The position numbers and the translations under genes are program-made. Positions 1-64,000 of a stretch of DNA of 64,000 nt are shown piece by piece. The stretch's first letter is position 1. Each line of letters starts with the position of its first letter. Location: contig QCLE01000004.1 of the NCBI GenBank assembly GCA_003214815.1, forward strand, positions 1 to 64,000, given 5' to 3'. The stretch comes from Prochlorococcus sp. AG-412-J13 (GTDB lineage: Bacteria; Cyanobacteriota; Cyanobacteriia; PCC-6307; Cyanobiaceae). The notes beneath the pieces were generated by a model, which had not been told where the DNA came from, did no database searches, and saw only the letters and a program-made list of their open reading frames with translations.

Positions 1-157
1 AATTTCCTAAGCTTTGATCTTCATCTTTACTTAAAAGGAATTTTAATAGTTTTTTGAATAATAATAAACCTTTTTCAATTCTTTTTGGACCTAAAATTGA
101 AAGCAAAATTACTAAAATTATGAATATTTCAGGTGAATTTAAACCTAATAGTTTCAT
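1..157 (-). CDS. TatA/TatB-like small membrane protein, 3' end cut by window
   Basis: This is an open frame starting at an ATG (complement of 155-157) and running off the window, with 52 residues visible. It begins MKLLGLNSPEIFIILVILL, then has SILGPKRIEKG followed by a basic amphipathic stretch. A short N-terminal membrane helix, a glycine-proline hinge (GPKR) and an amphipathic helix are the layout of TatA/TatB, the pore components of the twin-arginine translocase. The C-terminus is not in view, so it could be a shorter TatA-like protein of unknown role. Confidence 0.5.
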   Translation of the reverse strand, partial: MKLLGLNSPEIFIILVILLSILGPKRIEKGLLLFKKLLKFLLSKDEDQSLGN

Positions 158-204
158 AAAATTTCATATTCTATTTATATTTTAGTACATGCTAAAAATT
201 TAAT

Positions 205-597
205 CTAATTATTCTCAAAAGTTGGTAAATAGAGTTCCCTATTTGATGCAATTAAACCTTCTTCCTTAAAAAAAATCTCTAGGTCTTTTAGATCATTTAT
301 ATCTACAAATTCACCACAATTATCTAATATATTATTATGGGTGAAATTCCATAAATTATCCAAATATTCGTCATCGTCTGGAAATGCTACAAATTTTAAA
401 TATGTATTATTCAAAGCATATTCACTAGCAAAATCAGAATCTAATCCTTCCCTCTTAGCATCACAAAAAACTTTAGCAAATCTTTTGCCTACAGAGGTTT
501 GAGCACTCGATAAATCTAAATTACCTTGTAAAGCTTTTACATTTATTGGTGCAATAAAAATAATTATTGGAAGAAAAATAGATATTAATATAAACAA
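205..597 (-). CDS. small secreted protein of unknown function
   Basis: The protein has 130 residues with an N-terminal hydrophobic segment (about 1-23) that looks like a signal peptide ending near NVKA. The only start is TTG: an in-frame stop lies 18 bases upstream, and a Shine-Dalgarno-like AAGGA precedes the TTG by about 8 bases. The mature part is acidic and has two cysteines (FCDA near residue 44 and NCGE near 93). The segment FCDAKREGLDSDF resembles FLCNATRKGFDLDF in the secreted protein at 62715-63149, suggesting a small paralogous family. No enzymatic motif is recognised. Confidence 0.7.
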   Translation of the reverse strand: MFILISIFLPIIIFIAPINVKALQGNLDLSSAQTSVGKRFAKVFCDAKREGLDSDFASEYALNNTYLKFVAFPDDDEYLDNLWNFTHNNILDNCGEFVDINDLKDLEIFFKEEGLIASNRELYLPTFENN

Positions 598-767
598 GAA
601 AAATTTCCTTTTTTAATTTCTACTAAATATAAACTAACAAAAAAGTAATCAATTAGGCCTATTTAAGTAAAAGCACTTAATTATAAATTAAGAAATAAAT
701 AGAAAACATAAAATCAACTACATATCTGAATTTATAATAAAGAAAGATTAAATTAATATAAAATTAT

Positions 768-1775
768 ATGTCTTCAAATATAAAGCTAAAAGGAAGGGGA
801 GTTAACAGAATAATTACGAGTAAGGTCATGCTATCGCCATTAGCAGGAGTTACAGATAACATTTTTAGGCGACTTGTCCGTAAATGGGCTCCAAGCTCTT
901 TACTTTTTACAGAAATGATAAATGCCACAAGTCTTAAAAAAGGATTTGGAACACAAAAAATCAATCAAATAGAATTAGAAGAAGGTCCAATTGGAGTACA
1001 AATATTTGATAATAGGCCATATGCTGTTTCTGAAGCCGCGAAACAAGCTGAGGACTCTGGAGCTTTCTTAATTGATATAAATATGGGATGTCCAGTAAAA
1101 AAAATTGCAAAGAAAGGTGGAGGCAGTGCCTTAATTAAAGACCGAAAACTTGCTATAGAATTAGTCAAAAATGTTGTAAAAGCTGTAAGGGTTCCAGTAA
1201 CAGTAAAAACACGACTCGGATGGGATAGTAAAGAAGAAAATATAGAGGATTTCTTATTTAAACTTCAAGATGCGGGAGCAACGATGATCACACTTCATGG
1301 AAGAACTAGAAAACAGGGTTTTTCAGGCAAGTCAGATTGGGAAATGATCGGGAGACTTAAAAAGTTGTTGGAAATTCCAGTAATTGCTAATGGAGATATA
1401 AAAAATCCAGATGACGCTCTTAATTGTTTAAAAAAAACAAATGCTGATGGTGTAATGATTGGACGAGGAATTTTAGGATCCCCATGGAAAATAGGAGAAA
1501 TAGATTATGCCATTAAAGAAAACAAAAATTTTAAAGAACCAAACACAGAAGAAAAACTATATTTAATTATTGAGCATCTTGATGAATTAATAAAAGAAAA
1601 AGGAGATCACGGCTTGCTAATTGCAAGGAAACATATCTCATGGACATGCAAAGACTTTAAAGGAGCATCAAATTTGAGAAATAACCTGGTTAGAGCTGTT
1701 GATAAAAATGAAGTTAAAAATTTAATAAATAAAATGATTAAAACTTTGAATAATGAAAAAAATACATTAGCTTAA
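768..1775 (+). CDS. dus: tRNA-dihydrouridine synthase
   Basis: This 335-residue protein is a flavin (FMN) enzyme that reduces uridine to dihydrouridine in tRNA using NAD(P)H. The N-terminal part MLSPLAGVTDNIFRRL is the typical start of the TIM barrel. The motif INMGCPVKKIAKKGGGSAL contains the catalytic cysteine (C108) and matches the DusB type. Later TLHGRTRKQGFSG and the phosphate-binding IANGDI...GVMIGRGILGSPW complete the family signature. Length is normal. A DUF2470 gene follows after 18 bases and may be cotranscribed. Confidence 0.93.
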   Translation: MSSNIKLKGRGVNRIITSKVMLSPLAGVTDNIFRRLVRKWAPSSLLFTEMINATSLKKGFGTQKINQIELEEGPIGVQIFDNRPYAVSEAAKQAEDSGAFLIDINMGCPVKKIAKKGGGSALIKDRKLAIELVKNVVKAVRVPVTVKTRLGWDSKEENIEDFLFKLQDAGATMITLHGRTRKQGFSGKSDWEMIGRLKKLLEIPVIANGDIKNPDDALNCLKKTNADGVMIGRGILGSPWKIGEIDYAIKENKNFKEPNTEEKLYLIIEHLDELIKEKGDHGLLIARKHISWTCKDFKGASNLRNNLVRAVDKNEVKNLINKMIKTLNNEKNTLA

Positions 1776-1793
1776 AATAAATTTATTCTTTAA

Positions 1794-2048
1794 ATGAAAA
1801 TTATTAGTAAAGAAACAAGTAAAAGAGTTTGTGATCATATGAACAATGATCACATTGATTCGGTTCACAAATATCTCATTCATTATGGAAAAATATCAAG
1901 ATTTGATAATGCTTATATGGAAGAAATTAATAACAGTTATATAAAAATCAATTACGATGGTCAGTCAGCAATTATCAATTTTAAAAATGAAATATCTGAA
2001 GAAGAAATTCATTCAACTTTAGTATCAATGATTAAAGAGATTAAATAA
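1794..2048 (+). CDS. free-standing DUF2470 domain protein
   Basis: The 84-residue protein consists of one domain with the motif HMNNDHIDSVHKYL (residues 15-28). This is the hallmark of DUF2470, which is usually found as the C-terminal part of cyanobacterial pyridoxamine-oxidase-like or heme-handling proteins (HugZ type). Here it stands alone, without a flavin- or heme-binding partner domain. It lies 18 bases after dus in the same direction. Its role is unknown; heme or flavin-related binding is only an inference from the fused homologues. Confidence 0.75.
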   Translation: MKIISKETSKRVCDHMNNDHIDSVHKYLIHYGKISRFDNAYMEEINNSYIKINYDGQSAIINFKNEISEEEIHSTLVSMIKEIK

Positions 2049-2071
2049 TAAAATAATTTATATAAAAAAAT

Positions 2072-2236
2072 CTAATTTTTATTTTCATAGTAATCAGTTA
2101 TCTTTTTACATTCTTCAAATGAAAGGATGCTTAATCTAGATGTCGCTTTTATTTTAAGAATTGCACAAACAGCTAATAAATCGTAGCTATCAACATTAAG
2201 AGCTTCAGAAAGCTCTAGGACCCTAAGACCTTTCAT
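2072..2236 (-). CDS. microprotein resembling the N-terminal domain of translation initiation factor IF-2
   Basis: The 54-residue ORF starts at ATG 2236. The pattern LRVLELSEALNVDSYDLL, then LKIKATSRLSILSFEEC, follows the IF2_N domain: R-V-x-E-L-A-x-E-L, then a short loop, x-L-x-I-x-x-x-S, then an acidic helix. In IF-2 this small helical module sits at the extreme N-terminus. Here it is a whole protein. It ends 24 bases from the convergent DUF2470 gene. A separate regulator or RNA-binding accessory is possible but unproven. Confidence 0.6.
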   Translation of the reverse strand: MKGLRVLELSEALNVDSYDLLAVCAILKIKATSRLSILSFEECKKITDYYENKN

Positions 2237-2282
2237 TAAGTATTAAAAGAATTCTTTTTCTACATTATCAATAACCTTGAAA

Positions 2283-2519
2283 TCAATGGGCTGCATTTTT
2301 CCCTAAACCTGCAACGAATGGAAAAGTTTGTTCATCACCAAATATATCTTCTGCTGAAGAATTAGAAATCTTAGTTTTTTTATTATCAGGCTTAACTTCT
2401 TCCATTTCATTCGAAATATTATCTTTAATGTTATTTTCAATTTCTTTTGCTAATAAATTATTCATATTAGAAAATATTGAAAAAACTAATACACATAAGA
2501 ACAAAATAATTCTTTTCAT
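2283..2519 (-). CDS. small secreted protein with conserved-looking C-terminus
   Basis: The protein has 78 residues. MKRIILFLCVLVFSIFSNM is a signal peptide with likely cleavage near LLAKE. The middle is charged and low complexity, rich in Asn, Lys and Glu. The C-terminal tail AEDIFGDEQTFPFVAGLGKN looks structured and is probably the functional part. No family name can be given. It is transcribed toward the IF2_N-like ORF. Confidence 0.6.
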   Translation of the reverse strand: MKRIILFLCVLVFSIFSNMNNLLAKEIENNIKDNISNEMEEVKPDNKKTKISNSSAEDIFGDEQTFPFVAGLGKNAAH

Positions 2520-2621
2520 AAAAAAAATTTATCTAATACTATTGTCATATGCCAATAAAGTTATTTAGAAAAACTAGATAATTTTAAAACAAATCTAAAT
2601 AAATTAAAATAAAAAAAATAT

Positions 2622-2858
2622 TCATCTTCCTAACTTATTTCTATTCTTAAATCTAATTAAAAAATAAAAACCTAGTAACAAAAGAATTGGCAAGGAGTAC
2701 TGATTAAGAAAAACATAAACAATATAGACGAGAAATGGGAATAAGCACGCCCTCCTGAAATTTAATTTCTGTTCTTTTGACATATTTTTCCAATTTAAAT
2801 ATTCTTCCCATTGAAAAATCTTCTTCATTTTTCTACTACTATTTTTACGATTAAACAT
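2622..2858 (-). CDS. small membrane protein of unknown function
   Basis: The protein has 78 residues. A basic N-terminal half (FQWEEYLNWKNMSKEQKLNF) is followed by two closely spaced hydrophobic segments (about 41-53 and 56-69) and a basic tail. It looks like a small inner or thylakoid membrane protein. No recognised domain. It lies in a run of microprotein genes. Confidence 0.55.
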   Translation of the reverse strand: MFNRKNSSRKMKKIFQWEEYLNWKNMSKEQKLNFRRACLFPFLVYIVYVFLNQYSLPILLLLGFYFLIRFKNRNKLGR

Positions 2859-2963
2859 AAATTTATAAATATAGTTTTGATGATTCTTATGTTAATAAAC
2901 AAAATTAATCTACAATATCAAAATAAGTTTTTTTCATTGAATAAAAATATTTTTAAATAAAAG

Positions 2964-3383
2964 ATGAACTCAAAACCAGTTTGGAAAATAGAAAAAATTG
3001 TTTTACCTCAACATGCAGATCATGCAGGCGTAATGTGGCACGGTACATATTTTAATTGGCTTGAAGAAAGCCGAATAAATGCACTTTTAGAAGTAGGTAT
3101 AAGTTATTTTGAACTTACTAAAAAAGGCTTCGATTTACCTTTAATCAATACTTCAATAAAATATAAATCCCCTTTATTACTTGGTGAAAAAATAACAATA
3201 GAAAGTGAATTCAATATTGAAAAAAGTCCACGGATTAATGTAATTTCAAAATTTATTAACAAGAAAAAAGAAATCTTAACGATTGCTGAAGTCAATTTAG
3301 TTTTAATAAATAAACTAAATTTTTCTATAATAAGAAAAAGGCCAGATTTTTTATTGGAAGCATTTATTAAATTAAACGGTTGA
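2964..3383 (+). CDS. hotdog-fold acyl-CoA thioesterase (4HBT family)
   Basis: This 139-residue single-domain protein hydrolyses an acyl- or aroyl-CoA thioester. The N-terminal segment LPQHADHAGVMWHGTYFNW carries the 4-hydroxybenzoyl-CoA thioesterase motif, with D19 in the position of the catalytic aspartate and the following LEESR helix. Length is typical. In cyanobacteria one such enzyme hydrolyses 1,4-dihydroxy-2-naphthoyl-CoA in phylloquinone synthesis. That substrate is possible here but cannot be fixed from this sequence. Confidence 0.82.
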   Translation: MNSKPVWKIEKIVLPQHADHAGVMWHGTYFNWLEESRINALLEVGISYFELTKKGFDLPLINTSIKYKSPLLLGEKITIESEFNIEKSPRINVISKFINKKKEILTIAEVNLVLINKLNFSIIRKRPDFLLEAFIKLNG

Positions 3384-3425
3384 AATTATTATCCATTAAT
3401 TGAAAGACTTATTAAATTATTAATT

Positions 3426-3623
3426 ATGAATATATTTCAAATTATTGACTCTTACCAATATGAAATGGAATCAAGATATCAAGAAAAATCAATGCTTACA
3501 AATCTTTTTACAGAGCACAAATTCTTAGGATGGTTAGGGTTGTTTATAGTATTTTTCTCTATCTTTGCAATTTTTGTTTTTCAATTTCTTGAATGGGAAA
3601 GTAATGACAATAATAAAAGTTAA
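3426..3623 (+). CDS. small single-pass membrane protein, unknown
   Basis: The protein has 65 residues. The N-terminal half is polar (IDSYQYEMESRYQEKSML) and is followed by one hydrophobic helix (about 35-55) and a short polar tail. It starts 42 bases after the thioesterase gene on the same strand. No family recognised. Confidence 0.5.
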   Translation: MNIFQIIDSYQYEMESRYQEKSMLTNLFTEHKFLGWLGLFIVFFSIFAIFVFQFLEWESNDNNKS

Positions 3624-3663
3624 GAAGATTTAATGCTTATAATTCAACTGAATAACTAAAAAA

Positions 3664-3915
3664 ATGGCTATCTACTTAAAAATAACTAACCCTACAGAGG
3701 TTGTAAAAAAAAAGACCTCAAAATGGCTTACAGATATTACACCTGAAAGGATTGATAGGAAATTAGTCGAGGATGAAGTAATAAAAGGCATTATCGAGCA
3801 ATTAACATTAGAAGGCATAAAAGGAGAAATATCAGCAATTAATGGGTTTGAAGTAAATGAATCTTCAGTAATAACAAAAAATAATTTTGTTATTAGAAAA
3901 ACAAAAACTTTTTAG
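3664..3915 (+). CDS. conserved-looking small soluble protein, unknown
   Basis: The protein has 83 residues and is mixed alpha/beta, with no membrane segment or signal peptide. The order is a beta strand (MAIYLKIT), a basic stretch, a helix (RKLVEDEVIKGIIEQL) and a beta-rich end. It sits 40 bases after the previous ORF and 20 bases before the nuclease gene on the same strand, so it may be cotranscribed with it. Function not recognised. Confidence 0.55.
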   Translation: MAIYLKITNPTEVVKKKTSKWLTDITPERIDRKLVEDEVIKGIIEQLTLEGIKGEISAINGFEVNESSVITKNNFVIRKTKTF

Positions 3916-3935
3916 GTCGAAAATAAAAATCTTTA

Positions 3936-4802
3936 ATGAAAATTTTTATTTTAATTATTTTTATCATTTTTTTAATTTATATATTTGTAAGGAATTATCA
4001 AATTAAAAAGAAAAAGTTCAAATTAAATAATGCCTTAAATTCTAATTTCTTTATTCAAACAATTAATAATTTAATAGAAGAAAACAGATACAATTTGTTA
4101 GAGGAAAGGATCAGATTAAGGGAAATAGATGCTTACGGTAACGAGGATTATAAAAAATGGATTGGCAATCCACCTCTTGATGAAAAAGCTATAGAGAAAA
4201 ATATATTAAATGGATCCAAGCGATTTAAAGAGGGAATTCCATACTTCTGGGTAAAAGTAATTTTAAAAAAATTTGGAAGTATGGAATTATTTTTCGAAAA
4301 GTGGAGATCGTATTGTAATGAGAATCCTACTATTGATGATGAGATAATTGGATCGATTAGAAATCTCGAAACTGAAGATTGGTTTGTATTCATAGCAAGT
4401 CAAATTGAGAAATCATGCTTAAACCTAATAGAAAGGAACTACTCAAATAAAAACAAGGAAAACTACAAAAAAGGTATTAGATTTGAAAATCATTGTATGG
4501 AAATTCTCAAACAAAATGGCTGGGAAGTAAAAGAAACCCCTAATACAGGAGATCAAGGGGTTGACTTAATTGCGTCAATAAATGATTTGAGAATATGTAT
4601 TCAATGCAAAGATCATGAAAAAGCTATTGGAAATAAAGCAGTTCAGGAAATTTCAGCTGGTAAATTATTTTGGAAAGGTACACATGCAATAATAGTCTCA
4701 AAATCTGGCTTTACAAAGTCTGCCCATCAACTAGCAAAATCAAATAAAGTGAAACTAATCAATGAATATCAATTGAAAGATTTAGAAAAGTTTATTGTTT
4801 GA
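3936..4802 (+). CDS. membrane-anchored Mrr-type restriction endonuclease-like protein
   Basis: The protein has 288 residues. An N-terminal membrane helix (1-19) with a basic flank is followed by a helical middle region and a C-terminal Mrr_cat domain (about 180-288). The PD-(D/E)xK core is visible: RFE near 182-184, TGDQGVDLI with D210, and QCK (Q223-K225), then FTKSAHQLA. Mrr-family enzymes cut DNA, often methylated DNA. There is no methyltransferase or specificity gene nearby, so this is not a classical restriction-modification pair. The active-site residues appear intact. A membrane-tethered nuclease could act on incoming DNA, but this is inference. Confidence 0.78.
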   Translation: MKIFILIIFIIFLIYIFVRNYQIKKKKFKLNNALNSNFFIQTINNLIEENRYNLLEERIRLREIDAYGNEDYKKWIGNPPLDEKAIEKNILNGSKRFKEGIPYFWVKVILKKFGSMELFFEKWRSYCNENPTIDDEIIGSIRNLETEDWFVFIASQIEKSCLNLIERNYSNKNKENYKKGIRFENHCMEILKQNGWEVKETPNTGDQGVDLIASINDLRICIQCKDHEKAIGNKAVQEISAGKLFWKGTHAIIVSKSGFTKSAHQLAKSNKVKLINEYQLKDLEKFIV

Positions 4803-4807
4803 ATAGT

Positions 4808-5212
4808 TTATATCAATTGTGTTAAGCCCTCTTTGTACAGCAAAAGTGTTGTAAAAATCCCTGAGGCCCACATTAAACCTCTAGCTGTTGGGATATTAAA
4901 TACATAAGCACCAATATATAAAAAACGTAGAAGAGGATGAATCCATGCTGCAACAATTGCAATGTTTGAATCTGTTAAAGTAATCAAACAAAAAAGACAT
5001 GCAGGAGCATGCAAGGAAATACTTTCCCAACAATTTTGATGACACCAAACTGCTCTTTTACCAAAAGAAGGTAATTCATCGAATAAAGCCCTTGGAGCAG
5101 ACATATTTTCAACAGAATAACCCGCTTTAACTCTCCCTATAGTTAATGGAATAATAGATAATAAAACAACACCAACTGAAAGACAAAGGCTCCAGGCAAA
5201 TGCTAATTGCAT
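4808..5212 (-). CDS. MAPEG-family membrane protein
   Basis: The protein has 134 residues and four hydrophobic helices. The segment APRALFDELPSFGKRAVWCHQNCWE fits the loop after helix 1 of the MAPEG family (membrane-associated proteins in eicosanoid and glutathione metabolism), as does the arrangement HPLLRFLYIGAYVFNIPTARG. Cyanobacterial members are of this size. Glutathione-dependent activity is possible but unproven. It converges with the Mrr-like gene, with 5 bases between their ends. Confidence 0.72.
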   Translation of the reverse strand: MQLAFAWSLCLSVGVVLLSIIPLTIGRVKAGYSVENMSAPRALFDELPSFGKRAVWCHQNCWESISLHAPACLFCLITLTDSNIAIVAAWIHPLLRFLYIGAYVFNIPTARGLMWASGIFTTLLLYKEGLTQLI

Positions 5213-5262
5213 ATAATTTAAATAATATTACTAGCTTAATAATTGAAGCTCATTATCGTGAC

Positions 5263-5281
5263 AAATGAAAAATCATTATCA
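5263..5281. promoter_or_regulatory. possible Fur/Zur-type operator
   Basis: On the minus strand this reads as TGATAATGATTTTTCAT, an imperfect relative of the Fur-family box. It lies about 50 bases upstream of both the MAPEG gene (minus) and the 41-residue ORF (plus). One half-site is good and the other is degenerate, so this is only a candidate. Confidence 0.3.
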
Positions 5282-5330
5282 TAGATAAAACTTCACAAAA
5301 AATGCTGTAATTTACATTAAAAAATCATTT

Positions 5331-5456
5331 ATGGATATTACAAAGATAGTTTTAATTTTTGGCATAAGTTTACTAATTTATTTTGCTTTTCTGTTTTTAG
5401 GATTTTTTCTTAAGAATAAAAATCTAAAAGCACAGAATCTAAAAAAGGAAGAATAG
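5331..5456 (+). CDS. 41-residue single-pass membrane microprotein
   Basis: The ORF begins MDITKIVLIFGISLLIYFAF, a hydrophobic helix, and ends in a basic tail FFLKNKNLKAQNLKKEE. The topology, with helix first and charged cytoplasmic tail after, is typical of small thylakoid or plasma-membrane proteins. There is no match to a known photosystem or cytochrome subunit. Confidence 0.5.
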   Translation: MDITKIVLIFGISLLIYFAFLFLGFFLKNKNLKAQNLKKEE

Positions 5457-5463
5457 ATTATTA

Positions 5464-5529
5464 ATGTCACGAAAACTTATTATTTTCTCAATATTTTTAT
5501 ATCTTTTTGGATATATTTCATGGAAATAA
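5464..5529 (+). CDS. very short possible membrane peptide
   Basis: This is a 21-residue ORF, MSRKLIIFSIFLYLFGYISW plus Lys, seven bases after the preceding microprotein. It would be a single hydrophobic helix with a basic N-terminus. In such AT-rich DNA it could arise by chance; only its position in a run of membrane microproteins supports it. Confidence 0.25.
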   Translation: MSRKLIIFSIFLYLFGYISWK

Positions 5530-5587
5530 AATTTGATCCTAATAATAATAAGGGATATTTGAAATTAAATAAAACAGTTGCTGGTAT

Positions 5588-5881
5588 ATGAAAAAATTTT
5601 ATAAATTTATTAAAAGTTTTCTATTTATATCATTTTGGCTTATTTTATCCTCATTTTTAACCCAATATTGGAATTCCTTTCATTGGGAATATATTTACTT
5701 AAACTTCAGAATTATATTTGATAAAGAATTTTGGTTTGTTGTAGAAAAAATTCTTTTAGGATTTGATATTGGTTACTGGTTAGAAGAAGCACTAAAATTC
5801 TTAAGTTATGAAATACCTAAAGAATCTTTTAAATATTTTCCAATTTATTTCGTATTAAAGTCTATTTGGATCAAGAATTAA
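5588..5881 (+). CDS. aromatic-rich small membrane-associated protein, unknown
   Basis: The 97-residue protein has an N-terminal hydrophobic helix (about 9-25) and is unusually rich in Phe, Trp and Tyr throughout (for example FHWEYIYLNFRIIFDKEFWF). No conserved domain recognised. It converges with the broken PAP/fibrillin gene. Confidence 0.45.
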   Translation: MKKFYKFIKSFLFISFWLILSSFLTQYWNSFHWEYIYLNFRIIFDKEFWFVVEKILLGFDIGYWLEEALKFLSYEIPKESFKYFPIYFVLKSIWIKN

Positions 5882-5912
5882 TTTATCTTTATAATAGATT
5901 TTAATAAATTCC

Positions 5913-6433
5913 TTAAAATTCTTGAATAAAGTCAGTGAATTTTTTTTTTCTTAAAACAAATAAAGTTCCTTTATCACCTCTGTAGATTCTAAGCTTATTA
6001 CCTAAATAAGTTATCTCTAACCACCCTAATTGTTCATTATTTATTTCTTTTATAGCCTTTATATTTTTTCTTCCAAATTTAGGACCTATAACACCACCAT
6101 GTGTAAATTTGACCCCAATTTTTTTTCATTTATGTAAAAAAGTCTTATTAAAATACCAGTACCAATAATTGATTTTATTCCTCTAGGTTTAAGTAAATTA
6201 AGACCATTTAAATTAAATGGATCAAGAATTTGAAGTTTATCAATAAAAGGAGAATATTAAAAAAAAGGACTATTAAAACTACTCCACCTAAGCTCCCAAA
6301 CACCCTTTAAATCATTTCTATCTTTGCTAAAGGAAAAATTATGATCAATTACAAGCTGTTCTGCAATAGTCTGTATACTCTCTGAATTTGGAGATTTAAG
6401 AAGTAAATTTAATAAATCATCTTCGGATTCCAT
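5913..6433 (-). pseudogene. broken PAP/fibrillin family gene
   Basis: Read from ATG 6433, the frame gives MESEDDLLNLLLKSPNSES and then LKGVWELRWSSFNSP, the start of a plastid-lipid-associated (fibrillin) domain. It meets an in-frame TAA at 6257-6259. The same frame continues as YSPFIDKLQILDPFN and RGIKSIIGTGILIRLF. It then needs one extra base in the 8-T run (plus strand 6119-6126) to enter the frame GVKFTHGGVIGPKF, GWLEITYLGNKLRIYRGDKG and TLFVL, ending at 5913. The C-terminal pattern is diagnostic of the family. There are two independent lesions in an otherwise readable gene of about 173 residues. A full-length fibrillin protein is at 8860-9630. Confidence 0.75.
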
Positions 6434-6508
6434 TTCATAACCGCTGATTATAAAGCTAAGGATAAATACTCACCTCAATATGTTATATTCTACCCAGAAT
6501 ATGTTGAT

Positions 6509-6796
6509 TTGATGACAAAAAGCTATTGGCTAAAGAAAATTTCAATTCCAAATGCTGATTTATTTCTGGAATATATAAGGACTGTATTGCCTTGGATTAA
6601 ATCTGTGGGAGGAGTAATAGTAAAAAGAGATTTAATACAAGAATCAAACTCAAATGAATGGGATGGAGGGCAGCTTGGATTAGTAATAGAATTCGAATCA
6701 CAATTTGCGGCTAAAAAAGCATTTTATTCTGAAGTATTTCAAAAATATCTTCAGTCCAGAGATTTAATGGAACTAGTTACTATAAGTACTCTTTAA
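6509..6796 (+). CDS. DUF1330-like protein
   Basis: The 95-residue protein has the DUF1330 ferredoxin-like pattern: an N-terminal strand, FLEYIRTVLPWIKSVGGVIV, a short loop, then LGLVIEFESQFAAKKAFYSE and the helix VFQKYLQSRDL. These dimeric proteins have no established reaction. The second Met is likely an equally good start. It lies between a minus-strand pseudogene and a small ORF, with its own spacer of 75 bases. Confidence 0.7.
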   Translation: MMTKSYWLKKISIPNADLFLEYIRTVLPWIKSVGGVIVKRDLIQESNSNEWDGGQLGLVIEFESQFAAKKAFYSEVFQKYLQSRDLMELVTISTL

Positions 6797-6928
6797 ACAA
6801 TCTAAAGCGAACTCACACAAACAACTTATAAGTATTTATTACTATTAAATCATTTATGTAATATTTATAACTTCACTAACAATCGTATATTTTGCAAAAT
6901 TTAAGTATAAAAGTAATCCGTTAATCAA

Positions 6929-7108
6929 ATGAACTATTCAACAGAAAAAGATGATTATTTGATGACAACTCCATATACAAAAAAAATTCAGCAAAAATTT
7001 GAAAAGGTTAAGTCTTTTTTAAAGCAAAATGGATTTAATTCTTCATCAGAGAGCTTAATGCAAGATATAATTAGTTCAGAAGAATATATTGCTAAAAATG
7101 GCTTATAA
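6929..7108 (+). CDS. 59-residue hydrophilic protein, unknown
   Basis: The ORF begins MNYSTEKDDYLMTTPYTKKI and continues as a lysine-rich helix (QQKFEKVKSFLKQNGF) with a helical end. It has no membrane segment. Its stop is 4 bases from the end of the convergent membrane microprotein at 7113. Function unknown. Confidence 0.5.
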   Translation: MNYSTEKDDYLMTTPYTKKIQQKFEKVKSFLKQNGFNSSSESLMQDIISSEEYIAKNGL

Positions 7109-7112
7109 AATA

Positions 7113-7292
7113 TCAGAATATATTCAGAGTCCTTAAATAATAAAAACCGCCTATTAAAACAGGTAATAATATTCCAATAAATAAAAATATTGATTTCTTT
7201 GATTCGCCTTCTGATATGGGATTAATCTCTGGTTCAATTGCGAAACCATTTTGTCTACCACCACTTTCGGTTGTAAAACCTTTTTTATTCAT
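7113..7292 (-). CDS. small membrane protein with Hli-like N-terminal motif
   Basis: The protein has 59 residues. The N-terminus reads FTTESGGRQNGFAIEPEINP and is followed by one membrane helix (about 36-52). From memory, a TESGGRQN-x-FA-x-EP segment precedes the membrane helix in some Prochlorococcus high-light-inducible proteins. The chlorophyll-binding E-x-x-N-G-R motif of those proteins is absent here, so it is not a functional Hli by sequence. It may be a divergent relative. Confidence 0.5.
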   Translation of the reverse strand: MNKKGFTTESGGRQNGFAIEPEINPISEGESKKSIFLFIGILLPVLIGGFYYLRTLNIF

Positions 7293-7377
7293 AAGAAAAA
7301 TAATCTATGCAGATTATCTCATGTAAAAACTTATTTAAAAAAATTTTTTACATTTAGAATTAAACTAATTTATAGAT

Positions 7378-7512
7378 CTAATAATTGATTTCAATCTGAG
7401 ATTTCAATTTGGCAGCTTTTTTTAAAAGACCTACAACTTCCTTACGGCCAGTAGCAAATTCAGCCTTGTTGAGTAACTCACTATATTTTTTGGTAATTTC
7501 TCTATGGTTCAT
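7378..7512 (-). CDS. 44-residue basic helical microprotein
   Basis: The ORF MNHREITKKYSELLNKAEFA, then TGRKEVVGLLKKAAKLKSQI, forms two probable amphipathic helices around a TGRKE turn. Composition is unlike random translation of this AT-rich DNA (regular heptad-like Leu/Ala/Lys spacing). Unknown function. Confidence 0.5.
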   Translation of the reverse strand: MNHREITKKYSELLNKAEFATGRKEVVGLLKKAAKLKSQIEINY

Positions 7513-7603
7513 GTTTAATATTAACTTCTATAAATTATAAAGTTACTAAAAATATTTTTTGTATAAAGGATATCAAAATACAGTTCTTGTACCTTTACCT
7601 ATT

Positions 7604-7901
7604 TTAACCAGCCTTTTTCTTTGGTTTAATCTCTTCTTTAATAACTTCTTTTTTTCTCACAAATAAACCCTTATTTTGAACTGGTAAATTCTCATAAACA
7701 GGTTTAGATTATCTATTAAATAACCCTTTTTTAGGTTCTTTTTTAGTTAATTCTTTTGTATCAGAAATCTTTGTTTTTTTTATGATTTAATTTTGAATTT
7801 TTGGGTTTATTATCTGCGAATAAAGATTGATAAACAAAAAAACCAAAAATAGCAAAGAACACCAATGCCTGTACTAAAGCAGTTCCAAGATTATCAAACA
7901 T
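7604..7901 (-). pseudogene. decayed small membrane protein gene with basic tail
   Basis: From ATG 7901 the frame gives MFDNLGTALVQALVFFAIFG and FFVYQSLFADNKPK, a membrane helix, and then stops (TGA) after 46 residues. Shifting one base in the 8-T run (plus 7774-7781) restores a lysine-rich frame, TKISDTKELTKKEPKKGLFN. That frame has an in-frame TAA at 7709-7711 and then continues as SKPVYENLPVQNKGLF and KKEVIKEEIKPKKKAG to 7604. Coding-like sequence on both sides of each lesion argues for decay of a protein of about 99 residues. The truncated 46-residue form could still be made. Confidence 0.6.
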
Positions 7902-8089
7902 TTAGTCCTCAACTTTGTATAGTAATTCTTTTTCTTTCGCATCTATACATTTTTTATCATCAGACAAGCATTCAATTTCTGCTTTCTTATCAGTATGAGA
8001 ACTTCAGCCACCTGCATTTGCATTAGATATTGAAAACAAAGATATTAAATATAAAATTAAGGCACAAAAGAGTTTTTAAAAGGGTTCAT
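7902..8089 (-). pseudogene. decayed small secreted protein gene
   Basis: Adding one base in the T run near 8073-8077 joins ATG 8089 (MNPFKK) to a signal peptide LFCALILYLISLFSISNANA. Just after the cleavage region there is an in-frame TGA at 8004-8006 (GG-stop-SS). The frame then continues SSHTDKKAEIECLSDDKKC and IDAKEKELLYKVED to TAA 7902-7904, which directly abuts the ATG of the next broken gene. The TGA most simply derives from TGC or TGG. There are two lesions. The pair 7902-8089 and 7604-7901 looks like a former two-gene operon. Confidence 0.6.
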
Positions 8090-8174
8090 AAGTTTTATTT
8101 TTATTATGGATAAATAATTTCGCAATTGCAAAGATAATCTTTTCTTCTGCAAAAAATATCTCCTTTTTATATAT

Positions 8175-8354
8175 CTATTTGTAGTATTTAACTAAGTCAA
8201 TAATTAATATTGCTAGTAATGAAAAACCTAAAATGAAAGGTAAATAAGGATATTTATTTAAAATTTTGTTTAGTTGATTTTTCGATGTTTGTTTTTCTTT
8301 TGTCTTTTCTCTAGGTGGTAAGCCTAACTCTTCCCTTCTCTTGGCTTCTCCCAT
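8175..8354 (-). CDS. small MGEAKRR-type membrane protein (DUF2839-like)
   Basis: The 59-residue protein starts at ATG 8354 and begins MGEAKRREELGLPPREK. That N-terminus recurs in a cyanobacterial family that I recall as DUF2839. It is followed by one membrane helix (about 41-54). An upstream ATG at 8387 would add 11 residues, but the MGEAKRR motif is the usual N-terminus, so the shorter start is preferred. Function unknown. Confidence 0.6.
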   Translation of the reverse strand: MGEAKRREELGLPPREKTKEKQTSKNQLNKILNKYPYLPFILGFSLLAILIIDLVKYYK

Positions 8355-8479
8355 AATTTTTAATCTATTTAAGAGTATTTTATACACTTAGCAAAAGTAG
8401 TGTATTGTTCTAGATTTAAATTATTAACGGTTAATTTATTGTAAATTTTGGATATATTAAAAATATATTAATAAATTAC

Positions 8480-8587
8480 ATGATAGAAGTAGTTTGGTCA
8501 GTAAATATAATGATTGCAATTATGATTATTGGTGTTGCCTGGGTTCTTTATTACATATTTACTTATGATCAAAAATTTAGTTCCTAG
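8480..8587 (+). CDS. 35-residue single-helix membrane microprotein
   Basis: The ORF MIEVVWSVNIMIAIMIIGVA continues as WVLYYIFTYDQKFSS: one membrane helix with a polar tail. It ends 4 bases before the Nif11-like gene, so the two are probably on one transcript. Size and topology resemble photosystem small subunits, but no specific subunit matches. Confidence 0.5.
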   Translation: MIEVVWSVNIMIAIMIIGVAWVLYYIFTYDQKFSS

Positions 8588-8591
8588 ATAA

Positions 8592-8774
8592 ATGTCAGAT
8601 AAAGATCTAAGTAATTTTCTAAAAAAAATAGAGCAACTTAATCAAATTGCTAAGCTAATAAAAAATAATCCTAGTAAAAAGGTATCCCTTTCAAAATGCA
8701 AAAATCATTATGAAGTAATTAAATTAACCACTGAATGGGGTTTTGATATTGGTAAAAGGTGGGGAGAATATTAA
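8592..8774 (+). CDS. Nif11-domain small protein
   Basis: The 60-residue protein has the Nif11 pattern: LSNFLKKIEQLNQIAKLIKN, a linker, then HYEVIKLTTEWGFDIGKRWG. The GF-x-I motif near the end is where lanthipeptide (prochlorosin-type) leaders continue into a core peptide. Here the protein stops soon after, with no Gly-Gly cleavage site and no Cys/Ser/Thr-rich core. It is therefore a leader-like domain without a core peptide. Confidence 0.65.
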   Translation: MSDKDLSNFLKKIEQLNQIAKLIKNNPSKKVSLSKCKNHYEVIKLTTEWGFDIGKRWGEY

Positions 8775-8859
8775 TTGATTTTATTACCAGCATTATTAAA
8801 ATTACCATCAACTTCAAATTAAATTCCTAAGATTAATTAATATTTCTTGTATTGGAGTT

Positions 8860-9630
8860 ATGAAAGAAATTGGAGAGATAAAGTCAAATATATATAAAAT
8901 AGCTGCTGTTACAGATAGAGGGCAAAGATTAAATAAATTAATTTCTCCTATGTATGAGGAAAAAGCTAATGAAATAGATGAATTGATTGAGGCTCTTAAA
9001 GACTTTAGTTTTGAAATATCAGAAAAATCATTGTCTGGAGAGTGGGAATTGATTTTTTCTAATGTTGAATTATTTCGAAGTTCTCCTTTCTTCCTTGCTA
9101 TTGAAAAGGCATTAAATGATGAATTTAAAAGTAATCTTTTTTTTAAATTACATCAATTGCAAGTAGGATCCTTTGGCATTTCAACTATTGGGAGAATTGC
9201 TCAAAAGATTGATTTTGACAAAAAAGAATTTATATCTACTTTTGACACTACAATATTTGGGCTCACAACAATTCCTATCTTAGGTTGGTTCAAACTATTG
9301 CCTACTTTTGGTGGAAGAGTAATAACCCTAGCAAGTGATTTAGCTTTAAGAAATAATTTACTTGATATGAACTTACAAAAGACAAAAGTTTCCAAAGTTG
9401 ATGGACTTAATAAGATTCCATTATTTAGTGAATTACTTATGGATAGATGGTATCCAGTTAAAGAGGTATGGAATAAGTTACCTTGGAATAAAGAATCGCC
9501 AAATTGCCAGGTTTCAATTGTATATTTAGACGAAGAAATGAGAATTATGCAGGATATGTATGGGTCTATTTTTATTTATATAAGGCCTTCAATTTCCTTG
9601 TTGCATTCAAATGCAATCTCTAATGATTAA
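8860..9630 (+). CDS. PAP/fibrillin family protein
   Basis: The 256-residue protein is a lipocalin-like lipid-associated protein of the plastoglobule/thylakoid type. After an N-terminal helix (IAAVTDRGQRLNKLISP...IDELIEALKDF), the motif LSGEWELIFSNVELFRSSPFF opens the beta barrel. The family end motif is LDEEMRIMQDMYGSIFIYIRP. Such proteins associate with membranes and are linked to photoprotection in plants and cyanobacteria. It appears intact, unlike the shorter relative at 5913-6433. Confidence 0.82.
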   Translation: MKEIGEIKSNIYKIAAVTDRGQRLNKLISPMYEEKANEIDELIEALKDFSFEISEKSLSGEWELIFSNVELFRSSPFFLAIEKALNDEFKSNLFFKLHQLQVGSFGISTIGRIAQKIDFDKKEFISTFDTTIFGLTTIPILGWFKLLPTFGGRVITLASDLALRNNLLDMNLQKTKVSKVDGLNKIPLFSELLMDRWYPVKEVWNKLPWNKESPNCQVSIVYLDEEMRIMQDMYGSIFIYIRPSISLLHSNAISND

Positions 9631-9760
9631 TTAAAAGACTGACTAATATTTTTAGTAATTTATAGAATAAATCCATTAAGAATTTTTTAAAGATTAATTA
9701 ATAAAAACATTTCCCATCTCAAATAAAATAGGTTATGTTCATAATGAACATTTTTTTATT

Positions 9761-10075
9761 ATGCTTAGAAATCAAGAAAAAAATTCAGTTGTTAGAGGAA
9801 TATTCTTAATAGGAGGATGGGGCTTAGGTCTAGACAGATTCTACGAAGGAGATAAAAAAGGTGGGTTTTTATCAATCATTGGTTGGAATATCACATTTTT
9901 TAGCTTTATCTTTCTAAAATGTTCAGGTTATGAATATGTTGAGGGTGTGAAAAATTATTCAGATTATTCCCCTAACCCATTAATAGTATTACCTTTACTT
10001 GCAGGAGCATATGGTGGCTTTCTAATAATTAAGAAGACATTTAGATTAGCAAAGCAATTTGAAAATGCTGAATAA
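9761..10075 (+). CDS. TM2-domain membrane protein
   Basis: The 104-residue protein has two main hydrophobic segments. The segment FLIGGWGLGLDRFYEGDKKGGF matches the TM2 domain (two helices with a conserved G-x-x-G-x-D-R-F-Y turn). A periplasmic or luminal loop with GYEYVEGVKNYSDYSPNP follows and then a last helix. The role of TM2 proteins in bacteria is not established. Confidence 0.72.
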   Translation: MLRNQEKNSVVRGIFLIGGWGLGLDRFYEGDKKGGFLSIIGWNITFFSFIFLKCSGYEYVEGVKNYSDYSPNPLIVLPLLAGAYGGFLIIKKTFRLAKQFENAE

Positions 10076-10093
10076 TACTACCAGCAGGCAAAT

Positions 10094-10255
10094 TCAAGAT
10101 AATAATCCAGATGCTTTCAAATAAGATTTAAATAAAATAATTACTAATAGGTTTACTATTGCTAAGGCTACTAAACCATTTCTGTTTTTTACATCTAATT
10201 TCTTAACTAAATTAGAAAGATAAACGACTGGATTTTCTGGCTCTTTATTATCCAA
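10094..10255 (-). CDS. 53-residue membrane microprotein (TTG start)
   Basis: This open frame runs from a TTG at 10255 to TGA 10094; a stop lies just upstream, so no ATG is available. It encodes DNKEPENPVVYLSNLVKKLD, NRNGLVALAIVNLLVIILF and a short tail, giving one membrane helix. The end is 18 bases from the convergent TM2 gene. Confidence 0.45.
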   Translation of the reverse strand: MDNKEPENPVVYLSNLVKKLDVKNRNGLVALAIVNLLVIILFKSYLKASGLLS

Positions 10256-10351
10256 CTTTTATTTAAATATTAATTTGAAAAGAAAATATCACAGTTTCAT
10301 TTGAAGAATCAAAATTGTAAAGATGAATATCCAAAAAGAAACAAATAATTT

Positions 10352-10726
10352 CTAACCCATAATTCCTGCATTTCTTAAAAACGCTTTACCCATATTGCCA
10401 ATTACAAAAAACAGAGACAAATTAATTAAAAGGATTATTAATAATGCCAACATTTTATGGTTTGGATTAGTTGAAATGCCATCAAATCCATAATTAAGAA
10501 ATCTTCTAAAAAGTGATTTGTCAATATTTAGTTTTTGTTGCTCAGAATCGAGTTTTACTTTTTCTTCTGAAGAATCTTGATTACTTGCTTTCTCTAGAAA
10601 TTCTGCAAATGCCTTAACATTTTCTTCTTTTTTATTCCCCTCATTAAGATCTTTATTGTCTTCATTCAAATTGGGGGCAGATTCGATTGAATTATTTTCA
10701 TCAGGATTAAGTTTTGAATCTTCCAA
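10352..10726 (-). CDS. acidic small membrane protein, unknown
   Basis: The protein has 124 residues. The first about 70 residues are acidic, low complexity and probably disordered (repeats of Glu, Asn, Asp). A basic region RRFLNYGFDGISTNPNHK follows, then one membrane helix (about 91-110) and a short tail. The overlapping plus-strand frame at 10656-10871 is judged a shadow. No family recognised. Confidence 0.6.
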   Translation of the reverse strand: MEDSKLNPDENNSIESAPNLNEDNKDLNEGNKKEENVKAFAEFLEKASNQDSSEEKVKLDSEQQKLNIDKSLFRRFLNYGFDGISTNPNHKMLALLIILLINLSLFFVIGNMGKAFLRNAGIMG

Positions 10727-10902
10727 GTTAGTAGTAAATGCTAGGAATATATTACATCATAAAAAAAAACCACTCGATCAATTGAAGAGAGGGTTAGCTA
10801 AGGTTAAAGTTCTTATTAAGATAAGAATTTATTATAATAAAAATTGCGGTAGTAGCATTATGAAGTTTTAATTTAGATTATAGTCAAAGTGTTTTATTAC
10901 AA

Positions 10903-11109
10903 ATGTTAGATGCGAATACTAAAAAAGCATGTAAAGATAACTCCTCAATAAGAGAAATTAAAATTAGAAATATAGAACATGCTATTGAGCAAGCAGAATT
11001 GATGATAAAAGAATCAAAAATGAGCCAAGAAGAATTAATCTTCTTAAAAAGAAAAATATCGGACTCAAGACAGGATTTAGAGATACTTTATTTGATGAAA
11101 ATTCAATGA
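10903..11109 (+). CDS. helical coiled-coil-like small protein
   Basis: The 68-residue protein is nearly all helical (IRNIEHAIEQAELMIKESK, EELIFLKRKISDSRQDLEIL) with heptad-like spacing of hydrophobic residues. This suggests a short coiled-coil hairpin. No membrane segment. Function unknown. Confidence 0.5.
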   Translation: MLDANTKKACKDNSSIREIKIRNIEHAIEQAELMIKESKMSQEELIFLKRKISDSRQDLEILYLMKIQ

Positions 11110-11225
11110 ATATAAATTTGTTAATCTTTATAAAAGGATTGAATTTTTGCAAAGAAAATTAATTTGTATATTTGAAGACTTATAAAGTTTAGAGGGAATG
11201 TAAAATTTGTATAAAGGTTCTAGTT

Positions 11226-11327
11226 ATGTCTAAAAACAACCTATATATACCTTTAAAGGTTGTTCCATACATCTTTATTTCAATTACTGCTATTGCAATA
11301 ACAGCAGTCACATACGTAATTACTTAG
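11226..11327 (+). CDS. 33-residue single-helix membrane microprotein
   Basis: The ORF MSKNNLYIPLKVVPYIFISI continues as TAIAITAVTYVIT, a short polar N-terminus plus one membrane helix. It has clean flanking spacers of more than 70 bases on each side. No match to a named photosynthetic subunit. Confidence 0.45.
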   Translation: MSKNNLYIPLKVVPYIFISITAIAITAVTYVIT

Positions 11328-11399
11328 CTTTATATGTTATTGAAATTCTCTAAAGTTTTAGGTACTAAATAAATTAAAATATTTGTAAAAACTAATTAT

Positions 11400-11642
11400 A
11401 TGAATAAAGTCAAAACAGCAATTTTAACAATATCAGTAATCATATTTTCCCTTCTAGGAATTAAAAAATTAATTTATATCTACCAAGCTAAAGATTTTAA
11501 GAATAAAGAAGAATCAATCTTAAATGAATCTATTCGTGTTTTAAATGAATGCTTCGATCTAGAAAATAAAAATAAAAGAACTCTTAATAAATCAATTAAA
11601 TTAATTGAATATTGCTTAGAGGAATATGGATATAAAAACTGA
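11400..11642 (+). CDS. small membrane-anchored protein, unknown
   Basis: The 80-residue protein has an N-terminal helix (about 6-27) that can be a signal anchor. A charged helical domain with two cysteines follows (LNECFDLENKNKRTLNK, IEYCLEEYGYKN). The two similar helices LNESIRVLNECFDLE and LNKSIKLIEYCLEE look like an internal duplication. Confidence 0.5.
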   Translation: MNKVKTAILTISVIIFSLLGIKKLIYIYQAKDFKNKEESILNESIRVLNECFDLENKNKRTLNKSIKLIEYCLEEYGYKN

Positions 11643-11773
11643 TTTCAAAACTTGAATGATTAATTTGCTTAATACTCTACTAATATGCAAATAAATAATT
11701 TCTGATCAATAATTTTGTTATGTTCTATAATTTTTTGTTATTAATAATATTTTCCTAAATTAATTTTTTTAAA

Positions 11774-12181
11774 ATGACTAAATTGAAATGTTCTTATTTA
11801 GGAAATTTAAACTGTGAGGCTATTCATCTACAATCTGGAACTATTATTAGAACGGATGCACCTTTAGATCACTGTGGTAAAGGTGAAAGTTTTTCCCCAA
11901 CTGATTTATTAGCAACATCTCTAGGTACTTGCCTACTAACCATTATGGCAATTAATGCTAAATCGAAAGGATTTGATTTGAAAGGTATATATTTAAATAT
12001 TGAAAAAATAATGACACAAAATAGCGAGAGGAAGATAAAAGAACTAATAATAGATTTTTTTATACCAGAGAGCACTTCTAATGAAACTATTGATTTTTTG
12101 AAAAAAGCTTCCAAAGAATGTCCAGTTACAAGAAATTTATCTCAAGAAATAGATATTAAAATTAGTTGGAATCAAGAATAA
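11774..12181 (+). CDS. OsmC/Ohr family protein
   Basis: The 135-residue protein has the OsmC-fold signature GKGESFSPTDLLATSLGTCL, with the first redox cysteine at about residue 55. The second cysteine lies in ASKECPVTRNLSQEI (about 116). Members reduce organic hydroperoxides through these two cysteines. Length is normal and both cysteines are present. It stands alone with no obvious operon partner. Confidence 0.85.
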   Translation: MTKLKCSYLGNLNCEAIHLQSGTIIRTDAPLDHCGKGESFSPTDLLATSLGTCLLTIMAINAKSKGFDLKGIYLNIEKIMTQNSERKIKELIIDFFIPESTSNETIDFLKKASKECPVTRNLSQEIDIKISWNQE

Positions 12182-12211
12182 ATCTCAAACATAGTAATTA
12201 CATACAAAATA

Positions 12212-12328
12212 ATGAAATACTTTATTGGAATAGTCATTCTTTTATTTGGAATATATATAATGACAGACTTGGCATTAAAGACTAGATATACAAGAAAAAG
12301 ACTTTCAAAAGGAAAAAATAAATCTTAA
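12212..12328 (+). CDS. 38-residue membrane microprotein
   Basis: The ORF MKYFIGIVILLFGIYIMTDL is followed by a strongly basic tail (KTRYTRKRLSKGKNKS). It begins 30 bases after the OsmC gene on the same strand, so cotranscription is plausible. Unknown function. Confidence 0.5.
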   Translation: MKYFIGIVILLFGIYIMTDLALKTRYTRKRLSKGKNKS

Positions 12329-12395
12329 AAATTTTAATATTGCAAATTAAGGAAATAGATTTATTTTTATTCTAAGAATTAAGGCATATTTAGTT

Positions 12396-12680
12396 TTATT
12401 TTTTCACTATTTTTTGGTCAATCAAACGAATCAAAGGGATCATGAAATTTACATTTATTCCAACAGTGCACCATGTATAAATAATAAGAAAAAATATTTT
12501 TATAAATAAATTAGGGGGTAAGGTGAAAAATATTTTGAAAAACCCTCCAATGAATAATACCAATATTCCAATTTGAAAAAGACCTTTGATTATCCATTTA
12601 GTTCCATTCTTTTTAATGTTTATATAAAACCAGAAAAAAACAAAACTAGCTAACAATAAATATATAAAATTTATGATCAT
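12396..12680 (-). CDS. small polytopic membrane protein, unknown
   Basis: The 94-residue protein has three hydrophobic segments (about 4-20, 34-50 and 58-82). No conserved motif recognised. A perfect 12-bp palindrome of Fur-family type (12725-12736) lies about 45 bases upstream of its start, hinting at metal-dependent control. Confidence 0.5.
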   Translation of the reverse strand: MIINFIYLLLASFVFFWFYINIKKNGTKWIIKGLFQIGILVLFIGGFFKIFFTLPPNLFIKIFFLIIYTWCTVGINVNFMIPLIRLIDQKIVKK

Positions 12681-12724
12681 CTTTTTAGAGAAAATCTAAT
12701 AAATTTGCCATTATTAAGGCATGA

Positions 12725-12736
12725 TGATAATTATCA
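12725..12736. promoter_or_regulatory. candidate Fur/Zur operator palindrome
   Basis: The sequence TGATAATTATCA is a perfect 6+6 palindrome and matches the core of cyanobacterial Fur-family boxes. It lies in the spacer upstream of the minus-strand membrane protein gene 12396-12680. Short AT-rich palindromes occur by chance, so support is moderate. The same 12 bases occur at 21721-21732, inside a coding end. Confidence 0.4.
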
Positions 12737-12818
12737 CTTTTTTATCTGCTAATTTTTTTTTAAAATGGAAAAGTTATACAAAAAACAATAAAAACAAATA
12801 ATTTTTAACTTTTTATAT

Positions 12819-13202
12819 TTAAGACATTTTCGATTTTAGTAAATCAACTCTTTTTTGATTCACTCCCAAATCACTTTCTCCAACTCTTGATTCTGATCTT
12901 ATTGATAAGATCTTTGATTCAGGTAAAAAGGATACCTCTAAGTCGTCTACATAATTCATCCATTTACTGGTTGCCTCAGCATGAAGATAATCGCCATCAA
13001 TTTCTACAATCTCAGTTCTTGGAGTGTTTTCGATAAATTTTTTAATCTCTTCAAAAGGTTTCTCAATATTGTTAACCTTCCATTCTTCTCTTACACAATG
13101 AGCAATCTCTACACAAGGTTTTAGTTCTACATGTGAGGCAAATGATGAAGAAGGGAATAAAAAGCTTGAACAAATTAAAATTGCTAAAAAAAGTATTTTC
13201 AT
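12819..13202 (-). CDS. secreted DUF1499 protein
   Basis: The protein has 127 residues with a signal peptide (MKILFLAILICSSFLFPSSS, cleavage near SFAS). The domain CVEIAHCVREEWKV, TPRTEIVEIDGDYLHAEATS, SFLPESKILSIRSESRVGES and GVNQKRV is the DUF1499 pattern. The reaction is unknown. It is probably periplasmic or in the thylakoid lumen. On the minus strand it lies downstream of the two small-RNA candidates at 13.3-13.6 kb. Confidence 0.8.
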   Translation of the reverse strand: MKILFLAILICSSFLFPSSSFASHVELKPCVEIAHCVREEWKVNNIEKPFEEIKKFIENTPRTEIVEIDGDYLHAEATSKWMNYVDDLEVSFLPESKILSIRSESRVGESDLGVNQKRVDLLKSKMS

Positions 13203-13333
13203 TTATTGAAGAATTTAATAATATATAATCTTACGAATCAAATTTCTAATTAGTAATAATCGTTTTCCTATTTTTGAAGAAAGCATTTGTTTCTTTAAAT
13301 CCAGTCTTTAAATAGGTATTTCTAATAATTTAC

Positions 13334-13436
13334 AAAAAAAAAGATCTCTTAAAGGGAGATCTTTTAAAATTGATTTAAATCAAGTGTTTCCTTGTTTCCA
13401 CTGAAATAAATCAATTCCTCCTACACACAACTTTAA
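13334..13436 (-). ncRNA. Yfr2-family-like small RNA
   Basis: On the minus strand, starting near 13436, the sequence contains GTGTGTAGGAGG (13417-13428). A 10-bp outer stem (AATTGATTTA with TAAATCAATT) encloses AGTG-GAAACAAGGAAA-CACT (13383-13402). A strong intrinsic terminator and T tract follow. The doubled GGAAACA loop and the overall order match what is known of the cyanobacterial Yfr2 family. The 5' end is estimated, not determined. The 5' part is complementary, apart from one bulged base, to the Yfr1 core motif. Confidence 0.65.
13339..13365 (-). terminator. intrinsic terminator of the Yfr2-like RNA
   Basis: The 10-bp stem AAAAGATCTC / GAGATCTTTT encloses a 7-nt loop. On the minus strand it is followed by a run of T (plus strand A run 13334-13342). 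Confidence 0.8.
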
Positions 13437-13504
13437 TATCACACCTAAATTCAACATATGTAATGCCTAATAGACCTCTATCTTAACTGTCACATCGCAA
13501 AAAA

Positions 13505-13585
13505 TAGAAAAAGTACTTAAACATTTTGGTCAAGTACTTTTAAAGTTATCAGAAAAAAGTGTGTGAGGAGTTTCTGATGTATTTA
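13505..13585 (-). ncRNA. second Yfr1-type small RNA candidate
   Basis: On the minus strand a perfect 8-bp stem (ATCAGAAA with TTTCTGAT, 13571-13578 and 13548-13555) presents the loop CTCCTCACACACTTT. This includes the exact Yfr1 core ACTCCTCACACAC (complement of 13559-13571). A terminator hairpin with a T-rich tail follows (13509-13541). In canonical Yfr1 (41465-41519) the same 13 bases lie unpaired between two hairpins; here they sit in a hairpin loop. No ORF overlaps. Ends are estimates. The RNA has not been named to my knowledge. Confidence 0.6.
13509..13541 (-). terminator. terminator hairpin of the Yfr1-type RNA
   Basis: The stem AAAAGTACTT / AAGTACTTTT has 10 bp around a 13-nt loop. 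On the minus strand it continues into a T-rich tract (TTTTTCTATTTTTT). It could also act, less well, on the plus strand. Confidence 0.65.
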
Positions 13586-13693
13586 ATCTAATCCGTAGGT
13601 AATTTAAAAGGCTACAGTATAAATTACTAATTATTTAAATCTTTCAGGAAATTGGCCGTTGATGAAAAAAATTTTCATCAACATAAAAAATTC

Positions 13694-13828
13694 ATGAAAA
13701 GCATTTACAAAAAAATCATTTTTATTATTTCGGCAATTGCTCTTTTTTCAGTAATAGTGAGTGTTGTCAAATATTCGCTTACTTATATTGAAAATAATCC
13801 CGAAAAATACTTACCTACACAAAAGTAA
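13694..13828 (+). CDS. 44-residue membrane microprotein
   Basis: The ORF MKSIYKKIIFIISAIALFSV continues as IVSVVKYSLTYIENNPEKYL. It has a basic N-terminus, one helix (about 8-25) and a polar tail ending PTQK. It lies just downstream of the small-RNA spacer on the opposite strand. Unknown function. Confidence 0.5.
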   Translation: MKSIYKKIIFIISAIALFSVIVSVVKYSLTYIENNPEKYLPTQK

Positions 13829-13905
13829 GACAAAAATTAAGTATAAATCCACTTCAAAAAATCTATAAAGTGTCTTAAATATATTTTACATACACAGCTT
13901 GAGTC

Positions 13906-14049
13906 ATGAAAATCAAAAATATTTCAGTTCTTAATCAGAATAATACTCATTTAAGTCAATTTAAAAATAAGCATAAATATCAAATACTTGAGAATTACTG
14001 GAAGAAAAGAAAGAAAGAATGTGAAAAAAATCTTTCAAAATTTTGCTAA
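13906..14049 (+). CDS. 47-residue basic microprotein
   Basis: The ORF MKIKNISVLNQNNTHLSQFK continues as NKHKYQILENYWKKRKKECE and a short end with a terminal Cys. It is highly basic and hydrophilic. A role in nucleic-acid binding would be guesswork. Confidence 0.4.
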   Translation: MKIKNISVLNQNNTHLSQFKNKHKYQILENYWKKRKKECEKNLSKFC

Positions 14050-14065
14050 CCGATAATTATGAATT

Positions 14066-14314
14066 ATGAATTTTATTTTTTCTTTTTTATTAGCATCTGT
14101 GATGTGGGTACAAGTTCCACAGTGGCAAGCTGACTGGTCAAAATGTGCTGTAGATGTTCCCGATTCATCATGTCACTGGTACGTATCTGCTCCCGATAAT
14201 ACGTTTGGGGAAGGATTTAATTGGGAAAACGCTCCTTGGTTTGATGCTAATGGATTACAGGATGTAGCTAAGATTGAGAAAGAATCTGTAGTAGAAAAAC
14301 TTCAAAATAACTAA
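14066..14314 (+). CDS. small Trp-rich protein of picocyanobacterial type
   Basis: The 82-residue protein has an N-terminal hydrophobic segment (about 1-13) followed by VPQWQADWSKCAVDVPDSSC. Tryptophan is unusually frequent (WYVSAPDN, FNWENAPWFDANG) and two cysteines are present. The composition is strongly protein-like compared with the background. No named family. Confidence 0.6.
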   Translation: MNFIFSFLLASVMWVQVPQWQADWSKCAVDVPDSSCHWYVSAPDNTFGEGFNWENAPWFDANGLQDVAKIEKESVVEKLQNN

Positions 14315-14397
14315 AGTTTCTATTTCATCAATTAACTTTTAAAAGTATTTAAATCTAGTTGCTTAATAGTTAACTTTTGATTAATTAAAAAATTTTT

Positions 14398-14544
14398 ATG
14401 CGTTTTAAAGTAAGTCTCAAAAAAAATGGAAAGGAATTTGATGAAGTTGTTATAGCTAATAATAAAAAAGAGGCTATGGAAGTAGCTTTAAAAAACAATC
14501 CAGAAGCTCAAGCATTAAACTCTGATTGGACATTTAAGATTTAA
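14398..14544 (+). CDS. 48-residue soluble microprotein, unknown
   Basis: The ORF MRFKVSLKKNGKEFDEVVIA continues as NNKKEAMEVALKNNPEAQAL. It reads as beta-strands followed by a helix, a compact fold resembling small ribbon-helix modules. Its stop abuts the convergent znuB stop (14545) with no spacer. Confidence 0.6.
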   Translation: MRFKVSLKKNGKEFDEVVIANNKKEAMEVALKNNPEAQALNSDWTFKI

Positions 14545-15330
14545 TTATTTGCGAAGCTTAGGAATCAAAAGAGATGCAACACAAATAACACTAATTGCAG
14601 GCCCAGGCGAAAGATTAAATAATATAGAGAGAATAAATCCCAGAAGTGAGATGCATAATCCAAAAAATGAAGATCTCATCATCGCAATTCTTAAACTATG
14701 AGCCTTATTTAGCCCTAACAAAGTTGGCGTAGAAAGAAGAGCAATTACAAGAATTACTCCCACTGCTGACATTGAACTAACAATTACTAATGCCGTCGTA
14801 AAACTCAAAGCAAGATTTAATAAAGAAACGTTTATACCACTTGCGGATGCACCTTCTGGATCTAATCCAACATAAACAACCTTTTCATATCCAAAAGTCA
14901 TTAAAATCATAAATACTAAAAATGCAATTATTGTTCTAAGTAAATCCTCAAAATTTGCTGTCAATAAATCTCCAAATAATACTGCCTCCAAATCAATCCT
15001 TATTCCTAGTAAAGGAATAATAAGGACTCCAAAACCAAGCATTCCAGCAAGAATAGTATTCATAACTGCTTCATAATTTTCACTCTTTTTATTAGTTAAA
15101 CTTTCCGCAATTACAGAGCCTAAAAGACCACTAATAACCCCACCAATTGAAGGATGAATTCCAAGCGCTAAGGCTAAAGCAAGTCCTGGCAAAACGCAGT
15201 GAGAAATTAAATTTACTTGAAGTAATCTCCTATGTGTTATTAATACAGCTCCCATCGCTGGACATAGAATTCCTGAAAAAATAGTTATTATTAAAGGAAC
15301 AAGCCACCAACTGCTATTAATAAAAGACAT
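14545..15330 (-). CDS. znuB: zinc/manganese ABC transporter permease
   Basis: The 261-residue integral membrane protein has about seven to eight helices and belongs to the ABC-3 family. MGAVLITHRRLLQVNLISHCVLPGLALALALG is the typical N-terminal pattern, and VGLDPEGASASGINV is the conserved cytoplasmic loop. It forms the pore of the importer with ZnuC and receives metal from ZnuA. It starts 17 bases from the divergent zur gene. The ATPase gene lies on the same strand but on the far side of zur. Confidence 0.9.
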   Translation of the reverse strand: MSFINSSWWLVPLIITIFSGILCPAMGAVLITHRRLLQVNLISHCVLPGLALALALGIHPSIGGVISGLLGSVIAESLTNKKSENYEAVMNTILAGMLGFGVLIIPLLGIRIDLEAVLFGDLLTANFEDLLRTIIAFLVFMILMTFGYEKVVYVGLDPEGASASGINVSLLNLALSFTTALVIVSSMSAVGVILVIALLSTPTLLGLNKAHSLRIAMMRSSFFGLCISLLGFILSILFNLSPGPAISVICVASLLIPKLRK

Positions 15331-15347
15331 TAATCTAAAGATTAGGT

Positions 15348-15782
15348 ATGATCAAAAATACGGGACAAAAAAAGATTTCGGAAACAATGCTAACTAAGTC
15401 TGACATTACCAAAAGACAAGAGCAACTTCTTGAAGAACTTAATAAATGCGAGGATGAATTGAGTGGTCAAGAATTGCATAGACAATTGATAGAAAGCGGA
15501 AAGTCTATGGGACTGACGACTGTTTACAGGAATCTTCAAGTTCTGATAAAGCATGGCTTAATACGTTCTAGACATCTCCCAACAGGAGAGGTTCTGTACA
15601 CTCCCTTAGATAGAGATATTCATCATTTGACCTGTGTTCAATGTGGTGAGACATCAAAAATGGAAGGATGCCCGGTAAAAGATATTCATACACCCAATAC
15701 AAATCCAAAGAAATTCCAATTGTTGTTTCATACCCTCGAATATTTCGGGCTTTGCCAAAACTGTTATCAAGCTCAGAATTAA
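15348..15782 (+). CDS. zur: Fur-family zinc uptake regulator
   Basis: The 144-residue protein has an N-terminal winged helix (about 15-85; recognition region GLTTVYRNLQVLIKHGLI). The C-terminal dimerisation domain has two CxxC pairs (C96/C99 and C136/C139) for structural zinc and sensory histidines (HH92-93, H128). Its position within znu genes favours Zur over Fur or PerR. Its target is probably the palindrome upstream of znuA. It is divergent from znuB by 17 bases and convergent with znuC (12 bases between stops). Confidence 0.88.
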   Translation: MIKNTGQKKISETMLTKSDITKRQEQLLEELNKCEDELSGQELHRQLIESGKSMGLTTVYRNLQVLIKHGLIRSRHLPTGEVLYTPLDRDIHHLTCVQCGETSKMEGCPVKDIHTPNTNPKKFQLLFHTLEYFGLCQNCYQAQN

Positions 15783-15794
15783 AAAGGAACATTT

Positions 15795-16565
15795 TCAAAC
15801 AAAGAAATTATTTTCCTTTATAGAGCTAATGTTTATTGCCTCTAATTTATCTTTTATTAGATCAGGACTACCAACTGCCAAAACACTTTTATCAAGAACT
15901 ATTACTTGATCATAGTTATTTAAAGACTCGCCCCAATCATGGCTACTTACGAGCAAAGAAAGTCCCGCATCCGCAAGTTGCCGAACAATTTTCAGAAAAT
16001 CCTCCTTTGCAGGGGGGTCCAATGCTGCACAAGGTTCATCTAAAAGAAATATTCTTGCCGGGGACATAAGAGTTTTTGCTAATAGAGCTCTTTGCTGCTG
16101 TCCACCTGAAAGAGAATCGAGTCTTCTATTAGCCAAATTTGCAATGCCTACTCTTTGCATTGTCGCCTCTAATTCACAACATTTATTAATCCAAGAATTA
16201 GGATACGCTAGAAGAGTCTTAATTTGAAAGGGGTTATTACTTCTTGATTTTGAATACTTTATTTGACCAAGAGATACCAATTTTTCAACTGTAATGGGAA
16301 ACTTCCAATTCATAGAACTTCTTTGAGGCATAAGTGCCACTAGAGCTCTAGATCTATATAAATTTTCACCGTCAATTTTTATTTCGCCTTTATCTGGAGT
16401 ATTTTGTCCTTGCAATATTCTCAGAAGAGTTGATTTACCAGCGCCGTTTGGGCCAACTAACGCTGTTAGAGTTCCAGGTTTAATCTCAACCGATACCTTA
16501 TTTAAAACTGGCTTACTTTTTTTTGTGTATGCAAAGGTTAAATTTTCAGCGACTAAAGTAGCCAT
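15795..16565 (-). CDS. znuC: zinc ABC transporter ATP-binding protein
   Basis: The 256-residue ABC ATPase has Walker A GPNGAGKST (38-46), signature LSGGQ (152-156), Walker B IFLLDEP (172-178) and a switch histidine (SSHD). MPQRSSMNWKFPITV is the Q-loop region typical of metal-type ABC proteins. It powers ZnuB-mediated uptake. To reach znuB, a znuC transcript must cross zur in antisense. It is divergent from znuA, with the Zur box between them. Confidence 0.9.
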   Translation of the reverse strand: MATLVAENLTFAYTKKSKPVLNKVSVEIKPGTLTALVGPNGAGKSTLLRILQGQNTPDKGEIKIDGENLYRSRALVALMPQRSSMNWKFPITVEKLVSLGQIKYSKSRSNNPFQIKTLLAYPNSWINKCCELEATMQRVGIANLANRRLDSLSGGQQQRALLAKTLMSPARIFLLDEPCAALDPPAKEDFLKIVRQLADAGLSLLVSSHDWGESLNNYDQVIVLDKSVLAVGSPDLIKDKLEAINISSIKENNFFV

Positions 16566-16664
16566 TAATTAATCTTTTAAAAAAATCACTTTACAAGCTT
16601 ACCAATAATACAAGCTGCATATTATTTTCATAACATTTGATACCTTTGCTTGTCAGCCGCAATG

Positions 16665-16681
16665 AAAATGATTATCATTTT
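16665..16681. promoter_or_regulatory. Zur box in the znuC-znuA spacer
   Basis: AAAATGATTATCATTTT is a perfect palindrome of 8+1+8 bases, 20 bases upstream of the znuA ATG and about 100 bases upstream of znuC. It fits the Fur-superfamily operator pattern (TGATNATCA core). Given the neighbouring zur gene, it is the best operator candidate in the window. Confidence 0.75.
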
Positions 16682-16701
16682 TAAGTATTTAATAATTTTT
16701 T

Positions 16702-18243
16702 ATGTCAATTTTGAAAAGGCTTTTAACAAATAAAACAAGTTCAAGTAAGTCAATTATTAAAAATTCCGTAATCGCTGGAACGATTATATTTTCTGGTTTT
16801 GGGCAGGATGTCATGGCTAAAGGAAAGTCATACGTAGCAGTAGAACCACTAGTTTGTGATTTAGTTAAATCAATTGCATTACCATCTGACGAAGTTACAT
16901 GCTTAGTAGATAGAAAACAGGATGTTCATGACTTAAAGATCAATCCAAGGCAAGCTCAATTACTAAATAGCGCAGACAAAGTATTTACCCTTGGGAAAGA
17001 AATGACTCCAAGTATGAGAAATTGGGAAAATAAAAAGAATACTGTTGTTGTAGGTGTTAGTGCAATAGACGTATATGATCATTCTGATCATGGAGGTCAC
17101 GATGATCACTCAGACCATGGTGGACATGATGATCATGCTGAACATTCAGCCAAGGTAGATGATCATTCTGATCATGGAGGTCACGATGATCACTCAGACC
17201 ATGGAGGGCATGATGATCATGCTGAGGGTGCTTTCGAATGGGCAGGCAAATTCCAACTTTCTAAGGGTTCTTACAAATGGTCATTTGAAAAAGTCGATGG
17301 CGAATATGCAGATCCTGCGATGAAGATGGTGATTCTAAAATCTAATGACATAGAAGGGTCTGAAGATTTAGCTAAAGAATTATTAGGATCTAAAGACTCA
17401 ATAAGCAAAAAAAATAATGGTACTTTGATCGCAAGTAATAAAGCTTTTGTTCTTAACTTCGATCAAAGAAAAGAAAGTACTATTTTTAACGTGGATATTA
17501 AAGAAGATGGTCAATATATATTTTTTACTGAACACATGCCTTTTGAGTTTGAAGCAACTCAACACTTTTTTAAAGACGTATTAAATAGTGATGTAGAACC
17601 AATAGCACAAGTACCAGACGAAGGAGAGGGGCATCATCATCATGACCATGGAGGTCTAGATCCACATGTATGGCATGATCCACATAACATCATAAAAATG
17701 GGAGATCTTATAAGCAAAAGTTTAAAGAAAGATATTTCAGTTTTTAATAGAGGGGACAGAAAACTAATTAATGAAAGATTCGAAAAAGCTGATTCTCTCT
17801 TAGAAGGCTTAGATAGTTGGATCGTCGAACAAGTAAGCTCTATTCCTGAGGAAAACAAAGTAATTGTCTCTAAACACAAAGCAATGGAATACTACGGGGA
17901 TGCTTTTGGTTTTGAAACCATTAGTTTACTTGATTTTCTTGGAGACTCCTCAAGCTTAAGGCCAGACAACATAAGTTCTACTTTAAAAATGTTAGATGAA
18001 GAGAAAGTTCAGGCAATATTTCCTGAACAAATTCCAGCATCTAAGTTATTAAGGAACTTAAGTAGACAAAGTTCAGTTCCTTTAGCTTCTAATCAAATAT
18101 TCGTTGATGGATTGATGATGGATGGTAATACGGTTTCAGTAGCCGTTCACAACACTTGTACAATTGTTGATTCATTAGTTGGAAGCTGTGATAAAGAATC
18201 TGGCTCCAATCTTGAGTCTGAATGGTACAAACTTTCAGATTAA
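16702..18243 (+). CDS. znuA: zinc ABC transporter substrate-binding protein with His-rich repeats and inserted domain
   Basis: The 513-residue protein is longer than the usual roughly 300-350. It has an N-terminal basic region and hydrophobic export segment (about 18-38), then the first ZnuA lobe (AVEPLVCDLVKSIAL). A His/Asp-rich repeat region (126-173, units of HSDHGGHDD) follows, then an extra domain of about 110 residues beginning FEWAGKFQLSKGSYK (177-290). A second His cluster (311-317), the ligand motif HVWHDPHN (322-329) and the C-terminal lobe complete it. The inserted domain resembles residues 220-328 of the CobW protein encoded next. It captures periplasmic zinc. Confidence 0.88.
   Translation: MSILKRLLTNKTSSSKSIIKNSVIAGTIIFSGFGQDVMAKGKSYVAVEPLVCDLVKSIALPSDEVTCLVDRKQDVHDLKINPRQAQLLNSADKVFTLGKEMTPSMRNWENKKNTVVVGVSAIDVYDHSDHGGHDDHSDHGGHDDHAEHSAKVDDHSDHGGHDDHSDHGGHDDHAEGAFEWAGKFQLSKGSYKWSFEKVDGEYADPAMKMVILKSNDIEGSEDLAKELLGSKDSISKKNNGTLIASNKAFVLNFDQRKESTIFNVDIKEDGQYIFFTEHMPFEFEATQHFFKDVLNSDVEPIAQVPDEGEGHHHHDHGGLDPHVWHDPHNIIKMGDLISKSLKKDISVFNRGDRKLINERFEKADSLLEGLDSWIVEQVSSIPEENKVIVSKHKAMEYYGDAFGFETISLLDFLGDSSSLRPDNISSTLKMLDEEKVQAIFPEQIPASKLLRNLSRQSSVPLASNQIFVDGLMMDGNTVSVAVHNTCTIVDSLVGSCDKESGSNLESEWYKLSD
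17077..17224 (+). repeat. 84-bp-period tandem repeat encoding the His-rich segment of ZnuA
   Basis: The first 44 bases of each unit (17077-17120 and 17161-17204) are identical, and the rest differs by a few bases. Each unit encodes two HSDHGGHDD-type motifs. Near-identity at the DNA level points to a recent in-frame duplication and likely copy-number variation between strains. Confidence 0.85.
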
Positions 18244-18320
18244 ATTTTTCTAATAAAAACGGTTTTCATTTCTTATTATTACTATTATTAAACTATTATT
18301 TATTTAGTAAAAATCTGTAA

Positions 18321-19676
18321 ATGAGCATCAAAGATAAAGTTCCCGTAACGATCCTCACTGGATTCTTAGGTTCAGGGAAAACTACTTTGCTTAATAGAAT
18401 ACTAAGTGAAGAGCACGGGAAAAGAATAGCCGTAATTGAGAATGAATACGGTGAAGTAGGTATAGATCAAGGGCTTGTGATTAATGCCGATGAAGAAGTG
18501 TTTGAAATGTCAAACGGGTGCATTTGTTGTACTGTTCGCGGTGATTTAATAAGAGTCCTTGGCAACCTTATGAAAAGAAGAGATAAGTTTGACTATGTTT
18601 TAGTAGAAACGACAGGATTAGCAGATCCAGGTCCAGTTGCTCAGACTTTTTTCATGGATGAAGAAATTAGTTCCGAATTTACTCTCGATGGAATTGTGAC
18701 TTTAGTTGATGCTGCACATATTGATCAGCAATTAGGGCGAAGTGATGAAAGTTCAGAACAAGTTGCATTTGCAGATGTTCTTGTACTAAATAAAACTGAT
18801 TTAGTCTCTGATGACGCTCTAGATACTCTTGAATCAAGATTGAGAGATATGAACCGAATGACTCGAATCATTCGAGCCGAGAATGCTCAAGTACCCATCG
18901 AAACAGTCCTAAATCTAAGTGCGTTTGATCTCGATCAGATCCTTAAACGCAGACCAACATTTCTTGAACCAGAATATCCTTTTGAATGGACAGGTGTTTA
19001 CGATCTTGCTGCAGGAAAATATGAATTAATTTTAGAAGAAGGACCCGATCCTGAAATGTCATTAGTTGCTTTTACAGATCAAGGATCAACCGAGGAAGAA
19101 CTTAAAGATGGTGCTGAATCCTCCGTAAGACTTTATGCAGAAAAAGCTAAAAGCTTAGAATCTGGGAATATCATTCCATTTGGAGAACATATAAATCTTA
19201 AATTGGAGGATAAAGGAAATAAATCATTCATATTAGATATCGAAAAGGGATCAAAGATAGGTTTATATACACAGCACACTGCTGAAGAATTCAATATGAA
19301 AATCATAAGTATCGATAAAAATAATCCAAAAGAGATTCCATTTAATATTGAAAGATTCTGGCAAGCTGAGCACGAACACGATGATGAAGTAACGTCAATT
19401 GCAATTGAACGATTTGGAGATGTTGATCCAGAAAAACTTAATACTTGGTTGGGCAGACTTCTTTCTGAAAAAGGTGTGGACATATTTAGAACAAAAGGTT
19501 TCATTAGCTACTCAGGAAACCCACAGAGAATAGTTTTCCAAGGGGTACATATGCTATTTACAGCGCAACCTGATAAAGAATGGGGTAACGAACCTCGTAG
19601 AAACCAACTTGTTTTTATAGGTAGGAATTTGGACGAGAAAGAGATGCGAGAAGGTTTTGAAAAATGCCTGATATAG
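18321..19676 (+). CDS. CobW/G3E-family GTPase (zinc metallochaperone type) with inserted domain
   Basis: The 451-residue protein has the P-loop GFLGSGKT (14-21), ENEYGEVGIDQ, the zinc-binding CxCC motif (C67-I-C-C70) and NKTD (157-160). The CobW C-terminal domain (about 355-451) is preceded by HEHDDE. G3E GTPases deliver metals to client proteins; those next to znu genes are linked to zinc. An extra module of about 110 residues (220-328, from PFEWTGVYDLAAGKYEL) lies between the GTPase and C-terminal domains and resembles the insert in ZnuA. The gene overlaps the WD40 gene by 13 bases. Confidence 0.88.
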   Translation: MSIKDKVPVTILTGFLGSGKTTLLNRILSEEHGKRIAVIENEYGEVGIDQGLVINADEEVFEMSNGCICCTVRGDLIRVLGNLMKRRDKFDYVLVETTGLADPGPVAQTFFMDEEISSEFTLDGIVTLVDAAHIDQQLGRSDESSEQVAFADVLVLNKTDLVSDDALDTLESRLRDMNRMTRIIRAENAQVPIETVLNLSAFDLDQILKRRPTFLEPEYPFEWTGVYDLAAGKYELILEEGPDPEMSLVAFTDQGSTEEELKDGAESSVRLYAEKAKSLESGNIIPFGEHINLKLEDKGNKSFILDIEKGSKIGLYTQHTAEEFNMKIISIDKNNPKEIPFNIERFWQAEHEHDDEVTSIAIERFGDVDPEKLNTWLGRLLSEKGVDIFRTKGFISYSGNPQRIVFQGVHMLFTAQPDKEWGNEPRRNQLVFIGRNLDEKEMREGFEKCLI

Positions 19677-20722
19677 AATCATTTAGCCCAAGAGGTATGT
19701 TCCACGAGGGATGGACAGCTGAAGTGAATGATTATGCAATAGTTTGTGGTTGGGCTATTCAAGGCAAGTTATTCATTGTTGGGGATGTAGCAGGAGGTAT
19801 TTTTGCCTTTGAAGGAGATACTGGGAAAATTATTTGGAAAAAAGAAAATACACACTCTGGTGGTCTACTGGCAATGTCCATTCATCCAGAAGGAGAGATT
19901 TTTGCAACTTCAGGTCAAGATGGGAATATTCAAATATATAATTGCCAAGAAGGTAAAGTAATTAAAACTCTCGATCTTGGCAAAGCTTGGGTAGAGCATC
20001 TTAAGTGGTCAAATGATGGCTTATTTCTTGCAATAGCTTCTTCAAAAAAAGTATATGTTTTTAATGAAATTGGTGAAGAAAAATGGGTCTCAGATGATCA
20101 TCCAAGCACAGTGAGTGCAATAAAATGGTCAAATAATAATGAGCTAGCTACAGCATGCTACGGGAGAGTAACATTCTTTGACATAGTAAATAATAAAACG
20201 AATCAAAAACTCGAGTGGCAAGGATCCTTAGTCTCAATGGAATTAAGTCCTGATGGTGATATAGTCGCCTGCGGGAGTCAAGACAATTCAGTTCATTTTT
20301 GGAGAAGATCAACCGGAATGGATGCTGAAATGACAGGTTACCCAGGAAAACCTAGTCATCTTTCATTTGATGATAGTGGAAAATTATTAGCAACTAGTGG
20401 TAGCGAGAGAATCACAGTATGGAGCTTTATAGGTGACGGTCCTGAGGGAACCATGCCGGGAGAGCTATGGCACCATACCGAACCTATTTCTAGCCTAGCC
20501 TTTTCAAATAAAGGCATGCTTGTAGCTTCCGGATCTAGAGATGGTTCTGTTGTCGCAAGTTTTCTAAAAAAAGACGGTAATGGTGATCCAGTTGGGGCTG
20601 CATTCGCAGGCGATTTAGTGGGTGCACTTTCTTGGAGACCTGATGATTGTGCACTAGCTGCAGTTAACGCCAAAGGTGTGGTAAATGTATGGAAATTTAA
20701 AGTTCGTACTAATTCTTTTTGA
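19664..20722 (+). CDS. WD40-repeat beta-propeller protein
   Basis: The protein has 352 residues. Repeats are visible as GGLLAMSIHPEGEIFATSGQDGNIQIYN, VEHLKWSNDGLFLAIAS, SLVSMELSPDGDIVACGSQDNSVHFWR and ISSLAFSNKGMLVASGSRDGSV, seven blades in all. There is no signal peptide or catalytic motif, so it probably acts as a cytoplasmic scaffold. The start overlaps the CobW gene by 13 bases, implying translational coupling and a role with that GTPase in zinc handling. Confidence 0.85.
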   Translation: MPDIESFSPRGMFHEGWTAEVNDYAIVCGWAIQGKLFIVGDVAGGIFAFEGDTGKIIWKKENTHSGGLLAMSIHPEGEIFATSGQDGNIQIYNCQEGKVIKTLDLGKAWVEHLKWSNDGLFLAIASSKKVYVFNEIGEEKWVSDDHPSTVSAIKWSNNNELATACYGRVTFFDIVNNKTNQKLEWQGSLVSMELSPDGDIVACGSQDNSVHFWRRSTGMDAEMTGYPGKPSHLSFDDSGKLLATSGSERITVWSFIGDGPEGTMPGELWHHTEPISSLAFSNKGMLVASGSRDGSVVASFLKKDGNGDPVGAAFAGDLVGALSWRPDDCALAAVNAKGVVNVWKFKVRTNSF

Positions 20723-20756
20723 AGGAATTTAAGCAGAAAAATAAAAATAATTAAAA

Positions 20757-20912
20757 CTACCAATAGTTTGCTTTTAAATGTCTTTCCATACAAATGACCT
20801 CGCAGTCATTATCTATTCCTTTTGGGTGAATATCGCAATATGAGAGACATTGAAAATATTCGTCTATAGGATTAGATTTATCAGTTTTACTAACTTCTTT
20901 CGACTGATTCAT
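20757..20912 (-). CDS. 51-residue cysteine-containing microprotein
   Basis: The ORF runs from ATG 20912 with a good Shine-Dalgarno (GAGGAGC, 8-10 bases upstream). The core FQCLSYCDIHPKGIDNDCEV followed by ICMERHLK has four cysteines spaced C-x3-C and C-x3-C, plus histidines. This could form a disulfide-linked helical hairpin or bind metal. It converges with the WD40 gene. Unknown family. Confidence 0.6.
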   Translation of the reverse strand: MNQSKEVSKTDKSNPIDEYFQCLSYCDIHPKGIDNDCEVICMERHLKANYW

Positions 20913-21125
20913 AAAAGAGCTCCTCAATTATTTAAAATTAAGATAGTCGAATTAAATATCAAAAGAAATAAGCAAAACTTACTAAAAATATCTCAAAAAA
21001 ATTAACGCTACTGAATTACCACTCTCGGACATTTTTAATTAAAAAGCAATGCGTATAAAAACGGATTGTCTTTAGAGAAATTTTTTCCTAATTTTATATT
21101 GTTGAGTTCTAGGAGGTCTTTCAAA

Positions 21126-21158
21126 ATGATCGATAGCCTGCCTGAAATTTCGGAATAA
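21126..21158 (+). CDS. possible 10-residue leader peptide
   Basis: ATG-to-TAA encodes MIDSLPEISE. It is preceded by AGGAGG at optimal spacing, one of the strongest ribosome-binding sites in the window. It may be a leader or regulatory ORF for what follows, or chance. Confidence 0.25.
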   Translation: MIDSLPEISE

Positions 21159-21199
21159 ACCGAACTAATTTAATTAACTGCTCCAATTATTTTTTATTA

Positions 21200-21289
21200 A
21201 TGTCTAAGCTTCCTTCTTCTGCATCGTTTAGGTGCCCTTTAAGAAACAAGCTTAATTCTAGAGTTTTTGCCCCAGTTAAAGACAATTAG
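21200..21289 (+). CDS. possible 29-residue basic microprotein
   Basis: The ORF MSKLPSSASFRCPLRNKLNS continues RVFAPVKDN. Its composition (Pro, Ser, Arg, Cys) differs from random AT-rich translation. There is no clear ribosome-binding site. It lies within the putative transcript ending at 21416. Confidence 0.3.
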   Translation: MSKLPSSASFRCPLRNKLNSRVFAPVKDN

Positions 21290-21384
21290 TTAATTTTAGT
21301 GAGCATTAGCTTAATAGAAGTTAGCAACAAGGATCCATGAATTAGCTGCGTTATTAACTTCAGTAAAAAATATAAGTAAGAGAT

Positions 21385-21416
21385 AAAAGAGGGCTTAAAT
21401 ATGCCCTCTTTTTTTT
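21385..21416 (+). terminator. strong intrinsic terminator
   Basis: The 10-bp stem AAAAGAGGGC / GCCCTCTTTT has an 8-nt loop (TTAAATAT) and a T tract. It terminates a plus-strand transcript originating in the 21.1-kb spacer, since no plus-strand annotated gene lies closer than the WD40 gene. Confidence 0.85.
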
Positions 21417-21473
21417 AATAAGATGACTTTCTTTTAGTTTTATAGATAATGATTAAAACAATAAAATTTAAAA

Positions 21474-21758
21474 ATGGTTCGATATTATTGCCCATATTGC
21501 AATCCTAAATATCAATTTCAAAAACAATCCTCAAAAGGTGATTTGATTTGCGGCTTGTGCGGAGAGGATCTTGTAAAAAAACCATTTATTAGGTTGAACC
21601 AGATAATTGCTTTAGTTGCTGCGTCATCATTACTTTTACCGTTAATATATACTTTTATTTTTTTAATTAAAAATCAAATAAATCCACCTAATAAAAATTA
21701 TCAAGCAAATAGTACTTTAATGATAATTATCAAAAAAAAATTACATAAAACAATTTAA
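21474..21758 (+). CDS. zinc-ribbon membrane protein
   Basis: The 94-residue protein begins with a two-CxxC zinc ribbon (YYCPYCNPKYQF, ICGLCGEDL) covering residues 6-29. A basic linker and one hydrophobic helix (about 47-65) follow. The N-terminal ribbon probably faces the cytoplasm. A Fur-box-like palindrome (21721-21732) lies inside its 3' end, which is probably coincidental. Function unknown. Confidence 0.65.
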   Translation: MVRYYCPYCNPKYQFQKQSSKGDLICGLCGEDLVKKPFIRLNQIIALVAASSLLLPLIYTFIFLIKNQINPPNKNYQANSTLMIIIKKKLHKTI

Positions 21759-21772
21759 AAAATCTCGAGAGG

Positions 21773-22006
21773 TCAACCTCTACATAGTGATTTATTTAAA
21801 CAAGAATTTTTACTCTCAATATTTATTTGATAATCAATATTTTTTAATTTGTTTTTATTACTTATTACTTTAACTTTTTGCCCACAATGTTCTTTGCAAC
21901 CACCATTAAATAAATTATGTGCATATAAATTTGAAATATTAGTAAGTAATAAAAGAAAAATTATTTTATAAATTGGATAAAAATAAGACTTCATTTTTAA
22001 TATCAT
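21773..22006 (-). CDS. small secreted cysteine-containing protein
   Basis: The protein has 77 residues with a signal peptide ending near LYAHN. The mature part begins NLFNGGCKEHCGQKV and has C-x3-C plus two further cysteines (SCLNKSLCRG). Four cysteines in a small exported protein suggest two disulfides or metal binding. It converges with the zinc-ribbon gene. Confidence 0.55.
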   Translation of the reverse strand: MILKMKSYFYPIYKIIFLLLLTNISNLYAHNLFNGGCKEHCGQKVKVISNKNKLKNIDYQINIESKNSCLNKSLCRG

Positions 22007-22037
22007 TTCCCCATAATTAGTAAATAAATAATATCAG

Positions 22038-22274
22038 TTAATTCCAAGGAGTGTTTATAAGTCCCCAGATATCGAAGAAGAAAAATAAAACTGCAATAAC
22101 AACAAGATCCCATGCTCTCTCCCTAAAAGCCCAAGGGGCAATAAAAACTTCTCCAAGTCCATGAAGTGCCGCCCCTACTGGTAGATGATCAAGAACCAGC
22201 AAACTGTGAGAGAGGATAAAAAGAAAGCTTGCGAAATATCTAAAAAAAACAAATTGCCAATTACTAGAACTCAT
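22038..22274 (-). CDS. small membrane protein, picocyanobacterial type
   Basis: The 78-residue protein has two to three helices and a conserved-looking loop DHLPVGAALHGLGEVFIAPW between them. It ends in a tryptophan-rich tail (IWGLINTPWN). No assigned function. Confidence 0.6.
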   Translation of the reverse strand: MSSSNWQFVFFRYFASFLFILSHSLLVLDHLPVGAALHGLGEVFIAPWAFRERAWDLVVIAVLFFFFDIWGLINTPWN

Positions 22275-22402
22275 ACTTTTTAGATTTTTAAGAAATATAC
22301 TTCAATGATCAAAATAATGATATAGATCAAGTAAAGAAATATTATTTTTGGTAGCCATAAATACGAAGAAAGATATAAAGCTAAAGTAAAAGTTACTAAA
22401 CG

Positions 22403-23845
22403 ATGAAATATATGTTTTCAAGTTATCAGCCTAAAAATAGTTTTGATGAATACTTTAAGGATAATGTTAACTCTGCTAGAGAAATATTGATTCCACTTCT
22501 TTCCTCTTTAGATAATATGGGTCTTGAAGAATTAAACAGGAATCATTCTGCCGCAAAAAAATTATTACTAAGGCATGGCGCAACTTTTAGACTAAACGAT
22601 ACTGGTTCTAAAGGTACTGAGAGAATATTGCCTTTTGATCCACTTCCTAGAATAATTAGTAAAGATGATTGGGTTACGTTAGAAAAAGGACTAAAACAAA
22701 GGCTTGAGGCAATTGATTTCTTCCTAGATGATATTTATAATTCTCAAGATATAATTAATGATGGAATAATTCCACGAGAATTAATAGAGAGTTCAGATGG
22801 TTGGAGACCTCAGATGATAGGTTTCAAACCTCCACTAAATAAATGGTGTCAAATTTCAGGACTTGATTTAATAAGGGACAGAAATGGAGATTGGCATGTT
22901 TTAGAAGATAATTTAAGGTGCCCTTCTGGGGTTGCTTATTTTTTAGAAAATAGATTAGTTATGAAAAATATTTTTCCTAATCTTTTCTCTGGAAGAATAG
23001 TAAAACCAATTGATGAATATCCATCATATCTTTTAAAAACTCTTCAAGAACTTGCTGTTTGGACAGATACTCCCAAGATAGTTCTACTAACTCCAGGAAT
23101 TTTTAATAGTGCTTATTTTGAACATAGTTATTTAGCTCAAGAAATGGGCATCCAACTAGTTCAGGGTCATGACTTAGTTTGTAATGATGATTATGTATAT
23201 TTAAAAACTACCTCCGGATTAAAAAGAGTAGATGTCATTTACAGACGAATTGATGATGATTTCTTAGATCCTCTTAATTTCAGAAAAGATTCCTGCCTTG
23301 GTGTTAGTGGATTACTTGATGTTTTTAAGGCAGGTCATGTTGCTTTAGCAAATGCACCTGGGACTGGAATAGCAGATGACAAAATGATTTATTCTTTTGT
23401 TCCAAAAATGATTAAATATTATCTTGATGAAGAAATTATTATAAAAAATGTAGAAACGTATATTTGCCATCACCAAAAGGATCGGGAATATGTTCTAGAA
23501 AATTTATCAAAACTTGTTGTTAAGTCTGTCTCAGAAGCTGGGGGATATGGAATGTTAATTGGGCCTCACTCAACAACCAATGAAATAGAAGAATTCGCTA
23601 ATAAAATCAAAAAAAATCCAAGAAATTTCATAGCCCAACCAACATTAGAATTATCTACTGTGCCATCATTATGTGATGGAGAACTATATCCATGTCATGT
23701 TGATTTAAGACCATATATCTTAAGAGGGAAAGATTCATGGGTTAGCCCAGGTGGGCTTACGAGGGTAGCATTAAAAAAAGGATCATTAGTCGTCAATTCT
23801 TCTCAAGGTGGAGGATGCAAAGATACATGGGTTGTAGGAAAATAA
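22403..23845 (+). CDS. circularly permuted ATP-grasp protein
   Basis: The 480-residue protein has a family opening (LRHGATFRLND, then ERILPFDPLPRIISKDDWVT, LEKGLKQRLEAIDFFLDDIY). The catalytic region includes DLIRDRNGDWHVLEDNLRCP, VKSVSEAGGYGMLIGP and HVDLRPYILRG. It belongs to the circularly permuted ATP-grasp amidoligase-like family. These enzymes join a carboxylate to an amine using ATP, but the substrate is unknown. It opens a three-gene operon, with 1 base to the next gene. The ATP-grasp residues look intact. Confidence 0.88.
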   Translation: MKYMFSSYQPKNSFDEYFKDNVNSAREILIPLLSSLDNMGLEELNRNHSAAKKLLLRHGATFRLNDTGSKGTERILPFDPLPRIISKDDWVTLEKGLKQRLEAIDFFLDDIYNSQDIINDGIIPRELIESSDGWRPQMIGFKPPLNKWCQISGLDLIRDRNGDWHVLEDNLRCPSGVAYFLENRLVMKNIFPNLFSGRIVKPIDEYPSYLLKTLQELAVWTDTPKIVLLTPGIFNSAYFEHSYLAQEMGIQLVQGHDLVCNDDYVYLKTTSGLKRVDVIYRRIDDDFLDPLNFRKDSCLGVSGLLDVFKAGHVALANAPGTGIADDKMIYSFVPKMIKYYLDEEIIIKNVETYICHHQKDREYVLENLSKLVVKSVSEAGGYGMLIGPHSTTNEIEEFANKIKKNPRNFIAQPTLELSTVPSLCDGELYPCHVDLRPYILRGKDSWVSPGGLTRVALKKGSLVVNSSQGGGCKDTWVVGK

Positions 23846-23846
23846 T

Positions 23847-24788
23847 ATGCTTTTAAGTCGTGTAGCAGAATCTCTTTATTGGATAAATCGTTATTTAGAA
23901 CGTGCAGAAAACATATCTCGTTTCGTGGAAGTAAGTGAAGCAATGTCATTAGATTGTCCACCAGGAAGTGCAGAACCTTGGCTCCCTTTAATTGATGCTT
24001 CAAGTGATAGAGAATCTTTTGATAAAAGATTCCCAGAGAAACAACCTGATGACGTTATTAATTTTTTAATAAGAGATCGTTTAAATCCAAACAGCATTAT
24101 TTCTTGCATTCAAATGGCAAGAGAAAATGCAAGACAAATCAGAGACGTCATGACCACGGAAATGTGGGAACAAATTAATATCTTATACTGGAATATGCAA
24201 GAAGGAGAGGCAATATGGAATAAACCAAGGCAAGAACAATTAAGTGAAATAAGGAGGGAATGTCAGCTATTTTATGGAATTACAGATGCGACTCTAAGCA
24301 AAGACCTTGCCTGGAGATTTAGCATTCTAGGAAGATTAATTGAGAGAGCGGACAAAACATCAAGAATTTTAGATGTTAAATATTATTTACTTCTACCCAG
24401 TTTAGATAAACTTGGAGGAGTTCTTGATGAGTTGCAATGGATTGCTCTTTTACGTTCAGCTGGAGCCTATCAAATGTTTAGGAAAGCAGTGCAAAATTCT
24501 ATAAAGCCTAATTCAGTTGCGAGATTTCTTTTACTTGATCCAATTTTTCCGAGATCAGTAAGATACTGTCTTGATGGAATAAGTAATACACTTAAAACGA
24601 TAGATACCTCTCCATCTACTGAAAATCCTTCAGAATTAGAATGCGTGAGAGGTTTGCTTCAAGCAAAGTGGAGTTATATCAGAATTGAAGATATAATCAA
24701 TCATGGTTTACATGAAGCAATCGATTCATTGCAAATGGATTTGAATAAATTAAATGATCTCATTCAAGAAAAATATTTTATTAATTAA
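23847..24788 (+). CDS. alpha-E domain protein
   Basis: The 313-residue all-helical protein begins MLLSRVAESLYWINRYLERA, the diagnostic start of the alpha-E domain. ARENARQIRDVMTTEMWEQI and RLIERADKTSRILDVKYYLL follow. Alpha-E proteins nearly always sit beside a permuted ATP-grasp and a transglutaminase and are thought to be part of the same peptide-modifying system. It starts 1 base after the ATP-grasp stop and 11 bases before the transglutaminase gene. Confidence 0.88.
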   Translation: MLLSRVAESLYWINRYLERAENISRFVEVSEAMSLDCPPGSAEPWLPLIDASSDRESFDKRFPEKQPDDVINFLIRDRLNPNSIISCIQMARENARQIRDVMTTEMWEQINILYWNMQEGEAIWNKPRQEQLSEIRRECQLFYGITDATLSKDLAWRFSILGRLIERADKTSRILDVKYYLLLPSLDKLGGVLDELQWIALLRSAGAYQMFRKAVQNSIKPNSVARFLLLDPIFPRSVRYCLDGISNTLKTIDTSPSTENPSELECVRGLLQAKWSYIRIEDIINHGLHEAIDSLQMDLNKLNDLIQEKYFIN

Positions 24789-24799
24789 AAAGTTTATTA

Positions 24800-25657
24800 A
24801 TGAGAATTAAATACATTCACAAACTTGAATATAAATACGAAGAACCTGTTCAATTAGGCGAGCATAGATTATGTATAAAGCCAAGGTCAAATGGATTCCA
24901 AAAGCTAAAGAATTTTGAATTAAAAATAACCCCAGAACCAGAAATTATTTATCCATTACTTGCTGCCAGCGGAGAAGAGATTAATAGAATCAGATTCAAT
25001 GGATTAACAGATAATTTAATTATTGAATCAATTAGCGAAGTTGAAACTATTAAACATCCAAACATTATTGAAGGGGTTAAAAATAGAGATTTAACATTAC
25101 CATTTTGTAAAAGCATTATTAACAGAGATTTACAGGGAGCATTAGAGGGGTGGATGCCAAATGGACAGCATGATCCCTCTGCCGTAGAACTTGCCCAAGA
25201 AGCTTTATCAGGATGCATTAATAACGCATTATCATTTACCTACCAGCTAATAGAGATTATTCAAGATCGGGTCAAATATACCAAAAGACATACAGGTCCA
25301 GCATGGCCTGCTAGCAGAACACTTAGAGAACGTATAGGTTCATGCAGAGATTTAGCAATGCTAATGGTTGAAGCTTGTAGGTCTATTGGCATCCCAAGTA
25401 GGTTTGTAAGTGGTTATCATTTTGAAGATCCTTTGCCCACTGAGTTAGATTTACATGCTTGGGCTGAGTTATATATTCCCGGTGCTGGTTGGAGAGGTTT
25501 TGATCCAAGCGGAAAAGGATTAATAGACGAAAGATATTTAACATTGGTATCCTCTTCCAAATCTAATTTAACCTCCGTAATTACAGGAAACTTCATGGGA
25601 AAAAATAATCTAGAAAATACTTTATCCTGGAAAATCAAACCTCTTAAAATTAAATAA
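24800..25657 (+). CDS. transglutaminase-like (papain-fold) protein
   Basis: The 285-residue protein has an N-terminal beta domain (MRIKYIHKLEYKYEEPVQLG...HRLCIKPRS). The transglutaminase core has catalytic Cys in RIGSCRDLAMLMVEACRSIG, His in LDLHAWAELYIPG and Asp in RGFDPSGKG. It could act as a peptidase or amide transferase on the product of the ATP-grasp enzyme. It is the third gene of the operon. The catalytic triad is complete. Confidence 0.88.
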   Translation: MRIKYIHKLEYKYEEPVQLGEHRLCIKPRSNGFQKLKNFELKITPEPEIIYPLLAASGEEINRIRFNGLTDNLIIESISEVETIKHPNIIEGVKNRDLTLPFCKSIINRDLQGALEGWMPNGQHDPSAVELAQEALSGCINNALSFTYQLIEIIQDRVKYTKRHTGPAWPASRTLRERIGSCRDLAMLMVEACRSIGIPSRFVSGYHFEDPLPTELDLHAWAELYIPGAGWRGFDPSGKGLIDERYLTLVSSSKSNLTSVITGNFMGKNNLENTLSWKIKPLKIK

Positions 25658-25783
25658 ACACTAAATTTTTAATCTTTTAAAACAAGGATAAAAGATAAAT
25701 AAAAATATGTTTCTTTTTTAGTGTTAATTGATACGTTCTTAGAGAAATATATCTGTTTTCATTTGTATAATCTTTGAAGAAAA

Positions 25784-26296
25784 TTGAACTCAAGTTTAGA
25801 AATTCCAGTTATCAAATCAAAAATGTTTGAATTGATAAGCTATGAAAAATTTCGTGATACAAAAGATGTCAGATTTTTTGATATTAGTATTAATGAATCA
25901 AATTTTAGAGATCTAGTTATTCACAATGGTCCTGCAGTTAGTCCGCCAAATGAAGTGCAATTTAATAATTGGCAATTTTACATACATCACAATCAAGAAG
26001 ATAATCTATTAGCTATCTCTGGGGGTAGAACATTTTTTCTTGTTAATTTTGGGTGGGATTATCCTTTTTATAAAGTTAGATTAGAATCTTGCGGATATAT
26101 TCTAAGGATACCTAGAGGAACTTTTCATAGATCAGTATCTGACGAAAACGGATCTATAGTTTTAAATCAAGCCATTAGAGATAAAGATGGCACAGTTGAA
26201 TCTGAATTCAAGGTAATGAATAGCAAAGATAACAAAAAACTTCTTGATTGTATAACCAATCTAGAACCTAGATTTAAAATTTATAGTGTTAAATAA
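25784..26296 (+). CDS. cupin-like protein
   Basis: The 170-residue protein reads as a beta barrel with cupin-like motifs: YIHHNQEDNLLAISGG, then GYILRIPRGTFHRSVSDENG and IVLNQAIRD. The histidines at H69/H70 (IHHNQED) and in GTFHRS could bind a metal. A TTG start gives 170 residues; ATG at 25823 would shorten it by 13. No enzyme activity can be assigned. It lies downstream of the transglutaminase operon, separated by 126 bases. Confidence 0.6.
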   Translation: MNSSLEIPVIKSKMFELISYEKFRDTKDVRFFDISINESNFRDLVIHNGPAVSPPNEVQFNNWQFYIHHNQEDNLLAISGGRTFFLVNFGWDYPFYKVRLESCGYILRIPRGTFHRSVSDENGSIVLNQAIRDKDGTVESEFKVMNSKDNKKLLDCITNLEPRFKIYSVK

Positions 26297-26379
26297 TCTT
26301 AAAAAGGAGTTCCAAATTTACGCATCAATTTAAATAATTATCTAATTGATATAAAATAAAAATATTGAAATTTTTGGGT

Positions 26380-26898
26380 ATGAAACTTTTTAGTTTTTTA
26401 AAATATTTTTTATGTATAACTTTTTCTTTCTTAGTTTTATCCTCTCCAGTTTTTGCTGGGGCAAATGTAGCTGTTAAGGGCGAGGGAGATGAAGTTCCAA
26501 GTTATGTTAGAGCTAATATTACAGGATTTGATTTCCATGGAGAGGATCTTCATTTGTCTTCTATAGCTGGAGCAGTTGCTAGAGACGCAGATTTTAGTGA
26601 TGTTGATTTACATGGAACGACATTAACCCTATCGGATTTAAAAGGTTCTAATTTAAATGGAATCGACCTGACCGATACTCTTTCTGATCGAGTTAATTTC
26701 CAAAAAACAGATCTTAGAAATGCTGTTTTAATAAATATGATCGCATCAGGCAGCAGTTTTGCAGGAGCTCAAATAGAAGGAGCAGATTTTTCTTACGCTA
26801 TTCTTGACAGCGAAGACCAAAGAAATCTTTGTAAAATTGCTGATGGAATCAATCCAACCACAGGAGTTTCAACAAGAGAAAGTCTTGAGTGTATATAG
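26380..26898 (+). CDS. exported pentapeptide-repeat protein
   Basis: The protein has 172 residues from ATG 26380; a TTG 15 bases upstream is less likely. The signal peptide ends near PVFAGA. Pentapeptide repeats of the A(D/N)LXX type form a right-handed beta helix ([62 protein letters not shown]). The C-terminus has two cysteines ([13 protein letters not shown]). Such lumenal pentapeptide proteins are common in cyanobacteria, with unknown roles. Confidence 0.8.
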
Positions 26899-26907
26899 CA
26901 ATAAAAA

Positions 26908-27264
26908 TTATAAGTAAACTTTCTTACCATTATTAAATTTATAAATCCTTTGTTCATCGTCTTGAAATATCATTTCGCCATTTAATTTGGATTTCTTAAA
27001 TTTTGAAAGTCTTGCTCTGTGTATATTGGATTTTCTATTTATATTTTCTTCATTATCGTAATTTCCAATATAAATATTTATATTAGGATTTGAGAAGGTT
27101 TTTTCTTCCTCCCTTAAAAAGATTCTTTCAATATTTGTTTGCGTGCTCTGCAGTTTATTTTTAAATTTGTCTAATTTTAAGTTCCTTGGTTTTTTAGATT
27201 TAGTTTTTTTGTAGACCAAAAAAAAAGCAACTCCTAAAATCAGAAAAACTACAAATATATTCAT
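26908..27264 (-). CDS. membrane-anchored small protein, unknown
   Basis: The 118-residue protein has an N-terminal membrane helix (1-17) followed by a very basic region (KKTKSKKPRNLKLDKFKNK). The C-terminal part is beta-rich (LNGEMIFQDDEQRIYKFNNG). It lies 3 bases downstream of the 63-residue ORF and with it follows the kinase gene on the minus strand. Confidence 0.5.
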   Translation of the reverse strand: MNIFVVFLILGVAFFLVYKKTKSKKPRNLKLDKFKNKLQSTQTNIERIFLREEEKTFSNPNINIYIGNYDNEENINRKSNIHRARLSKFKKSKLNGEMIFQDDEQRIYKFNNGKKVYL

Positions 27265-27267
27265 TAC

Positions 27268-27459
27268 CTATTTAATTTTTATTTTTATATCAACCCCTAA
27301 GTTACTTTTATTAGTTAATATTTCTTTTTTAAAGATTCCATAAGTAAAAATTCCAGATAAAGTTTTCAAAGATTTAAAAACCAAAAAAACAGCAAATAAA
27401 AAGAAAACAATAAGGTTTTCTACAAGAATATTTTTATTTTTATTTTCTAAGTTGCTCAT
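27268..27459 (-). CDS. small membrane protein, unknown
   Basis: The 63-residue protein has one clear helix (about 11-27) and a second, weaker hydrophobic stretch. It lies 16 bases after the PfkB-type kinase gene and 3 bases before the next small gene, so it is probably in the same operon. Confidence 0.45.
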   Translation of the reverse strand: MSNLENKNKNILVENLIVFFLFAVFLVFKSLKTLSGIFTYGIFKKEILTNKSNLGVDIKIKIK

Positions 27460-27475
27460 GAAAGTGTTAATTCAA

Positions 27476-28345
27476 TTATTTATCATCATTATTTGCATAT
27501 GGGCCGAAAAACTCACTAGCGTCTCTTCCCATTACTTTAGCAAGATTTAAACTTTTATCTATATCCCATTTAGATGCCATTCCATAAAGAATACCAGCAG
27601 CAAAAGAATCTCCACATCCATAAGAATCAACCTTTAATTTTTTGTTTTTAAGAGCCTCATATCTTCCTCCAGGGAATATTATGCCTCCCTTCTCTCCCTC
27701 GGTTTTAATAGTATATTTGGGTTTTAACGATAATTCAGAAAAAGAAAAAACTTCACCAGGATCAAGATTACTGCCTATTAATCCATCCAAAAGCACATTT
27801 GATTGATTAATTGTATTCAACCCCGCTCTTGGAGTTGTACAAAGTACTGAAGCTGATCTAGCCATTTTAAAAATCTCTGAATCAGATGCTGTAATAAAAA
27901 TTCCGTCCATTTTTTTTAAAATGTTCCATTCTAAATTGTCTTTACAATTTGGAGCTAACCTTTCTCCAATGACTGTAATTGCTCTTTCACCTTGAGAATC
28001 AATTAAACTAAACCCTCTTCTAGTTGGTTTATCACGCCATGCCACATGTAACTTAATTCCCATATTTGAGAGAATCTTGAAAGATTTATCTCCATAATCA
28101 TCATTACCTAATGAAGTAAAAAAATGAATTTGGTTTAAAGTTAAATCAGAGAGTATTTTGGCGATAATAGAGCCACCACCAGCTGGATATTCAATGGACT
28201 TTTTAGAATGAGAGATGATTCCTGGCTGCGGCAATTTATCGACTCTTAAGAAATTTATCCACTCAACGTGACCAACTACAGCAAAATTTAAATTTCCTTT
28301 TTTAAATTTATAGTCTTCAAATTTATTATTTTTTTCAACAGCCAT
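27476..28345 (-). CDS. PfkB-family sugar kinase
   Basis: The 289-residue protein starts with the PfkB pattern (VVGHVEWINFLRVDKLPQPG, then SKKSIEYPAGGGSIIAKIL). It ends with the second signature DSYGCGDSFAAGILYGMASK, in which the last aspartate is the catalytic base. The usual GAGD is GCGD here. Substrate could be a ribose, fructose or nucleoside; it cannot be fixed. Two small membrane-protein genes follow closely. Confidence 0.85.
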   Translation of the reverse strand: MAVEKNNKFEDYKFKKGNLNFAVVGHVEWINFLRVDKLPQPGIISHSKKSIEYPAGGGSIIAKILSDLTLNQIHFFTSLGNDDYGDKSFKILSNMGIKLHVAWRDKPTRRGFSLIDSQGERAITVIGERLAPNCKDNLEWNILKKMDGIFITASDSEIFKMARSASVLCTTPRAGLNTINQSNVLLDGLIGSNLDPGEVFSFSELSLKPKYTIKTEGEKGGIIFPGGRYEALKNKKLKVDSYGCGDSFAAGILYGMASKWDIDKSLNLAKVMGRDASEFFGPYANNDDK

Positions 28346-28386
28346 AAGCTTTTAAATACTATTATTAAAAGAAATATTTTTGAGAA

Positions 28387-28758
28387 GTGAATTCATTTAA
28401 CATTTTAAAAGATAAAAAACAGATACTTTCTTATCTTTACCTTTTTCTATCTATTTTAGGTGCAGTCCTTCCAATGATGGCAAATTTCGAATTTGCTAGG
28501 GAATATGGAAATAGTTTTGATATCAATAACTTCATTTCTTTAGCAAATGCCAACCCTGCAGCTAAGTCAATCTCTAGAGACTTATTAGTTGGAGCAAGCG
28601 CTATTTTTATATGGATAATAAATGAATCAAAAAAACTAAACATAAAGAATATGTGGGTTGTATACATTGGAACTTTTCTTGTAGCATTCGCATTCTCTGC
28701 ACCTTTTTTCTTATTTCTAAGAGAGAGAAGAATTATTGAATTAGAAAAGATAAATTAA
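28387..28758 (+). CDS. DUF2834-type membrane protein
   Basis: The 123-residue protein starts at GTG 28387 and has three helices. The segment ANFEFAREYGNSFDINNFIS, then ANPAAKSISRDLLVGASAIF and the final FLRERRIIEL match the DUF2834 family as I recall it. Function unknown. It overlaps the 3' end of the convergent MFS gene by 4 bases. Confidence 0.65.
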   Translation: MNSFNILKDKKQILSYLYLFLSILGAVLPMMANFEFAREYGNSFDINNFISLANANPAAKSISRDLLVGASAIFIWIINESKKLNIKNMWVVYIGTFLVAFAFSAPFFLFLRERRIIELEKIN

Positions 28759-29984
28759 AATAATATCTTAAATAGAATTGCAAATACAATAAAGCAACAA
28801 CATGAAATGGAAAGCCAGATTATTGAAGCATAACCAAATAGATCTAATATGCGTCCAGAAAAAAATGGTCCAAAAAAATAACCCATAGCGAAACATTGTG
28901 ATAGTAGAGCAAGTGCAAAACCTTTTTTGTTTGAAGGAGCTATTCTGAAAACAACATCTGTTGATGTTGGAAGAAATGAAGCAGTCCCTAAACTTACTAA
29001 TATCAACGAAAAAGAAATTAAATAAAAAGCTGGGATATTTAAATAACTAGAAATAAATAATAAAAATGAAGCAAAAGAAAAGTTTATCAAACTAAATTTC
29101 AATCCAAATAATCTCTCTTTTTTTGATATCCAAGAACCGACAGGCCATTGTAAAAACAACAATAAAATTAACTGAATAGATATTATAAGACTAGTAATTT
29201 CTTTACTTAACGGATTCCGATATACTCCACCTTTAACAAGATCCAAAGGCAAAGTTACTTGAATCAAAGCTAAAGAGGTAGTTATCAATAAAATAGATAA
29301 AATTATTATTGTTGAATTTTTATTCCATTTCAATTGTCCCTGATTAATTGGATCTACTAATTTTTTTTGGAAATTTTCTAAGTTTCTTTTAATAGAAGAA
29401 CTATTTCTAGATATTAAATATGTGATAACTAACATGCAAAATATATCATTAATAAAAATTGATTTGGAATACAAAAAATTTGTCATAACCCCCCCTAAGA
29501 ATACCCCAAGAAATATTCCTAAAGCCTCCGAACTTCTAACAAGAGCATAAGCTTTGCGTGTGTCGATCGGATAACAAAAATAGGGCACCCCAAACTCGGC
29601 AGCGGGCCAATATATTCCTGCAGCAGCCCCAACAAATGATTGTCCAATTATGTACAAAAAAGTATCTCTTGAAAAAATGAGGCATAAGCTAGCGGCAATA
29701 CTTAATATTGATGAACTAACTATTGGAAATTTTATTTCTCCTGTTTTATTAAGATATTTACCTGTAAAGAGTCTTGTTACAGTACCAATGATTGCTGATA
29801 TGGTAAAGCCTAATCCAATATCTGTCGCTGATAAGCCAATGTTATTAAAAATGAGTGATGTTAAATAAATAACACCCCCTGCACCAAATGCAGCATAAAA
29901 TCTTATTTTGGTTATTAACCTCAAATTATATGGAAATTGAATCCACCAATTTTTGCTAATTTGGAAAATAATTGGACTAATCAC
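28755..29984 (-). CDS. MFS transporter
   Basis: The 409-residue protein has about 12 hydrophobic helices. The loop between helices 2 and 3 (GTVTRLFTGKYLNKTGEIKF) follows the MFS G-x-x-x-D/R-R-x-G-R pattern, and FVGAAAGIYWPAAEFG covers helix 4. Substrate unknown; drug or metabolite efflux is the usual guess. The start is GTG at 29984, only 2 bases from the divergent start of the hydrolase gene, so its promoter must lie inside that gene. Confidence 0.85.
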   Translation of the reverse strand: MISPIIFQISKNWWIQFPYNLRLITKIRFYAAFGAGGVIYLTSLIFNNIGLSATDIGLGFTISAIIGTVTRLFTGKYLNKTGEIKFPIVSSSILSIAASLCLIFSRDTFLYIIGQSFVGAAAGIYWPAAEFGVPYFCYPIDTRKAYALVRSSEALGIFLGVFLGGVMTNFLYSKSIFINDIFCMLVITYLISRNSSSIKRNLENFQKKLVDPINQGQLKWNKNSTIIILSILLITTSLALIQVTLPLDLVKGGVYRNPLSKEITSLIISIQLILLLFLQWPVGSWISKKERLFGLKFSLINFSFASFLLFISSYLNIPAFYLISFSLILVSLGTASFLPTSTDVVFRIAPSNKKGFALALLSQCFAMGYFFGPFFSGRILDLFGYASIIWLSISCCCFIVFAILFKILF

Positions 29985-29986
29985 AA

Positions 29987-31537
29987 GTGAAAAACTTTTT
30001 TATAATTTTTTTAGGTTTTTGTGCTTTATTTGTTAGTAATGGTTCAAAGGCTGCAGAAAAAATAAATATTAAGTTTGAAGAGATGAAAATCCCTCTTACT
30101 ATAAAACAATTATCAAAATTAGAAAAATATAAAGATGATTCAACAGAATTAATAGATTGGTTAAAGAAAAATGGATTAATAAGATTTTTTGAATTATCAA
30201 AATTTTTAGAATTTCCAGTTTTCAAGGAAGAAGGATTAAATAGAGAAGTATTAAGAAGTTGGATAGGGCGTAAAATCCTCACAGAATTAAGCAAAACAAT
30301 TACAGTTCCAAATGATAATAATGGGATAGAAATTTATAACACTATAGAAAATTTATTAGATGATAAAAAAGAAATTTCAACTTTAGACATCATAAAGGCA
30401 TTACCTTCAGAAGAAATTTCTCTAGATATAGATAATTTAATTTTAATAATTTCATCTTGGAAAAATGAATTATCAATGCAACAAGATCTTATATCCAAAT
30501 TAAATAATCTTGAAAGATCAAACAAAAAGAAATTCAAAAATAATGAAAAAAATTCAACTAAAGATCTCATTAAGATAAATAAAAAAATTTATGCTTCTCA
30601 CCGAGTCAAACCTTTTGAAATTGAAATATGGAAAAACAAAAAATCAATTTATGATAAAGAACTAATAATTTTCATGCCAGGAATTGGAGGTGAAATCAAC
30701 AATTTTAATTGGATAGGAAACGAATTGAGTAAAAGGGGCTGGCCAATAGTATTTATAGACCATAGAGGAAGTAATTTAAAAGCAATCACAGAAGTACTCG
30801 AGGGAGGGGAATCAATCCCAGGAAGTGCGGACTTTTTCTTATATAGAATTAAAGATTTAGATGCTGTATTAAAAGCTCATGAGAATGGGGAATTTGGTTT
30901 ACCTAACAATTCTTATATCTTGATGGGGCATTCACTTGGTGCTTTAATAGCACTCTTATATGAAGGTAACAAACCAACTAATCAACTTGTGGAACGATGC
31001 TATTCGGCATTAAAAGATTTTGCAGTAACAAATTTATCAAAACTACTTCAATGTCAATTAAGCGAAATTCCATTCTCCGAGAAAAATAATACTAATAATG
31101 CAAGTGCAATAATAGGATTTAATTCGTTTGGCAGTTTAGTATGGCCAAAAGAAAATAGTTCAGGCATTAAAACACCAACTCTTCTAATAGGTGGTACATA
31201 CGACCTTATTACACCGTTAATGAATGAACAATTTAAAGTGTTTACTGCTTTAGATAATCCATCAAATAGATTTCTAATTATTGAAGGAGCAAGTCATTTC
31301 TCTCCAATAAGAATTAATAATAGTTATGAAGAAAATAATGACGTCTTCAAAATAAGTGAATCTTTTATTGGTTCAGATCCAATATTAGTACAAAATTTAT
31401 CAGTAAAAATTATAGTCAAATTTTTAGAAAATAGTAAGAACCAAGAGGTTCCTACAGTAATTAAAAACCAAAGAGATTTGGGACTTGATTTCCATCTTTT
31501 AGATCTTGAAACTATAAAAGAAATTTCAAAAAATTAG
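29987..31537 (+). CDS. exported alpha/beta hydrolase with N-terminal DUF1400-like region
   Basis: The 516-residue protein starts at GTG, with a signal peptide MKNFFIIFLGFCALFVSNGS cleaved near KAAE. Residues about 28-200 resemble the helical DUF1400 region of cyanobacterial lipases. The hydrolase part has FMPGIGGEINNF (oxyanion), the nucleophile elbow GHSLG, GGTYDLITP (acid) and a late histidine in EGASHFSP. It could be a lipase or esterase in the periplasm or lumen. It overlaps the convergent permease gene by 4 bases. Confidence 0.8.
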   Translation: MKNFFIIFLGFCALFVSNGSKAAEKINIKFEEMKIPLTIKQLSKLEKYKDDSTELIDWLKKNGLIRFFELSKFLEFPVFKEEGLNREVLRSWIGRKILTELSKTITVPNDNNGIEIYNTIENLLDDKKEISTLDIIKALPSEEISLDIDNLILIISSWKNELSMQQDLISKLNNLERSNKKKFKNNEKNSTKDLIKINKKIYASHRVKPFEIEIWKNKKSIYDKELIIFMPGIGGEINNFNWIGNELSKRGWPIVFIDHRGSNLKAITEVLEGGESIPGSADFFLYRIKDLDAVLKAHENGEFGLPNNSYILMGHSLGALIALLYEGNKPTNQLVERCYSALKDFAVTNLSKLLQCQLSEIPFSEKNNTNNASAIIGFNSFGSLVWPKENSSGIKTPTLLIGGTYDLITPLMNEQFKVFTALDNPSNRFLIIEGASHFSPIRINNSYEENNDVFKISESFIGSDPILVQNLSVKIIVKFLENSKNQEVPTVIKNQRDLGLDFHLLDLETIKEISKN

Positions 31538-32559
31538 TACTCTATTCGCGGATCTAAATACGCGATTAAGATATCCACGAAGAGATTTAAAGAAACTATG
31601 AGCATGGAGGTAAAAATTACAATGCCTTGAACCAAGGTATAGTCTCTCTGAGAAATTGCTTCATGTAATCTTAAAGCAATACCTGGCCAAGAAAAAGTTA
31701 CTTCGAACAATAGAGTGCCTCCAGCTAATGATGCCATCGTCAAGCCAGAAATAGTGACAATTGGCAATAGAGCATTTGGTAATGCATGGTTTAAAAAGAT
31801 TTTTTTCCTCGATATTCCTCTACACAAAGCAGCATTTACGTAATCACTTTTTAATGTCTTATCCAAATTTACTCTAAATGAGCGGCTAAAAATACCACTC
31901 AAAAGAAAGCCAAGTGTAATTGAAGGAAGTGCTAGATGATAAAGGCTATCTTTCAAAGCAATAATATTATTTGAAAGAATACTATCTAAAACTAGAAAAC
32001 CTGTAATTTGAGGTTGTTGCTGAAAGATTGGAAATCTACCCCCAACTGGGGAAATATTAAAATATACAGTAAATAATAATTGAGCTAACATTGCGCCCCA
32101 AAAAGGAGGGATCGCATATGAGGCGATTCCTAATATTCTCGCAATATAATCAGTCTTTTTACCTCTATTTCTCAAGCCAATTAAACCCATTGGGAAACCT
32201 ATTAGTATGGCACTTAATATTGAAAAGAATCCAAGCTCAAGACTTGCAGGTAATGACTTTAGAATAATATTTAGGACTGGCTCTTGGGTACTAAGAGATT
32301 GACCAAAATCTAAGTGCAATATATTTTTAATATATGAAAAATATTGATTTATTAAAGGTTCATTTAAACCCAATTTATTTCTTAGAAATTCCCTTGAAAC
32401 CTCATCGGCTCCGGATCCAAGTATGGCATCGACAGGATCGCCGGGAGCAATTCTCAATAAAATAAATACTAATGAAGAAATTATCCATAACATTATTGGT
32501 ATTAATGAAATTTTTAATAAGGAATAATTTATTAGTTTATTTAAATTTCTACTCATCAA
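31534..32559 (-). CDS. dppB: peptide-type ABC transporter permease (DppB/OppB family)
   Basis: The 341-residue membrane protein begins with the OppB/DppB pattern (LLRIAPGDPVDAILG). The EAA-like loop is LLFEVTFSWPGIALRLHEAI preceded by HALPNALLPIVTISGL. It imports peptides, nickel chelates or similar. It overlaps the binding-protein gene by 11 bases. The usual second permease (DppC) and the ATPases are not adjacent. Confidence 0.88.
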   Translation of the reverse strand: MMSRNLNKLINYSLLKISLIPIMLWIISSLVFILLRIAPGDPVDAILGSGADEVSREFLRNKLGLNEPLINQYFSYIKNILHLDFGQSLSTQEPVLNIILKSLPASLELGFFSILSAILIGFPMGLIGLRNRGKKTDYIARILGIASYAIPPFWGAMLAQLLFTVYFNISPVGGRFPIFQQQPQITGFLVLDSILSNNIIALKDSLYHLALPSITLGFLLSGIFSRSFRVNLDKTLKSDYVNAALCRGISRKKIFLNHALPNALLPIVTISGLTMASLAGGTLLFEVTFSWPGIALRLHEAISQRDYTLVQGIVIFTSMLIVSLNLFVDILIAYLDPRIEY

Positions 32560-34120
32560 TTAACTTAAGATCACTCAATGAAATTATTCCTGCACCATTA
32601 AAAATAGGTTTTGATATTTTATTTTGAGACCATGCTTTTTGAGAGGATATCCAAATAGGAATATAAGGGATTGAATTTGCTGCTATTTTTTCAATTTCAA
32701 CAAGTTTTTCTAATCTTTTAATTCCACTTATTTTTTCACTCTCAAGAAATAAACTTTCCACTTTGTTAGATCCCCAAAAACTTCCGCTGTAAACTGATTC
32801 TCCTTTTTTACATATGCCATCAACTATTTCATTACAACTTAAAAGAGGGGTGAGATAGGCTTCTGGATCTGAATAAGCTCCAGTCCAATCGAGAATAACT
32901 GCTGTATAACTTCCTAAACTTAGATTCTTATAAACTGTTGTAGATTCAACACCATTGAGTTCAATATCAACACAATCTTTCAAAGAATTTTTAATTTCTT
33001 CCTGCCATGTAAGTGCAATAAGCTTATCAGCAGGTACATTTGATCTATAAGTAAGAGGGATTTTAAGAATATTTCCATTACAAAAGTTTTCTTTTTGCAA
33101 TAACAGTCTCGCTTCTAAATAATCATATTTAGGCCACAGTTCTTGATTATCTTTTTTTAATATCGGAGGAATAATTGATCTAGATGGCTTTCTTAATCCA
33201 TAACTTACTTTCTCACTAATTAATTTTCTATTAAGACTTTTTGCCAAAGCCAGTCTTAAATTAAGATTACTTAAGGGATAAGAACTAGTTTTAAGGCTTA
33301 TAAAACTTAATTCAGTGAAAGGGCTATTACCTTCTTTAAACTGTTTATTTTTACTTAAACTATTTAGAGTTTTTCTCTGACTATCATCAATTGAATTTGA
33401 TAAGAGCACGTCAATTTGTTTACTTTTTAAAGCACCAAAAAGAGAAGATGAATTTGAATATCCCACAAAATTAATGCCCTTATTTAAGGGATTTTGTCCC
33501 CAGTAATTCAAATTTGGATCAATTGATTGAACTTCATTAGAAAAACTTGTCAGAACATACTTGCCAGTACCAACGAATTTTTCATTTAGAAACTTATCAG
33601 AATATTCTTTGTAAAATGTAGGAGATATTGGAGTTAAATTTACTGATGTAAGTAAACCATTTAATGAACTTGATGGTTTATTCAAATTTATTATGACTGA
33701 ATATTCACTTGGCGTTTCTATTGATTTAATCTTATTTCCTAAAATATAATTCATCGTTCCAATTCTTTTGAATCTATCAAAAGTAAACTTTATTGCATTT
33801 GAGTTAAATGCAGTTCCATCGTGAAAAAAAACATTTTTCCTTAAATTGATAATTATTTGAAGTCCATCCTTTGAAATAATTGGCATCCCCGAAGCCAATT
33901 CAGGTATTAATTCTCCGTTAGAATTTAATTCATATAATGTGTCCCCCAGAGAACTTATTAATTGAATAGCTTTAAGAGTATTAGCTCTAGCTGGATCTAA
34001 AGATTCAATTTTTCCAGAACTTGCTACTATGATTTTTTTAGATATTCTTTTTGAGCCGCAAGAATTCTGTAAAAAAGAAATTAAAATAATAAATATTGAT
34101 AAAAAAAAAGTTTTTTTCAT
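32549..34120 (-). CDS. ABC transporter substrate-binding protein, family 5
   Basis: The 523-residue protein has an export signal with a possible lipobox cysteine at 21 (LQNSCGS, not a perfect lipobox). The family-5 signature is ASSGKIESLDPARANTLKAI, LRKNVFFHDGTAFNSNAIKF and later NLRLALAKSLNRK. It binds oligopeptides or related ligands for the adjacent DppB-type permease. Length is normal and no frameshift is seen. Ligand not predictable. Confidence 0.88.
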   Translation of the reverse strand: MKKTFFLSIFIILISFLQNSCGSKRISKKIIVASSGKIESLDPARANTLKAIQLISSLGDTLYELNSNGELIPELASGMPIISKDGLQIIINLRKNVFFHDGTAFNSNAIKFTFDRFKRIGTMNYILGNKIKSIETPSEYSVIINLNKPSSSLNGLLTSVNLTPISPTFYKEYSDKFLNEKFVGTGKYVLTSFSNEVQSIDPNLNYWGQNPLNKGINFVGYSNSSSLFGALKSKQIDVLLSNSIDDSQRKTLNSLSKNKQFKEGNSPFTELSFISLKTSSYPLSNLNLRLALAKSLNRKLISEKVSYGLRKPSRSIIPPILKKDNQELWPKYDYLEARLLLQKENFCNGNILKIPLTYRSNVPADKLIALTWQEEIKNSLKDCVDIELNGVESTTVYKNLSLGSYTAVILDWTGAYSDPEAYLTPLLSCNEIVDGICKKGESVYSGSFWGSNKVESLFLESEKISGIKRLEKLVEIEKIAANSIPYIPIWISSQKAWSQNKISKPIFNGAGIISLSDLKLIDE

Positions 34121-34137
34121 ATTTCTTTAGTAATTTA

Positions 34138-34389
34138 TTATTCTGAAGAATTATTTGAACAAAAAATTTGTAAGGTTATTTGACTTATTTCTAGAGCAAA
34201 TGTTTTTTTAGAATTAGTGGCAAAAGGCCACTCTCTCACCCAACAAATTTCTTTATATATATTTATACCAATTACTTGAAAAGTCTTATTGCTATTTTTA
34301 ATTTTTACACAAGCGCCTTTATAAAGGTTTTCAGAACAAATTAAATTATTATTTTGATTTTTATTGTTTAATAGTTTTGAATGAATCAT
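34138..34389 (-). CDS. small conserved-looking protein, unknown
   Basis: The 83-residue protein is predicted beta-rich, with no signal peptide. The segment LYKGACVKIKNSNKTFQVIG, then CWVREWPFA, resembles a small SH3-like barrel. It lies 17 bases before the binding-protein gene and 70 bases after hom on the same strand. Unknown function. Confidence 0.55.
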   Translation of the reverse strand: MIHSKLLNNKNQNNNLICSENLYKGACVKIKNSNKTFQVIGINIYKEICWVREWPFATNSKKTFALEISQITLQIFCSNNSSE

Positions 34390-34459
34390 TAAGGAGCTAA
34401 AACCAAAAACTTACTTTCTTCGGTTTACCAAGCTATAAATAAATTTGCAAACTATTATT

Positions 34460-35761
34460 TTAAATACAACTTAATTGACTTGCAATAATTTTGACTTCAT
34501 TTAGCGAATTTATTTCAACTTTCGATTTCTCAAAATCTCCATTATTCACCTCATGAGTAATGACGACAATTTCAGCTTTGTCCACACTTGCATCTAGTTG
34601 AACAATTGATTCGATTGATACGTTATTATTTCCAAAAATATCTCCAATCTTTCCTATTACACCTGGAGTATCAAGACAAATAATTCTAAGGTAATTTTTT
34701 TTATTTATTTGTGACGATCCTATAATATGACAGTTTCTCCAGAAATCAAAGGATAATAGTGGATCGATTGAATTATTATTTTTTACTGAGGCGGCATGCA
34801 GATTTAATATATCTGATACTACTGATGCAGCAGTTGGGCCACTCCCTGCTCCTGGACCATACAACATTATCTCTCCAAGAGGATCAGCCTCTATCAATAA
34901 GGCATTATTAACTCCCTTAACTGTTGCCAATGGATGAGATTTTGGAATCAAAGAAGGTCCTACCCAAATATTCAAAGCAAGTGAGTCATTATTATTAATT
35001 TGCCCCCTTTCGGAGAGCGCTAAAAGTTTTATTTCAAATCCTAATTTATTGGCATATTCGATATCCTTGAGATTAATTTTACTAATGCCCTCAGAATGTA
35101 TCTCCTCTCTTTTGATTTTCCCTCCAAATGCAAGTTCACTAAGAATTGAAATCTTATCAGCAGCATCATGGCCCTCAACATCTGCGGTTGGATCAAATTC
35201 TGCATACCCAAGGCTTTGAGCCAATTTTAAGGTTTCCTTATAATCAGCTTTTTCATTTGTCATCTTTGAAAGAATAAAATTTGTTGTGCCATTTATTATC
35301 CCAACCATTTTTTTTATGCTGTTACTTTTTAATGATCTTTTTAAGGGTTCAATTATAGGAATCCCTCCGCAAACTGCCGCCTCTGACAATATATAAACGC
35401 CTTCTTTAGATGCAGTTTTATATATTTCTTCTCCATATCTTGCAATGACCGCTTTATTTGCAGTAACAACAGATTTACCTAATTTTAATGATTGCAGAAT
35501 AATATCTTTCGCTAAATCAACTCCACCCATTACTTCAACAATTAAATCTATAGAGGGGTCATTGATTAATTTAAATGGATCATCAGTTAATAAATTATTA
35601 TCTAGCTCAATATCTCTTTTTTTATGAAGATCTTTAACTGCTATTTTTACAATTTCTATTTCTTTTAGAATTGGATGTGAATCAACTTCAGAAATTAATA
35701 TTTTATAAATCCCTGAACCTACAGTACCAAAACCTACAATCCCAACTTTGCATTTTCTCAT
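34460..35761 (-). CDS. hom: homoserine dehydrogenase
   Basis: The 433-residue enzyme converts aspartate semialdehyde to homoserine with NAD(P)H for threonine and methionine synthesis. The nucleotide-binding VGIVGFGTVGSGIY leads, VTANKAVIARYG follows, and the catalytic stretch GGIPIIEPLKRSL...GTTNFILSKM and YAEFDPTADVEGHDAADK is complete. The C-terminal ACT domain (about 350-433, LDTPGVIGKIGDIF) suggests threonine feedback. It follows sufE by 44 bases. Confidence 0.95.
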   Translation of the reverse strand: MRKCKVGIVGFGTVGSGIYKILISEVDSHPILKEIEIVKIAVKDLHKKRDIELDNNLLTDDPFKLINDPSIDLIVEVMGGVDLAKDIILQSLKLGKSVVTANKAVIARYGEEIYKTASKEGVYILSEAAVCGGIPIIEPLKRSLKSNSIKKMVGIINGTTNFILSKMTNEKADYKETLKLAQSLGYAEFDPTADVEGHDAADKISILSELAFGGKIKREEIHSEGISKINLKDIEYANKLGFEIKLLALSERGQINNNDSLALNIWVGPSLIPKSHPLATVKGVNNALLIEADPLGEIMLYGPGAGSGPTAASVVSDILNLHAASVKNNNSIDPLLSFDFWRNCHIIGSSQINKKNYLRIICLDTPGVIGKIGDIFGNNNVSIESIVQLDASVDKAEIVVITHEVNNGDFEKSKVEINSLNEVKIIASQLSCI

Positions 35762-35805
35762 TTTTTATTTATTTTTACTTTTAATTTAATTTTATATTAT
35801 TAGAC

Positions 35806-36225
35806 CTACAAAAATTCATTTGCTTTAGACTGCATTTTCAATAATATGTTTAAAAAACCATTTGATCGTGAAGGCGTTAAGCTTGCTTTCAAACCAGTAT
35901 CTTCAATAAATTTCTTATCTATTTTAACAACCTCATTAGGTGTTAATTCATTTAACCCAGTAATTAAAAATGCTAATAAACCCTTGGTTATTAGGGCATC
36001 AGAATATCCTTCCCAAAATAATTTGCCGCCTTTAATATTTGCGTTAACAAAAACTTCTGAAACGCATCCCTTAACCTTATTTTCTTCAACAAGGATTTCA
36101 CTTCCTGGTTCTTTCAATTTTTTCCCTAGCCATAAAATGTACTCATATTTTCTTTTTGGATCTTCTGATTTCTTCAACTTTTCGACTAATTTTGATAAAT
36201 TATAATATTTTTCTTGATTTTCCAT
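35806..36225 (-). CDS. sufE: SufE-type sulfur acceptor
   Basis: The 139-residue protein has the SufE pattern: EDPKRKYEYILWLGKKL, then VKGCVSEVFVNANIKGGKLF with the sulfur-accepting cysteine (C49) and a C-terminal SRSNGFLNILLKM. It takes persulfide sulfur from the desulfurase SufS and passes it to the SufBCD scaffold for Fe-S cluster assembly. The other suf genes are elsewhere. Confidence 0.93.
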   Translation of the reverse strand: MENQEKYYNLSKLVEKLKKSEDPKRKYEYILWLGKKLKEPGSEILVEENKVKGCVSEVFVNANIKGGKLFWEGYSDALITKGLLAFLITGLNELTPNEVVKIDKKFIEDTGLKASLTPSRSNGFLNILLKMQSKANEFL

Positions 36226-36266
36226 TTTTTAGAAAACTATATAATAAACCAAATATAGATCTTTAA

Positions 36267-36824
36267 CTATACAAATATTTCTTTTTCTGTGATAAACCCT
36301 GATAAAGGAATATCCCACTCAGTTCTGGTTAAGGGAATCGTACTTACACAATTAGAAGTTAATACTCCAATGCATGGAACATTTCTCCAATTTTTATCTC
36401 TCCTTAATTTATCAAAATAACCTCCTCCATAACCTAATCTTGTTAAATTTTTATCTACAGAAAGACATGGGACAAATATCATGCTTATCTGCTTATGACT
36501 TAATGAAAAAGAGTTATTTGGACTTAGTATTCCCTCAGAGTCTTTAGTAAGAGGTTTTTCATCCCATGGATAAAATAACAACTCTTTTTTACCTTTACAT
36601 CTGGGCAAAGCCAAAGAAATATTTTCCTTAAGACTTCTTATATCTACTTCATTTCTTAGAGGCCAATATATTGATATATAACCAATATTTTTATATTCCT
36701 TAATAAATGAATCAACATACAATTTAACATTCTTTTCTACATTTTCTCTTTTTTTTAGAGAAATCTCATCTCTAAGTTTTCTAAAGGTATGCCTCTCCAA
36801 TTTCTTTTTCTCAAAGATAGTCAT
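36267..36824 (-). CDS. 5-formyltetrahydrofolate cyclo-ligase
   Basis: The 185-residue enzyme converts 5-formyl-THF to 5,10-methenyl-THF with ATP. The N-terminal RHTFRKLRDEISLKKREN and the C-terminal phosphate loop LGYGGGYFDKLRR are the family signatures. It is 9 bases downstream of ruvC and 41 before sufE in the same direction, so it is part of a chlI-ruvC-cyclo-ligase run. Confidence 0.92.
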   Translation of the reverse strand: MTIFEKKKLERHTFRKLRDEISLKKRENVEKNVKLYVDSFIKEYKNIGYISIYWPLRNEVDIRSLKENISLALPRCKGKKELLFYPWDEKPLTKDSEGILSPNNSFSLSHKQISMIFVPCLSVDKNLTRLGYGGGYFDKLRRDKNWRNVPCIGVLTSNCVSTIPLTRTEWDIPLSGFITEKEIFV

Positions 36825-36833
36825 ATTGAATCC

Positions 36834-37307
36834 TCAGTTAATGCCATCTTCATTTAGTTTTGTAAGAGCTATTGCCAAAGCATCTGCTGAATCATCAGGT
36901 GTTGGAGCTTTGTTAAGTTCTAAGTTATTCATAACAGCGTCTAGAACTTCTTTCTTAGATGCTTTTCCAGACCCAGCAATGGTTAATTTTATCTGAGCAG
37001 GAGAATATTCACTAACATGAATTTTTTTTGAGGCCAATACCATCATAATCACGCCTCTAGCCTGCACCACACTAATGGTAGTACTGGATCTGTAAAAGAA
37101 AAATTTTTCTACCGCCGCTACAGTTGGATTCCAATGATTAATTAATTTATTAAGATCTTTGAATATCTCATAAAGTCTATCCTCTTCTTTTTTATCTTTA
37201 CCTGTCTCAATGACACCACAATCTAATAATATCTTTTTTTCATTTTCTATTTCAATAATTCCATAACCAACTCTAGCTAATCCAGGGTCAACTCCAATTA
37301 TTCTCAC
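36834..37307 (-). CDS. ruvC: Holliday junction resolvase RuvC
   Basis: The 157-residue endonuclease cleaves Holliday junctions with RuvAB. The acidic residues are visible: D7 in [17 protein letters not shown] in [12 protein letters not shown], and the pair in [13 protein letters not shown]. The length matches the family. It starts 5 bases after chlI. Confidence 0.95.
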
Positions 37308-37312
37308 TGTAA

Positions 37313-38401
37313 TTAAGCTTCTGCAGATAATTGAAATTTTGAAATATTTTCTTTCACATCTAAATCAAATACTTTACAAAAAACTTGAATAACTCTTTCA
37401 CCTGAATCAACTTGTTCTAGGGGATCTTTTCTTAGTCTATGTCTTAAAGAACAAGAAATTACCCTTGCTATGTCATCTTCTTGCACTTCAGTTCTGCCCT
37501 CAAATGCTGCAATTGCTCTTGCTGATCGATTTGTAACAATATCTCCACGTAAACCATCCACATCTAGTTCTCCACATATTGAAGAAATATTCAATCTTAA
37601 GTCATCGTCCATTTGAACAGAATTTAATATTTCTTGAGCTTTAATAACCTTTTGTTGAAGTTCATCCTGTTTTTTCTCAACACTCAATGAAAACTCATCA
37701 GGATTATCATCAAAAGAAGTTCTTTGATCAACTACTTGAACTCTTAATTCAGCATCTCTAACTGTCTTAACCTCAACACTCATTCCAAACCTGTCCAATA
37801 GCTGAGGCCTTAATTCACCTTCTTCTGGATTGCCTGAACCTATAAGGACAAACCTCGCAGGATGTCTAACTGAGACTCCCTCCCTTTCAACTGTGTTCCA
37901 TCCGGAAGCGGCCGAATCTAAAAGTACATCAACTAAATGATCATCAAGTAAATTTACTTCATCAACGTATAGTAAACCCCTATTAGCTTTTGCTAATAAC
38001 CCTGGTTCGAATGCCTTAACACCTTCGCTCAAAGCCTTCTCTATATCAATGGTTCCACAAAGCCTATCTTCAGTAGCCCCTAAAGGCAAGTCAACCATAG
38101 GTACTTGTTTTTGAATACTCTCTAGATTTTCTCCTTGAACAATTTTTTCCAAAACTTCTTTGCTCTGCAAATCAGGATCAACAAGAGAGCTATTATATGG
38201 ATCGTCTTTAACAACTTCAATTGCTGGCAACAAATCAGCTAAGGCTCTTATCGTAGTAGACTTACCAGTCCCTCTATCACCCATTATCATCACTCCTCCA
38301 ATTCTTGGATCAATAACATTTAACAAGAGTGCTAATTTCATTTCTTCCTGACCAATTACAGCTGTAAAAGGAAAAACTCTTCTTTTCTTTTTTGTAGTCA
38401 C
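37313..38401 (-). CDS. chlI: magnesium chelatase ATPase subunit I
   Basis: The 362-residue AAA+ ATPase inserts Mg into protoporphyrin IX together with ChlD and ChlH, the first committed step of chlorophyll synthesis. It has Walker [10 protein letters not shown] (about 41-49), Walker [17 protein letters not shown], sensor [19 protein letters not shown] and the family opening [17 protein letters not shown]. It heads the run chlI-ruvC-cyclo-ligase-sufE-hom. Confidence 0.96.
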
Positions 38402-38523
38402 AGTTTAAATTTTCTTTAATATTCAAATAATCAATAGATGTTACTTCAGAAAATGTTTTTAGTAAATATCTCTATCAAATTAAAACTACAAAGAAATACA
38501 ATCTAACTTAATTAATTATGTAG

Positions 38524-39273
38524 CTAATTTCTTTTTGAATTGTTTAAAAACCATTTTATTTGATGAACAATTCCTCTTAAAACATTTATTTCGTGCATTG
38601 ATGTATTTGCCCTTAAAATATAATTTTTAAATTTACTTATTTTTGCTCTAGAGGTATGTTTTAAAAGATATCCAACTGCCAGAAGCAATTCCTCTATCTC
38701 CAAAAACGAATCATGAATTTGTTTTGATGATGCAAGATTAAAAAATTCTAATTCTTGATTAAGATTTCTTTTTGAAGACTTATTCAACTCATACAAAGCT
38801 ATTGAAACTGCGTGAGAAAGATTTAAAGAGGGATTATTCTTGGATGTAGGAATATTAAAAGTCTTATTTGCCAGAAGTAATTCATCATTAGTCAAACCAC
38901 TATTTTCTCTTCCAAATATAATTGCTAAATTATTTATCTTTTTAAAAGATATAGTCCAATTAAATATATCTTCTGAAGATTCAAAAAATGAATCTTTACT
39001 TACATCAATCCTTCCGCAAGATGCGAGAACCAAATCACAATCAAAAATAGCATTTTCAAGATTATAAAAAATCTTACAATTATCAAGAAATTTTTGACCT
39101 TTAAGTGCCATTTTTTTTGCTTCTAAAGAGAAGATATCGCACTTTGGAGAAACAATTCTTAATTCATCAACTTCAAAGTTAGAGCATAATCTAGCAACGC
39201 TCCCAACATTTAAAGGACCATTGGGTTCAACTAATATTAACTTTAAATTAGAAAAATTTTTCTCCAAGATCAT
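38524..39273 (-). CDS. SPOUT-family RNA 2'-O-methyltransferase (TrmJ/TrmH type)
   Basis: The 249-residue protein starts LILVEPNGPLNVGSVARLCS, typical of TrmJ-like proteins. The knot region is LAIIFGRENSGLTNDELLL and NPSLNLSHAVSIALYEL. It methylates tRNA or rRNA ribose using SAM. TrmJ (position 32) is the likeliest assignment from the N-terminus. It overlaps cytM by 4 bases. Confidence 0.85.
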   Translation of the reverse strand: MILEKNFSNLKLILVEPNGPLNVGSVARLCSNFEVDELRIVSPKCDIFSLEAKKMALKGQKFLDNCKIFYNLENAIFDCDLVLASCGRIDVSKDSFFESSEDIFNWTISFKKINNLAIIFGRENSGLTNDELLLANKTFNIPTSKNNPSLNLSHAVSIALYELNKSSKRNLNQELEFFNLASSKQIHDSFLEIEELLLAVGYLLKHTSRAKISKFKNYILRANTSMHEINVLRGIVHQIKWFLNNSKRN

Positions 39274-39656
39274 TCAAGGCTATGAAGATATTTTAATAAA
39301 TTGGACATATTTACAGGATCAATTTCAAAACTTGGCATGGGAGGAGTAAGGCCACCAGTAACTTGTTTAATTATCTCTTTATCATTCAAACGTTTAGTTA
39401 TTGAGTGTAAGTCTGGGCCCACTAATCCTCTGGCTGTAATTCCATGACATCCAACACAATTTATCTTAAAAAGAGCATCTCCTTCCTCAGCAGAACCATT
39501 AAGCTCAAGAGTTTCAATAATATATTTGTTATTTTCATTATGATTCACAAAAAATATAGAAAGACATATCAATAAAGCAAAAAAAATAATACAAAGAATT
39601 TTCAAGTATGCTCTTTTAAAGTCTCTTTCTGCTGCAGATGATGAAGATGTTGACAC
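39270..39656 (-). CDS. cytM: cytochrome cM-type membrane-anchored cytochrome c
   Basis: The 128-residue protein has an uncleaved-looking N-terminal helix (about 19-38) and a mono-heme domain. The heme site is CVGCH, and the distal ligand Met is in [11 protein letters not shown]. The size, N-terminal anchor and [10 protein letters not shown] pattern fit cytochrome cM of cyanobacteria, an electron carrier in respiration and stress. It lies divergent to petG, separated by 55 bases. Confidence 0.85.
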
Positions 39657-39711
39657 AAAAAATAGTCTCTATGTAACAATTGTGAATAAGAAATTTAAAA
39701 AAGGCAAAAAA

Positions 39712-39831
39712 ATGATAGAGCCTCTTCTATGTGGAATTGTTTTAGGGTTAGTTCCAATAACTCTTCTTGGATTATTTGTAAGCGCATGGAATCAATACAG
39801 AAGAGGTTCAGGGATGTTGGACATTGATTAA
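39712..39831 (+). CDS. petG: cytochrome b6f complex subunit PetG
   Basis: The 39-residue single-helix subunit begins [20 protein letters not shown] and ends [14 protein letters not shown], the standard PetG sequence. It stabilises the cytochrome b6f complex in the thylakoid membrane. Its last 24 bases overlap the 3' end of the convergent rsmD gene. Confidence 0.95.
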
Positions 39832-40407
39832 GAATGTTAATCTTGACTGTCCATAGTCTCTTACATCTATAGTTTCCCATAAAATACTTTTTTTAATAAT
39901 TAGGTTTGGAGAATGTTCGCAAATAACTATTGAATCTTTTTTTAAAAAATTACAATTAAATATTTGATTTAAAACTAATTCATGAAAATTTGCATTATAT
40001 GGAGGGTCTAGATAAACAAAATCAAACTTAAATTTATTTAAATCCAAAATTTTAGATGATAAGTTTCTCTCGAAATTTGGTTTTGTCCAGTACAAAACGT
40101 CTTTACAAATAACATCAATATCATTTTTCCTATTGTCTATATCCTGCAAAGAGAGTAAATTTTTTAAGCAAATTTTTGAGTTGTTTTTGTTTTTTTCAAT
40201 TGCAATTATTTTTCTTGCCCCATGATTATATGCTTCACAAGCTATAGCTCCTGTTCCACTAAATAAATCTAACCAGTTACTATTTTCAACTCTGTTGTTC
40301 AGTATATTAAATACAGCTTCTCTAACTCTCAAAGTTGTAGGTCTGGTATAAATATTATTTGGACTTTGGAGTCTTTTACCACCTATTAATCTTAAATTAG
40401 TCTTCAT
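39808..40407 (-). CDS. rsmD: 16S rRNA m2G966 methyltransferase RsmD
   Basis: The 199-residue SAM-dependent enzyme has motif [21 protein letters not shown], the catalytic motif [13 protein letters not shown] (DPPY) and the opening [12 protein letters not shown]. It methylates guanine in 16S rRNA. It lies downstream of hisH (13 bases) and trxA in one minus-strand run. Confidence 0.93.
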
Positions 40408-40420
40408 CCCTAATCATCTG

Positions 40421-41038
40421 TTATTGAATATTACTAAGCCATCTTCTCAAAAGTTTTTCTCCAGTTTTACCAGATTTTTCTGGATGAAATTGACAGGCCA
40501 ATAAATTATCATTCTCAATCATTGCAGTTAATTTTTCGGAACCATAATCAACTTGAGCTGCAATAATATTTGATTCATCTGGGATTGCATGATAGGAATG
40601 TACAAAATAGACCCAATTATTTAATTCTTCAAGCTCCAATAAAGTATTTGGTTTTGTAGGTAAAAGTTGACACCAACCCATGTGTGGGATTCTTTGGTTG
40701 AAAACATTAGGTATTTTCTGTATTTTTCCTTTTAAAATTCCCAGACCTTGAATTTCTCCTTCATCGCTAGATTCAAAGAGGAGTTGAAGACCTAAGCATA
40801 TACCCAGAAAAGGATTCCCGCTTTTAATCCAATTTTTCAAATCAGTTATCAAATCCGTATTTATAAGATTATTCATTGCCGGGTCAAACGCCCCAACACC
40901 AGGAAGTATTATTGCTTTACAAAGCTTGGACTCATTAAAGTTTTTAATTAATACTATTTCTTCTCCCAGACATTCTAGAGATTTTGTAACAGAATGAATG
41001 TTACCCATCCCATAATCTATAAGTCCAATTTTATGCAA
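40421..41038 (-). CDS. hisH: imidazole glycerol phosphate synthase glutaminase subunit
   Basis: The 205-residue class-I glutaminase supplies ammonia to HisF in histidine synthesis. The oxyanion region is PGVGAFDPAM, the nucleophile is in FLGICLGLQLLF, and His/Glu lie in CQFHPEKSG. It follows trxA by 11 bases. Confidence 0.95.
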   Translation of the reverse strand: MHKIGLIDYGMGNIHSVTKSLECLGEEIVLIKNFNESKLCKAIILPGVGAFDPAMNNLINTDLITDLKNWIKSGNPFLGICLGLQLLFESSDEGEIQGLGILKGKIQKIPNVFNQRIPHMGWCQLLPTKPNTLLELEELNNWVYFVHSYHAIPDESNIIAAQVDYGSEKLTAMIENDNLLACQFHPEKSGKTGEKLLRRWLSNIQ

Positions 41039-41049
41039 AGCCTTTAAAT

Positions 41050-41373
41050 TTATAAATACTTAGTTAAAGTACTCGAAAGAGTTGCTTTTGGTACCGCTCC
41101 AACAACGGTATCAACCTTTTGACCTCCTTTAAAGATCATTAATGTAGGAATGCTTCTAATTCCGTATTGACTGGCAACATTTGGATTCTCATCTGTGTTT
41201 AATTTAAAAACTTTAATTTTCCCTTCAAAGTCTTTTGAGATTTCTTCTACAACTGGTGCAACCATCCTACATGGACCGCACCATGGTGCCCAAAAATCAA
41301 CCAATACTGGTAGATCACTTTTCAGTACATCCTTGTCAAATGAAGAATCAGTTACGGCTGGAGCTGATGACAT
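41050..41373 (-). CDS. trxA: thioredoxin
   Basis: The 107-residue protein has the active site [11 protein letters not shown] and cis-proline region [13 protein letters not shown]. It is an m-type thioredoxin by length and context and reduces disulfides in target enzymes. The Yfr1 RNA gene lies immediately upstream on the same strand. Confidence 0.96.
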
Positions 41374-41464
41374 AATTTAAGTATTCCTTTTTGAAAATTT
41401 AGCAGGCAATTCTTTTAAGTGATGATTTCATTACAGATAAAATAATATAAGTAACAAAATATAT

Positions 41465-41519
41465 AAAAAAGCCCGATTAATCGGGCGATTTAGTGTGTGA
41501 GGAGTATGGGGTTTCCCCC
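41465..41519 (-). ncRNA. yfr1: Yfr1 small regulatory RNA
   Basis: The minus strand reads GGGGGAAACCCCATACTCCT and then CACACACTAAATCG, followed by the terminator GCCCGATTAATCGGGC and a T tract. This is the classic Yfr1 layout: a short GGGG/CCCC hairpin, the unpaired ACTCCTCACACAC core (complement of 41493-41505) and a terminator hairpin. The position between guaB and trxA is the known Yfr1 location in Prochlorococcus. Yfr1 pairs with outer-membrane (porin-type) mRNAs in this lineage. The 5' end is estimated. Confidence 0.95.
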
Positions 41520-41603
41520 ATTATTTCATAATAACTCCTAATTAGAAAAATTTTCAATTTAATACTTAATTCACTAAAGTTTTATAATTTTGCTCTAAAA
41601 AGA

Positions 41604-42767
41604 CTACTTACCCATCCCAAGCTGCTGAGCTTTTTGATAAACCTTACCCTCTGTAAGAAGCGCTGGTGCGATAACTATTTCAACTTCTTGCATTTCTTTA
41701 ATGTTTTTTGCTCCAAGAGTACTCATTGATGTTCTAATAGCTCCTAATAAGTTATGTGTCCCATCATCAAGTAGAGCAGGGCCTTTAATTATCCTTTCTA
41801 AGGATCCTGAAGTCCCAACCTCAATTCTCGTACCCCTAGGCAATACAGGACTTGGAGTAGCCATACCCCAGTGAAATCCTTTGCCTGGAGCATTTGAAGA
41901 TTTAGCTATTGGGGATCCAATCATTACAGAATCTGCACCACATGCTAAACATTTACAAATATCTCCGCCCGTCACAATTCCTCCATCGCCAATAATAGGA
42001 ATATAACGGCCACTTTCTTGAAAGTAATCATTTCTTGCCGAACTACAATCAGCAATTGCAGTTGCTTGAGGGATTCCAATTCCCAATACCCCTCTTGAGG
42101 TACATGCCGCTCCAGGGCCTATACCAACCATTAATCCTGCAACTCCAGCATCCATGAGAAGTTTTGCAACTTCGTAAGTTACACAATTACCCGCTACAAC
42201 AGGGACATTCATAGATTGGCAGAGATCTTTAATATTTAAGGTTTCCTTACCTTCCATACCAAGATGTTCAGTTGAAACAACTGTTCCTTGAAGGAAAAAT
42301 AAATCTAGTTCAGAATTATTAAGTGTTTCTTTAAATTTAATAGCAGCTTGAGGAGTGCCACTAAAAGCTGCGATGCCTCCTCTTTCTTTGACCTCATCTA
42401 TTCTTTGTAAGATCAAACCCTCCTTGACCGGTTCACTGTATATCTTCTGCATTAATGGAACAAAATCATTTTTTCCGACTGATGCTATTTGATTCAATAT
42501 TTCATCAGGTTTTTCATATCGTGTTTGTATACCCTCCATATTAATAACCCCTAGGGATCCTAACTTTGTAAGTTCTACAGCCGTATTGACATCAACAACG
42601 CTATCCATAGCACTAGCTACAATCGGAACTTCTCTTTTGAAATCACCTATTGACCAAGAAGGATCAGTCAAATCGTAATCGAGTGTTCTATTCCCAGGGA
42701 CTAAAGCTATTTCATCAATGCCATAAGCCCTTCTGACTTTTTTATTTAAACCAAGTTCAATATTCAC
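41604..42767 (-). CDS. guaB3: IMP dehydrogenase-related protein GuaB3
   Basis: The 387-residue protein lacks the CBS domains of standard IMPDH and fits the GuaB3/IMPDH-related family. VPIVASAMDSVVDVNTAVEL, GPGAACTSRGVLGIG (active-site cysteine in GAACTSR) and IGDGGIVTGGDICKCLACGA are intact. The family was long annotated as IMPDH; cyanobacterial GuaB3 has been reported to act as a GMP reductase, as I recall. It is divergent from gyrA by 180 bases. Confidence 0.85.
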   Translation of the reverse strand: MNIELGLNKKVRRAYGIDEIALVPGNRTLDYDLTDPSWSIGDFKREVPIVASAMDSVVDVNTAVELTKLGSLGVINMEGIQTRYEKPDEILNQIASVGKNDFVPLMQKIYSEPVKEGLILQRIDEVKERGGIAAFSGTPQAAIKFKETLNNSELDLFFLQGTVVSTEHLGMEGKETLNIKDLCQSMNVPVVAGNCVTYEVAKLLMDAGVAGLMVGIGPGAACTSRGVLGIGIPQATAIADCSSARNDYFQESGRYIPIIGDGGIVTGGDICKCLACGADSVMIGSPIAKSSNAPGKGFHWGMATPSPVLPRGTRIEVGTSGSLERIIKGPALLDDGTHNLLGAIRTSMSTLGAKNIKEMQEVEIVIAPALLTEGKVYQKAQQLGMGK

Positions 42768-42947
42768 GAAATTTTTAATTTATTCTGATTAAGTTAACAA
42801 CTATAAGGGGTAATAAGCCAATGTTTATTCAAAAACAACAGGTTTTATTTTGATTTGTGTGTAAATGTGAGTATTTGGGAATTAAATAAATCTTTTTTTT
42901 TATTCATTATGACAATCAACGATTATTATTAAAGAAAGGATTTTTGT

Positions 42948-45545
42948 ATGTCTGATATTTTAGATTCTGATAACTCAGGATTAAGCGAAGATAACGACCG
43001 AATTATTCAGACTGACTTAAGAAATGAGATGTCTCGCTCTTATCTTGAGTATGCAATGAGCGTTATAGTTGGTCGTGCTCTTCCAGATGCAAGAGATGGA
43101 TTAAAACCTGTTCATAGAAGAATTCTTTATGCAATGTATGAACTTGGTTTAACTAGCGGTAGACCATATAGAAAATGTGCAAGAGTTGTTGGAGAAGTAC
43201 TTGGTAAATACCACCCGCATGGAGATACAGCTGTTTATGATGCTTTGGTTAGAATGGCACAGGATTTCTCAATGAGGATGCCACTAATAGATGGCCATGG
43301 AAACTTTGGTTCTGTAGATAACGACCCTCCAGCAGCAATGCGATATACAGAATCTCGTTTACAGTCTCTTACAGATGAAAGTTTACTAGAGGATATTGAA
43401 TCTGAAACTGTAGATTTCGCCGATAATTTTGACGGTTCTCAACAAGAGCCAACAGTTTTGCCCGCCAGAATCCCTCAACTACTTCTAAATGGATCATCCG
43501 GAATAGCAGTTGGAATGGCAACTAATATTCCACCTCATAACTTAGGGGAATTAATTAATGGTCTTAAATCAATAATCAATAACCCTTCGATTGAAGATAG
43601 AGAACTTTTTGAAATAATTAAGGGTCCTGATTTTCCCACAGGTGGTCAAATCTTAGGCAGAGACGGTATTAGAGAAACTTTCAAGACAGGAAGGGGGTCA
43701 ATAACCATGAGAGGTGTAGCAAATATTGAGCAAATCAAATTCCCTGGTAGGGCAGAGAAAGATGCCGTGATAATTACAGAGCTTCCATTTCAAACTAATA
43801 AGGCGGCATTAATAGAGAGAATTGCTGACTTGGTTAATGAAAAAAAATTAGAAGGTATTTCTGATATTAGAGATGAAAGTGATCGAGATGGAATGAGGAT
43901 TGTTATTGAACTAAAAAGGGATGCCTACCCCCAAGTAGTTTTAAATAATTTATTTAAATTAACACCTCTACAAAATAACTTTAGTGCAAATATCCTAGCT
44001 TTAGTAAAAGGAGAGCCCACAACACTTTCACTAAGGAAAATGTTAGATGTATTTCTAGACTTCAGAGTGGAGACAATAAGGCGAAGAACAGCATATTTAT
44101 TAAAAAAGGCTGAAGAAAGAGATCACATTGTAAAAGGTCTTTTATTAGCATTGGGGGATATGGATGAAATCATAAATCTAATAAGATCAGCAAAAGATAC
44201 AGTTTCAGCTAGAGAAAAATTACAAACTGATCATGAGTTATCTGCCACACAGGCAGAAGCAATTTTACAAATGCAATTAAGAAGATTAACAGCCCTAGAA
44301 GCAGATAAAATCAAAGGAGAACATGACGAGTTAACCCGAAAAATCAACCAATATCAGCAAATATTGAATAGTAAAGAAAGAATTTTTGAAATTATTCTTG
44401 AAGAACTTAATAAAATCGATGAAAGATTTTCCTCTCCAAGAAAAACAGAAATACTTGATTTAGGCGGTGGTCTAGATGATATTGATCTTATCGCTAATGA
44501 CAGATCTGTAGTTTTGTTAACTGAAGCAGGTTATTTAAAAAGAATGCCTGTTAATGAATTCGAATCTACAAGTCGTGGGTCAAGAGGTAAAGCTGGAACA
44601 AAGACACAAGAAGATGATGAAGTAAAACTATTTATAAGCTGTAATGATCATGATACTCTTTTGCTTTTCAGTGATAGGGGGGTATCTTATGCTCTCCCAG
44701 CATATAGAGTTCCTATGAGTAGCAGAACAGCTAAAGGTACTCCTTCAGTTCAACTTCTCCCTATACCAAGAGAAGAAAAGATAACTTCCCTGGTTGCAGT
44801 AGATTCGTTTGATAACGATTGTTATCTATTAATGCTAACCAAAGCTGGATTTATAAAAAGAACTTCACTTTCTGCTTTCTCAAGAATTCGATCAAATGGA
44901 TTAATAGCAATAAATCTTGAGGATGGAGATGCTTTAACTTGGGTTAGATTATCAAGAGAAGGCGATAGTGTTTTGATTGGATCAAGAACAGGAATGGCGA
45001 TTCATTTTAGATTAGATATTAACGAATTAAGGCCACTTGGCCGGACTGCAAGGGGGGTTAAATCAATGAACCTTAGAAAAGGAGACAATCTTGTATCTAT
45101 GGATGTTTTGACATCTGATTTAGTTGATCAATTGGCTAAAAATGAGGATATTACTAAAGAATTTGATGAAAATCTTGAAGTTAACTCTTCAGAAGGTCCT
45201 TGGGTACTAATAGCCAGTGCATTTGGACTAGGTAAAAGAGTACTTATAACTCAGTTTAGATTACAAAAAAGAGCAGGTATGGGTTTGAGAGCGATAAAAT
45301 TCAGAATTAAAGATGATGTATTAGTTTGTTTGAAGGTCCTCGGAGAAGGGGAAGAATTACTTTTTGTGACCGAAAAAGGTGTAATAGTGAGAACAAACGC
45401 AGATAAAATTTCCCAACAATCTAGAGCCGCTACTGGAGTAAAATTACAAAGATTGGATGAAGGTGATCATTTATCAGAAGTTGTATTAGTTCCTCATGAA
45501 CAAACAGAAGAAACAGATCAATTAAACTCAGGCAAAAAATATTAA
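42948..45545 (+). CDS. gyrA: DNA gyrase subunit A
   Basis: The 865-residue protein has the N-terminal cleavage-joining domain with catalytic Tyr in [12 protein letters not shown], and [20 protein letters not shown]. The C-terminal beta-propeller (about 535-845) has repeated motifs such as KRTSLSAF and [13 protein letters not shown]. The GyrA box, normally QRRGGKG, reads [10 protein letters not shown] here. With GyrB it introduces negative supercoils. It starts 180 bases from the divergent guaB3 gene. Confidence 0.9.
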
Positions 45546-45568
45546 AATAAAATCGTTTATTAGATCAT

Positions 45569-46780
45569 ATGGAAATACTTGATATTTTAATTCTAGGTTC
45601 CGGGCCTGCAGCACTATGCTTAGCTTCAGAATTAGCCAAGCAAGATCTAAATATAAAGGGGATTTCAACTAAATCTCCAAATGAAAAATGGCAGAATACA
45701 TATGGTATTTGGGCTTCTGAATTAGAGGAATTAGGATTAGAGTCTTTGTTATCTCATCGGTGGTGTAAAACAGTTAGTTTTTTTGGAAATGGGGAAAATA
45801 AAAAGGGAGATAATCCGACAAAACATAATTACGATTATGGATTAATAAATCAAGAAGCTTTTCAAAATGAACTTTTAAAAAAGTGTAAAGGAATTGAATG
45901 GTTGAATGAAACAGCAAAGGATATTAAAGAGAAAAATAACCTATCTGAGGTAATTTGTTTTTCAGGTCTAAAGTTAAAGGCGAGGTTAGTCATTGACGCA
46001 AGTGGTCATAAAAGTAATTTTGTAAAACGACCAGTCCAAAATGAAATCGCTCAACAATCTGCTTATGGAATTGTCGGTAAATTTTCATCGCCACCCGTTA
46101 ATAAGGAACAGTTTGTTTTAATGGATTTTCGTTCAAATCACCTAAACAATGAAGAAAAGTTATCATCTCCTTCCTTTCTCTATGCAATGGATCTTGGAAA
46201 TGAAACTTTTTTTGTTGAAGAAACATCATTAGCCAGTTATCCTGCATTATCCCAAGAAAATCTTAAAAAAAGACTTTTTAAAAGACTGAATAGTAAGGGT
46301 ATTAAGGTAAGTGAAATTTTTCATGAAGAGAATTGCCTTTTCCCAATGAATTTACCCCTCCCATTTAAAAAACAATTTGTACTTGGTTTTGGAGGGTCTG
46401 CAAGCATGGTGCATCCTGCATCAGGATACATGATCGGATCTTTATTAAGAAGAGCTCCACTACTTGCAGAAAAATTAGCAATCTTTTTAAAAGAACCTCA
46501 TCTAAGTTCTCTTGAACTAGCAACAAAAGGTTGGAAGATCCTATGGCCTTATGAGCTAACACAAAGGCATAAACTTTACCAATATGGTCTAAAAAGATTG
46601 ATGAGTTTTGACGAAAGTAGATTAAGAAGCTTTTTCTCAAATTTCTTTAGATTATCGACCAAGGAATGGGTAGGTTTTCTTACTAATACTCTTCCACTTC
46701 CAAAACTAATTTACGTGATGAGTAAGATGTTTATAAATTCGCCTCTAAAAGTAAAACTAGGAATGCTTAAGTTAAATTAG
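45569..46780 (+). CDS. crtL: lycopene cyclase, probably beta type
   Basis: The 403-residue FAD-dependent enzyme has the dinucleotide motif ILGSGPAALCLASELA, then YGIWASELEELGL, CrtL motif VIDASGHKS and FVEETSLA, and the end FGGSASMVHPASGYMIGSLL. It cyclises lycopene ends to beta or epsilon rings for beta-carotene, alpha-carotene and zeaxanthin. Prochlorococcus carries two such genes; the beta assignment rests on recall and is not provable here. It starts 24 bases after gyrA. Confidence 0.85.
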   Translation: MEILDILILGSGPAALCLASELAKQDLNIKGISTKSPNEKWQNTYGIWASELEELGLESLLSHRWCKTVSFFGNGENKKGDNPTKHNYDYGLINQEAFQNELLKKCKGIEWLNETAKDIKEKNNLSEVICFSGLKLKARLVIDASGHKSNFVKRPVQNEIAQQSAYGIVGKFSSPPVNKEQFVLMDFRSNHLNNEEKLSSPSFLYAMDLGNETFFVEETSLASYPALSQENLKKRLFKRLNSKGIKVSEIFHEENCLFPMNLPLPFKKQFVLGFGGSASMVHPASGYMIGSLLRRAPLLAEKLAIFLKEPHLSSLELATKGWKILWPYELTQRHKLYQYGLKRLMSFDESRLRSFFSNFFRLSTKEWVGFLTNTLPLPKLIYVMSKMFINSPLKVKLGMLKLN

Positions 46781-46786
46781 TATTTT

Positions 46787-48370
46787 TTATTTTCGCCAAT
46801 CATCAATATTAATATCTGGGAAAACTTTATCTTCTTCCTCAATATCTTCAAGAAATTTTAAATTAATATTGGAATCATTTTTAATCATTTCAACTATTTT
46901 CCAGAACCTGAACAAGTGTCTTTCTATTCTCTCTTTTGCGAGCTCAGTTGTAGTTCCAGCTCTAAGGATAAAACTCCAATCTGAGGACTCAGAGAGAAGT
47001 AATTCTCTTGCTGCTTGCTTGAAAAGTCTTGGAGATAGATCATTATTAAAATTTTTCGAACATAAATCAACAAAAGTTGAGCCCGCTTTTGTGATCTCTG
47101 GAACAATCCATGCATTTGCATCATTAATCCAGTAATTATGGTATCCTCCTTGTCCCCAGCTTGATGGTGATGGATCGCAAATCTGAAGATTAGGCTTGTT
47201 AAGTAAGAATTCTTTTAAATTTGTAAGCTTAATTAAATATTTACTAGAGTTCTTTAAAATATTTTCAATAAAAAAAGGGCCCTCATACCACCAATGACCA
47301 AATAACTCTGCATCAAATGGAGCCACCAATAAGGGCTTAAAGGAAGAGGATAAAGTTAATTTTTCTAGTTGTTTGGATCTCGCAAGAAGATAAGCATCAG
47401 CATGTTCTACAGCCTTTTTTTTGGCTTCATTTTCTAAATAAAAAGCCTTTTGCCCTAATGGTACGTTATTATCCGTAATTTTATGAAACTTCAAGCCTAA
47501 AGGTCTTTTAGTTGAGATACCTTTCTTTTGGAGCTTGGTGATAGGTAATTCCCATCCCAAATCTTTGTGAAATTCCCTATAAACTTTGTCTCCCGGGAAC
47601 CCATCCTTAGCAGACCAAACGGGCAAAGTAGACTCACTATCTCTTCCGAAGAAGGCAACTCCTTTTTTCGAGCAGATTGGAGCGTAAACACCATACCTAG
47701 GCCTTGGCGTGGAATTTAGAATCCCATGACCGTCTAAGATTGCATATCTTATTCCGGAATTAAATAGTATTTCGTCTAAATTCTCATAATATGCACATTC
47801 AGGCAACCAAATACCTAAAGGCTTTGTGCCAAATATAGTTTCATGGCTCCTAATTGCTGTAGTAATTTGTCCTTTAACAGTTTCAGGGTTTTCCCTTAGA
47901 ATTGGCAAATACCCGTGAGTAGCAGCACAAGTAAGAATATCCAAATTTCCAGAGTTATTTAAAACCCTAAACTTCTCAATTAAATTTCCAGAACAATTTT
48001 GCCAATATAAGTATTTATTATTAAGATTTTTCATTAAAAATGCAGAGGCATTTTTTTCTTCTAGTGGCAGTTCGTTTAAGAAATCTTTCCTTGTTTTAAT
48101 CCATCTTGGGAAAGTTTCTTGAATTTGTTTATTATTTAGAAGTGATAATAATGTTGGAGACAAACTAATAGTAAGTTTTGTATTTTCAGGATTTTCATTT
48201 TTGGAAGATTCTATTGATTGAATTAGTGGTACATAACATTCCAAAATCGCCTGAAATAACCAATCCTCTTCTAAAGAGTTTTTTTCATTTTTTCTGACAT
48301 AAGGTAGATGAGCATGTAAAACTATCGCTAACTGACCTAAAACATTTGGAGGGGGGTATTGCTCAGTCAT
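46787..48370 (-). CDS. glycoside hydrolase family 57 (glucan branching/amylase type)
   Basis: The 527-residue protein begins LAIVLHAHLPYVR, then has the catalytic motif GIWLPECAYYENL (nucleophile Glu) and APFDAELFGHWWYEG (acid Asp). The C-terminal helical domain of DUF1957 type is present (FWKIVEMIK). GH57 branching enzymes make alpha-1,6 branches in glycogen. The activity could instead be amylase-like. It ends 7 bases from the crtL stop. Confidence 0.88.
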   Translation of the reverse strand: MTEQYPPPNVLGQLAIVLHAHLPYVRKNEKNSLEEDWLFQAILECYVPLIQSIESSKNENPENTKLTISLSPTLLSLLNNKQIQETFPRWIKTRKDFLNELPLEEKNASAFLMKNLNNKYLYWQNCSGNLIEKFRVLNNSGNLDILTCAATHGYLPILRENPETVKGQITTAIRSHETIFGTKPLGIWLPECAYYENLDEILFNSGIRYAILDGHGILNSTPRPRYGVYAPICSKKGVAFFGRDSESTLPVWSAKDGFPGDKVYREFHKDLGWELPITKLQKKGISTKRPLGLKFHKITDNNVPLGQKAFYLENEAKKKAVEHADAYLLARSKQLEKLTLSSSFKPLLVAPFDAELFGHWWYEGPFFIENILKNSSKYLIKLTNLKEFLLNKPNLQICDPSPSSWGQGGYHNYWINDANAWIVPEITKAGSTFVDLCSKNFNNDLSPRLFKQAARELLLSESSDWSFILRAGTTTELAKERIERHLFRFWKIVEMIKNDSNINLKFLEDIEEEDKVFPDINIDDWRK

Positions 48371-48597
48371 ACTTTTTATAATTTATGCCTGTAATTCTAG
48401 AAAAAATCAAAATTAACCTTTTATAAAAAGGGAAGCTTAATCTTAAAAGAATACTTTAATAATCTAAGTATTTCATTTTTTTCTTCAGAATTTTAACCAA
48501 TATTATTTAAGCTATAACTTTAGGAAATTTTTTTAATGAACTAGAGCTAGTCAATTTTTTTTAATTAGCTTAATATAAGTTTAGGTTATTCCATCTA

Positions 48598-50238
48598 ATG
48601 TCAAAAGATCCTGGAAGAATTTTGATATTTGATACAACTCTTCGAGATGGAGAGCAATCTCCTGGTGCCAGTTTAAATCTTGAAGAAAAACTCGCTATCG
48701 CACATCAATTAGCAAGATTAGGGGTAGATGTTATTGAGGCTGGATTCCCTTTCGCAAGTCCAGGAGATTTTAAAGCTGTTAATAAAATTGCCAACGCCGT
48801 AGGGAAAGAAAATGGCCCTATAATATGTGGTTTGGCTAGAGCGTCTAAAGGAGATATAAAAGCATGTTACGAAGCAGTAAGTCCAGCTCCCAAGAAAAGA
48901 ATACATACTTTTATTGCGACAAGTGATATTCATCTTAAACATAAACTTAAAAAATCCAGAAAGGATGTTCTTCAAATAGTTCCAGAAATGGTTAATTATG
49001 CAAAATCATTGGTAGATGATATTGAGTTTTCTTGTGAAGATGCCTCAAGGAGTGATCCTGATTTTTTATACGAAGTGATTCAACTAGCAATTTCCGCGGG
49101 AGCGACAACTATAAATATCCCTGATACTGTTGGATTTGCAACTCCTAGTGAATTTGGCAACCTAATTATCGATATTAATAAAAATGTTCCAAATATTGAT
49201 GAGGCAGTAATCTCGGTTCATGGTCATAATGATTTGGGTTTGGCAGTAGCCAATTTTCTTGAGGCAGTAAAAAATGGAGCAAGACAACTAGAATGTACTA
49301 TTAATGGAATTGGTGAAAGAGCCGGGAATGCTTCTCTAGAAGAATTAGTAATGGCACTTCACGTTAGGAAAAGTTTTTTTAATAGTTTTTTTAAAAGAAA
49401 TCCAGATTCACCAACTCCTCTTACGGCTATAAGAACAGAAGAAATAACAAAAACCTCTAGACTTGTTTCCAATCTAACTGGAATGACAGTACAACCTAAC
49501 AAAGCAATTGTGGGGGCCAACGCTTTTGCACATGAGTCAGGCATTCATCAGGATGGGGTTTTAAAAAATAGACTAACTTACGAAATTATCGATGCAAAAA
49601 CTGTTGGTTTGAGTGACAATAAAATATCTTTGGGGAAACTTAGTGGAAGAAGTGCAGTAAGAGCAAGATTAGAAGAGATGGGATATGACTTGAGCCGAGA
49701 AGATTTAAATGATGCTTTTGCTCGTTTTAAGGATTTAGCTGACAGGAAAAGAGAAATTACTGATAGAGACTTAGAAGCAATTGTAAGTGAACAAGTTCAG
49801 CTCCCAGAAGCTAAATTTCAATTAAGTCTTGTACAAGTAAGTTGCGGTAACGCATCTAAACCTACTGCCACCATATCGCTTCTAAACACGGAAAATAATA
49901 TTGAGGATACTGCTGTATCAATAGGGACTGGACCCGTTGATGCCGTATGCGAGGCTTTAAATAAATTAGCTAAAGTTCCTAATGAATTAATTGAATTTTC
50001 TGTTAAGTCTGTAACAGAAGGAATTGATGCTTTGGGGGAAGTAACAATAAGAATAAGAAGGGATAATAAAATATATTCTGGTCATTCTGCTGATACGGAT
50101 GTTGTAGTTGCTGCAGCGAATGCTTACGTTAATGCTTTAAATAGACTTGTATTTTCTGAGAAAAAAAATTCAATTCATCCACAGTTTGATAATTTAGAAA
50201 ATTCTGATAATAAATTTATATCAAATCCTGCAAATTAA
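48598..50238 (+). CDS. leuA: 2-isopropylmalate synthase
   Basis: The 546-residue enzyme catalyses the first committed step of leucine synthesis. [19 protein letters not shown] is the substrate and metal-binding signature, [19 protein letters not shown] carries the metal-ligand histidines, and [12 protein letters not shown] follows. The C-terminal regulatory domain (about 400-520) is present, implying leucine feedback. The spacer of 227 bases upstream shows no other gene. Confidence 0.96.
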
Positions 50239-50319
50239 ATTATTTCTTAGGATTATTAAGTAGAATTAAAAATAGTCTCTTAATACTGTAGATTGAAATA
50301 ATAGTTAAAGCAGTAAATA

Positions 50320-50712
50320 ATGAGAGAAAGGTTACTTGGATATTGGGCACTTTCGTGGGTTGGCTTAATCGGCAACATAATTGCACTCCCAATAATCGCA
50401 TTAATAATAAGTTATGGACCTCCACTAAAAGTTGCAAATATAACTCTTGCCATAAGTCTTGGATGGCCTGCTGCGATTGTGGGAATAGTTTCTTCAGCAG
50501 CTCTTTTAGCAGAAAGAAAATGGGGCGTAACTTTAACTCTAGTATCTTTATCAATGGTAATTTCTGGTATGGGTCCTTATTCAGTTGTAAGGCTCATAAC
50601 TCTTCAAGACATTTTTGGAATTGGTGGGTTTACTCTTTTAACAACATTATTAAGTACATTGGCTCTTCTTTATTGGTGTAATCCAAAACACCGAAGAAGT
50701 ATTAGGCTATAA
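50320..50712 (+). CDS. conserved-type small membrane protein
   Basis: The 130-residue protein has four hydrophobic helices (about 8-28, 43-62, 67-89 and 98-120). GYWALSWVGLIGNIIALPII and WPAAIVGIVSSAALLAERKW give it a typical polytopic layout. No assigned function. It lies downstream of leuA by 81 bases. Confidence 0.65.
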   Translation: MRERLLGYWALSWVGLIGNIIALPIIALIISYGPPLKVANITLAISLGWPAAIVGIVSSAALLAERKWGVTLTLVSLSMVISGMGPYSVVRLITLQDIFGIGGFTLLTTLLSTLALLYWCNPKHRRSIRL

Positions 50713-50721
50713 AATTGAAAA

Positions 50722-52194
50722 TTAAGAAAAAGTATTATTCTTGCTAGTTGGATACTGAATTCTTCTATGTCTAATTCTTTTCCACACATTCAAGAATGCC
50801 CTTTTAATTAGAAAAATTTCTCCTTTAGATAAATTACTATCATCTAATTGCCCATCTTTCTGACGCGAATAGATAATATTAGAAATTATTTCCAAAGCTT
50901 CTTTATCAGATGCATTAATATTCATAGCTCTTAGTGCTGCTTCACATCCATCTGCAAGCATTAAAATAGCTGTTTCTTTTGACTGAGGGATAGGGCCTTT
51001 GTATCTAAAATAAAATTCATTAACGTCGAGATTTTTTTCTTTAGCTTTTTGAAAAAAATATCCCATTTTTAGGGTACCTTGATGTTCAGGGATAAAATTA
51101 GCTATAAGTTTAGGAAGTCTATTCTTTCTTGCAAATTTCAATCCTTCATCAACGTGTGCCTGTAATACTTCTGCACTTTTAATCGGATCATCTAATTCGT
51201 CATGCGGATTTTTTGAACCATCCTGATTTTCGATAAACCAATTAGGAGCATGTAATTTACCAACATCATGATATAACGCTCCAGTTTTAATTAGATCAAT
51301 ATCACCACCAATCATTCTTGTTGCTTCCTCTGCTAAACCACATATAAGCAAGGTATGTTCAAAAGTACCCGGAGCTTCGAGAGACAATCTTCTAATTAGA
51401 GGTTTCTCCTTATCAGCCAATTCAAGTAATCTTGCTTTAGTTAATAATCCGAATATCGATTCAAAAATTGGAATAAATAAAATTGTAACAAGCATTACTA
51501 TTGCCAATAGCAAGGAATCAGAAAATATATCCCCATTAACTAAAACAAAATCTTGCTTATTAATAACAGATATTTTATCTTTACCTATCAATATCCATTG
51601 ACTCAAGAAAGATCCTATGGGGACAAAAATTGATAGTTGAAGTAACTGAGCTCTACTTCTTATTCTTCCTCCAAGTAGAGATACTACTGAAGAGCCAACT
51701 AATAAAATAAAAAATATATTATTATTTACAGCAACTGCTGGGTCTGGCCAACTAAAGCTTGCTATTGATACCCAAGCTAAAGCTGTTATGCTTCCCATTC
51801 CTTGAGATATTATTAATGCCGGTGGAATTATCATAGATAATGGACTTATGGTTGAAGCTAAGGCTAATTTCGTAACTTGTACTGCTAAAAGCAGAGTAAT
51901 GATCAAGAAGATCTGTCTTGAAGAAATTGTCGGATTCTCTTTTTTTGAAACTAATATTAAAACTCCAGAACTAATAAGGATTTCAGTAAAGGACAAAAGC
52001 CAAGAAAAAATATCTGAGATATTTAAAGGCGAGATAAGAAGTAGTTTATAAGAAGAAATTATTGAAATTAAAATACATACTAAAAAAATTATAAGATTAT
52101 CTATTCTTGAAATTTTAATTGTTTGTTTTACTGGAACTTGACTTCGCCTCCACAGATAAAACAATTTCTTTAAGGTAGTTGTGATGTTTTGCAC
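50722..52194 (-). CDS. 7TM-HD domain protein (PgpH-like)
   Basis: The 490-residue protein has six to seven membrane helices (about 25-250) followed by an HD phosphohydrolase domain: EAPGTFEHTLLICGLAEEAT, then TGALYHDVGKLHAPNWF and NFIPEHQGTLKMGYFF. Membrane HD proteins of this type hydrolyse c-di-AMP in firmicutes; the substrate here is not known. The N-terminal 7TMR-HDED sensory domain seen in PgpH is absent or shortened. Confidence 0.82.
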   Translation of the reverse strand: MQNITTTLKKLFYLWRRSQVPVKQTIKISRIDNLIIFLVCILISIISSYKLLLISPLNISDIFSWLLSFTEILISSGVLILVSKKENPTISSRQIFLIITLLLAVQVTKLALASTISPLSMIIPPALIISQGMGSITALAWVSIASFSWPDPAVAVNNNIFFILLVGSSVVSLLGGRIRSRAQLLQLSIFVPIGSFLSQWILIGKDKISVINKQDFVLVNGDIFSDSLLLAIVMLVTILFIPIFESIFGLLTKARLLELADKEKPLIRRLSLEAPGTFEHTLLICGLAEEATRMIGGDIDLIKTGALYHDVGKLHAPNWFIENQDGSKNPHDELDDPIKSAEVLQAHVDEGLKFARKNRLPKLIANFIPEHQGTLKMGYFFQKAKEKNLDVNEFYFRYKGPIPQSKETAILMLADGCEAALRAMNINASDKEALEIISNIIYSRQKDGQLDDSNLSKGEIFLIKRAFLNVWKRIRHRRIQYPTSKNNTFS

Positions 52195-52268
52195 AGAATA
52201 TAAATAAATCTATTTGAATAATTTAAAATTATAGGCATGTTAGGTTTAAAAAGGAGATGTTTTTCTAA

Positions 52269-53165
52269 ATGTCATTAAAATTAGACGGTAAAAAATTATC
52301 TCTTGAAATTGAAGAAAGATTAAATAATTATATCTCTAGTAATAAAAAAATTGCAAAAAGAGTTCCAGGGTTAGCTGTAATAAGAATAGGTGAAGATCCT
52401 GCAAGTGGTATTTACGTTAATAATAAGGAAAAAGCATGTTCAAGGATTGGAATAAAGAGCTTTATCTTTCATCTAAAAGATAGTGTAGAGCAAAAAGAAG
52501 TTGAACAATTAATAATCAAACTTAATTCTGATAAGAATATTGATGGAATGTTACTACAACTTCCCATTCCAAAGAAGTTTGATGAGCAAGAACTGATCAG
52601 CCATATTAATCCAAGCAAAGATGTAGATGGATTAAATGAGATAAACATCGGCAAATTAGTGAAAAATGAGCCTGCGATGAGATCATGCACACCAGCAGGA
52701 ATTATTAATTTATTAAGATCCCATAATATTACAATTGAAGGTAAGAAAATTGTTGTTATAGGAAGAAGTTTGCTTGTTGGGAAACCTCTATCGCTTATGT
52801 TATTGAATCTAAATGGAACGGTAACAATGACTCATTCAAAAACATTAAATTTGAATAAAGTCTGTAGAGAAGCCGATATTCTAATTGCGGCTGCAGGAAA
52901 ACCCAATCTTGTAGATTCGAGTTTTGTGAAAGAAGGAGCAGTAATTATTGATGTTGGAATACATAGATTAAAAAGTTCCGATAAAAATCAAACCAGATTA
53001 TGTGGCGATGTATTATTAGAAGATGTTATTTCTAAAGTATTTGCTTACACACCTGTACCAGGAGGTGTTGGACCAATGACAGTAACAATGTTACTTGTGA
53101 ATACTATTTTCAGCTGGCAAAAACAATTTAGTTTATCATCAACTCTTAATGACCTTTTGCCATAA
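52269..53165 (+). CDS. folD: bifunctional methylenetetrahydrofolate dehydrogenase/cyclohydrolase
   Basis: The 298-residue enzyme interconverts methylene-, methenyl- and formyl-THF with [24 protein letters not shown] carries the catalytic lysine, then [33 protein letters not shown] and [17 protein letters not shown] clear AAGGAG ribosome-binding site precedes the ATG. It starts 74 bases from the divergent 7TM-HD gene. Confidence 0.96.
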
Positions 53166-53202
53166 ACTCCAAGATGAAAAATTTTTTTACTAAAGGTATA
53201 AA

Positions 53203-54105
53203 ATGACTGAAGTTAAAAATAATATTTCTGATTTTGAAAAATATCTTAAAAACACAAAAAAGATTGTAGAAGAAGCACTTGATTTTTCCTTGGGCCCTGA
53301 GAATCCAGAAATATTAAGAGAATCAATGAGATATTCCCTTTTAGCTGGAGGGAAAAGAATACGTCCAATTTTATGTTTAGCATCTTGCTCACTGGCTGGA
53401 GGAGAACCCTCTCTTGCTGTTCCTACTGCAGTAGCAATAGAAATGATCCATACTATGTCCTTGATTCATGATGATCTGCCCGCGATGGATAATGATGACT
53501 TGAGGAGAGGTCGGCCGACAAATCATAAAGTATATGGAGATGCAATAGCTATTCTTGCTGGCGATGCTTTATTAACTAGGGCCTTTGAAATGGTCTCTTT
53601 AAGAAGTCCTGGAGTCGATCCAAATAGATTATTAAATGTAGTTGGCGAATTATCCCTAGTTGCTGGCGCACCAGGCCTAGTCGGAGGACAAGTTGTTGAT
53701 TTGGAATGCGAAGGCAAAGAAGTCGACCTTGAAACTCTAGAATATATTCATCTTCATAAGACTGGGGCTTTATTAAAGGCTTGCGTAAGAACAGGCGCGA
53801 TGATCGCAGGCGCTAACAAAAAACTATTACAAGCTCTAACAACATATGCAGAGGGAATTGGTTTAGCCTTCCAAATAATAGATGATATTCTTGATTTAAC
53901 TTCCAGCAGTGAAAAGCTTGGTAAAACTGCAGGCAAAGATCTTTTAGCTGACAAAACTACTTATCCTAAATTACTTGGAATGGAGGAGTCAAAGAAAAGA
54001 GCATTTGATTTAGTTGAAAACGCAAAAAAAGCAATTGAACCTTGGGGTGCAGATGCAAAGTATTTAATATCATTAGCCGACTTTATTACAAATAGAGATA
54101 GATAA
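53203..54105 (+). CDS. crtE: geranylgeranyl diphosphate synthase
   Basis: The 300-residue prenyltransferase condenses IPP with allylic diphosphates to make the C20 precursor of carotenoids and the chlorophyll tail. The first aspartate-rich motif is [19 protein letters not shown] and the second is [19 protein letters not shown] is also typical. Spacing to folD is 37 bases. Confidence 0.95.
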
Positions 54106-54118
54106 TTAGTTTTAATTT

Positions 54119-54598
54119 ATGTCTGAGTTTTTTTCCTTTTTTAATAATTCAGTTCTTTTCTGGAGCTTATTATCCTGTTTACTAGCTCAATTTTTTAAAA
54201 TTATATTCAATTTCTTTTCAAGTGGAGAGATAAGATTTGGAATTATGTTCGAGACTGGTGGCATGCCTTCAAGTCATTCCGCCTTAATTACTGGTGCTAC
54301 ATCTGGTATAGGTTATGAATTGGGATTTGATAGCTCAATATTTGCATTATCAGTTGCTGTAGCCCTAATAGTTATGTATGACGCTAGTGGTGTTAGAAAA
54401 TCAGCTGGAATTCAAGCTGCAGAAATCAATAAACTATCAAAAAAACTAGACCCTCAATCAGAATTACTTTTAAAAGAAACCCTGGGCCATACAAAATTTG
54501 AGGTCATGGTGGGTAGTTTTTTAGGTCCATTAATCACTTTGCCTGGAATGTTTTTTTTAGGTTCTCCTCTCAAAATATTTGATTTGATAATAAATTAA
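54119..54598 (+). CDS. divergent PAP2-family membrane protein (DUF212 type)
   Basis: The 159-residue protein has about four helices and the pattern FETGGMPSSHSALITGA, YDASGVRKSAGIQA and LLKETLGHTKFEVMVGSFLG, typical of the divergent PAP2 (phosphatidic acid phosphatase 2-related) family. PSSHS and the histidine GH are the phosphatase-like residues. It lies 13 bases after crtE. The substrate is unknown; a lipid or prenyl phosphate would fit the location. Confidence 0.85.
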   Translation: MSEFFSFFNNSVLFWSLLSCLLAQFFKIIFNFFSSGEIRFGIMFETGGMPSSHSALITGATSGIGYELGFDSSIFALSVAVALIVMYDASGVRKSAGIQAAEINKLSKKLDPQSELLLKETLGHTKFEVMVGSFLGPLITLPGMFFLGSPLKIFDLIIN

Positions 54599-55986
54599 GA
54601 ATCATTTGAAAAACTAATTTGGGTGGCATCTATAAAGTTTTTTGCGACTTCTGGAGAACTTGGCAAATGTAAGTGAATCCAACTTGCATGTAATTTTTCA
54701 TCAAAAAAACCTTCATTTTTGTATTCAGTTTTCCAAGATTTAATTTTCCATGGGGAAGAAAGTTTCTTCTTATGAGCAGCGTTTCTTAAATCAAGTTCAG
54801 ATAAATCTTTTTCAATTTCCCAATAATGAAATTCATGTCCTCTAATTAATTGATTTTGTTTAATGATCGGAGTATCTTTTAAACCCTCAATGTATCTATA
54901 ACCTACTGAAAGTTTACTTTTTTTTGATCTAAAAGGCAGGATGCCACTCATTTTATGATTATTACCATTTTCATCTTTTATAAAGTCTCCTAAAATCATC
55001 ATCCCTCCGCACTCTGAATATATAAATCCATTTTTGCGGAATTTCCTTAACGAATTTAAGCTTTTTATAGAGTTACTTATATGATCAGCATATTTTTCAG
55101 GGAACCCCCCTGGAATAATTAAAGAAGAAGCCTCATTAGGTATTTCTTCATCATCATAAATACTCCATGAAATCAATGGTATGCCCATTTCACTCAAAAA
55201 CTCCTTAGTTTCAGGGTATTGAAAATGAAAGATTTTATCTTCTGCGATTGCAATAGGTTTATTCTTGTCTATTTTAAAATCTTCAAAACTGACAGAATTA
55301 AATATTTTCTTTTGAGGAGATTTCAGAAATTTAATAAGAGAAAATACATCAAGATTTCTTTCAGCGAAATTTGCAAAATATTCAACATCAATATCTTTAC
55401 CATTATCCAATGGAGATATCAAACCTAAATTAGCTTTGTTTAAAGTTATTTTTGAATCAGATGGTAAAAAACCAAGAATTTCGATGTCTTCATTTTTAAA
55501 CACTTCTTTGATTAATTTTTTATGCCTATCTGAATTAACGTTGTTAAATATAATTCCTGCTATTGACAACTCACTATCGAAATCTCTAAAACCTCGAACA
55601 GTCGCCAAAAGAGAAGCTACTTGACCTCTAGCATTTACAATAAAAATTACTGGAGAATTGAGAAGTTTAGAGATATTTGCTGTGCTGGAATAGGTTGTTG
55701 CCCCTAATCCATCAAATAGACCCATTGCTCCTTCAATTAATGAGAATTCATATTTCAAAGAATGTTTAAAAAAACTTTCTTGAACCCATTCCTCACCACT
55801 TAGAAAAACATCTAAATTCCTACAAATAGGTTGGCCAATTGAACTAAGTTGTTGTTGATCAAGATAATCTGGGCCAACCTTGAAAGTTTGTATCTTTTTA
55901 CCTTTTGAGAGCAGCCAACAAGATATCAAAAGCGATAATGTAGTTTTCCCACTATCAGTTGAAGGAGAAGATATTACACAAGGCAT
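54595..55986 (-). CDS. cobB: cobyrinate a,c-diamide synthase
   Basis: The 463-residue enzyme amidates cobyrinic acid side chains with ATP and glutamine in cobalamin (pseudocobalamin) synthesis. The N-terminal SSPSTDSGKTTLSLLI is the P-loop of the dethiobiotin-synthetase-like domain, and FSLIEGAMGLFDGLG follows. The C-terminal glutaminase has GGFPEKYADHISN and GFIYSECGGMMILGD (nucleophile Cys). It is tight behind opcA (3 bases) and overlaps the convergent PAP2-like gene by 4 bases. The family is also called CbiA. Confidence 0.93.
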   Translation of the reverse strand: MPCVISSPSTDSGKTTLSLLISCWLLSKGKKIQTFKVGPDYLDQQQLSSIGQPICRNLDVFLSGEEWVQESFFKHSLKYEFSLIEGAMGLFDGLGATTYSSTANISKLLNSPVIFIVNARGQVASLLATVRGFRDFDSELSIAGIIFNNVNSDRHKKLIKEVFKNEDIEILGFLPSDSKITLNKANLGLISPLDNGKDIDVEYFANFAERNLDVFSLIKFLKSPQKKIFNSVSFEDFKIDKNKPIAIAEDKIFHFQYPETKEFLSEMGIPLISWSIYDDEEIPNEASSLIIPGGFPEKYADHISNSIKSLNSLRKFRKNGFIYSECGGMMILGDFIKDENGNNHKMSGILPFRSKKSKLSVGYRYIEGLKDTPIIKQNQLIRGHEFHYWEIEKDLSELDLRNAAHKKKLSSPWKIKSWKTEYKNEGFFDEKLHASWIHLHLPSSPEVAKNFIDATQISFSNDS

Positions 55987-55989
55987 TTA

Positions 55990-57291
55990 TTAGTTATTAA
56001 AGCCATTAAATATTTGAAGGGCTATTTTAATAGAATTTTCAAAAAGAGGACTTGTATTCCCTCTACTACTTCCCAATAATTTACTAACATCATACTCTGA
56101 TGTAGAAAAAGAATTTGGAACAACTTGTTCTATTAATTCCATATTAGCCATTCCCCCTGCCTCAAGTCTCATACATTCCACTGATTCACAGCCAAGTATT
56201 ACACAAGTGTTGTTTTTTTGAACCTCACTAATTTTTGAAATCAACCTCAATCCAATAACTTGTCCTAAATGAATACTTGGATTTCCCAAAGATAAGGGAT
56301 TAATTGATGCAGAAATTATTTCGCCGTTAATTCTTTCAAACTCTATTTTTGTTGATTCTGTATCCCTTTCAACTCTTAGAAAAGACCAACCAAGTTTATC
56401 GCTAATCCATGAAATCAAAAACAAAGCTTGAATCATATGATCTCCTGCGATATCAATATCAATATCAGTAATATGATCTAAAATTGGTCTCCTCGAAGGC
56501 GGATCAAAAATCATTGCCAATGATTCCCTCCAATTTTTCAACCTAACCCAATTCAAATCATTAATAGCTTTATTTGAGTTATTTAGTTGATCTAAAACTT
56601 TTAAACATCTCTTAGGAGATCCAAGAGCAGTGTCAATTATTAACCTTAGACCATAATTAGTAAAATATTCGAAGATTTCAGGCGATTCATCCAAGCTTCC
56701 ATTCCACCACAACCATGAAGGTAATTCATCAATAGATAGTTCATCAATTATTTTTAATCCTTTATTTGATATTGAGGCTGAGTCCCCCCTAATAACAACT
56801 AAATCACCGCATATAGATTGCATAGATGGTATATCACTTAATGGACAGTAAGCCGATACAAAAGTTTTGATATCTGAATTTTCATTTAACGTTGGCGCTA
56901 GAGTTATTAATCTTCTTGGATTCAATGTACTTATTGATGATTCAAAAAATTGTCCTCTAAAGTCTTCAAAGTCTTTATTAGAGAAATTTTCCTTCAACAA
57001 ATTCAATAATTCTTCACTATTAAGGGAAGTAGTGATAGGAAGTCCTTGATCTAATATAAATTTTTTAGCAACTTCAATTATCTCTGGACTTAAATTTCCA
57101 GTAATTGGTCCATTTACTAATCCTTTGTGAACCAAGCATTGTTCTAGCCAAGCAGGCTGCCAGACCATTAATGTAAAAGTATTAGCTCCAGTATTATCTT
57201 TATCTTCTGAAATCCATAATTGATTAAGGTAATTAGAAATTTCCTGATAAGGCAGCTCTAATGGGGTTTGGAGTGTTAGTTGAGGTTTCAT
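55990..57291 (-). CDS. opcA: glucose-6-phosphate dehydrogenase assembly protein OpcA
   Basis: The 433-residue protein activates and oligomerises the zwf product in the oxidative pentose phosphate pathway. The location directly behind zwf (2 bases) is the standard cyanobacterial order. Family features such as VVIRGDSASISNKGLKIIDE, PSWLWWNGSLDESPE and GCESVECMRLEAGGMANMEL are present. It is redox-responsive through thioredoxin in cyanobacteria; cysteines are visible in GCESVEC. Confidence 0.93.
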   Translation of the reverse strand: MKPQLTLQTPLELPYQEISNYLNQLWISEDKDNTGANTFTLMVWQPAWLEQCLVHKGLVNGPITGNLSPEIIEVAKKFILDQGLPITTSLNSEELLNLLKENFSNKDFEDFRGQFFESSISTLNPRRLITLAPTLNENSDIKTFVSAYCPLSDIPSMQSICGDLVVIRGDSASISNKGLKIIDELSIDELPSWLWWNGSLDESPEIFEYFTNYGLRLIIDTALGSPKRCLKVLDQLNNSNKAINDLNWVRLKNWRESLAMIFDPPSRRPILDHITDIDIDIAGDHMIQALFLISWISDKLGWSFLRVERDTESTKIEFERINGEIISASINPLSLGNPSIHLGQVIGLRLISKISEVQKNNTCVILGCESVECMRLEAGGMANMELIEQVVPNSFSTSEYDVSKLLGSSRGNTSPLFENSIKIALQIFNGFNN

Positions 57292-57293
57292 TT

Positions 57294-58817
57294 TTAAGGT
57301 CTACGCCAGAAAATATTATCTTTTGAAAGTAATTGATCAGACTCAGGAGGTCCCCAGGTCATAGATTCATAATAATAAATAGGTAACTTCCAAGGAGAAT
57401 TATCCATCAATTCTATTAATGGCGTATAAAGTTTCCAGGCTGCCTCTACTTCATCACTTCGAGTAAATAAGGTTGGGTCAGAAAGCATTGCATCAGCTAA
57501 TAATCTTACATAGCCTTCATCTGAGGGTTCTCCAAATGATTCATCATAAGAAAATTCCATCTCAACAGGTCTTGATTTCATTCCAGAACCAGGAGATTTC
57601 ACTTCAAATTTGAAAGTAGCTCCTTCATTTGGCTGAATTCTAAGAATAAGTTGATTTGGGGCAGGATTTATTATTGTTGATTCAAATAAATGAACAGGAA
57701 CGTCTTTAAAAGTCAAGACTATTTCTCCAACTCTTTTAGGTAGTCTTTTCCCTGTTCTCAAATAAAAAGGAACCCCTTTCCAACGCCAGTTATCAACGAA
57801 AACTTTTGTCGAAATATAAGTTTCTGTTGTGCTATTACAATTAACACCATCTTCCTGCCTATAACCTTTAAGTCGATTTGAAATATTTCCTCCCTCTCCA
57901 TATTGACCTCTTATGCAACAATTCCACGGTTCATTTTCGTCCGCAAGTTTTGAAGCTTGAAGGACCTTAGCTTTTTCATTTCTTATTGCTTCTGGTTCAA
58001 ACTTTCCAGGAGGTTCCATAGCAGTAACAGCAAGCATTTGAGTCATATGATTTTGAAGCATATCCCTTAAAGCGCCAGAACTTTCGTAATAACCTGCTCT
58101 GTCTTCAACACCCACTGTTTCAGATGAAGTAATTTGAACACTTGATATATAATTTCTGTTCCAGATTGGTTCGAATATAGTGTTAGCAAACCTCAAAACA
58201 AGAATATTTTGAACTGTCTCTTTACCTAAATAGTGATCAATCCTATAAATCTGACTTTCTTCAGCACAACTTTGAACGATCTTATTCAATTTTTTTGCAC
58301 TTGAATAATCTCTTCCAAAAGGTTTTTCAATCACTAAACGACTTTTCTTAGGGTCATCTAAAAGGCCAGCTGCTTTAAGAGCTTTACATCCACTTGCATA
58401 GAAATTCGGAGATACTGATAAATAAAATGTTCTATTCCCATGAGTAGCTAGTGTTTTATCAATTTCATTTAATCTTTTAGAAAGCCTTACGACATGATCA
58501 CTTTGTTGTAAGTTAACTGGTTCATAGAAAAGATAATTAGAAAATTCTTCCCACTCCCTTTCTTTACCAGATATTTGATTGGATAGCTTTACTTCCATCT
58601 TTTTTCTAAACTCATTATCAGACCAAGGTCTTCTCGCACAACCAACTATTCCAAATTCACTAGGAATTCTTCTTTGCAAATAGAGTTCAAATAAGGCTGG
58701 TATTAATTTTCTATGAGTAAGGTCTCCACTAGCGCCGAATATTACTAAGCATTGTGGAGATATGACTCTTTCCTGCCGTAAACCTAATCTTAGAGGATTA
58801 CTTAAAGTTGAAGGCAT
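57294..58817 (-). CDS. zwf: glucose-6-phosphate 1-dehydrogenase
   Basis: The 507-residue enzyme makes 6-phosphogluconolactone and NADPH, a main night-time electron source. CLVIFGASGDLTHRKLIPAL is the NADP-binding site, and YRIDHYLGKETVQNILVLRF holds the catalytic motif RIDHYLGKE. The length is normal. It leads the zwf-opcA-cobB run. Confidence 0.97.
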   Translation of the reverse strand: MPSTLSNPLRLGLRQERVISPQCLVIFGASGDLTHRKLIPALFELYLQRRIPSEFGIVGCARRPWSDNEFRKKMEVKLSNQISGKEREWEEFSNYLFYEPVNLQQSDHVVRLSKRLNEIDKTLATHGNRTFYLSVSPNFYASGCKALKAAGLLDDPKKSRLVIEKPFGRDYSSAKKLNKIVQSCAEESQIYRIDHYLGKETVQNILVLRFANTIFEPIWNRNYISSVQITSSETVGVEDRAGYYESSGALRDMLQNHMTQMLAVTAMEPPGKFEPEAIRNEKAKVLQASKLADENEPWNCCIRGQYGEGGNISNRLKGYRQEDGVNCNSTTETYISTKVFVDNWRWKGVPFYLRTGKRLPKRVGEIVLTFKDVPVHLFESTIINPAPNQLILRIQPNEGATFKFEVKSPGSGMKSRPVEMEFSYDESFGEPSDEGYVRLLADAMLSDPTLFTRSDEVEAAWKLYTPLIELMDNSPWKLPIYYYESMTWGPPESDQLLSKDNIFWRRP

Positions 58818-58927
58818 ATTTTTAATATTCTTTTTTTAAAATCCTCTTTTTTTCTAATATTAGCTACATATTGTGTCTAAACCAAAAAGTATTCAGTAGG
58901 TGAAACTTAAATCTAAATATCAAAGAT

Positions 58928-60028
<1,101 letters not shown>

Positions 60029-60206
60029 TTAGATTTATTTTATAAAAGATTATCAATTTGTAGTTTAATTTGTAGTGATTTTACAAAAATGGTTACGTTT
60101 TGAGATCGGAATAAATAGATGAAATTATGTTTATTTTTCAATATTTGTTGTTTTTGTCAGTATAGTTACACAGAAATAATTTTTTATCTAATTAAAAAAT
60201 TCTTGT

Positions 60207-60749
60207 ATGAACAATCCTCAAGAATCAATAAATCATTATAAAGAAAATGATTTCAGGACAATTGAGCAGACGATGGAAAAGCTTTCTGGCGGAACAAGAC
60301 GACTTGCAGCTCAACTTACAACTTCTGCAAGTTTAGATTCTTTGTGGAGTGTTTTAACAGATTATGATCGGCTAAATCTCTATATACCAAATCTTTTATC
60401 GAGCAAAAAAATATTTCAGAAGGAAAATAATGTCCACCTTAAACAAGTTGGGGCTCAGGATTTCCTTGGCATGAAATTTTCAGCTGAAGTAACTATCGAT
60501 TTATTTGAAGATAAGGAGCTTGGCATCTTAAAATTTAATTTGATAAAAGGAGATTTCAGGAAATTTGAAGGTAGTTGGAAAATACAAAATATTAAAAATA
60601 CTTCAAAAAATTCATTAATTTACGATCTTACTGTTCAAGGTTGTCAGTGGATGCCCATAGGAATGATAGAGAAAAGACTGAAAAAGGATCTTTCAGAAAA
60701 TTTAATTGCCGTAGATAGGCAAGCAAAATCATCCAAAAGATCGTTATAA
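60207..60749 (+). CDS. START-like cyclase/dehydrase family protein
   Basis: The 180-residue protein has the Polyketide_cyc/START-like barrel: RRLAAQLTTSASLDSLWSVL, TDYDRLNLYIPNL and the long C-terminal helix MIEKRLKKDLSENLIAVD. Such proteins bind hydrophobic ligands. In cyanobacteria a Coq10-type role with quinones is possible but unproven. It is divergent from petH, 181 bases away. Confidence 0.8.
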   Translation: MNNPQESINHYKENDFRTIEQTMEKLSGGTRRLAAQLTTSASLDSLWSVLTDYDRLNLYIPNLLSSKKIFQKENNVHLKQVGAQDFLGMKFSAEVTIDLFEDKELGILKFNLIKGDFRKFEGSWKIQNIKNTSKNSLIYDLTVQGCQWMPIGMIEKRLKKDLSENLIAVDRQAKSSKRSL

Positions 60750-60760
60750 ATTTAAATTAA

Positions 60761-60833
60761 TAGCCCCAAGGGGATTCGAACCCCTGTCGCCTCCGTGAAA
60801 GGGAGGTGTCCTAGGCCTCTAGACGATGGGGCC
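60761..60833 (-). tRNA. trnE: tRNA-Glu (anticodon UUC)
   Basis: The 73-nt gene reads GGCCCCATCGTCTAGAGGCC at its 5' end. The anticodon stem is CCTCC/GGAGG with loop CTTTCAC (anticodon TTC), the T arm is AGGGGTTCGAATCCCCT, and the discriminator is A. The acceptor stem is 7 bp with a G-U at the first position. CCA is not encoded. It also feeds tetrapyrrole synthesis via glutamyl-tRNA. Confidence 0.97.
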
Positions 60834-60875
60834 AGGAAATTAGAATAACAGCTTAATAAAAAACTAAGAGTAAGG

Positions 60876-61994
60876 CTAGCCTTTCGTCAAGTATTGTTGC
60901 TCTTTGTTTTGTCCTTGCCACACAGGAACTGTGAAATGGAAGCAGGAACCTACTCCAATTTCAGATACAACCCATATTCTTCCTCCATGGACCTGTACTA
61001 TTCTCCTGCATACTGATAACCCAATTCCAAATCCTGAAGTTCCTTCAGAAGTCTGTGGAAGTCTAACTCTATCAAGAAAAATTCTTTTTTGTTCTCCCAA
61101 AGGAATACCTGCACCTTTGTCACAAATTGTTATTTCTACCCATTGATTTGTCTTATGAATCATAGTAATTTTTATAAATCCAGAGTCTTTAGAAAATTTA
61201 ATAGCATTTTCAATTAAATTTAAAAATACTTGCCTCATTCTTCTTTGATCTGCAAATACACTTGGCAGATCAGATGGAATATCAGTATCAATTTCAATAT
61301 TCCTTAATCTCCAGAATTTTTCTAATTCGAGTATTACTTCAGCACTAATATTACCTAAATCAATTTTCTGAGGATTAAATAACGCTTCCCATTTAGTTGT
61401 TCCAACCTCTAAAAGATCCTGAGATAAGAGTTCAATCTCTTCAAGACGTCTTTTAATTACCTCTTGCAATTTTGAAATATCTATTTGTCCTAGTTTTTGA
61501 CTTTGAACAGCCAAGGTAGCAGCCGTTAAAGGCGTTCTTAATTCATGTGCGACCATTCTTAATAATCTTTCCTGAGACTCTATTCTTTTTGTTAATGTCT
61601 CATTTTCTTGTCTTAAAACGAGAAGTTCGTCTTCCAATAGAAATTCTTTTTGAGTCCTTATTGAATCAATTTTGGAAGGTTGCAAATTAATCCCAAGATT
61701 TTTTGTTAAGCCTTCCTCTGTCCACCTTGGTAACCATTTTTGCAACTGAGAAAAAATATTACTTCCGGCAAATATTTGTTTTGGAGCTGGGGAAACTTTT
61801 ATAAGAGCAGGAATAGCAACTAATCTATGTAATTCAAGTAATTCCGGCTGCTCTGTGGGGTCAGAAATCTGGAGAGATATCTCAAATTCACAATCATCTG
61901 ATTCTAAATAAGCTATTAGGGACTTAATATCATTACTAGAAAGTTGATTTCTAGCTGCCACAAGTATTAATTTTAATTCTTTTTTATCATTCAA
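60876..61994 (-). CDS. sasA: circadian clock-associated histidine kinase SasA
   Basis: The 372-residue protein has a KaiB-like thioredoxin-fold sensor domain (about 6-100: [14 protein letters not shown]...[14 protein letters not shown]), then the H-box [10 protein letters not shown] (H150) and the ATPase lobe with N-box [14 protein letters not shown] and [13 protein letters not shown]. It reads the KaiC phosphorylation state and phosphorylates RpaA. The next gene upstream is separate. Prochlorococcus lacks kaiA but keeps this output kinase. Confidence 0.93.
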
Positions 61995-62101
61995 ATGATT
62001 TCCTCTGAAGTGTTGAAAAGCTGTTAATTCTTATAAACACCTTAAGATATTTTTTTTTTATTTTACAGATAGGCTATGAAATAAATAGGACTTATTTATA
62101 T

Positions 62102-62641
62102 ATGGTTGCTATTAATCCAAAGAAAAATTTACATTTTGGTGAAAACCCTCCTGAAATCAATCTAAATAGTAATTTAAAAAGGTGGTTTTCGAGGAATATT
62201 GGATTATGGAAATCTAATAGAACGTATTTTCTCGATGAAGAACAAAAAACTTATAATTTATGTATGAATATAAATATTCAAACTCTCGAGAGTAAATCCG
62301 AATGGGAGTCGCATTATAAATTTACTTGGTACCCAGAAAAAAAATATAATTTCTTTGAAGAAAATCCCCAGTATAAAGAACGAGGAGAAATGCGTGCATT
62401 TTTAAAAGGCCATCAACTTAAGAGGGAAAATTTTTATTTAAGTAATGACGAAGGTATTTCAAATATTAAGCAAGTCGACGAACACGAAATGATTTTTGAA
62501 TCTTCTTACAAAGATTGGTATATATTAGAACATACAAGACTTATAGATTCTGATAACTATAGATTCAGGGTTATATATTCATGGAACAAAAATAAGCTGA
62601 AAATTGTAGAGAATCATCACGAAATTAAAATTATTAACTAA
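62102..62641 (+). CDS. lipocalin-fold protein, possible CpeS/CpcS-like
   Basis: The 179-residue protein is beta-rich with no signal peptide. The segment LKRWFSRNIGLWKSNRTYFL (25-44) resembles the opening of CpeS/CpcS-type phycobilin lyases (S-x-G-x-W-x-S-x-R-T-Y), and FRVIYSWNKNKLKIVENHHE resembles the closing strands. If so, it could attach or chaperone a bilin on the residual phycoerythrin. The similarity is modest; a lipocalin-like ligand binder is the safer statement. Confidence 0.5.
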   Translation: MVAINPKKNLHFGENPPEINLNSNLKRWFSRNIGLWKSNRTYFLDEEQKTYNLCMNINIQTLESKSEWESHYKFTWYPEKKYNFFEENPQYKERGEMRAFLKGHQLKRENFYLSNDEGISNIKQVDEHEMIFESSYKDWYILEHTRLIDSDNYRFRVIYSWNKNKLKIVENHHEIKIIN

Positions 62642-62714
62642 AAATTTGTTGGCAGATTTAGTTAAAAAATAAAAAATGTTATCTTTAATGATATGAATTA
62701 AAAATGAATCAAAA

Positions 62715-63149
62715 ATGGGTTTAAAAATATCTAAAATTCTTGCAATCCCTCTAATTTTTTCATCTTTTTTATTTGATATAAATAATGAATTTAATAATGT
62801 AAATGCAAATGTTAAAAATTCGCCTGCTAATAAAAATGATTTAGATTTATATCATGGTATGGGTGTTTCATTTCTATGTAATGCGACAAGAAAAGGATTT
62901 GATTTAGATTTTCCAAAAACATTAAACGTTGCCTCAGTAACTTTCGCATCAGTAGTTTCACAAAAACATGGAGGAAAAATAATAGAAAGAAAGAAAGAAC
63001 AAACAGTTGATATGAAAAAATTACAATTTATTGCATCTCTGCAATTAGTTGAATCAGCACTACAAGTATGTCCAGATAATGTTCCTGAAAAGATAGAAAA
63101 ACAATTTAAGATTGAAACTGAGAGACTCAAGAAATTACAAGGATTGTAA
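62715..63149 (+). CDS. small secreted protein of unknown function
   Basis: The 144-residue protein has a signal peptide (about 1-31, cleavage near NVNA). The mature part has FLCNATRKGFDLDFPKTLNV, then a region rich in Lys and ending with VESALQVCPDNVPEKIEKQF, giving two cysteines. The first motif resembles that in the protein at 205-597. It converges with prs, with 14 bases between their ends. No enzyme family recognised. Confidence 0.7.
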   Translation: MGLKISKILAIPLIFSSFLFDINNEFNNVNANVKNSPANKNDLDLYHGMGVSFLCNATRKGFDLDFPKTLNVASVTFASVVSQKHGGKIIERKKEQTVDMKKLQFIASLQLVESALQVCPDNVPEKIEKQFKIETERLKKLQGL

Positions 63150-63163
63150 AAAAATAATTTCTT

Positions 63164-64000
63164 TTATCTAAACATAGAACTAACTGAACTTTCATCGTGG
63201 ATTCTCCAAATAGCTTCCCCTAGCATATTTGCGACAGAAAGAACTTTTAACTGCGGAAAATTATCTTTATGTAAAACAGGTATGCTATTGGTAACAATAA
63301 CTTGTTCGAATAGATTCTTAGTACTTAATCTTTCATAAGAAGGAGGAGAAAATACAGCATGTGATGCACATGCAAATATTCTATTAGCTCCTTCTTGTTT
63401 TAATAAATTAGCTCCAGAACAAATTGTGCCTCCAGTGTCTATCATATCGTCTATAAGAATAGCTGTTTTACCTTTAACTTCACCAATAACTGTTAGACTT
63501 TCGGCGATATTATGAGCCGATCTCCTTTTATCAATGATAGCCAAGGGAGCATCTTTCATTAATTTTGCAAAGGCTCTTGCTCTCGCAACTCCACCTACAT
63601 CAGGAGAGACTACAACTATTTCTTCTAAATCTAACGTTTCTAGATAATCAATTAATACAGGTGAACCGTAAATATGATCGCATGGTATGTCAAAATACCC
63701 TTGTATTTGAGCCGAATGTAAGTCCATAGCAAGAACCCTATCAACTCCTGATTTTTCAAGTAAATTAGCAGTTAGTTTTGCAGTTATAGACTCTCTTCCT
63801 GAGGTCTTTCTATCTGCCCTTGCATATCCAAAATAGGGAATTACAGCCGTTATTTGTCTTGCAGAAGCTCTCCTGCATGCGTCAACCATTATCATAAGCT
63901 CCATCAAGCTATCGTTTACAGGAGCACATGTAGGTTGTATCAAAAATACATCACAACCTCTAATAGATTGCTGAATCTGGACATAAAGTTCTCCATCAGC
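63164..64000 (-). CDS. prs: ribose-phosphate pyrophosphokinase, 5' end outside window
   Basis: This enzyme makes PRPP from ribose-5-phosphate and ATP. The frame is open to the window edge (ADGELYVQIQQSIRGCDVFL before IQPT). A TTG at 63943 is not the true start. QPTCAPVNDSLMELMIMVDA, RADRKTSGRESITAKL, VVSPDVGGVARARAFA and the PRPP loop AILIDDMIDTGGTIC are all present. About 279 of the usual roughly 330 residues are visible. Confidence 0.96.
   Translation of the reverse strand, partial: ADGELYVQIQQSIRGCDVFLIQPTCAPVNDSLMELMIMVDACRRASARQITAVIPYFGYARADRKTSGRESITAKLTANLLEKSGVDRVLAMDLHSAQIQGYFDIPCDHIYGSPVLIDYLETLDLEEIVVVSPDVGGVARARAFAKLMKDAPLAIIDKRRSAHNIAESLTVIGEVKGKTAILIDDMIDTGGTICSGANLLKQEGANRIFACASHAVFSPPSYERLSTKNLFEQVIVTNSIPVLHKDNFPQLKVLSVANMLGEAIWRIHDESSVSSMFR

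Follow-up and report, generated by a model that had tools for sequence, protein, structure and literature searches.

A hairpin-borne second copy of the Yfr1 motif in Prochlorococcus corresponds to the published small RNA Yfr18 of the Yfr10 family and lies beside its predicted Yfr2-family partner Yfr5

Which RNA carries the core motif of the small RNA Yfr1 a second time in the genome of Prochlorococcus sp. AG-412-J13, and how might it act? Two exact copies of the 13-base core ACTCCTCACACAC were found in the window, i.e., the whole stretch of 64,000 nucleotides analyzed here (contig QCLE01000004.1), at 13559-13571 and 41493-41505 on the minus strand, and a search of the assembly (1,828,325 bases, 97.4% complete) returned no other exact copy, in agreement with the recurrence described by a first-pass annotation of the sequence. 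The copy at 41493-41505 lies within Yfr1, as proposed there, and the Yfr1 model RF01116 matches the window only around this copy (41468-41521). The RNA at 13559-13571 has the identical 13-mer at a different locus and displays it in the loop of a hairpin, whereas the Yfr1 motif is unpaired and flanked by a hairpin on either side.

In the predicted fold of this second RNA, 13571-13578 pairs with 13548-13555 in a perfect 8-bp stem around a 15-nt loop, and because the first A of the motif closes the stem, 12 of the 13 motif bases lie in the loop. A terminator-type hairpin follows, as had been noticed at first reading, and the folding energy of -16.3 kcal/mol (z -4.44) was equalled by 0 of 200 shuffles. 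No ORF of ≥30 aa in the window's ORF list overlaps 13505-13585, which bears out the initial description of the spacer as ORF-free, and this is the sole exact motif copy of the assembly that is borne by a hairpin. The stem is a recurrent property of motif contexts: stems of ≥8 bp were found in 174 of 184 distinct contexts vs 96 of 3680 shuffled controls (19 further contexts were dropped because they lie antisense to a Cyano-1 RNA), in a set that is biased in that part of it comes from a motif search and part from the Yfr10 model, of which the stem is a component; contexts anchored on Cyano-1 required neither motif nor Yfr10 model. Between genera, the stem varies in a compensatory way, with both sides changed and pairing kept (ATCAGAAA/TTTCTGAT, AACAGAAC/GTTCTGTT, ATTAGGAC/GTCCTAAT, and TTAAGAGGAC/GTTCTCTTAA).

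Four Rfam matches exceeded their cut-off in the window, namely Yfr10, Cyano-1, Yfr1, and a tRNA, while matches to rli31, HIV_GSL3, and NsiR4 fell under the cut-off and were taken as chance. The Yfr10 match (RF02362) at 13497-13578 spans model positions 1-78 of 78. Consistent with this family, the window RNA carries ACUCCUCACAC in a hairpin loop followed by a terminator hairpin in the predicted fold, and is located upstream of a Yfr2 homolog on the same strand (RF01701, 13363-13430). It thus resembles the Yfr10 of strain MED4 in its loop-presented motif, its terminator, and the Yfr2-family RNA downstream, but it occupies another locus and has another terminator sequence, and the gap between motif and anti-motif, 148 nt at MED4 Yfr10 and 148-154 nt across Yfr10-type loci in which both were found, is 124-133 nt at loci of the window type.

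This second locus is known from MED4. Through the same motif, a small RNA named Yfr18 was discovered there and then verified by both Northern blotting and 5'RACE; its place is the interval from Yfr5 to the next ORF, PMED4_11681, and it is listed at complement 972284..972388 with sizes of 29 and 76 nt, the 5' end of Yfr5 was described as able to pair with it with a C bulged, and homologs were tabulated in five further strains (Steglich 2008, PMC2518516, including its Table 1). We identified MED4 among the searched genomes (G152) because its Yfr10 match at 346661-346738 equals the coordinates in the same table; the MED4 motif falls at 972302-972314 (positions derived by calculation), within the published Yfr18, whose ends differ from the Rfam-like boundaries. 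As in MED4, the window RNA lies between Yfr5 and the next ORF, a small one on the opposite strand, with order and strands alike, and its predicted hairpin-plus-terminator fold is also the same. In both genomes, OsmC and DUF1499 genes flank the locus on one side, and the other side has small ORFs followed by genes for ABC-3, Fur-family, and ABC ATPase proteins; the loci differ in that MED4 has, between Yfr5 and the DUF1499 gene, a 96-aa ORF that is absent from window positions 13203-13362, and the measured transcript ends are those of MED4 alone. The best 40 named Prochlorococcus matches to 6.5 kb around the locus displayed 89.6 to 94.0% identity. Because the Rfam match, the position of the MED4 motif inside the published Yfr18, and the flanking genes agree, we assign the window RNA to Yfr18 and its neighbor to Yfr5. 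The RNA at 13497-13578 is therefore already known: RNA, motif, loop presentation, and partner are all in print. The name Yfr18 was found only in PMC2518516 within the literature searched. The first-pass annotation correctly recognized a further carrier of the Yfr1 motif with a different fold, but had presented as new what is published as Yfr18 (Steglich 2008; RF02362).

Table 1 Features of the Yfr18-Yfr5 locus and related loci in the same genome.
Feature	Position	Strand	Basis or remark
Yfr18 sRNA, Yfr10 family (RF02362)	13497..13578	-	58.8 bits, gathering 43; Rfam-match boundaries
13-base Yfr1/Yfr10 core ACTCCTCACACAC	13559..13571	-	exact match; identical in 24/24 orthologs
Motif-presenting 8-bp hairpin ATCAGAAA/TTTCTGAT, 15-nt loop	13548..13578	-	predicted fold
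Terminator-type hairpin of Yfr18, 3' end T-rich	13509..13541	-	predicted fold
Candidate -10 box TATACT of Yfr18 (putative)	13616..13621	-	ATAC invariant in 24-row alignment
TGTGACA-TT element between Yfr18 and Yfr5	13485..13494	-	TGTGACA and following TT invariant in 24-row alignment
Yfr2-family sRNA (Cyano-1, RF01701), Yfr5 ortholog by synteny	13363..13430	-	80.6 bits, gathering 41; loop GTGGAAACAAGGAAACAC
Anti-motif GTGTGTAGGAG, single-stranded 5' part of Yfr5	13418..13428	-	same letters in 24/24 orthologs
Terminator hairpin of Yfr5	13339..13365	-	predicted fold
DUF1499 gene, neighbor common to the MED4 Yfr18-Yfr5 locus	12819..13202	-	Pfam on window protein; MED4 protein by eye
ABC-3 permease, Fur-family regulator, ABC ATPase genes; MED4 order identical	14545..16565		Pfam on window proteins; MED4 by eye
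Yfr1, identical 13-mer in open single strand between two hairpins	41468..41521	-	RF01116, 58.0 bits; fold
Second Yfr10-Yfr2 tandem of the genome (L001, L004, L054)	C7:70399-70632		

The neighboring Yfr2-family RNA had been overlooked in the first reading. Besides its RF01701 match, it has the GGAAACA-type loop and a 5' anti-motif, GTGTGTAGGAG, that pairs with the 13-base motif with one C bulged; members of the Yfr2/Cyano-1 family are complementary-motif partners, i.e., antagonists and not motif carriers. The invariant TGTGACA-TT between the two RNAs may serve the Yfr5 promoter as an activator site, and by eye it was also noted at comparable places ahead of several further genes of the Yfr2 family. 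A GntR-type regulator has reportedly been linked to yfr2 promoters, and TGTGACA-TT may be the site of that regulator; a motif CGRE1 is also published. The assignment of TATACT as the -10 box of Yfr18 is tentative because the published 5' end of MED4 Yfr18 would fall upstream of the element.

Published work on MED4 provides the functional frame for these RNAs. The motif is single-stranded in Yfr1 and forms a loop on a stem in Yfr10, both RNAs pull down with Yfr2, and, in E. coli, repression of PMM1121 by Yfr1 is relieved by Yfr2 (Lambrecht 2019, PMC6778093). The same paper describes distinct Yfr1 and Yfr10 targetomes, with two thirds of the Yfr10 mRNA targets not shared with Yfr1, a Yfr10 level that responds to light and darkness, and, in HL strains, Yfr10 homologs located upstream of Yfr2 homologs; the baits in its available text were Yfr10, Yfr1, and Yfr2, and neither Yfr18 nor Yfr5.

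In the window strain, predicted pairing with Yfr5 was stronger for Yfr1 than for Yfr18. The Yfr1-Yfr5 duplex (-16.6 kcal/mol) lies below all 100 Yfr1 shuffles (lowest -14.8), and the Yfr18-Yfr5 duplex (-10.6 kcal/mol) lies within the range of shuffled Yfr18 (mean -8.7, sd 2.2, lowest -13.6, n=100). The latter value is not outstanding because a nested-structure model, in which loop-to-strand pairing is not possible, must open the hairpin to free the loop-borne seed. Replacement of the motif core as in the published M1/M2 mutants changed the prediction to -3.4/-2.6 kcal/mol for Yfr18-Yfr5 and to -10.0/-8.5 kcal/mol for Yfr1-Yfr5, and thus abolishes most of the predicted Yfr18-Yfr5 pairing. Gap-free complements of the motif with ≤2 mismatches occurred at 15 places in the strain's own genome vs 16 for the reversed control, and we claim no targets from them; of the 15, 5 coincide with motif-like sites read on the opposite strand, and this search is blind to Yfr2-family anti-motifs because its pattern allows no gap.

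Taken together, sequence, predicted fold, conservation, synteny, and tandem arrangement lead us to read the locus as the Prochlorococcus Yfr18-Yfr5 pair, with a trans-acting Yfr18 titrated by Yfr2-family RNAs (about 90% probable). Yfr18 would then be a Yfr10-family RNA that holds the CU-rich Yfr1 seed in its hairpin loop and ends at an intrinsic terminator. Its partners would be G-rich complementary sites, both in mRNAs and in the Yfr2-family 5' end GUGUGUAGGAG; the Yfr2-family member Yfr5 starts ~130 nt further downstream, in the same orientation. RNAs of the Yfr2 family would titrate Yfr1, Yfr10, and Yfr18 off their mRNAs, and binding of Yfr1 or Yfr10 would block the cleavage of Yfr2 by RNase E. 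For MED4, expression of Yfr18 (PMC2518516) and pairing, titration, and targets of Yfr1, Yfr2, and Yfr10 (PMC6778093) are in print; we infer that Yfr18 and Yfr5 of the window strain act likewise. Among the roles initially offered for the RNA, "paralogous regulator" fits best, whereas "decoy" better suits the RNA at 13363-13430, because Yfr2 binds Yfr1 and Yfr10 and relieves repression by Yfr1 (PMC6778093).

Conservation was evaluated in two samples. Across 300 genomes of the family, RF02362 matched 41 at E ≤0.001, 27 of them over the cut-off; the 24 genomes of the window genus in this sample are all among those matched. All 24 carry a Yfr18-type locus with the same motif-to-anti-motif tandem and with motif and anti-motif unchanged, and conservation at the syntenic position, which the first-pass annotation had named as a test of its proposal, therefore holds in every sampled congener. 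The second sample comprised 140 Cyano-1-anchored loci, i.e., 139 of the 150 matches listed (from 121 genomes of the genus, 103 with a match) plus L081; the 11 listed matches left out all score ≥74.4 bits. Among the matches listed, loci of the short-spacer class, to which Yfr18 belongs, retain the exact 13-mer in 59/68, the 11-mer in 64/68, and the anti-motif GTGTGTAGGAG in 68/68 cases, the class being defined by spacer and detectable hairpin and not by neighbor genes; because a detectable hairpin is needed, fully lost copies are counted among the 17 of 140 loci that are hairpin-less. An RNA verified in MED4 is thus confirmed in another strain and in 24/24 sampled congeners.

These observations bear on three other explanations. 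A 13-base repeat arising by chance beside an unrelated terminator is extremely improbable, as the first reading of the sequence had argued: base composition predicts 0.0005 exact copies per window and 0.013 per genome, matches with ≤2 mismatches number three in the window vs a shuffle mean of 0.32, and three were reached in 0 of 100 shuffles. With an Rfam match over its cut-off, a motif identical in 24/24 orthologs, and a verified MED4 transcript, we rejected this explanation, for which no favorable point was found. Another possibility is that Yfr18 regulates no mRNAs itself and is a decoy that absorbs Yfr2-family RNAs, which would otherwise occupy Yfr1. It does carry Yfr1's motif, its gene adjoins a Yfr2-family RNA, and the 11-mer is kept at nearly all short-spacer loci among the matches listed; however, the mRNA targets of Yfr10, which belongs to the same family and folds alike, are mostly not shared with Yfr1 (PMC6778093), and a pairing with Yfr5 that is predicted to be weaker than that of Yfr1 would suit a decoy poorly, so that we consider this role improbable.

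Alternatively, Yfr18 could mainly be the cis partner of Yfr5: read-through at its terminator would yield one RNA with the motif folded on the anti-motif, and the two would be made inactive and in equal numbers until processing releases both. Tandem and spacing are conserved, a 270-nt Yfr10 + Yfr2 precursor is listed for MED4 (PMC2518516, Table 1), and, in the folding model, motif and anti-motif of the read-through RNA pair with each other in 22 of 24 orthologs (exceptions L065 and L066), with blocking of the anti-motif costing 9 to 16 kcal/mol (mean 12.3). Yet a folding program is expected to pair any complementary stretches placed on one RNA, whatever their function; Yfr18 has its own terminator, the conserved element between the two RNAs suggests a promoter for Yfr5 itself, no Yfr18-Yfr5 precursor is reported in the available text of PMC2518516, and pairing of Yfr10 in trans is published (PMC6778093). 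We therefore regard a mainly cis-acting Yfr18 as rather unlikely, and hold it equally unlikely that Yfr18 and Yfr5 are partly made as one read-through RNA, a balanced silent pair released by processing in which seed and anti-seed would co-evolve as a unit. A tandem of seed and anti-seed offers a natural system for studying how a small RNA and its antagonist remain matched.

Decay of the motif was observed in the same genome. A second Yfr10 copy (C7:70555-70632) scores 64.9 bits, above the copy in the window, but its motif is changed to AATCCTCACACAC (AATCC...) and its predicted fold no longer contains the motif hairpin (z -1.15, with 28/200 shuffles as good). Six one-mismatch motif sites were found in the genome, C7:70613 being the motif of this second copy; as candidates for a third carrier, L008, L010, and L011 were rejected for want of a Yfr10-kind hairpin (L007 and L012 were outside this check). 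Among the matches listed, long-spacer (Yfr10-type) loci keep the 11-mer intact in 16/20 cases beside GTGTGTAGGAG and 10/28 beside GTGTGAAGGAG (Fisher 0.003, a statistic that ignores relatedness), based on 48 of the 140 loci; the remainder are the 68 short-spacer and 17 hairpin-less loci and 7 with other or unread anti-motifs. Retention of the 11-mer according to the neighbor's anti-motif type is a lead only, and the sign of seed/anti-seed co-evolution from duplex energy is weak (-16.07 kcal/mol for own pairs vs -15.77 when permuted, with 161/5000 permutations as low and relatedness again ignored).

Beyond the window genus, 13 RF02362 matches were fetched from genus g56, which we take to be the low-light I group, and 11 of these show motif, GAGGAG-type anti-motif, and Cyano-1 loop in tandem; the exceptions are L099, with a degenerate partner, and L100, in which the motif is absent. 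The tandem in this second genus may represent a small extension of the statement made for HL strains in PMC6778093. Together with the predicted cis pairing in the read-through RNA and the changed, hairpin-less second Yfr10 copy, it is what the computational analysis adds to the published record. The Yfr1 model RF01116 finds a match in 248 of the 300 genomes of the family; among the 197 with a completeness of ≥90%, 181 have one. In all 10 genomes searched out of the 16 complete ones without a Yfr1 match, ACTCCTCACAYR was detected (18 places), compared to 6 places in 5 of the same 10 genomes for its reversed control. Six genomes of g11, g39, and g14 have at least one copy between GGAC/GTCC-like arms with a strong terminator stem after it, which agrees with the Yfr10 published for SS120; this hairpin is short and unproven because 105-nt folds form the enclosing stem only in L367 and L368. 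The ACTCCTCACAYR contexts of g9 and g25 are unlike SS120 Yfr10.

Motif and anti-motif at tandem distance were found in at least 116 stretches of named genomes, and 80 of these, with 81 matches, were examined: a GGAAACA loop lies ≤60 nt downstream in 81/81. The tandem was found in 0 stretches of viral contigs, and the phage search returned 4 records with short, weak matches (E 0.09 to 0.3), 0 of them cyanophages. In L086, from a genome of another genus (G001), the sequence after a motif hairpin resembles, on visual reading, an oppositely oriented Yfr2-type RNA; if this reading holds, the pair would be convergent. Finally, the Prochlorococcus HNLC1 assembly carries two motif/anti-motif tandems within ~1 kb (L152:592-1607), possibly a duplication of the whole pair.
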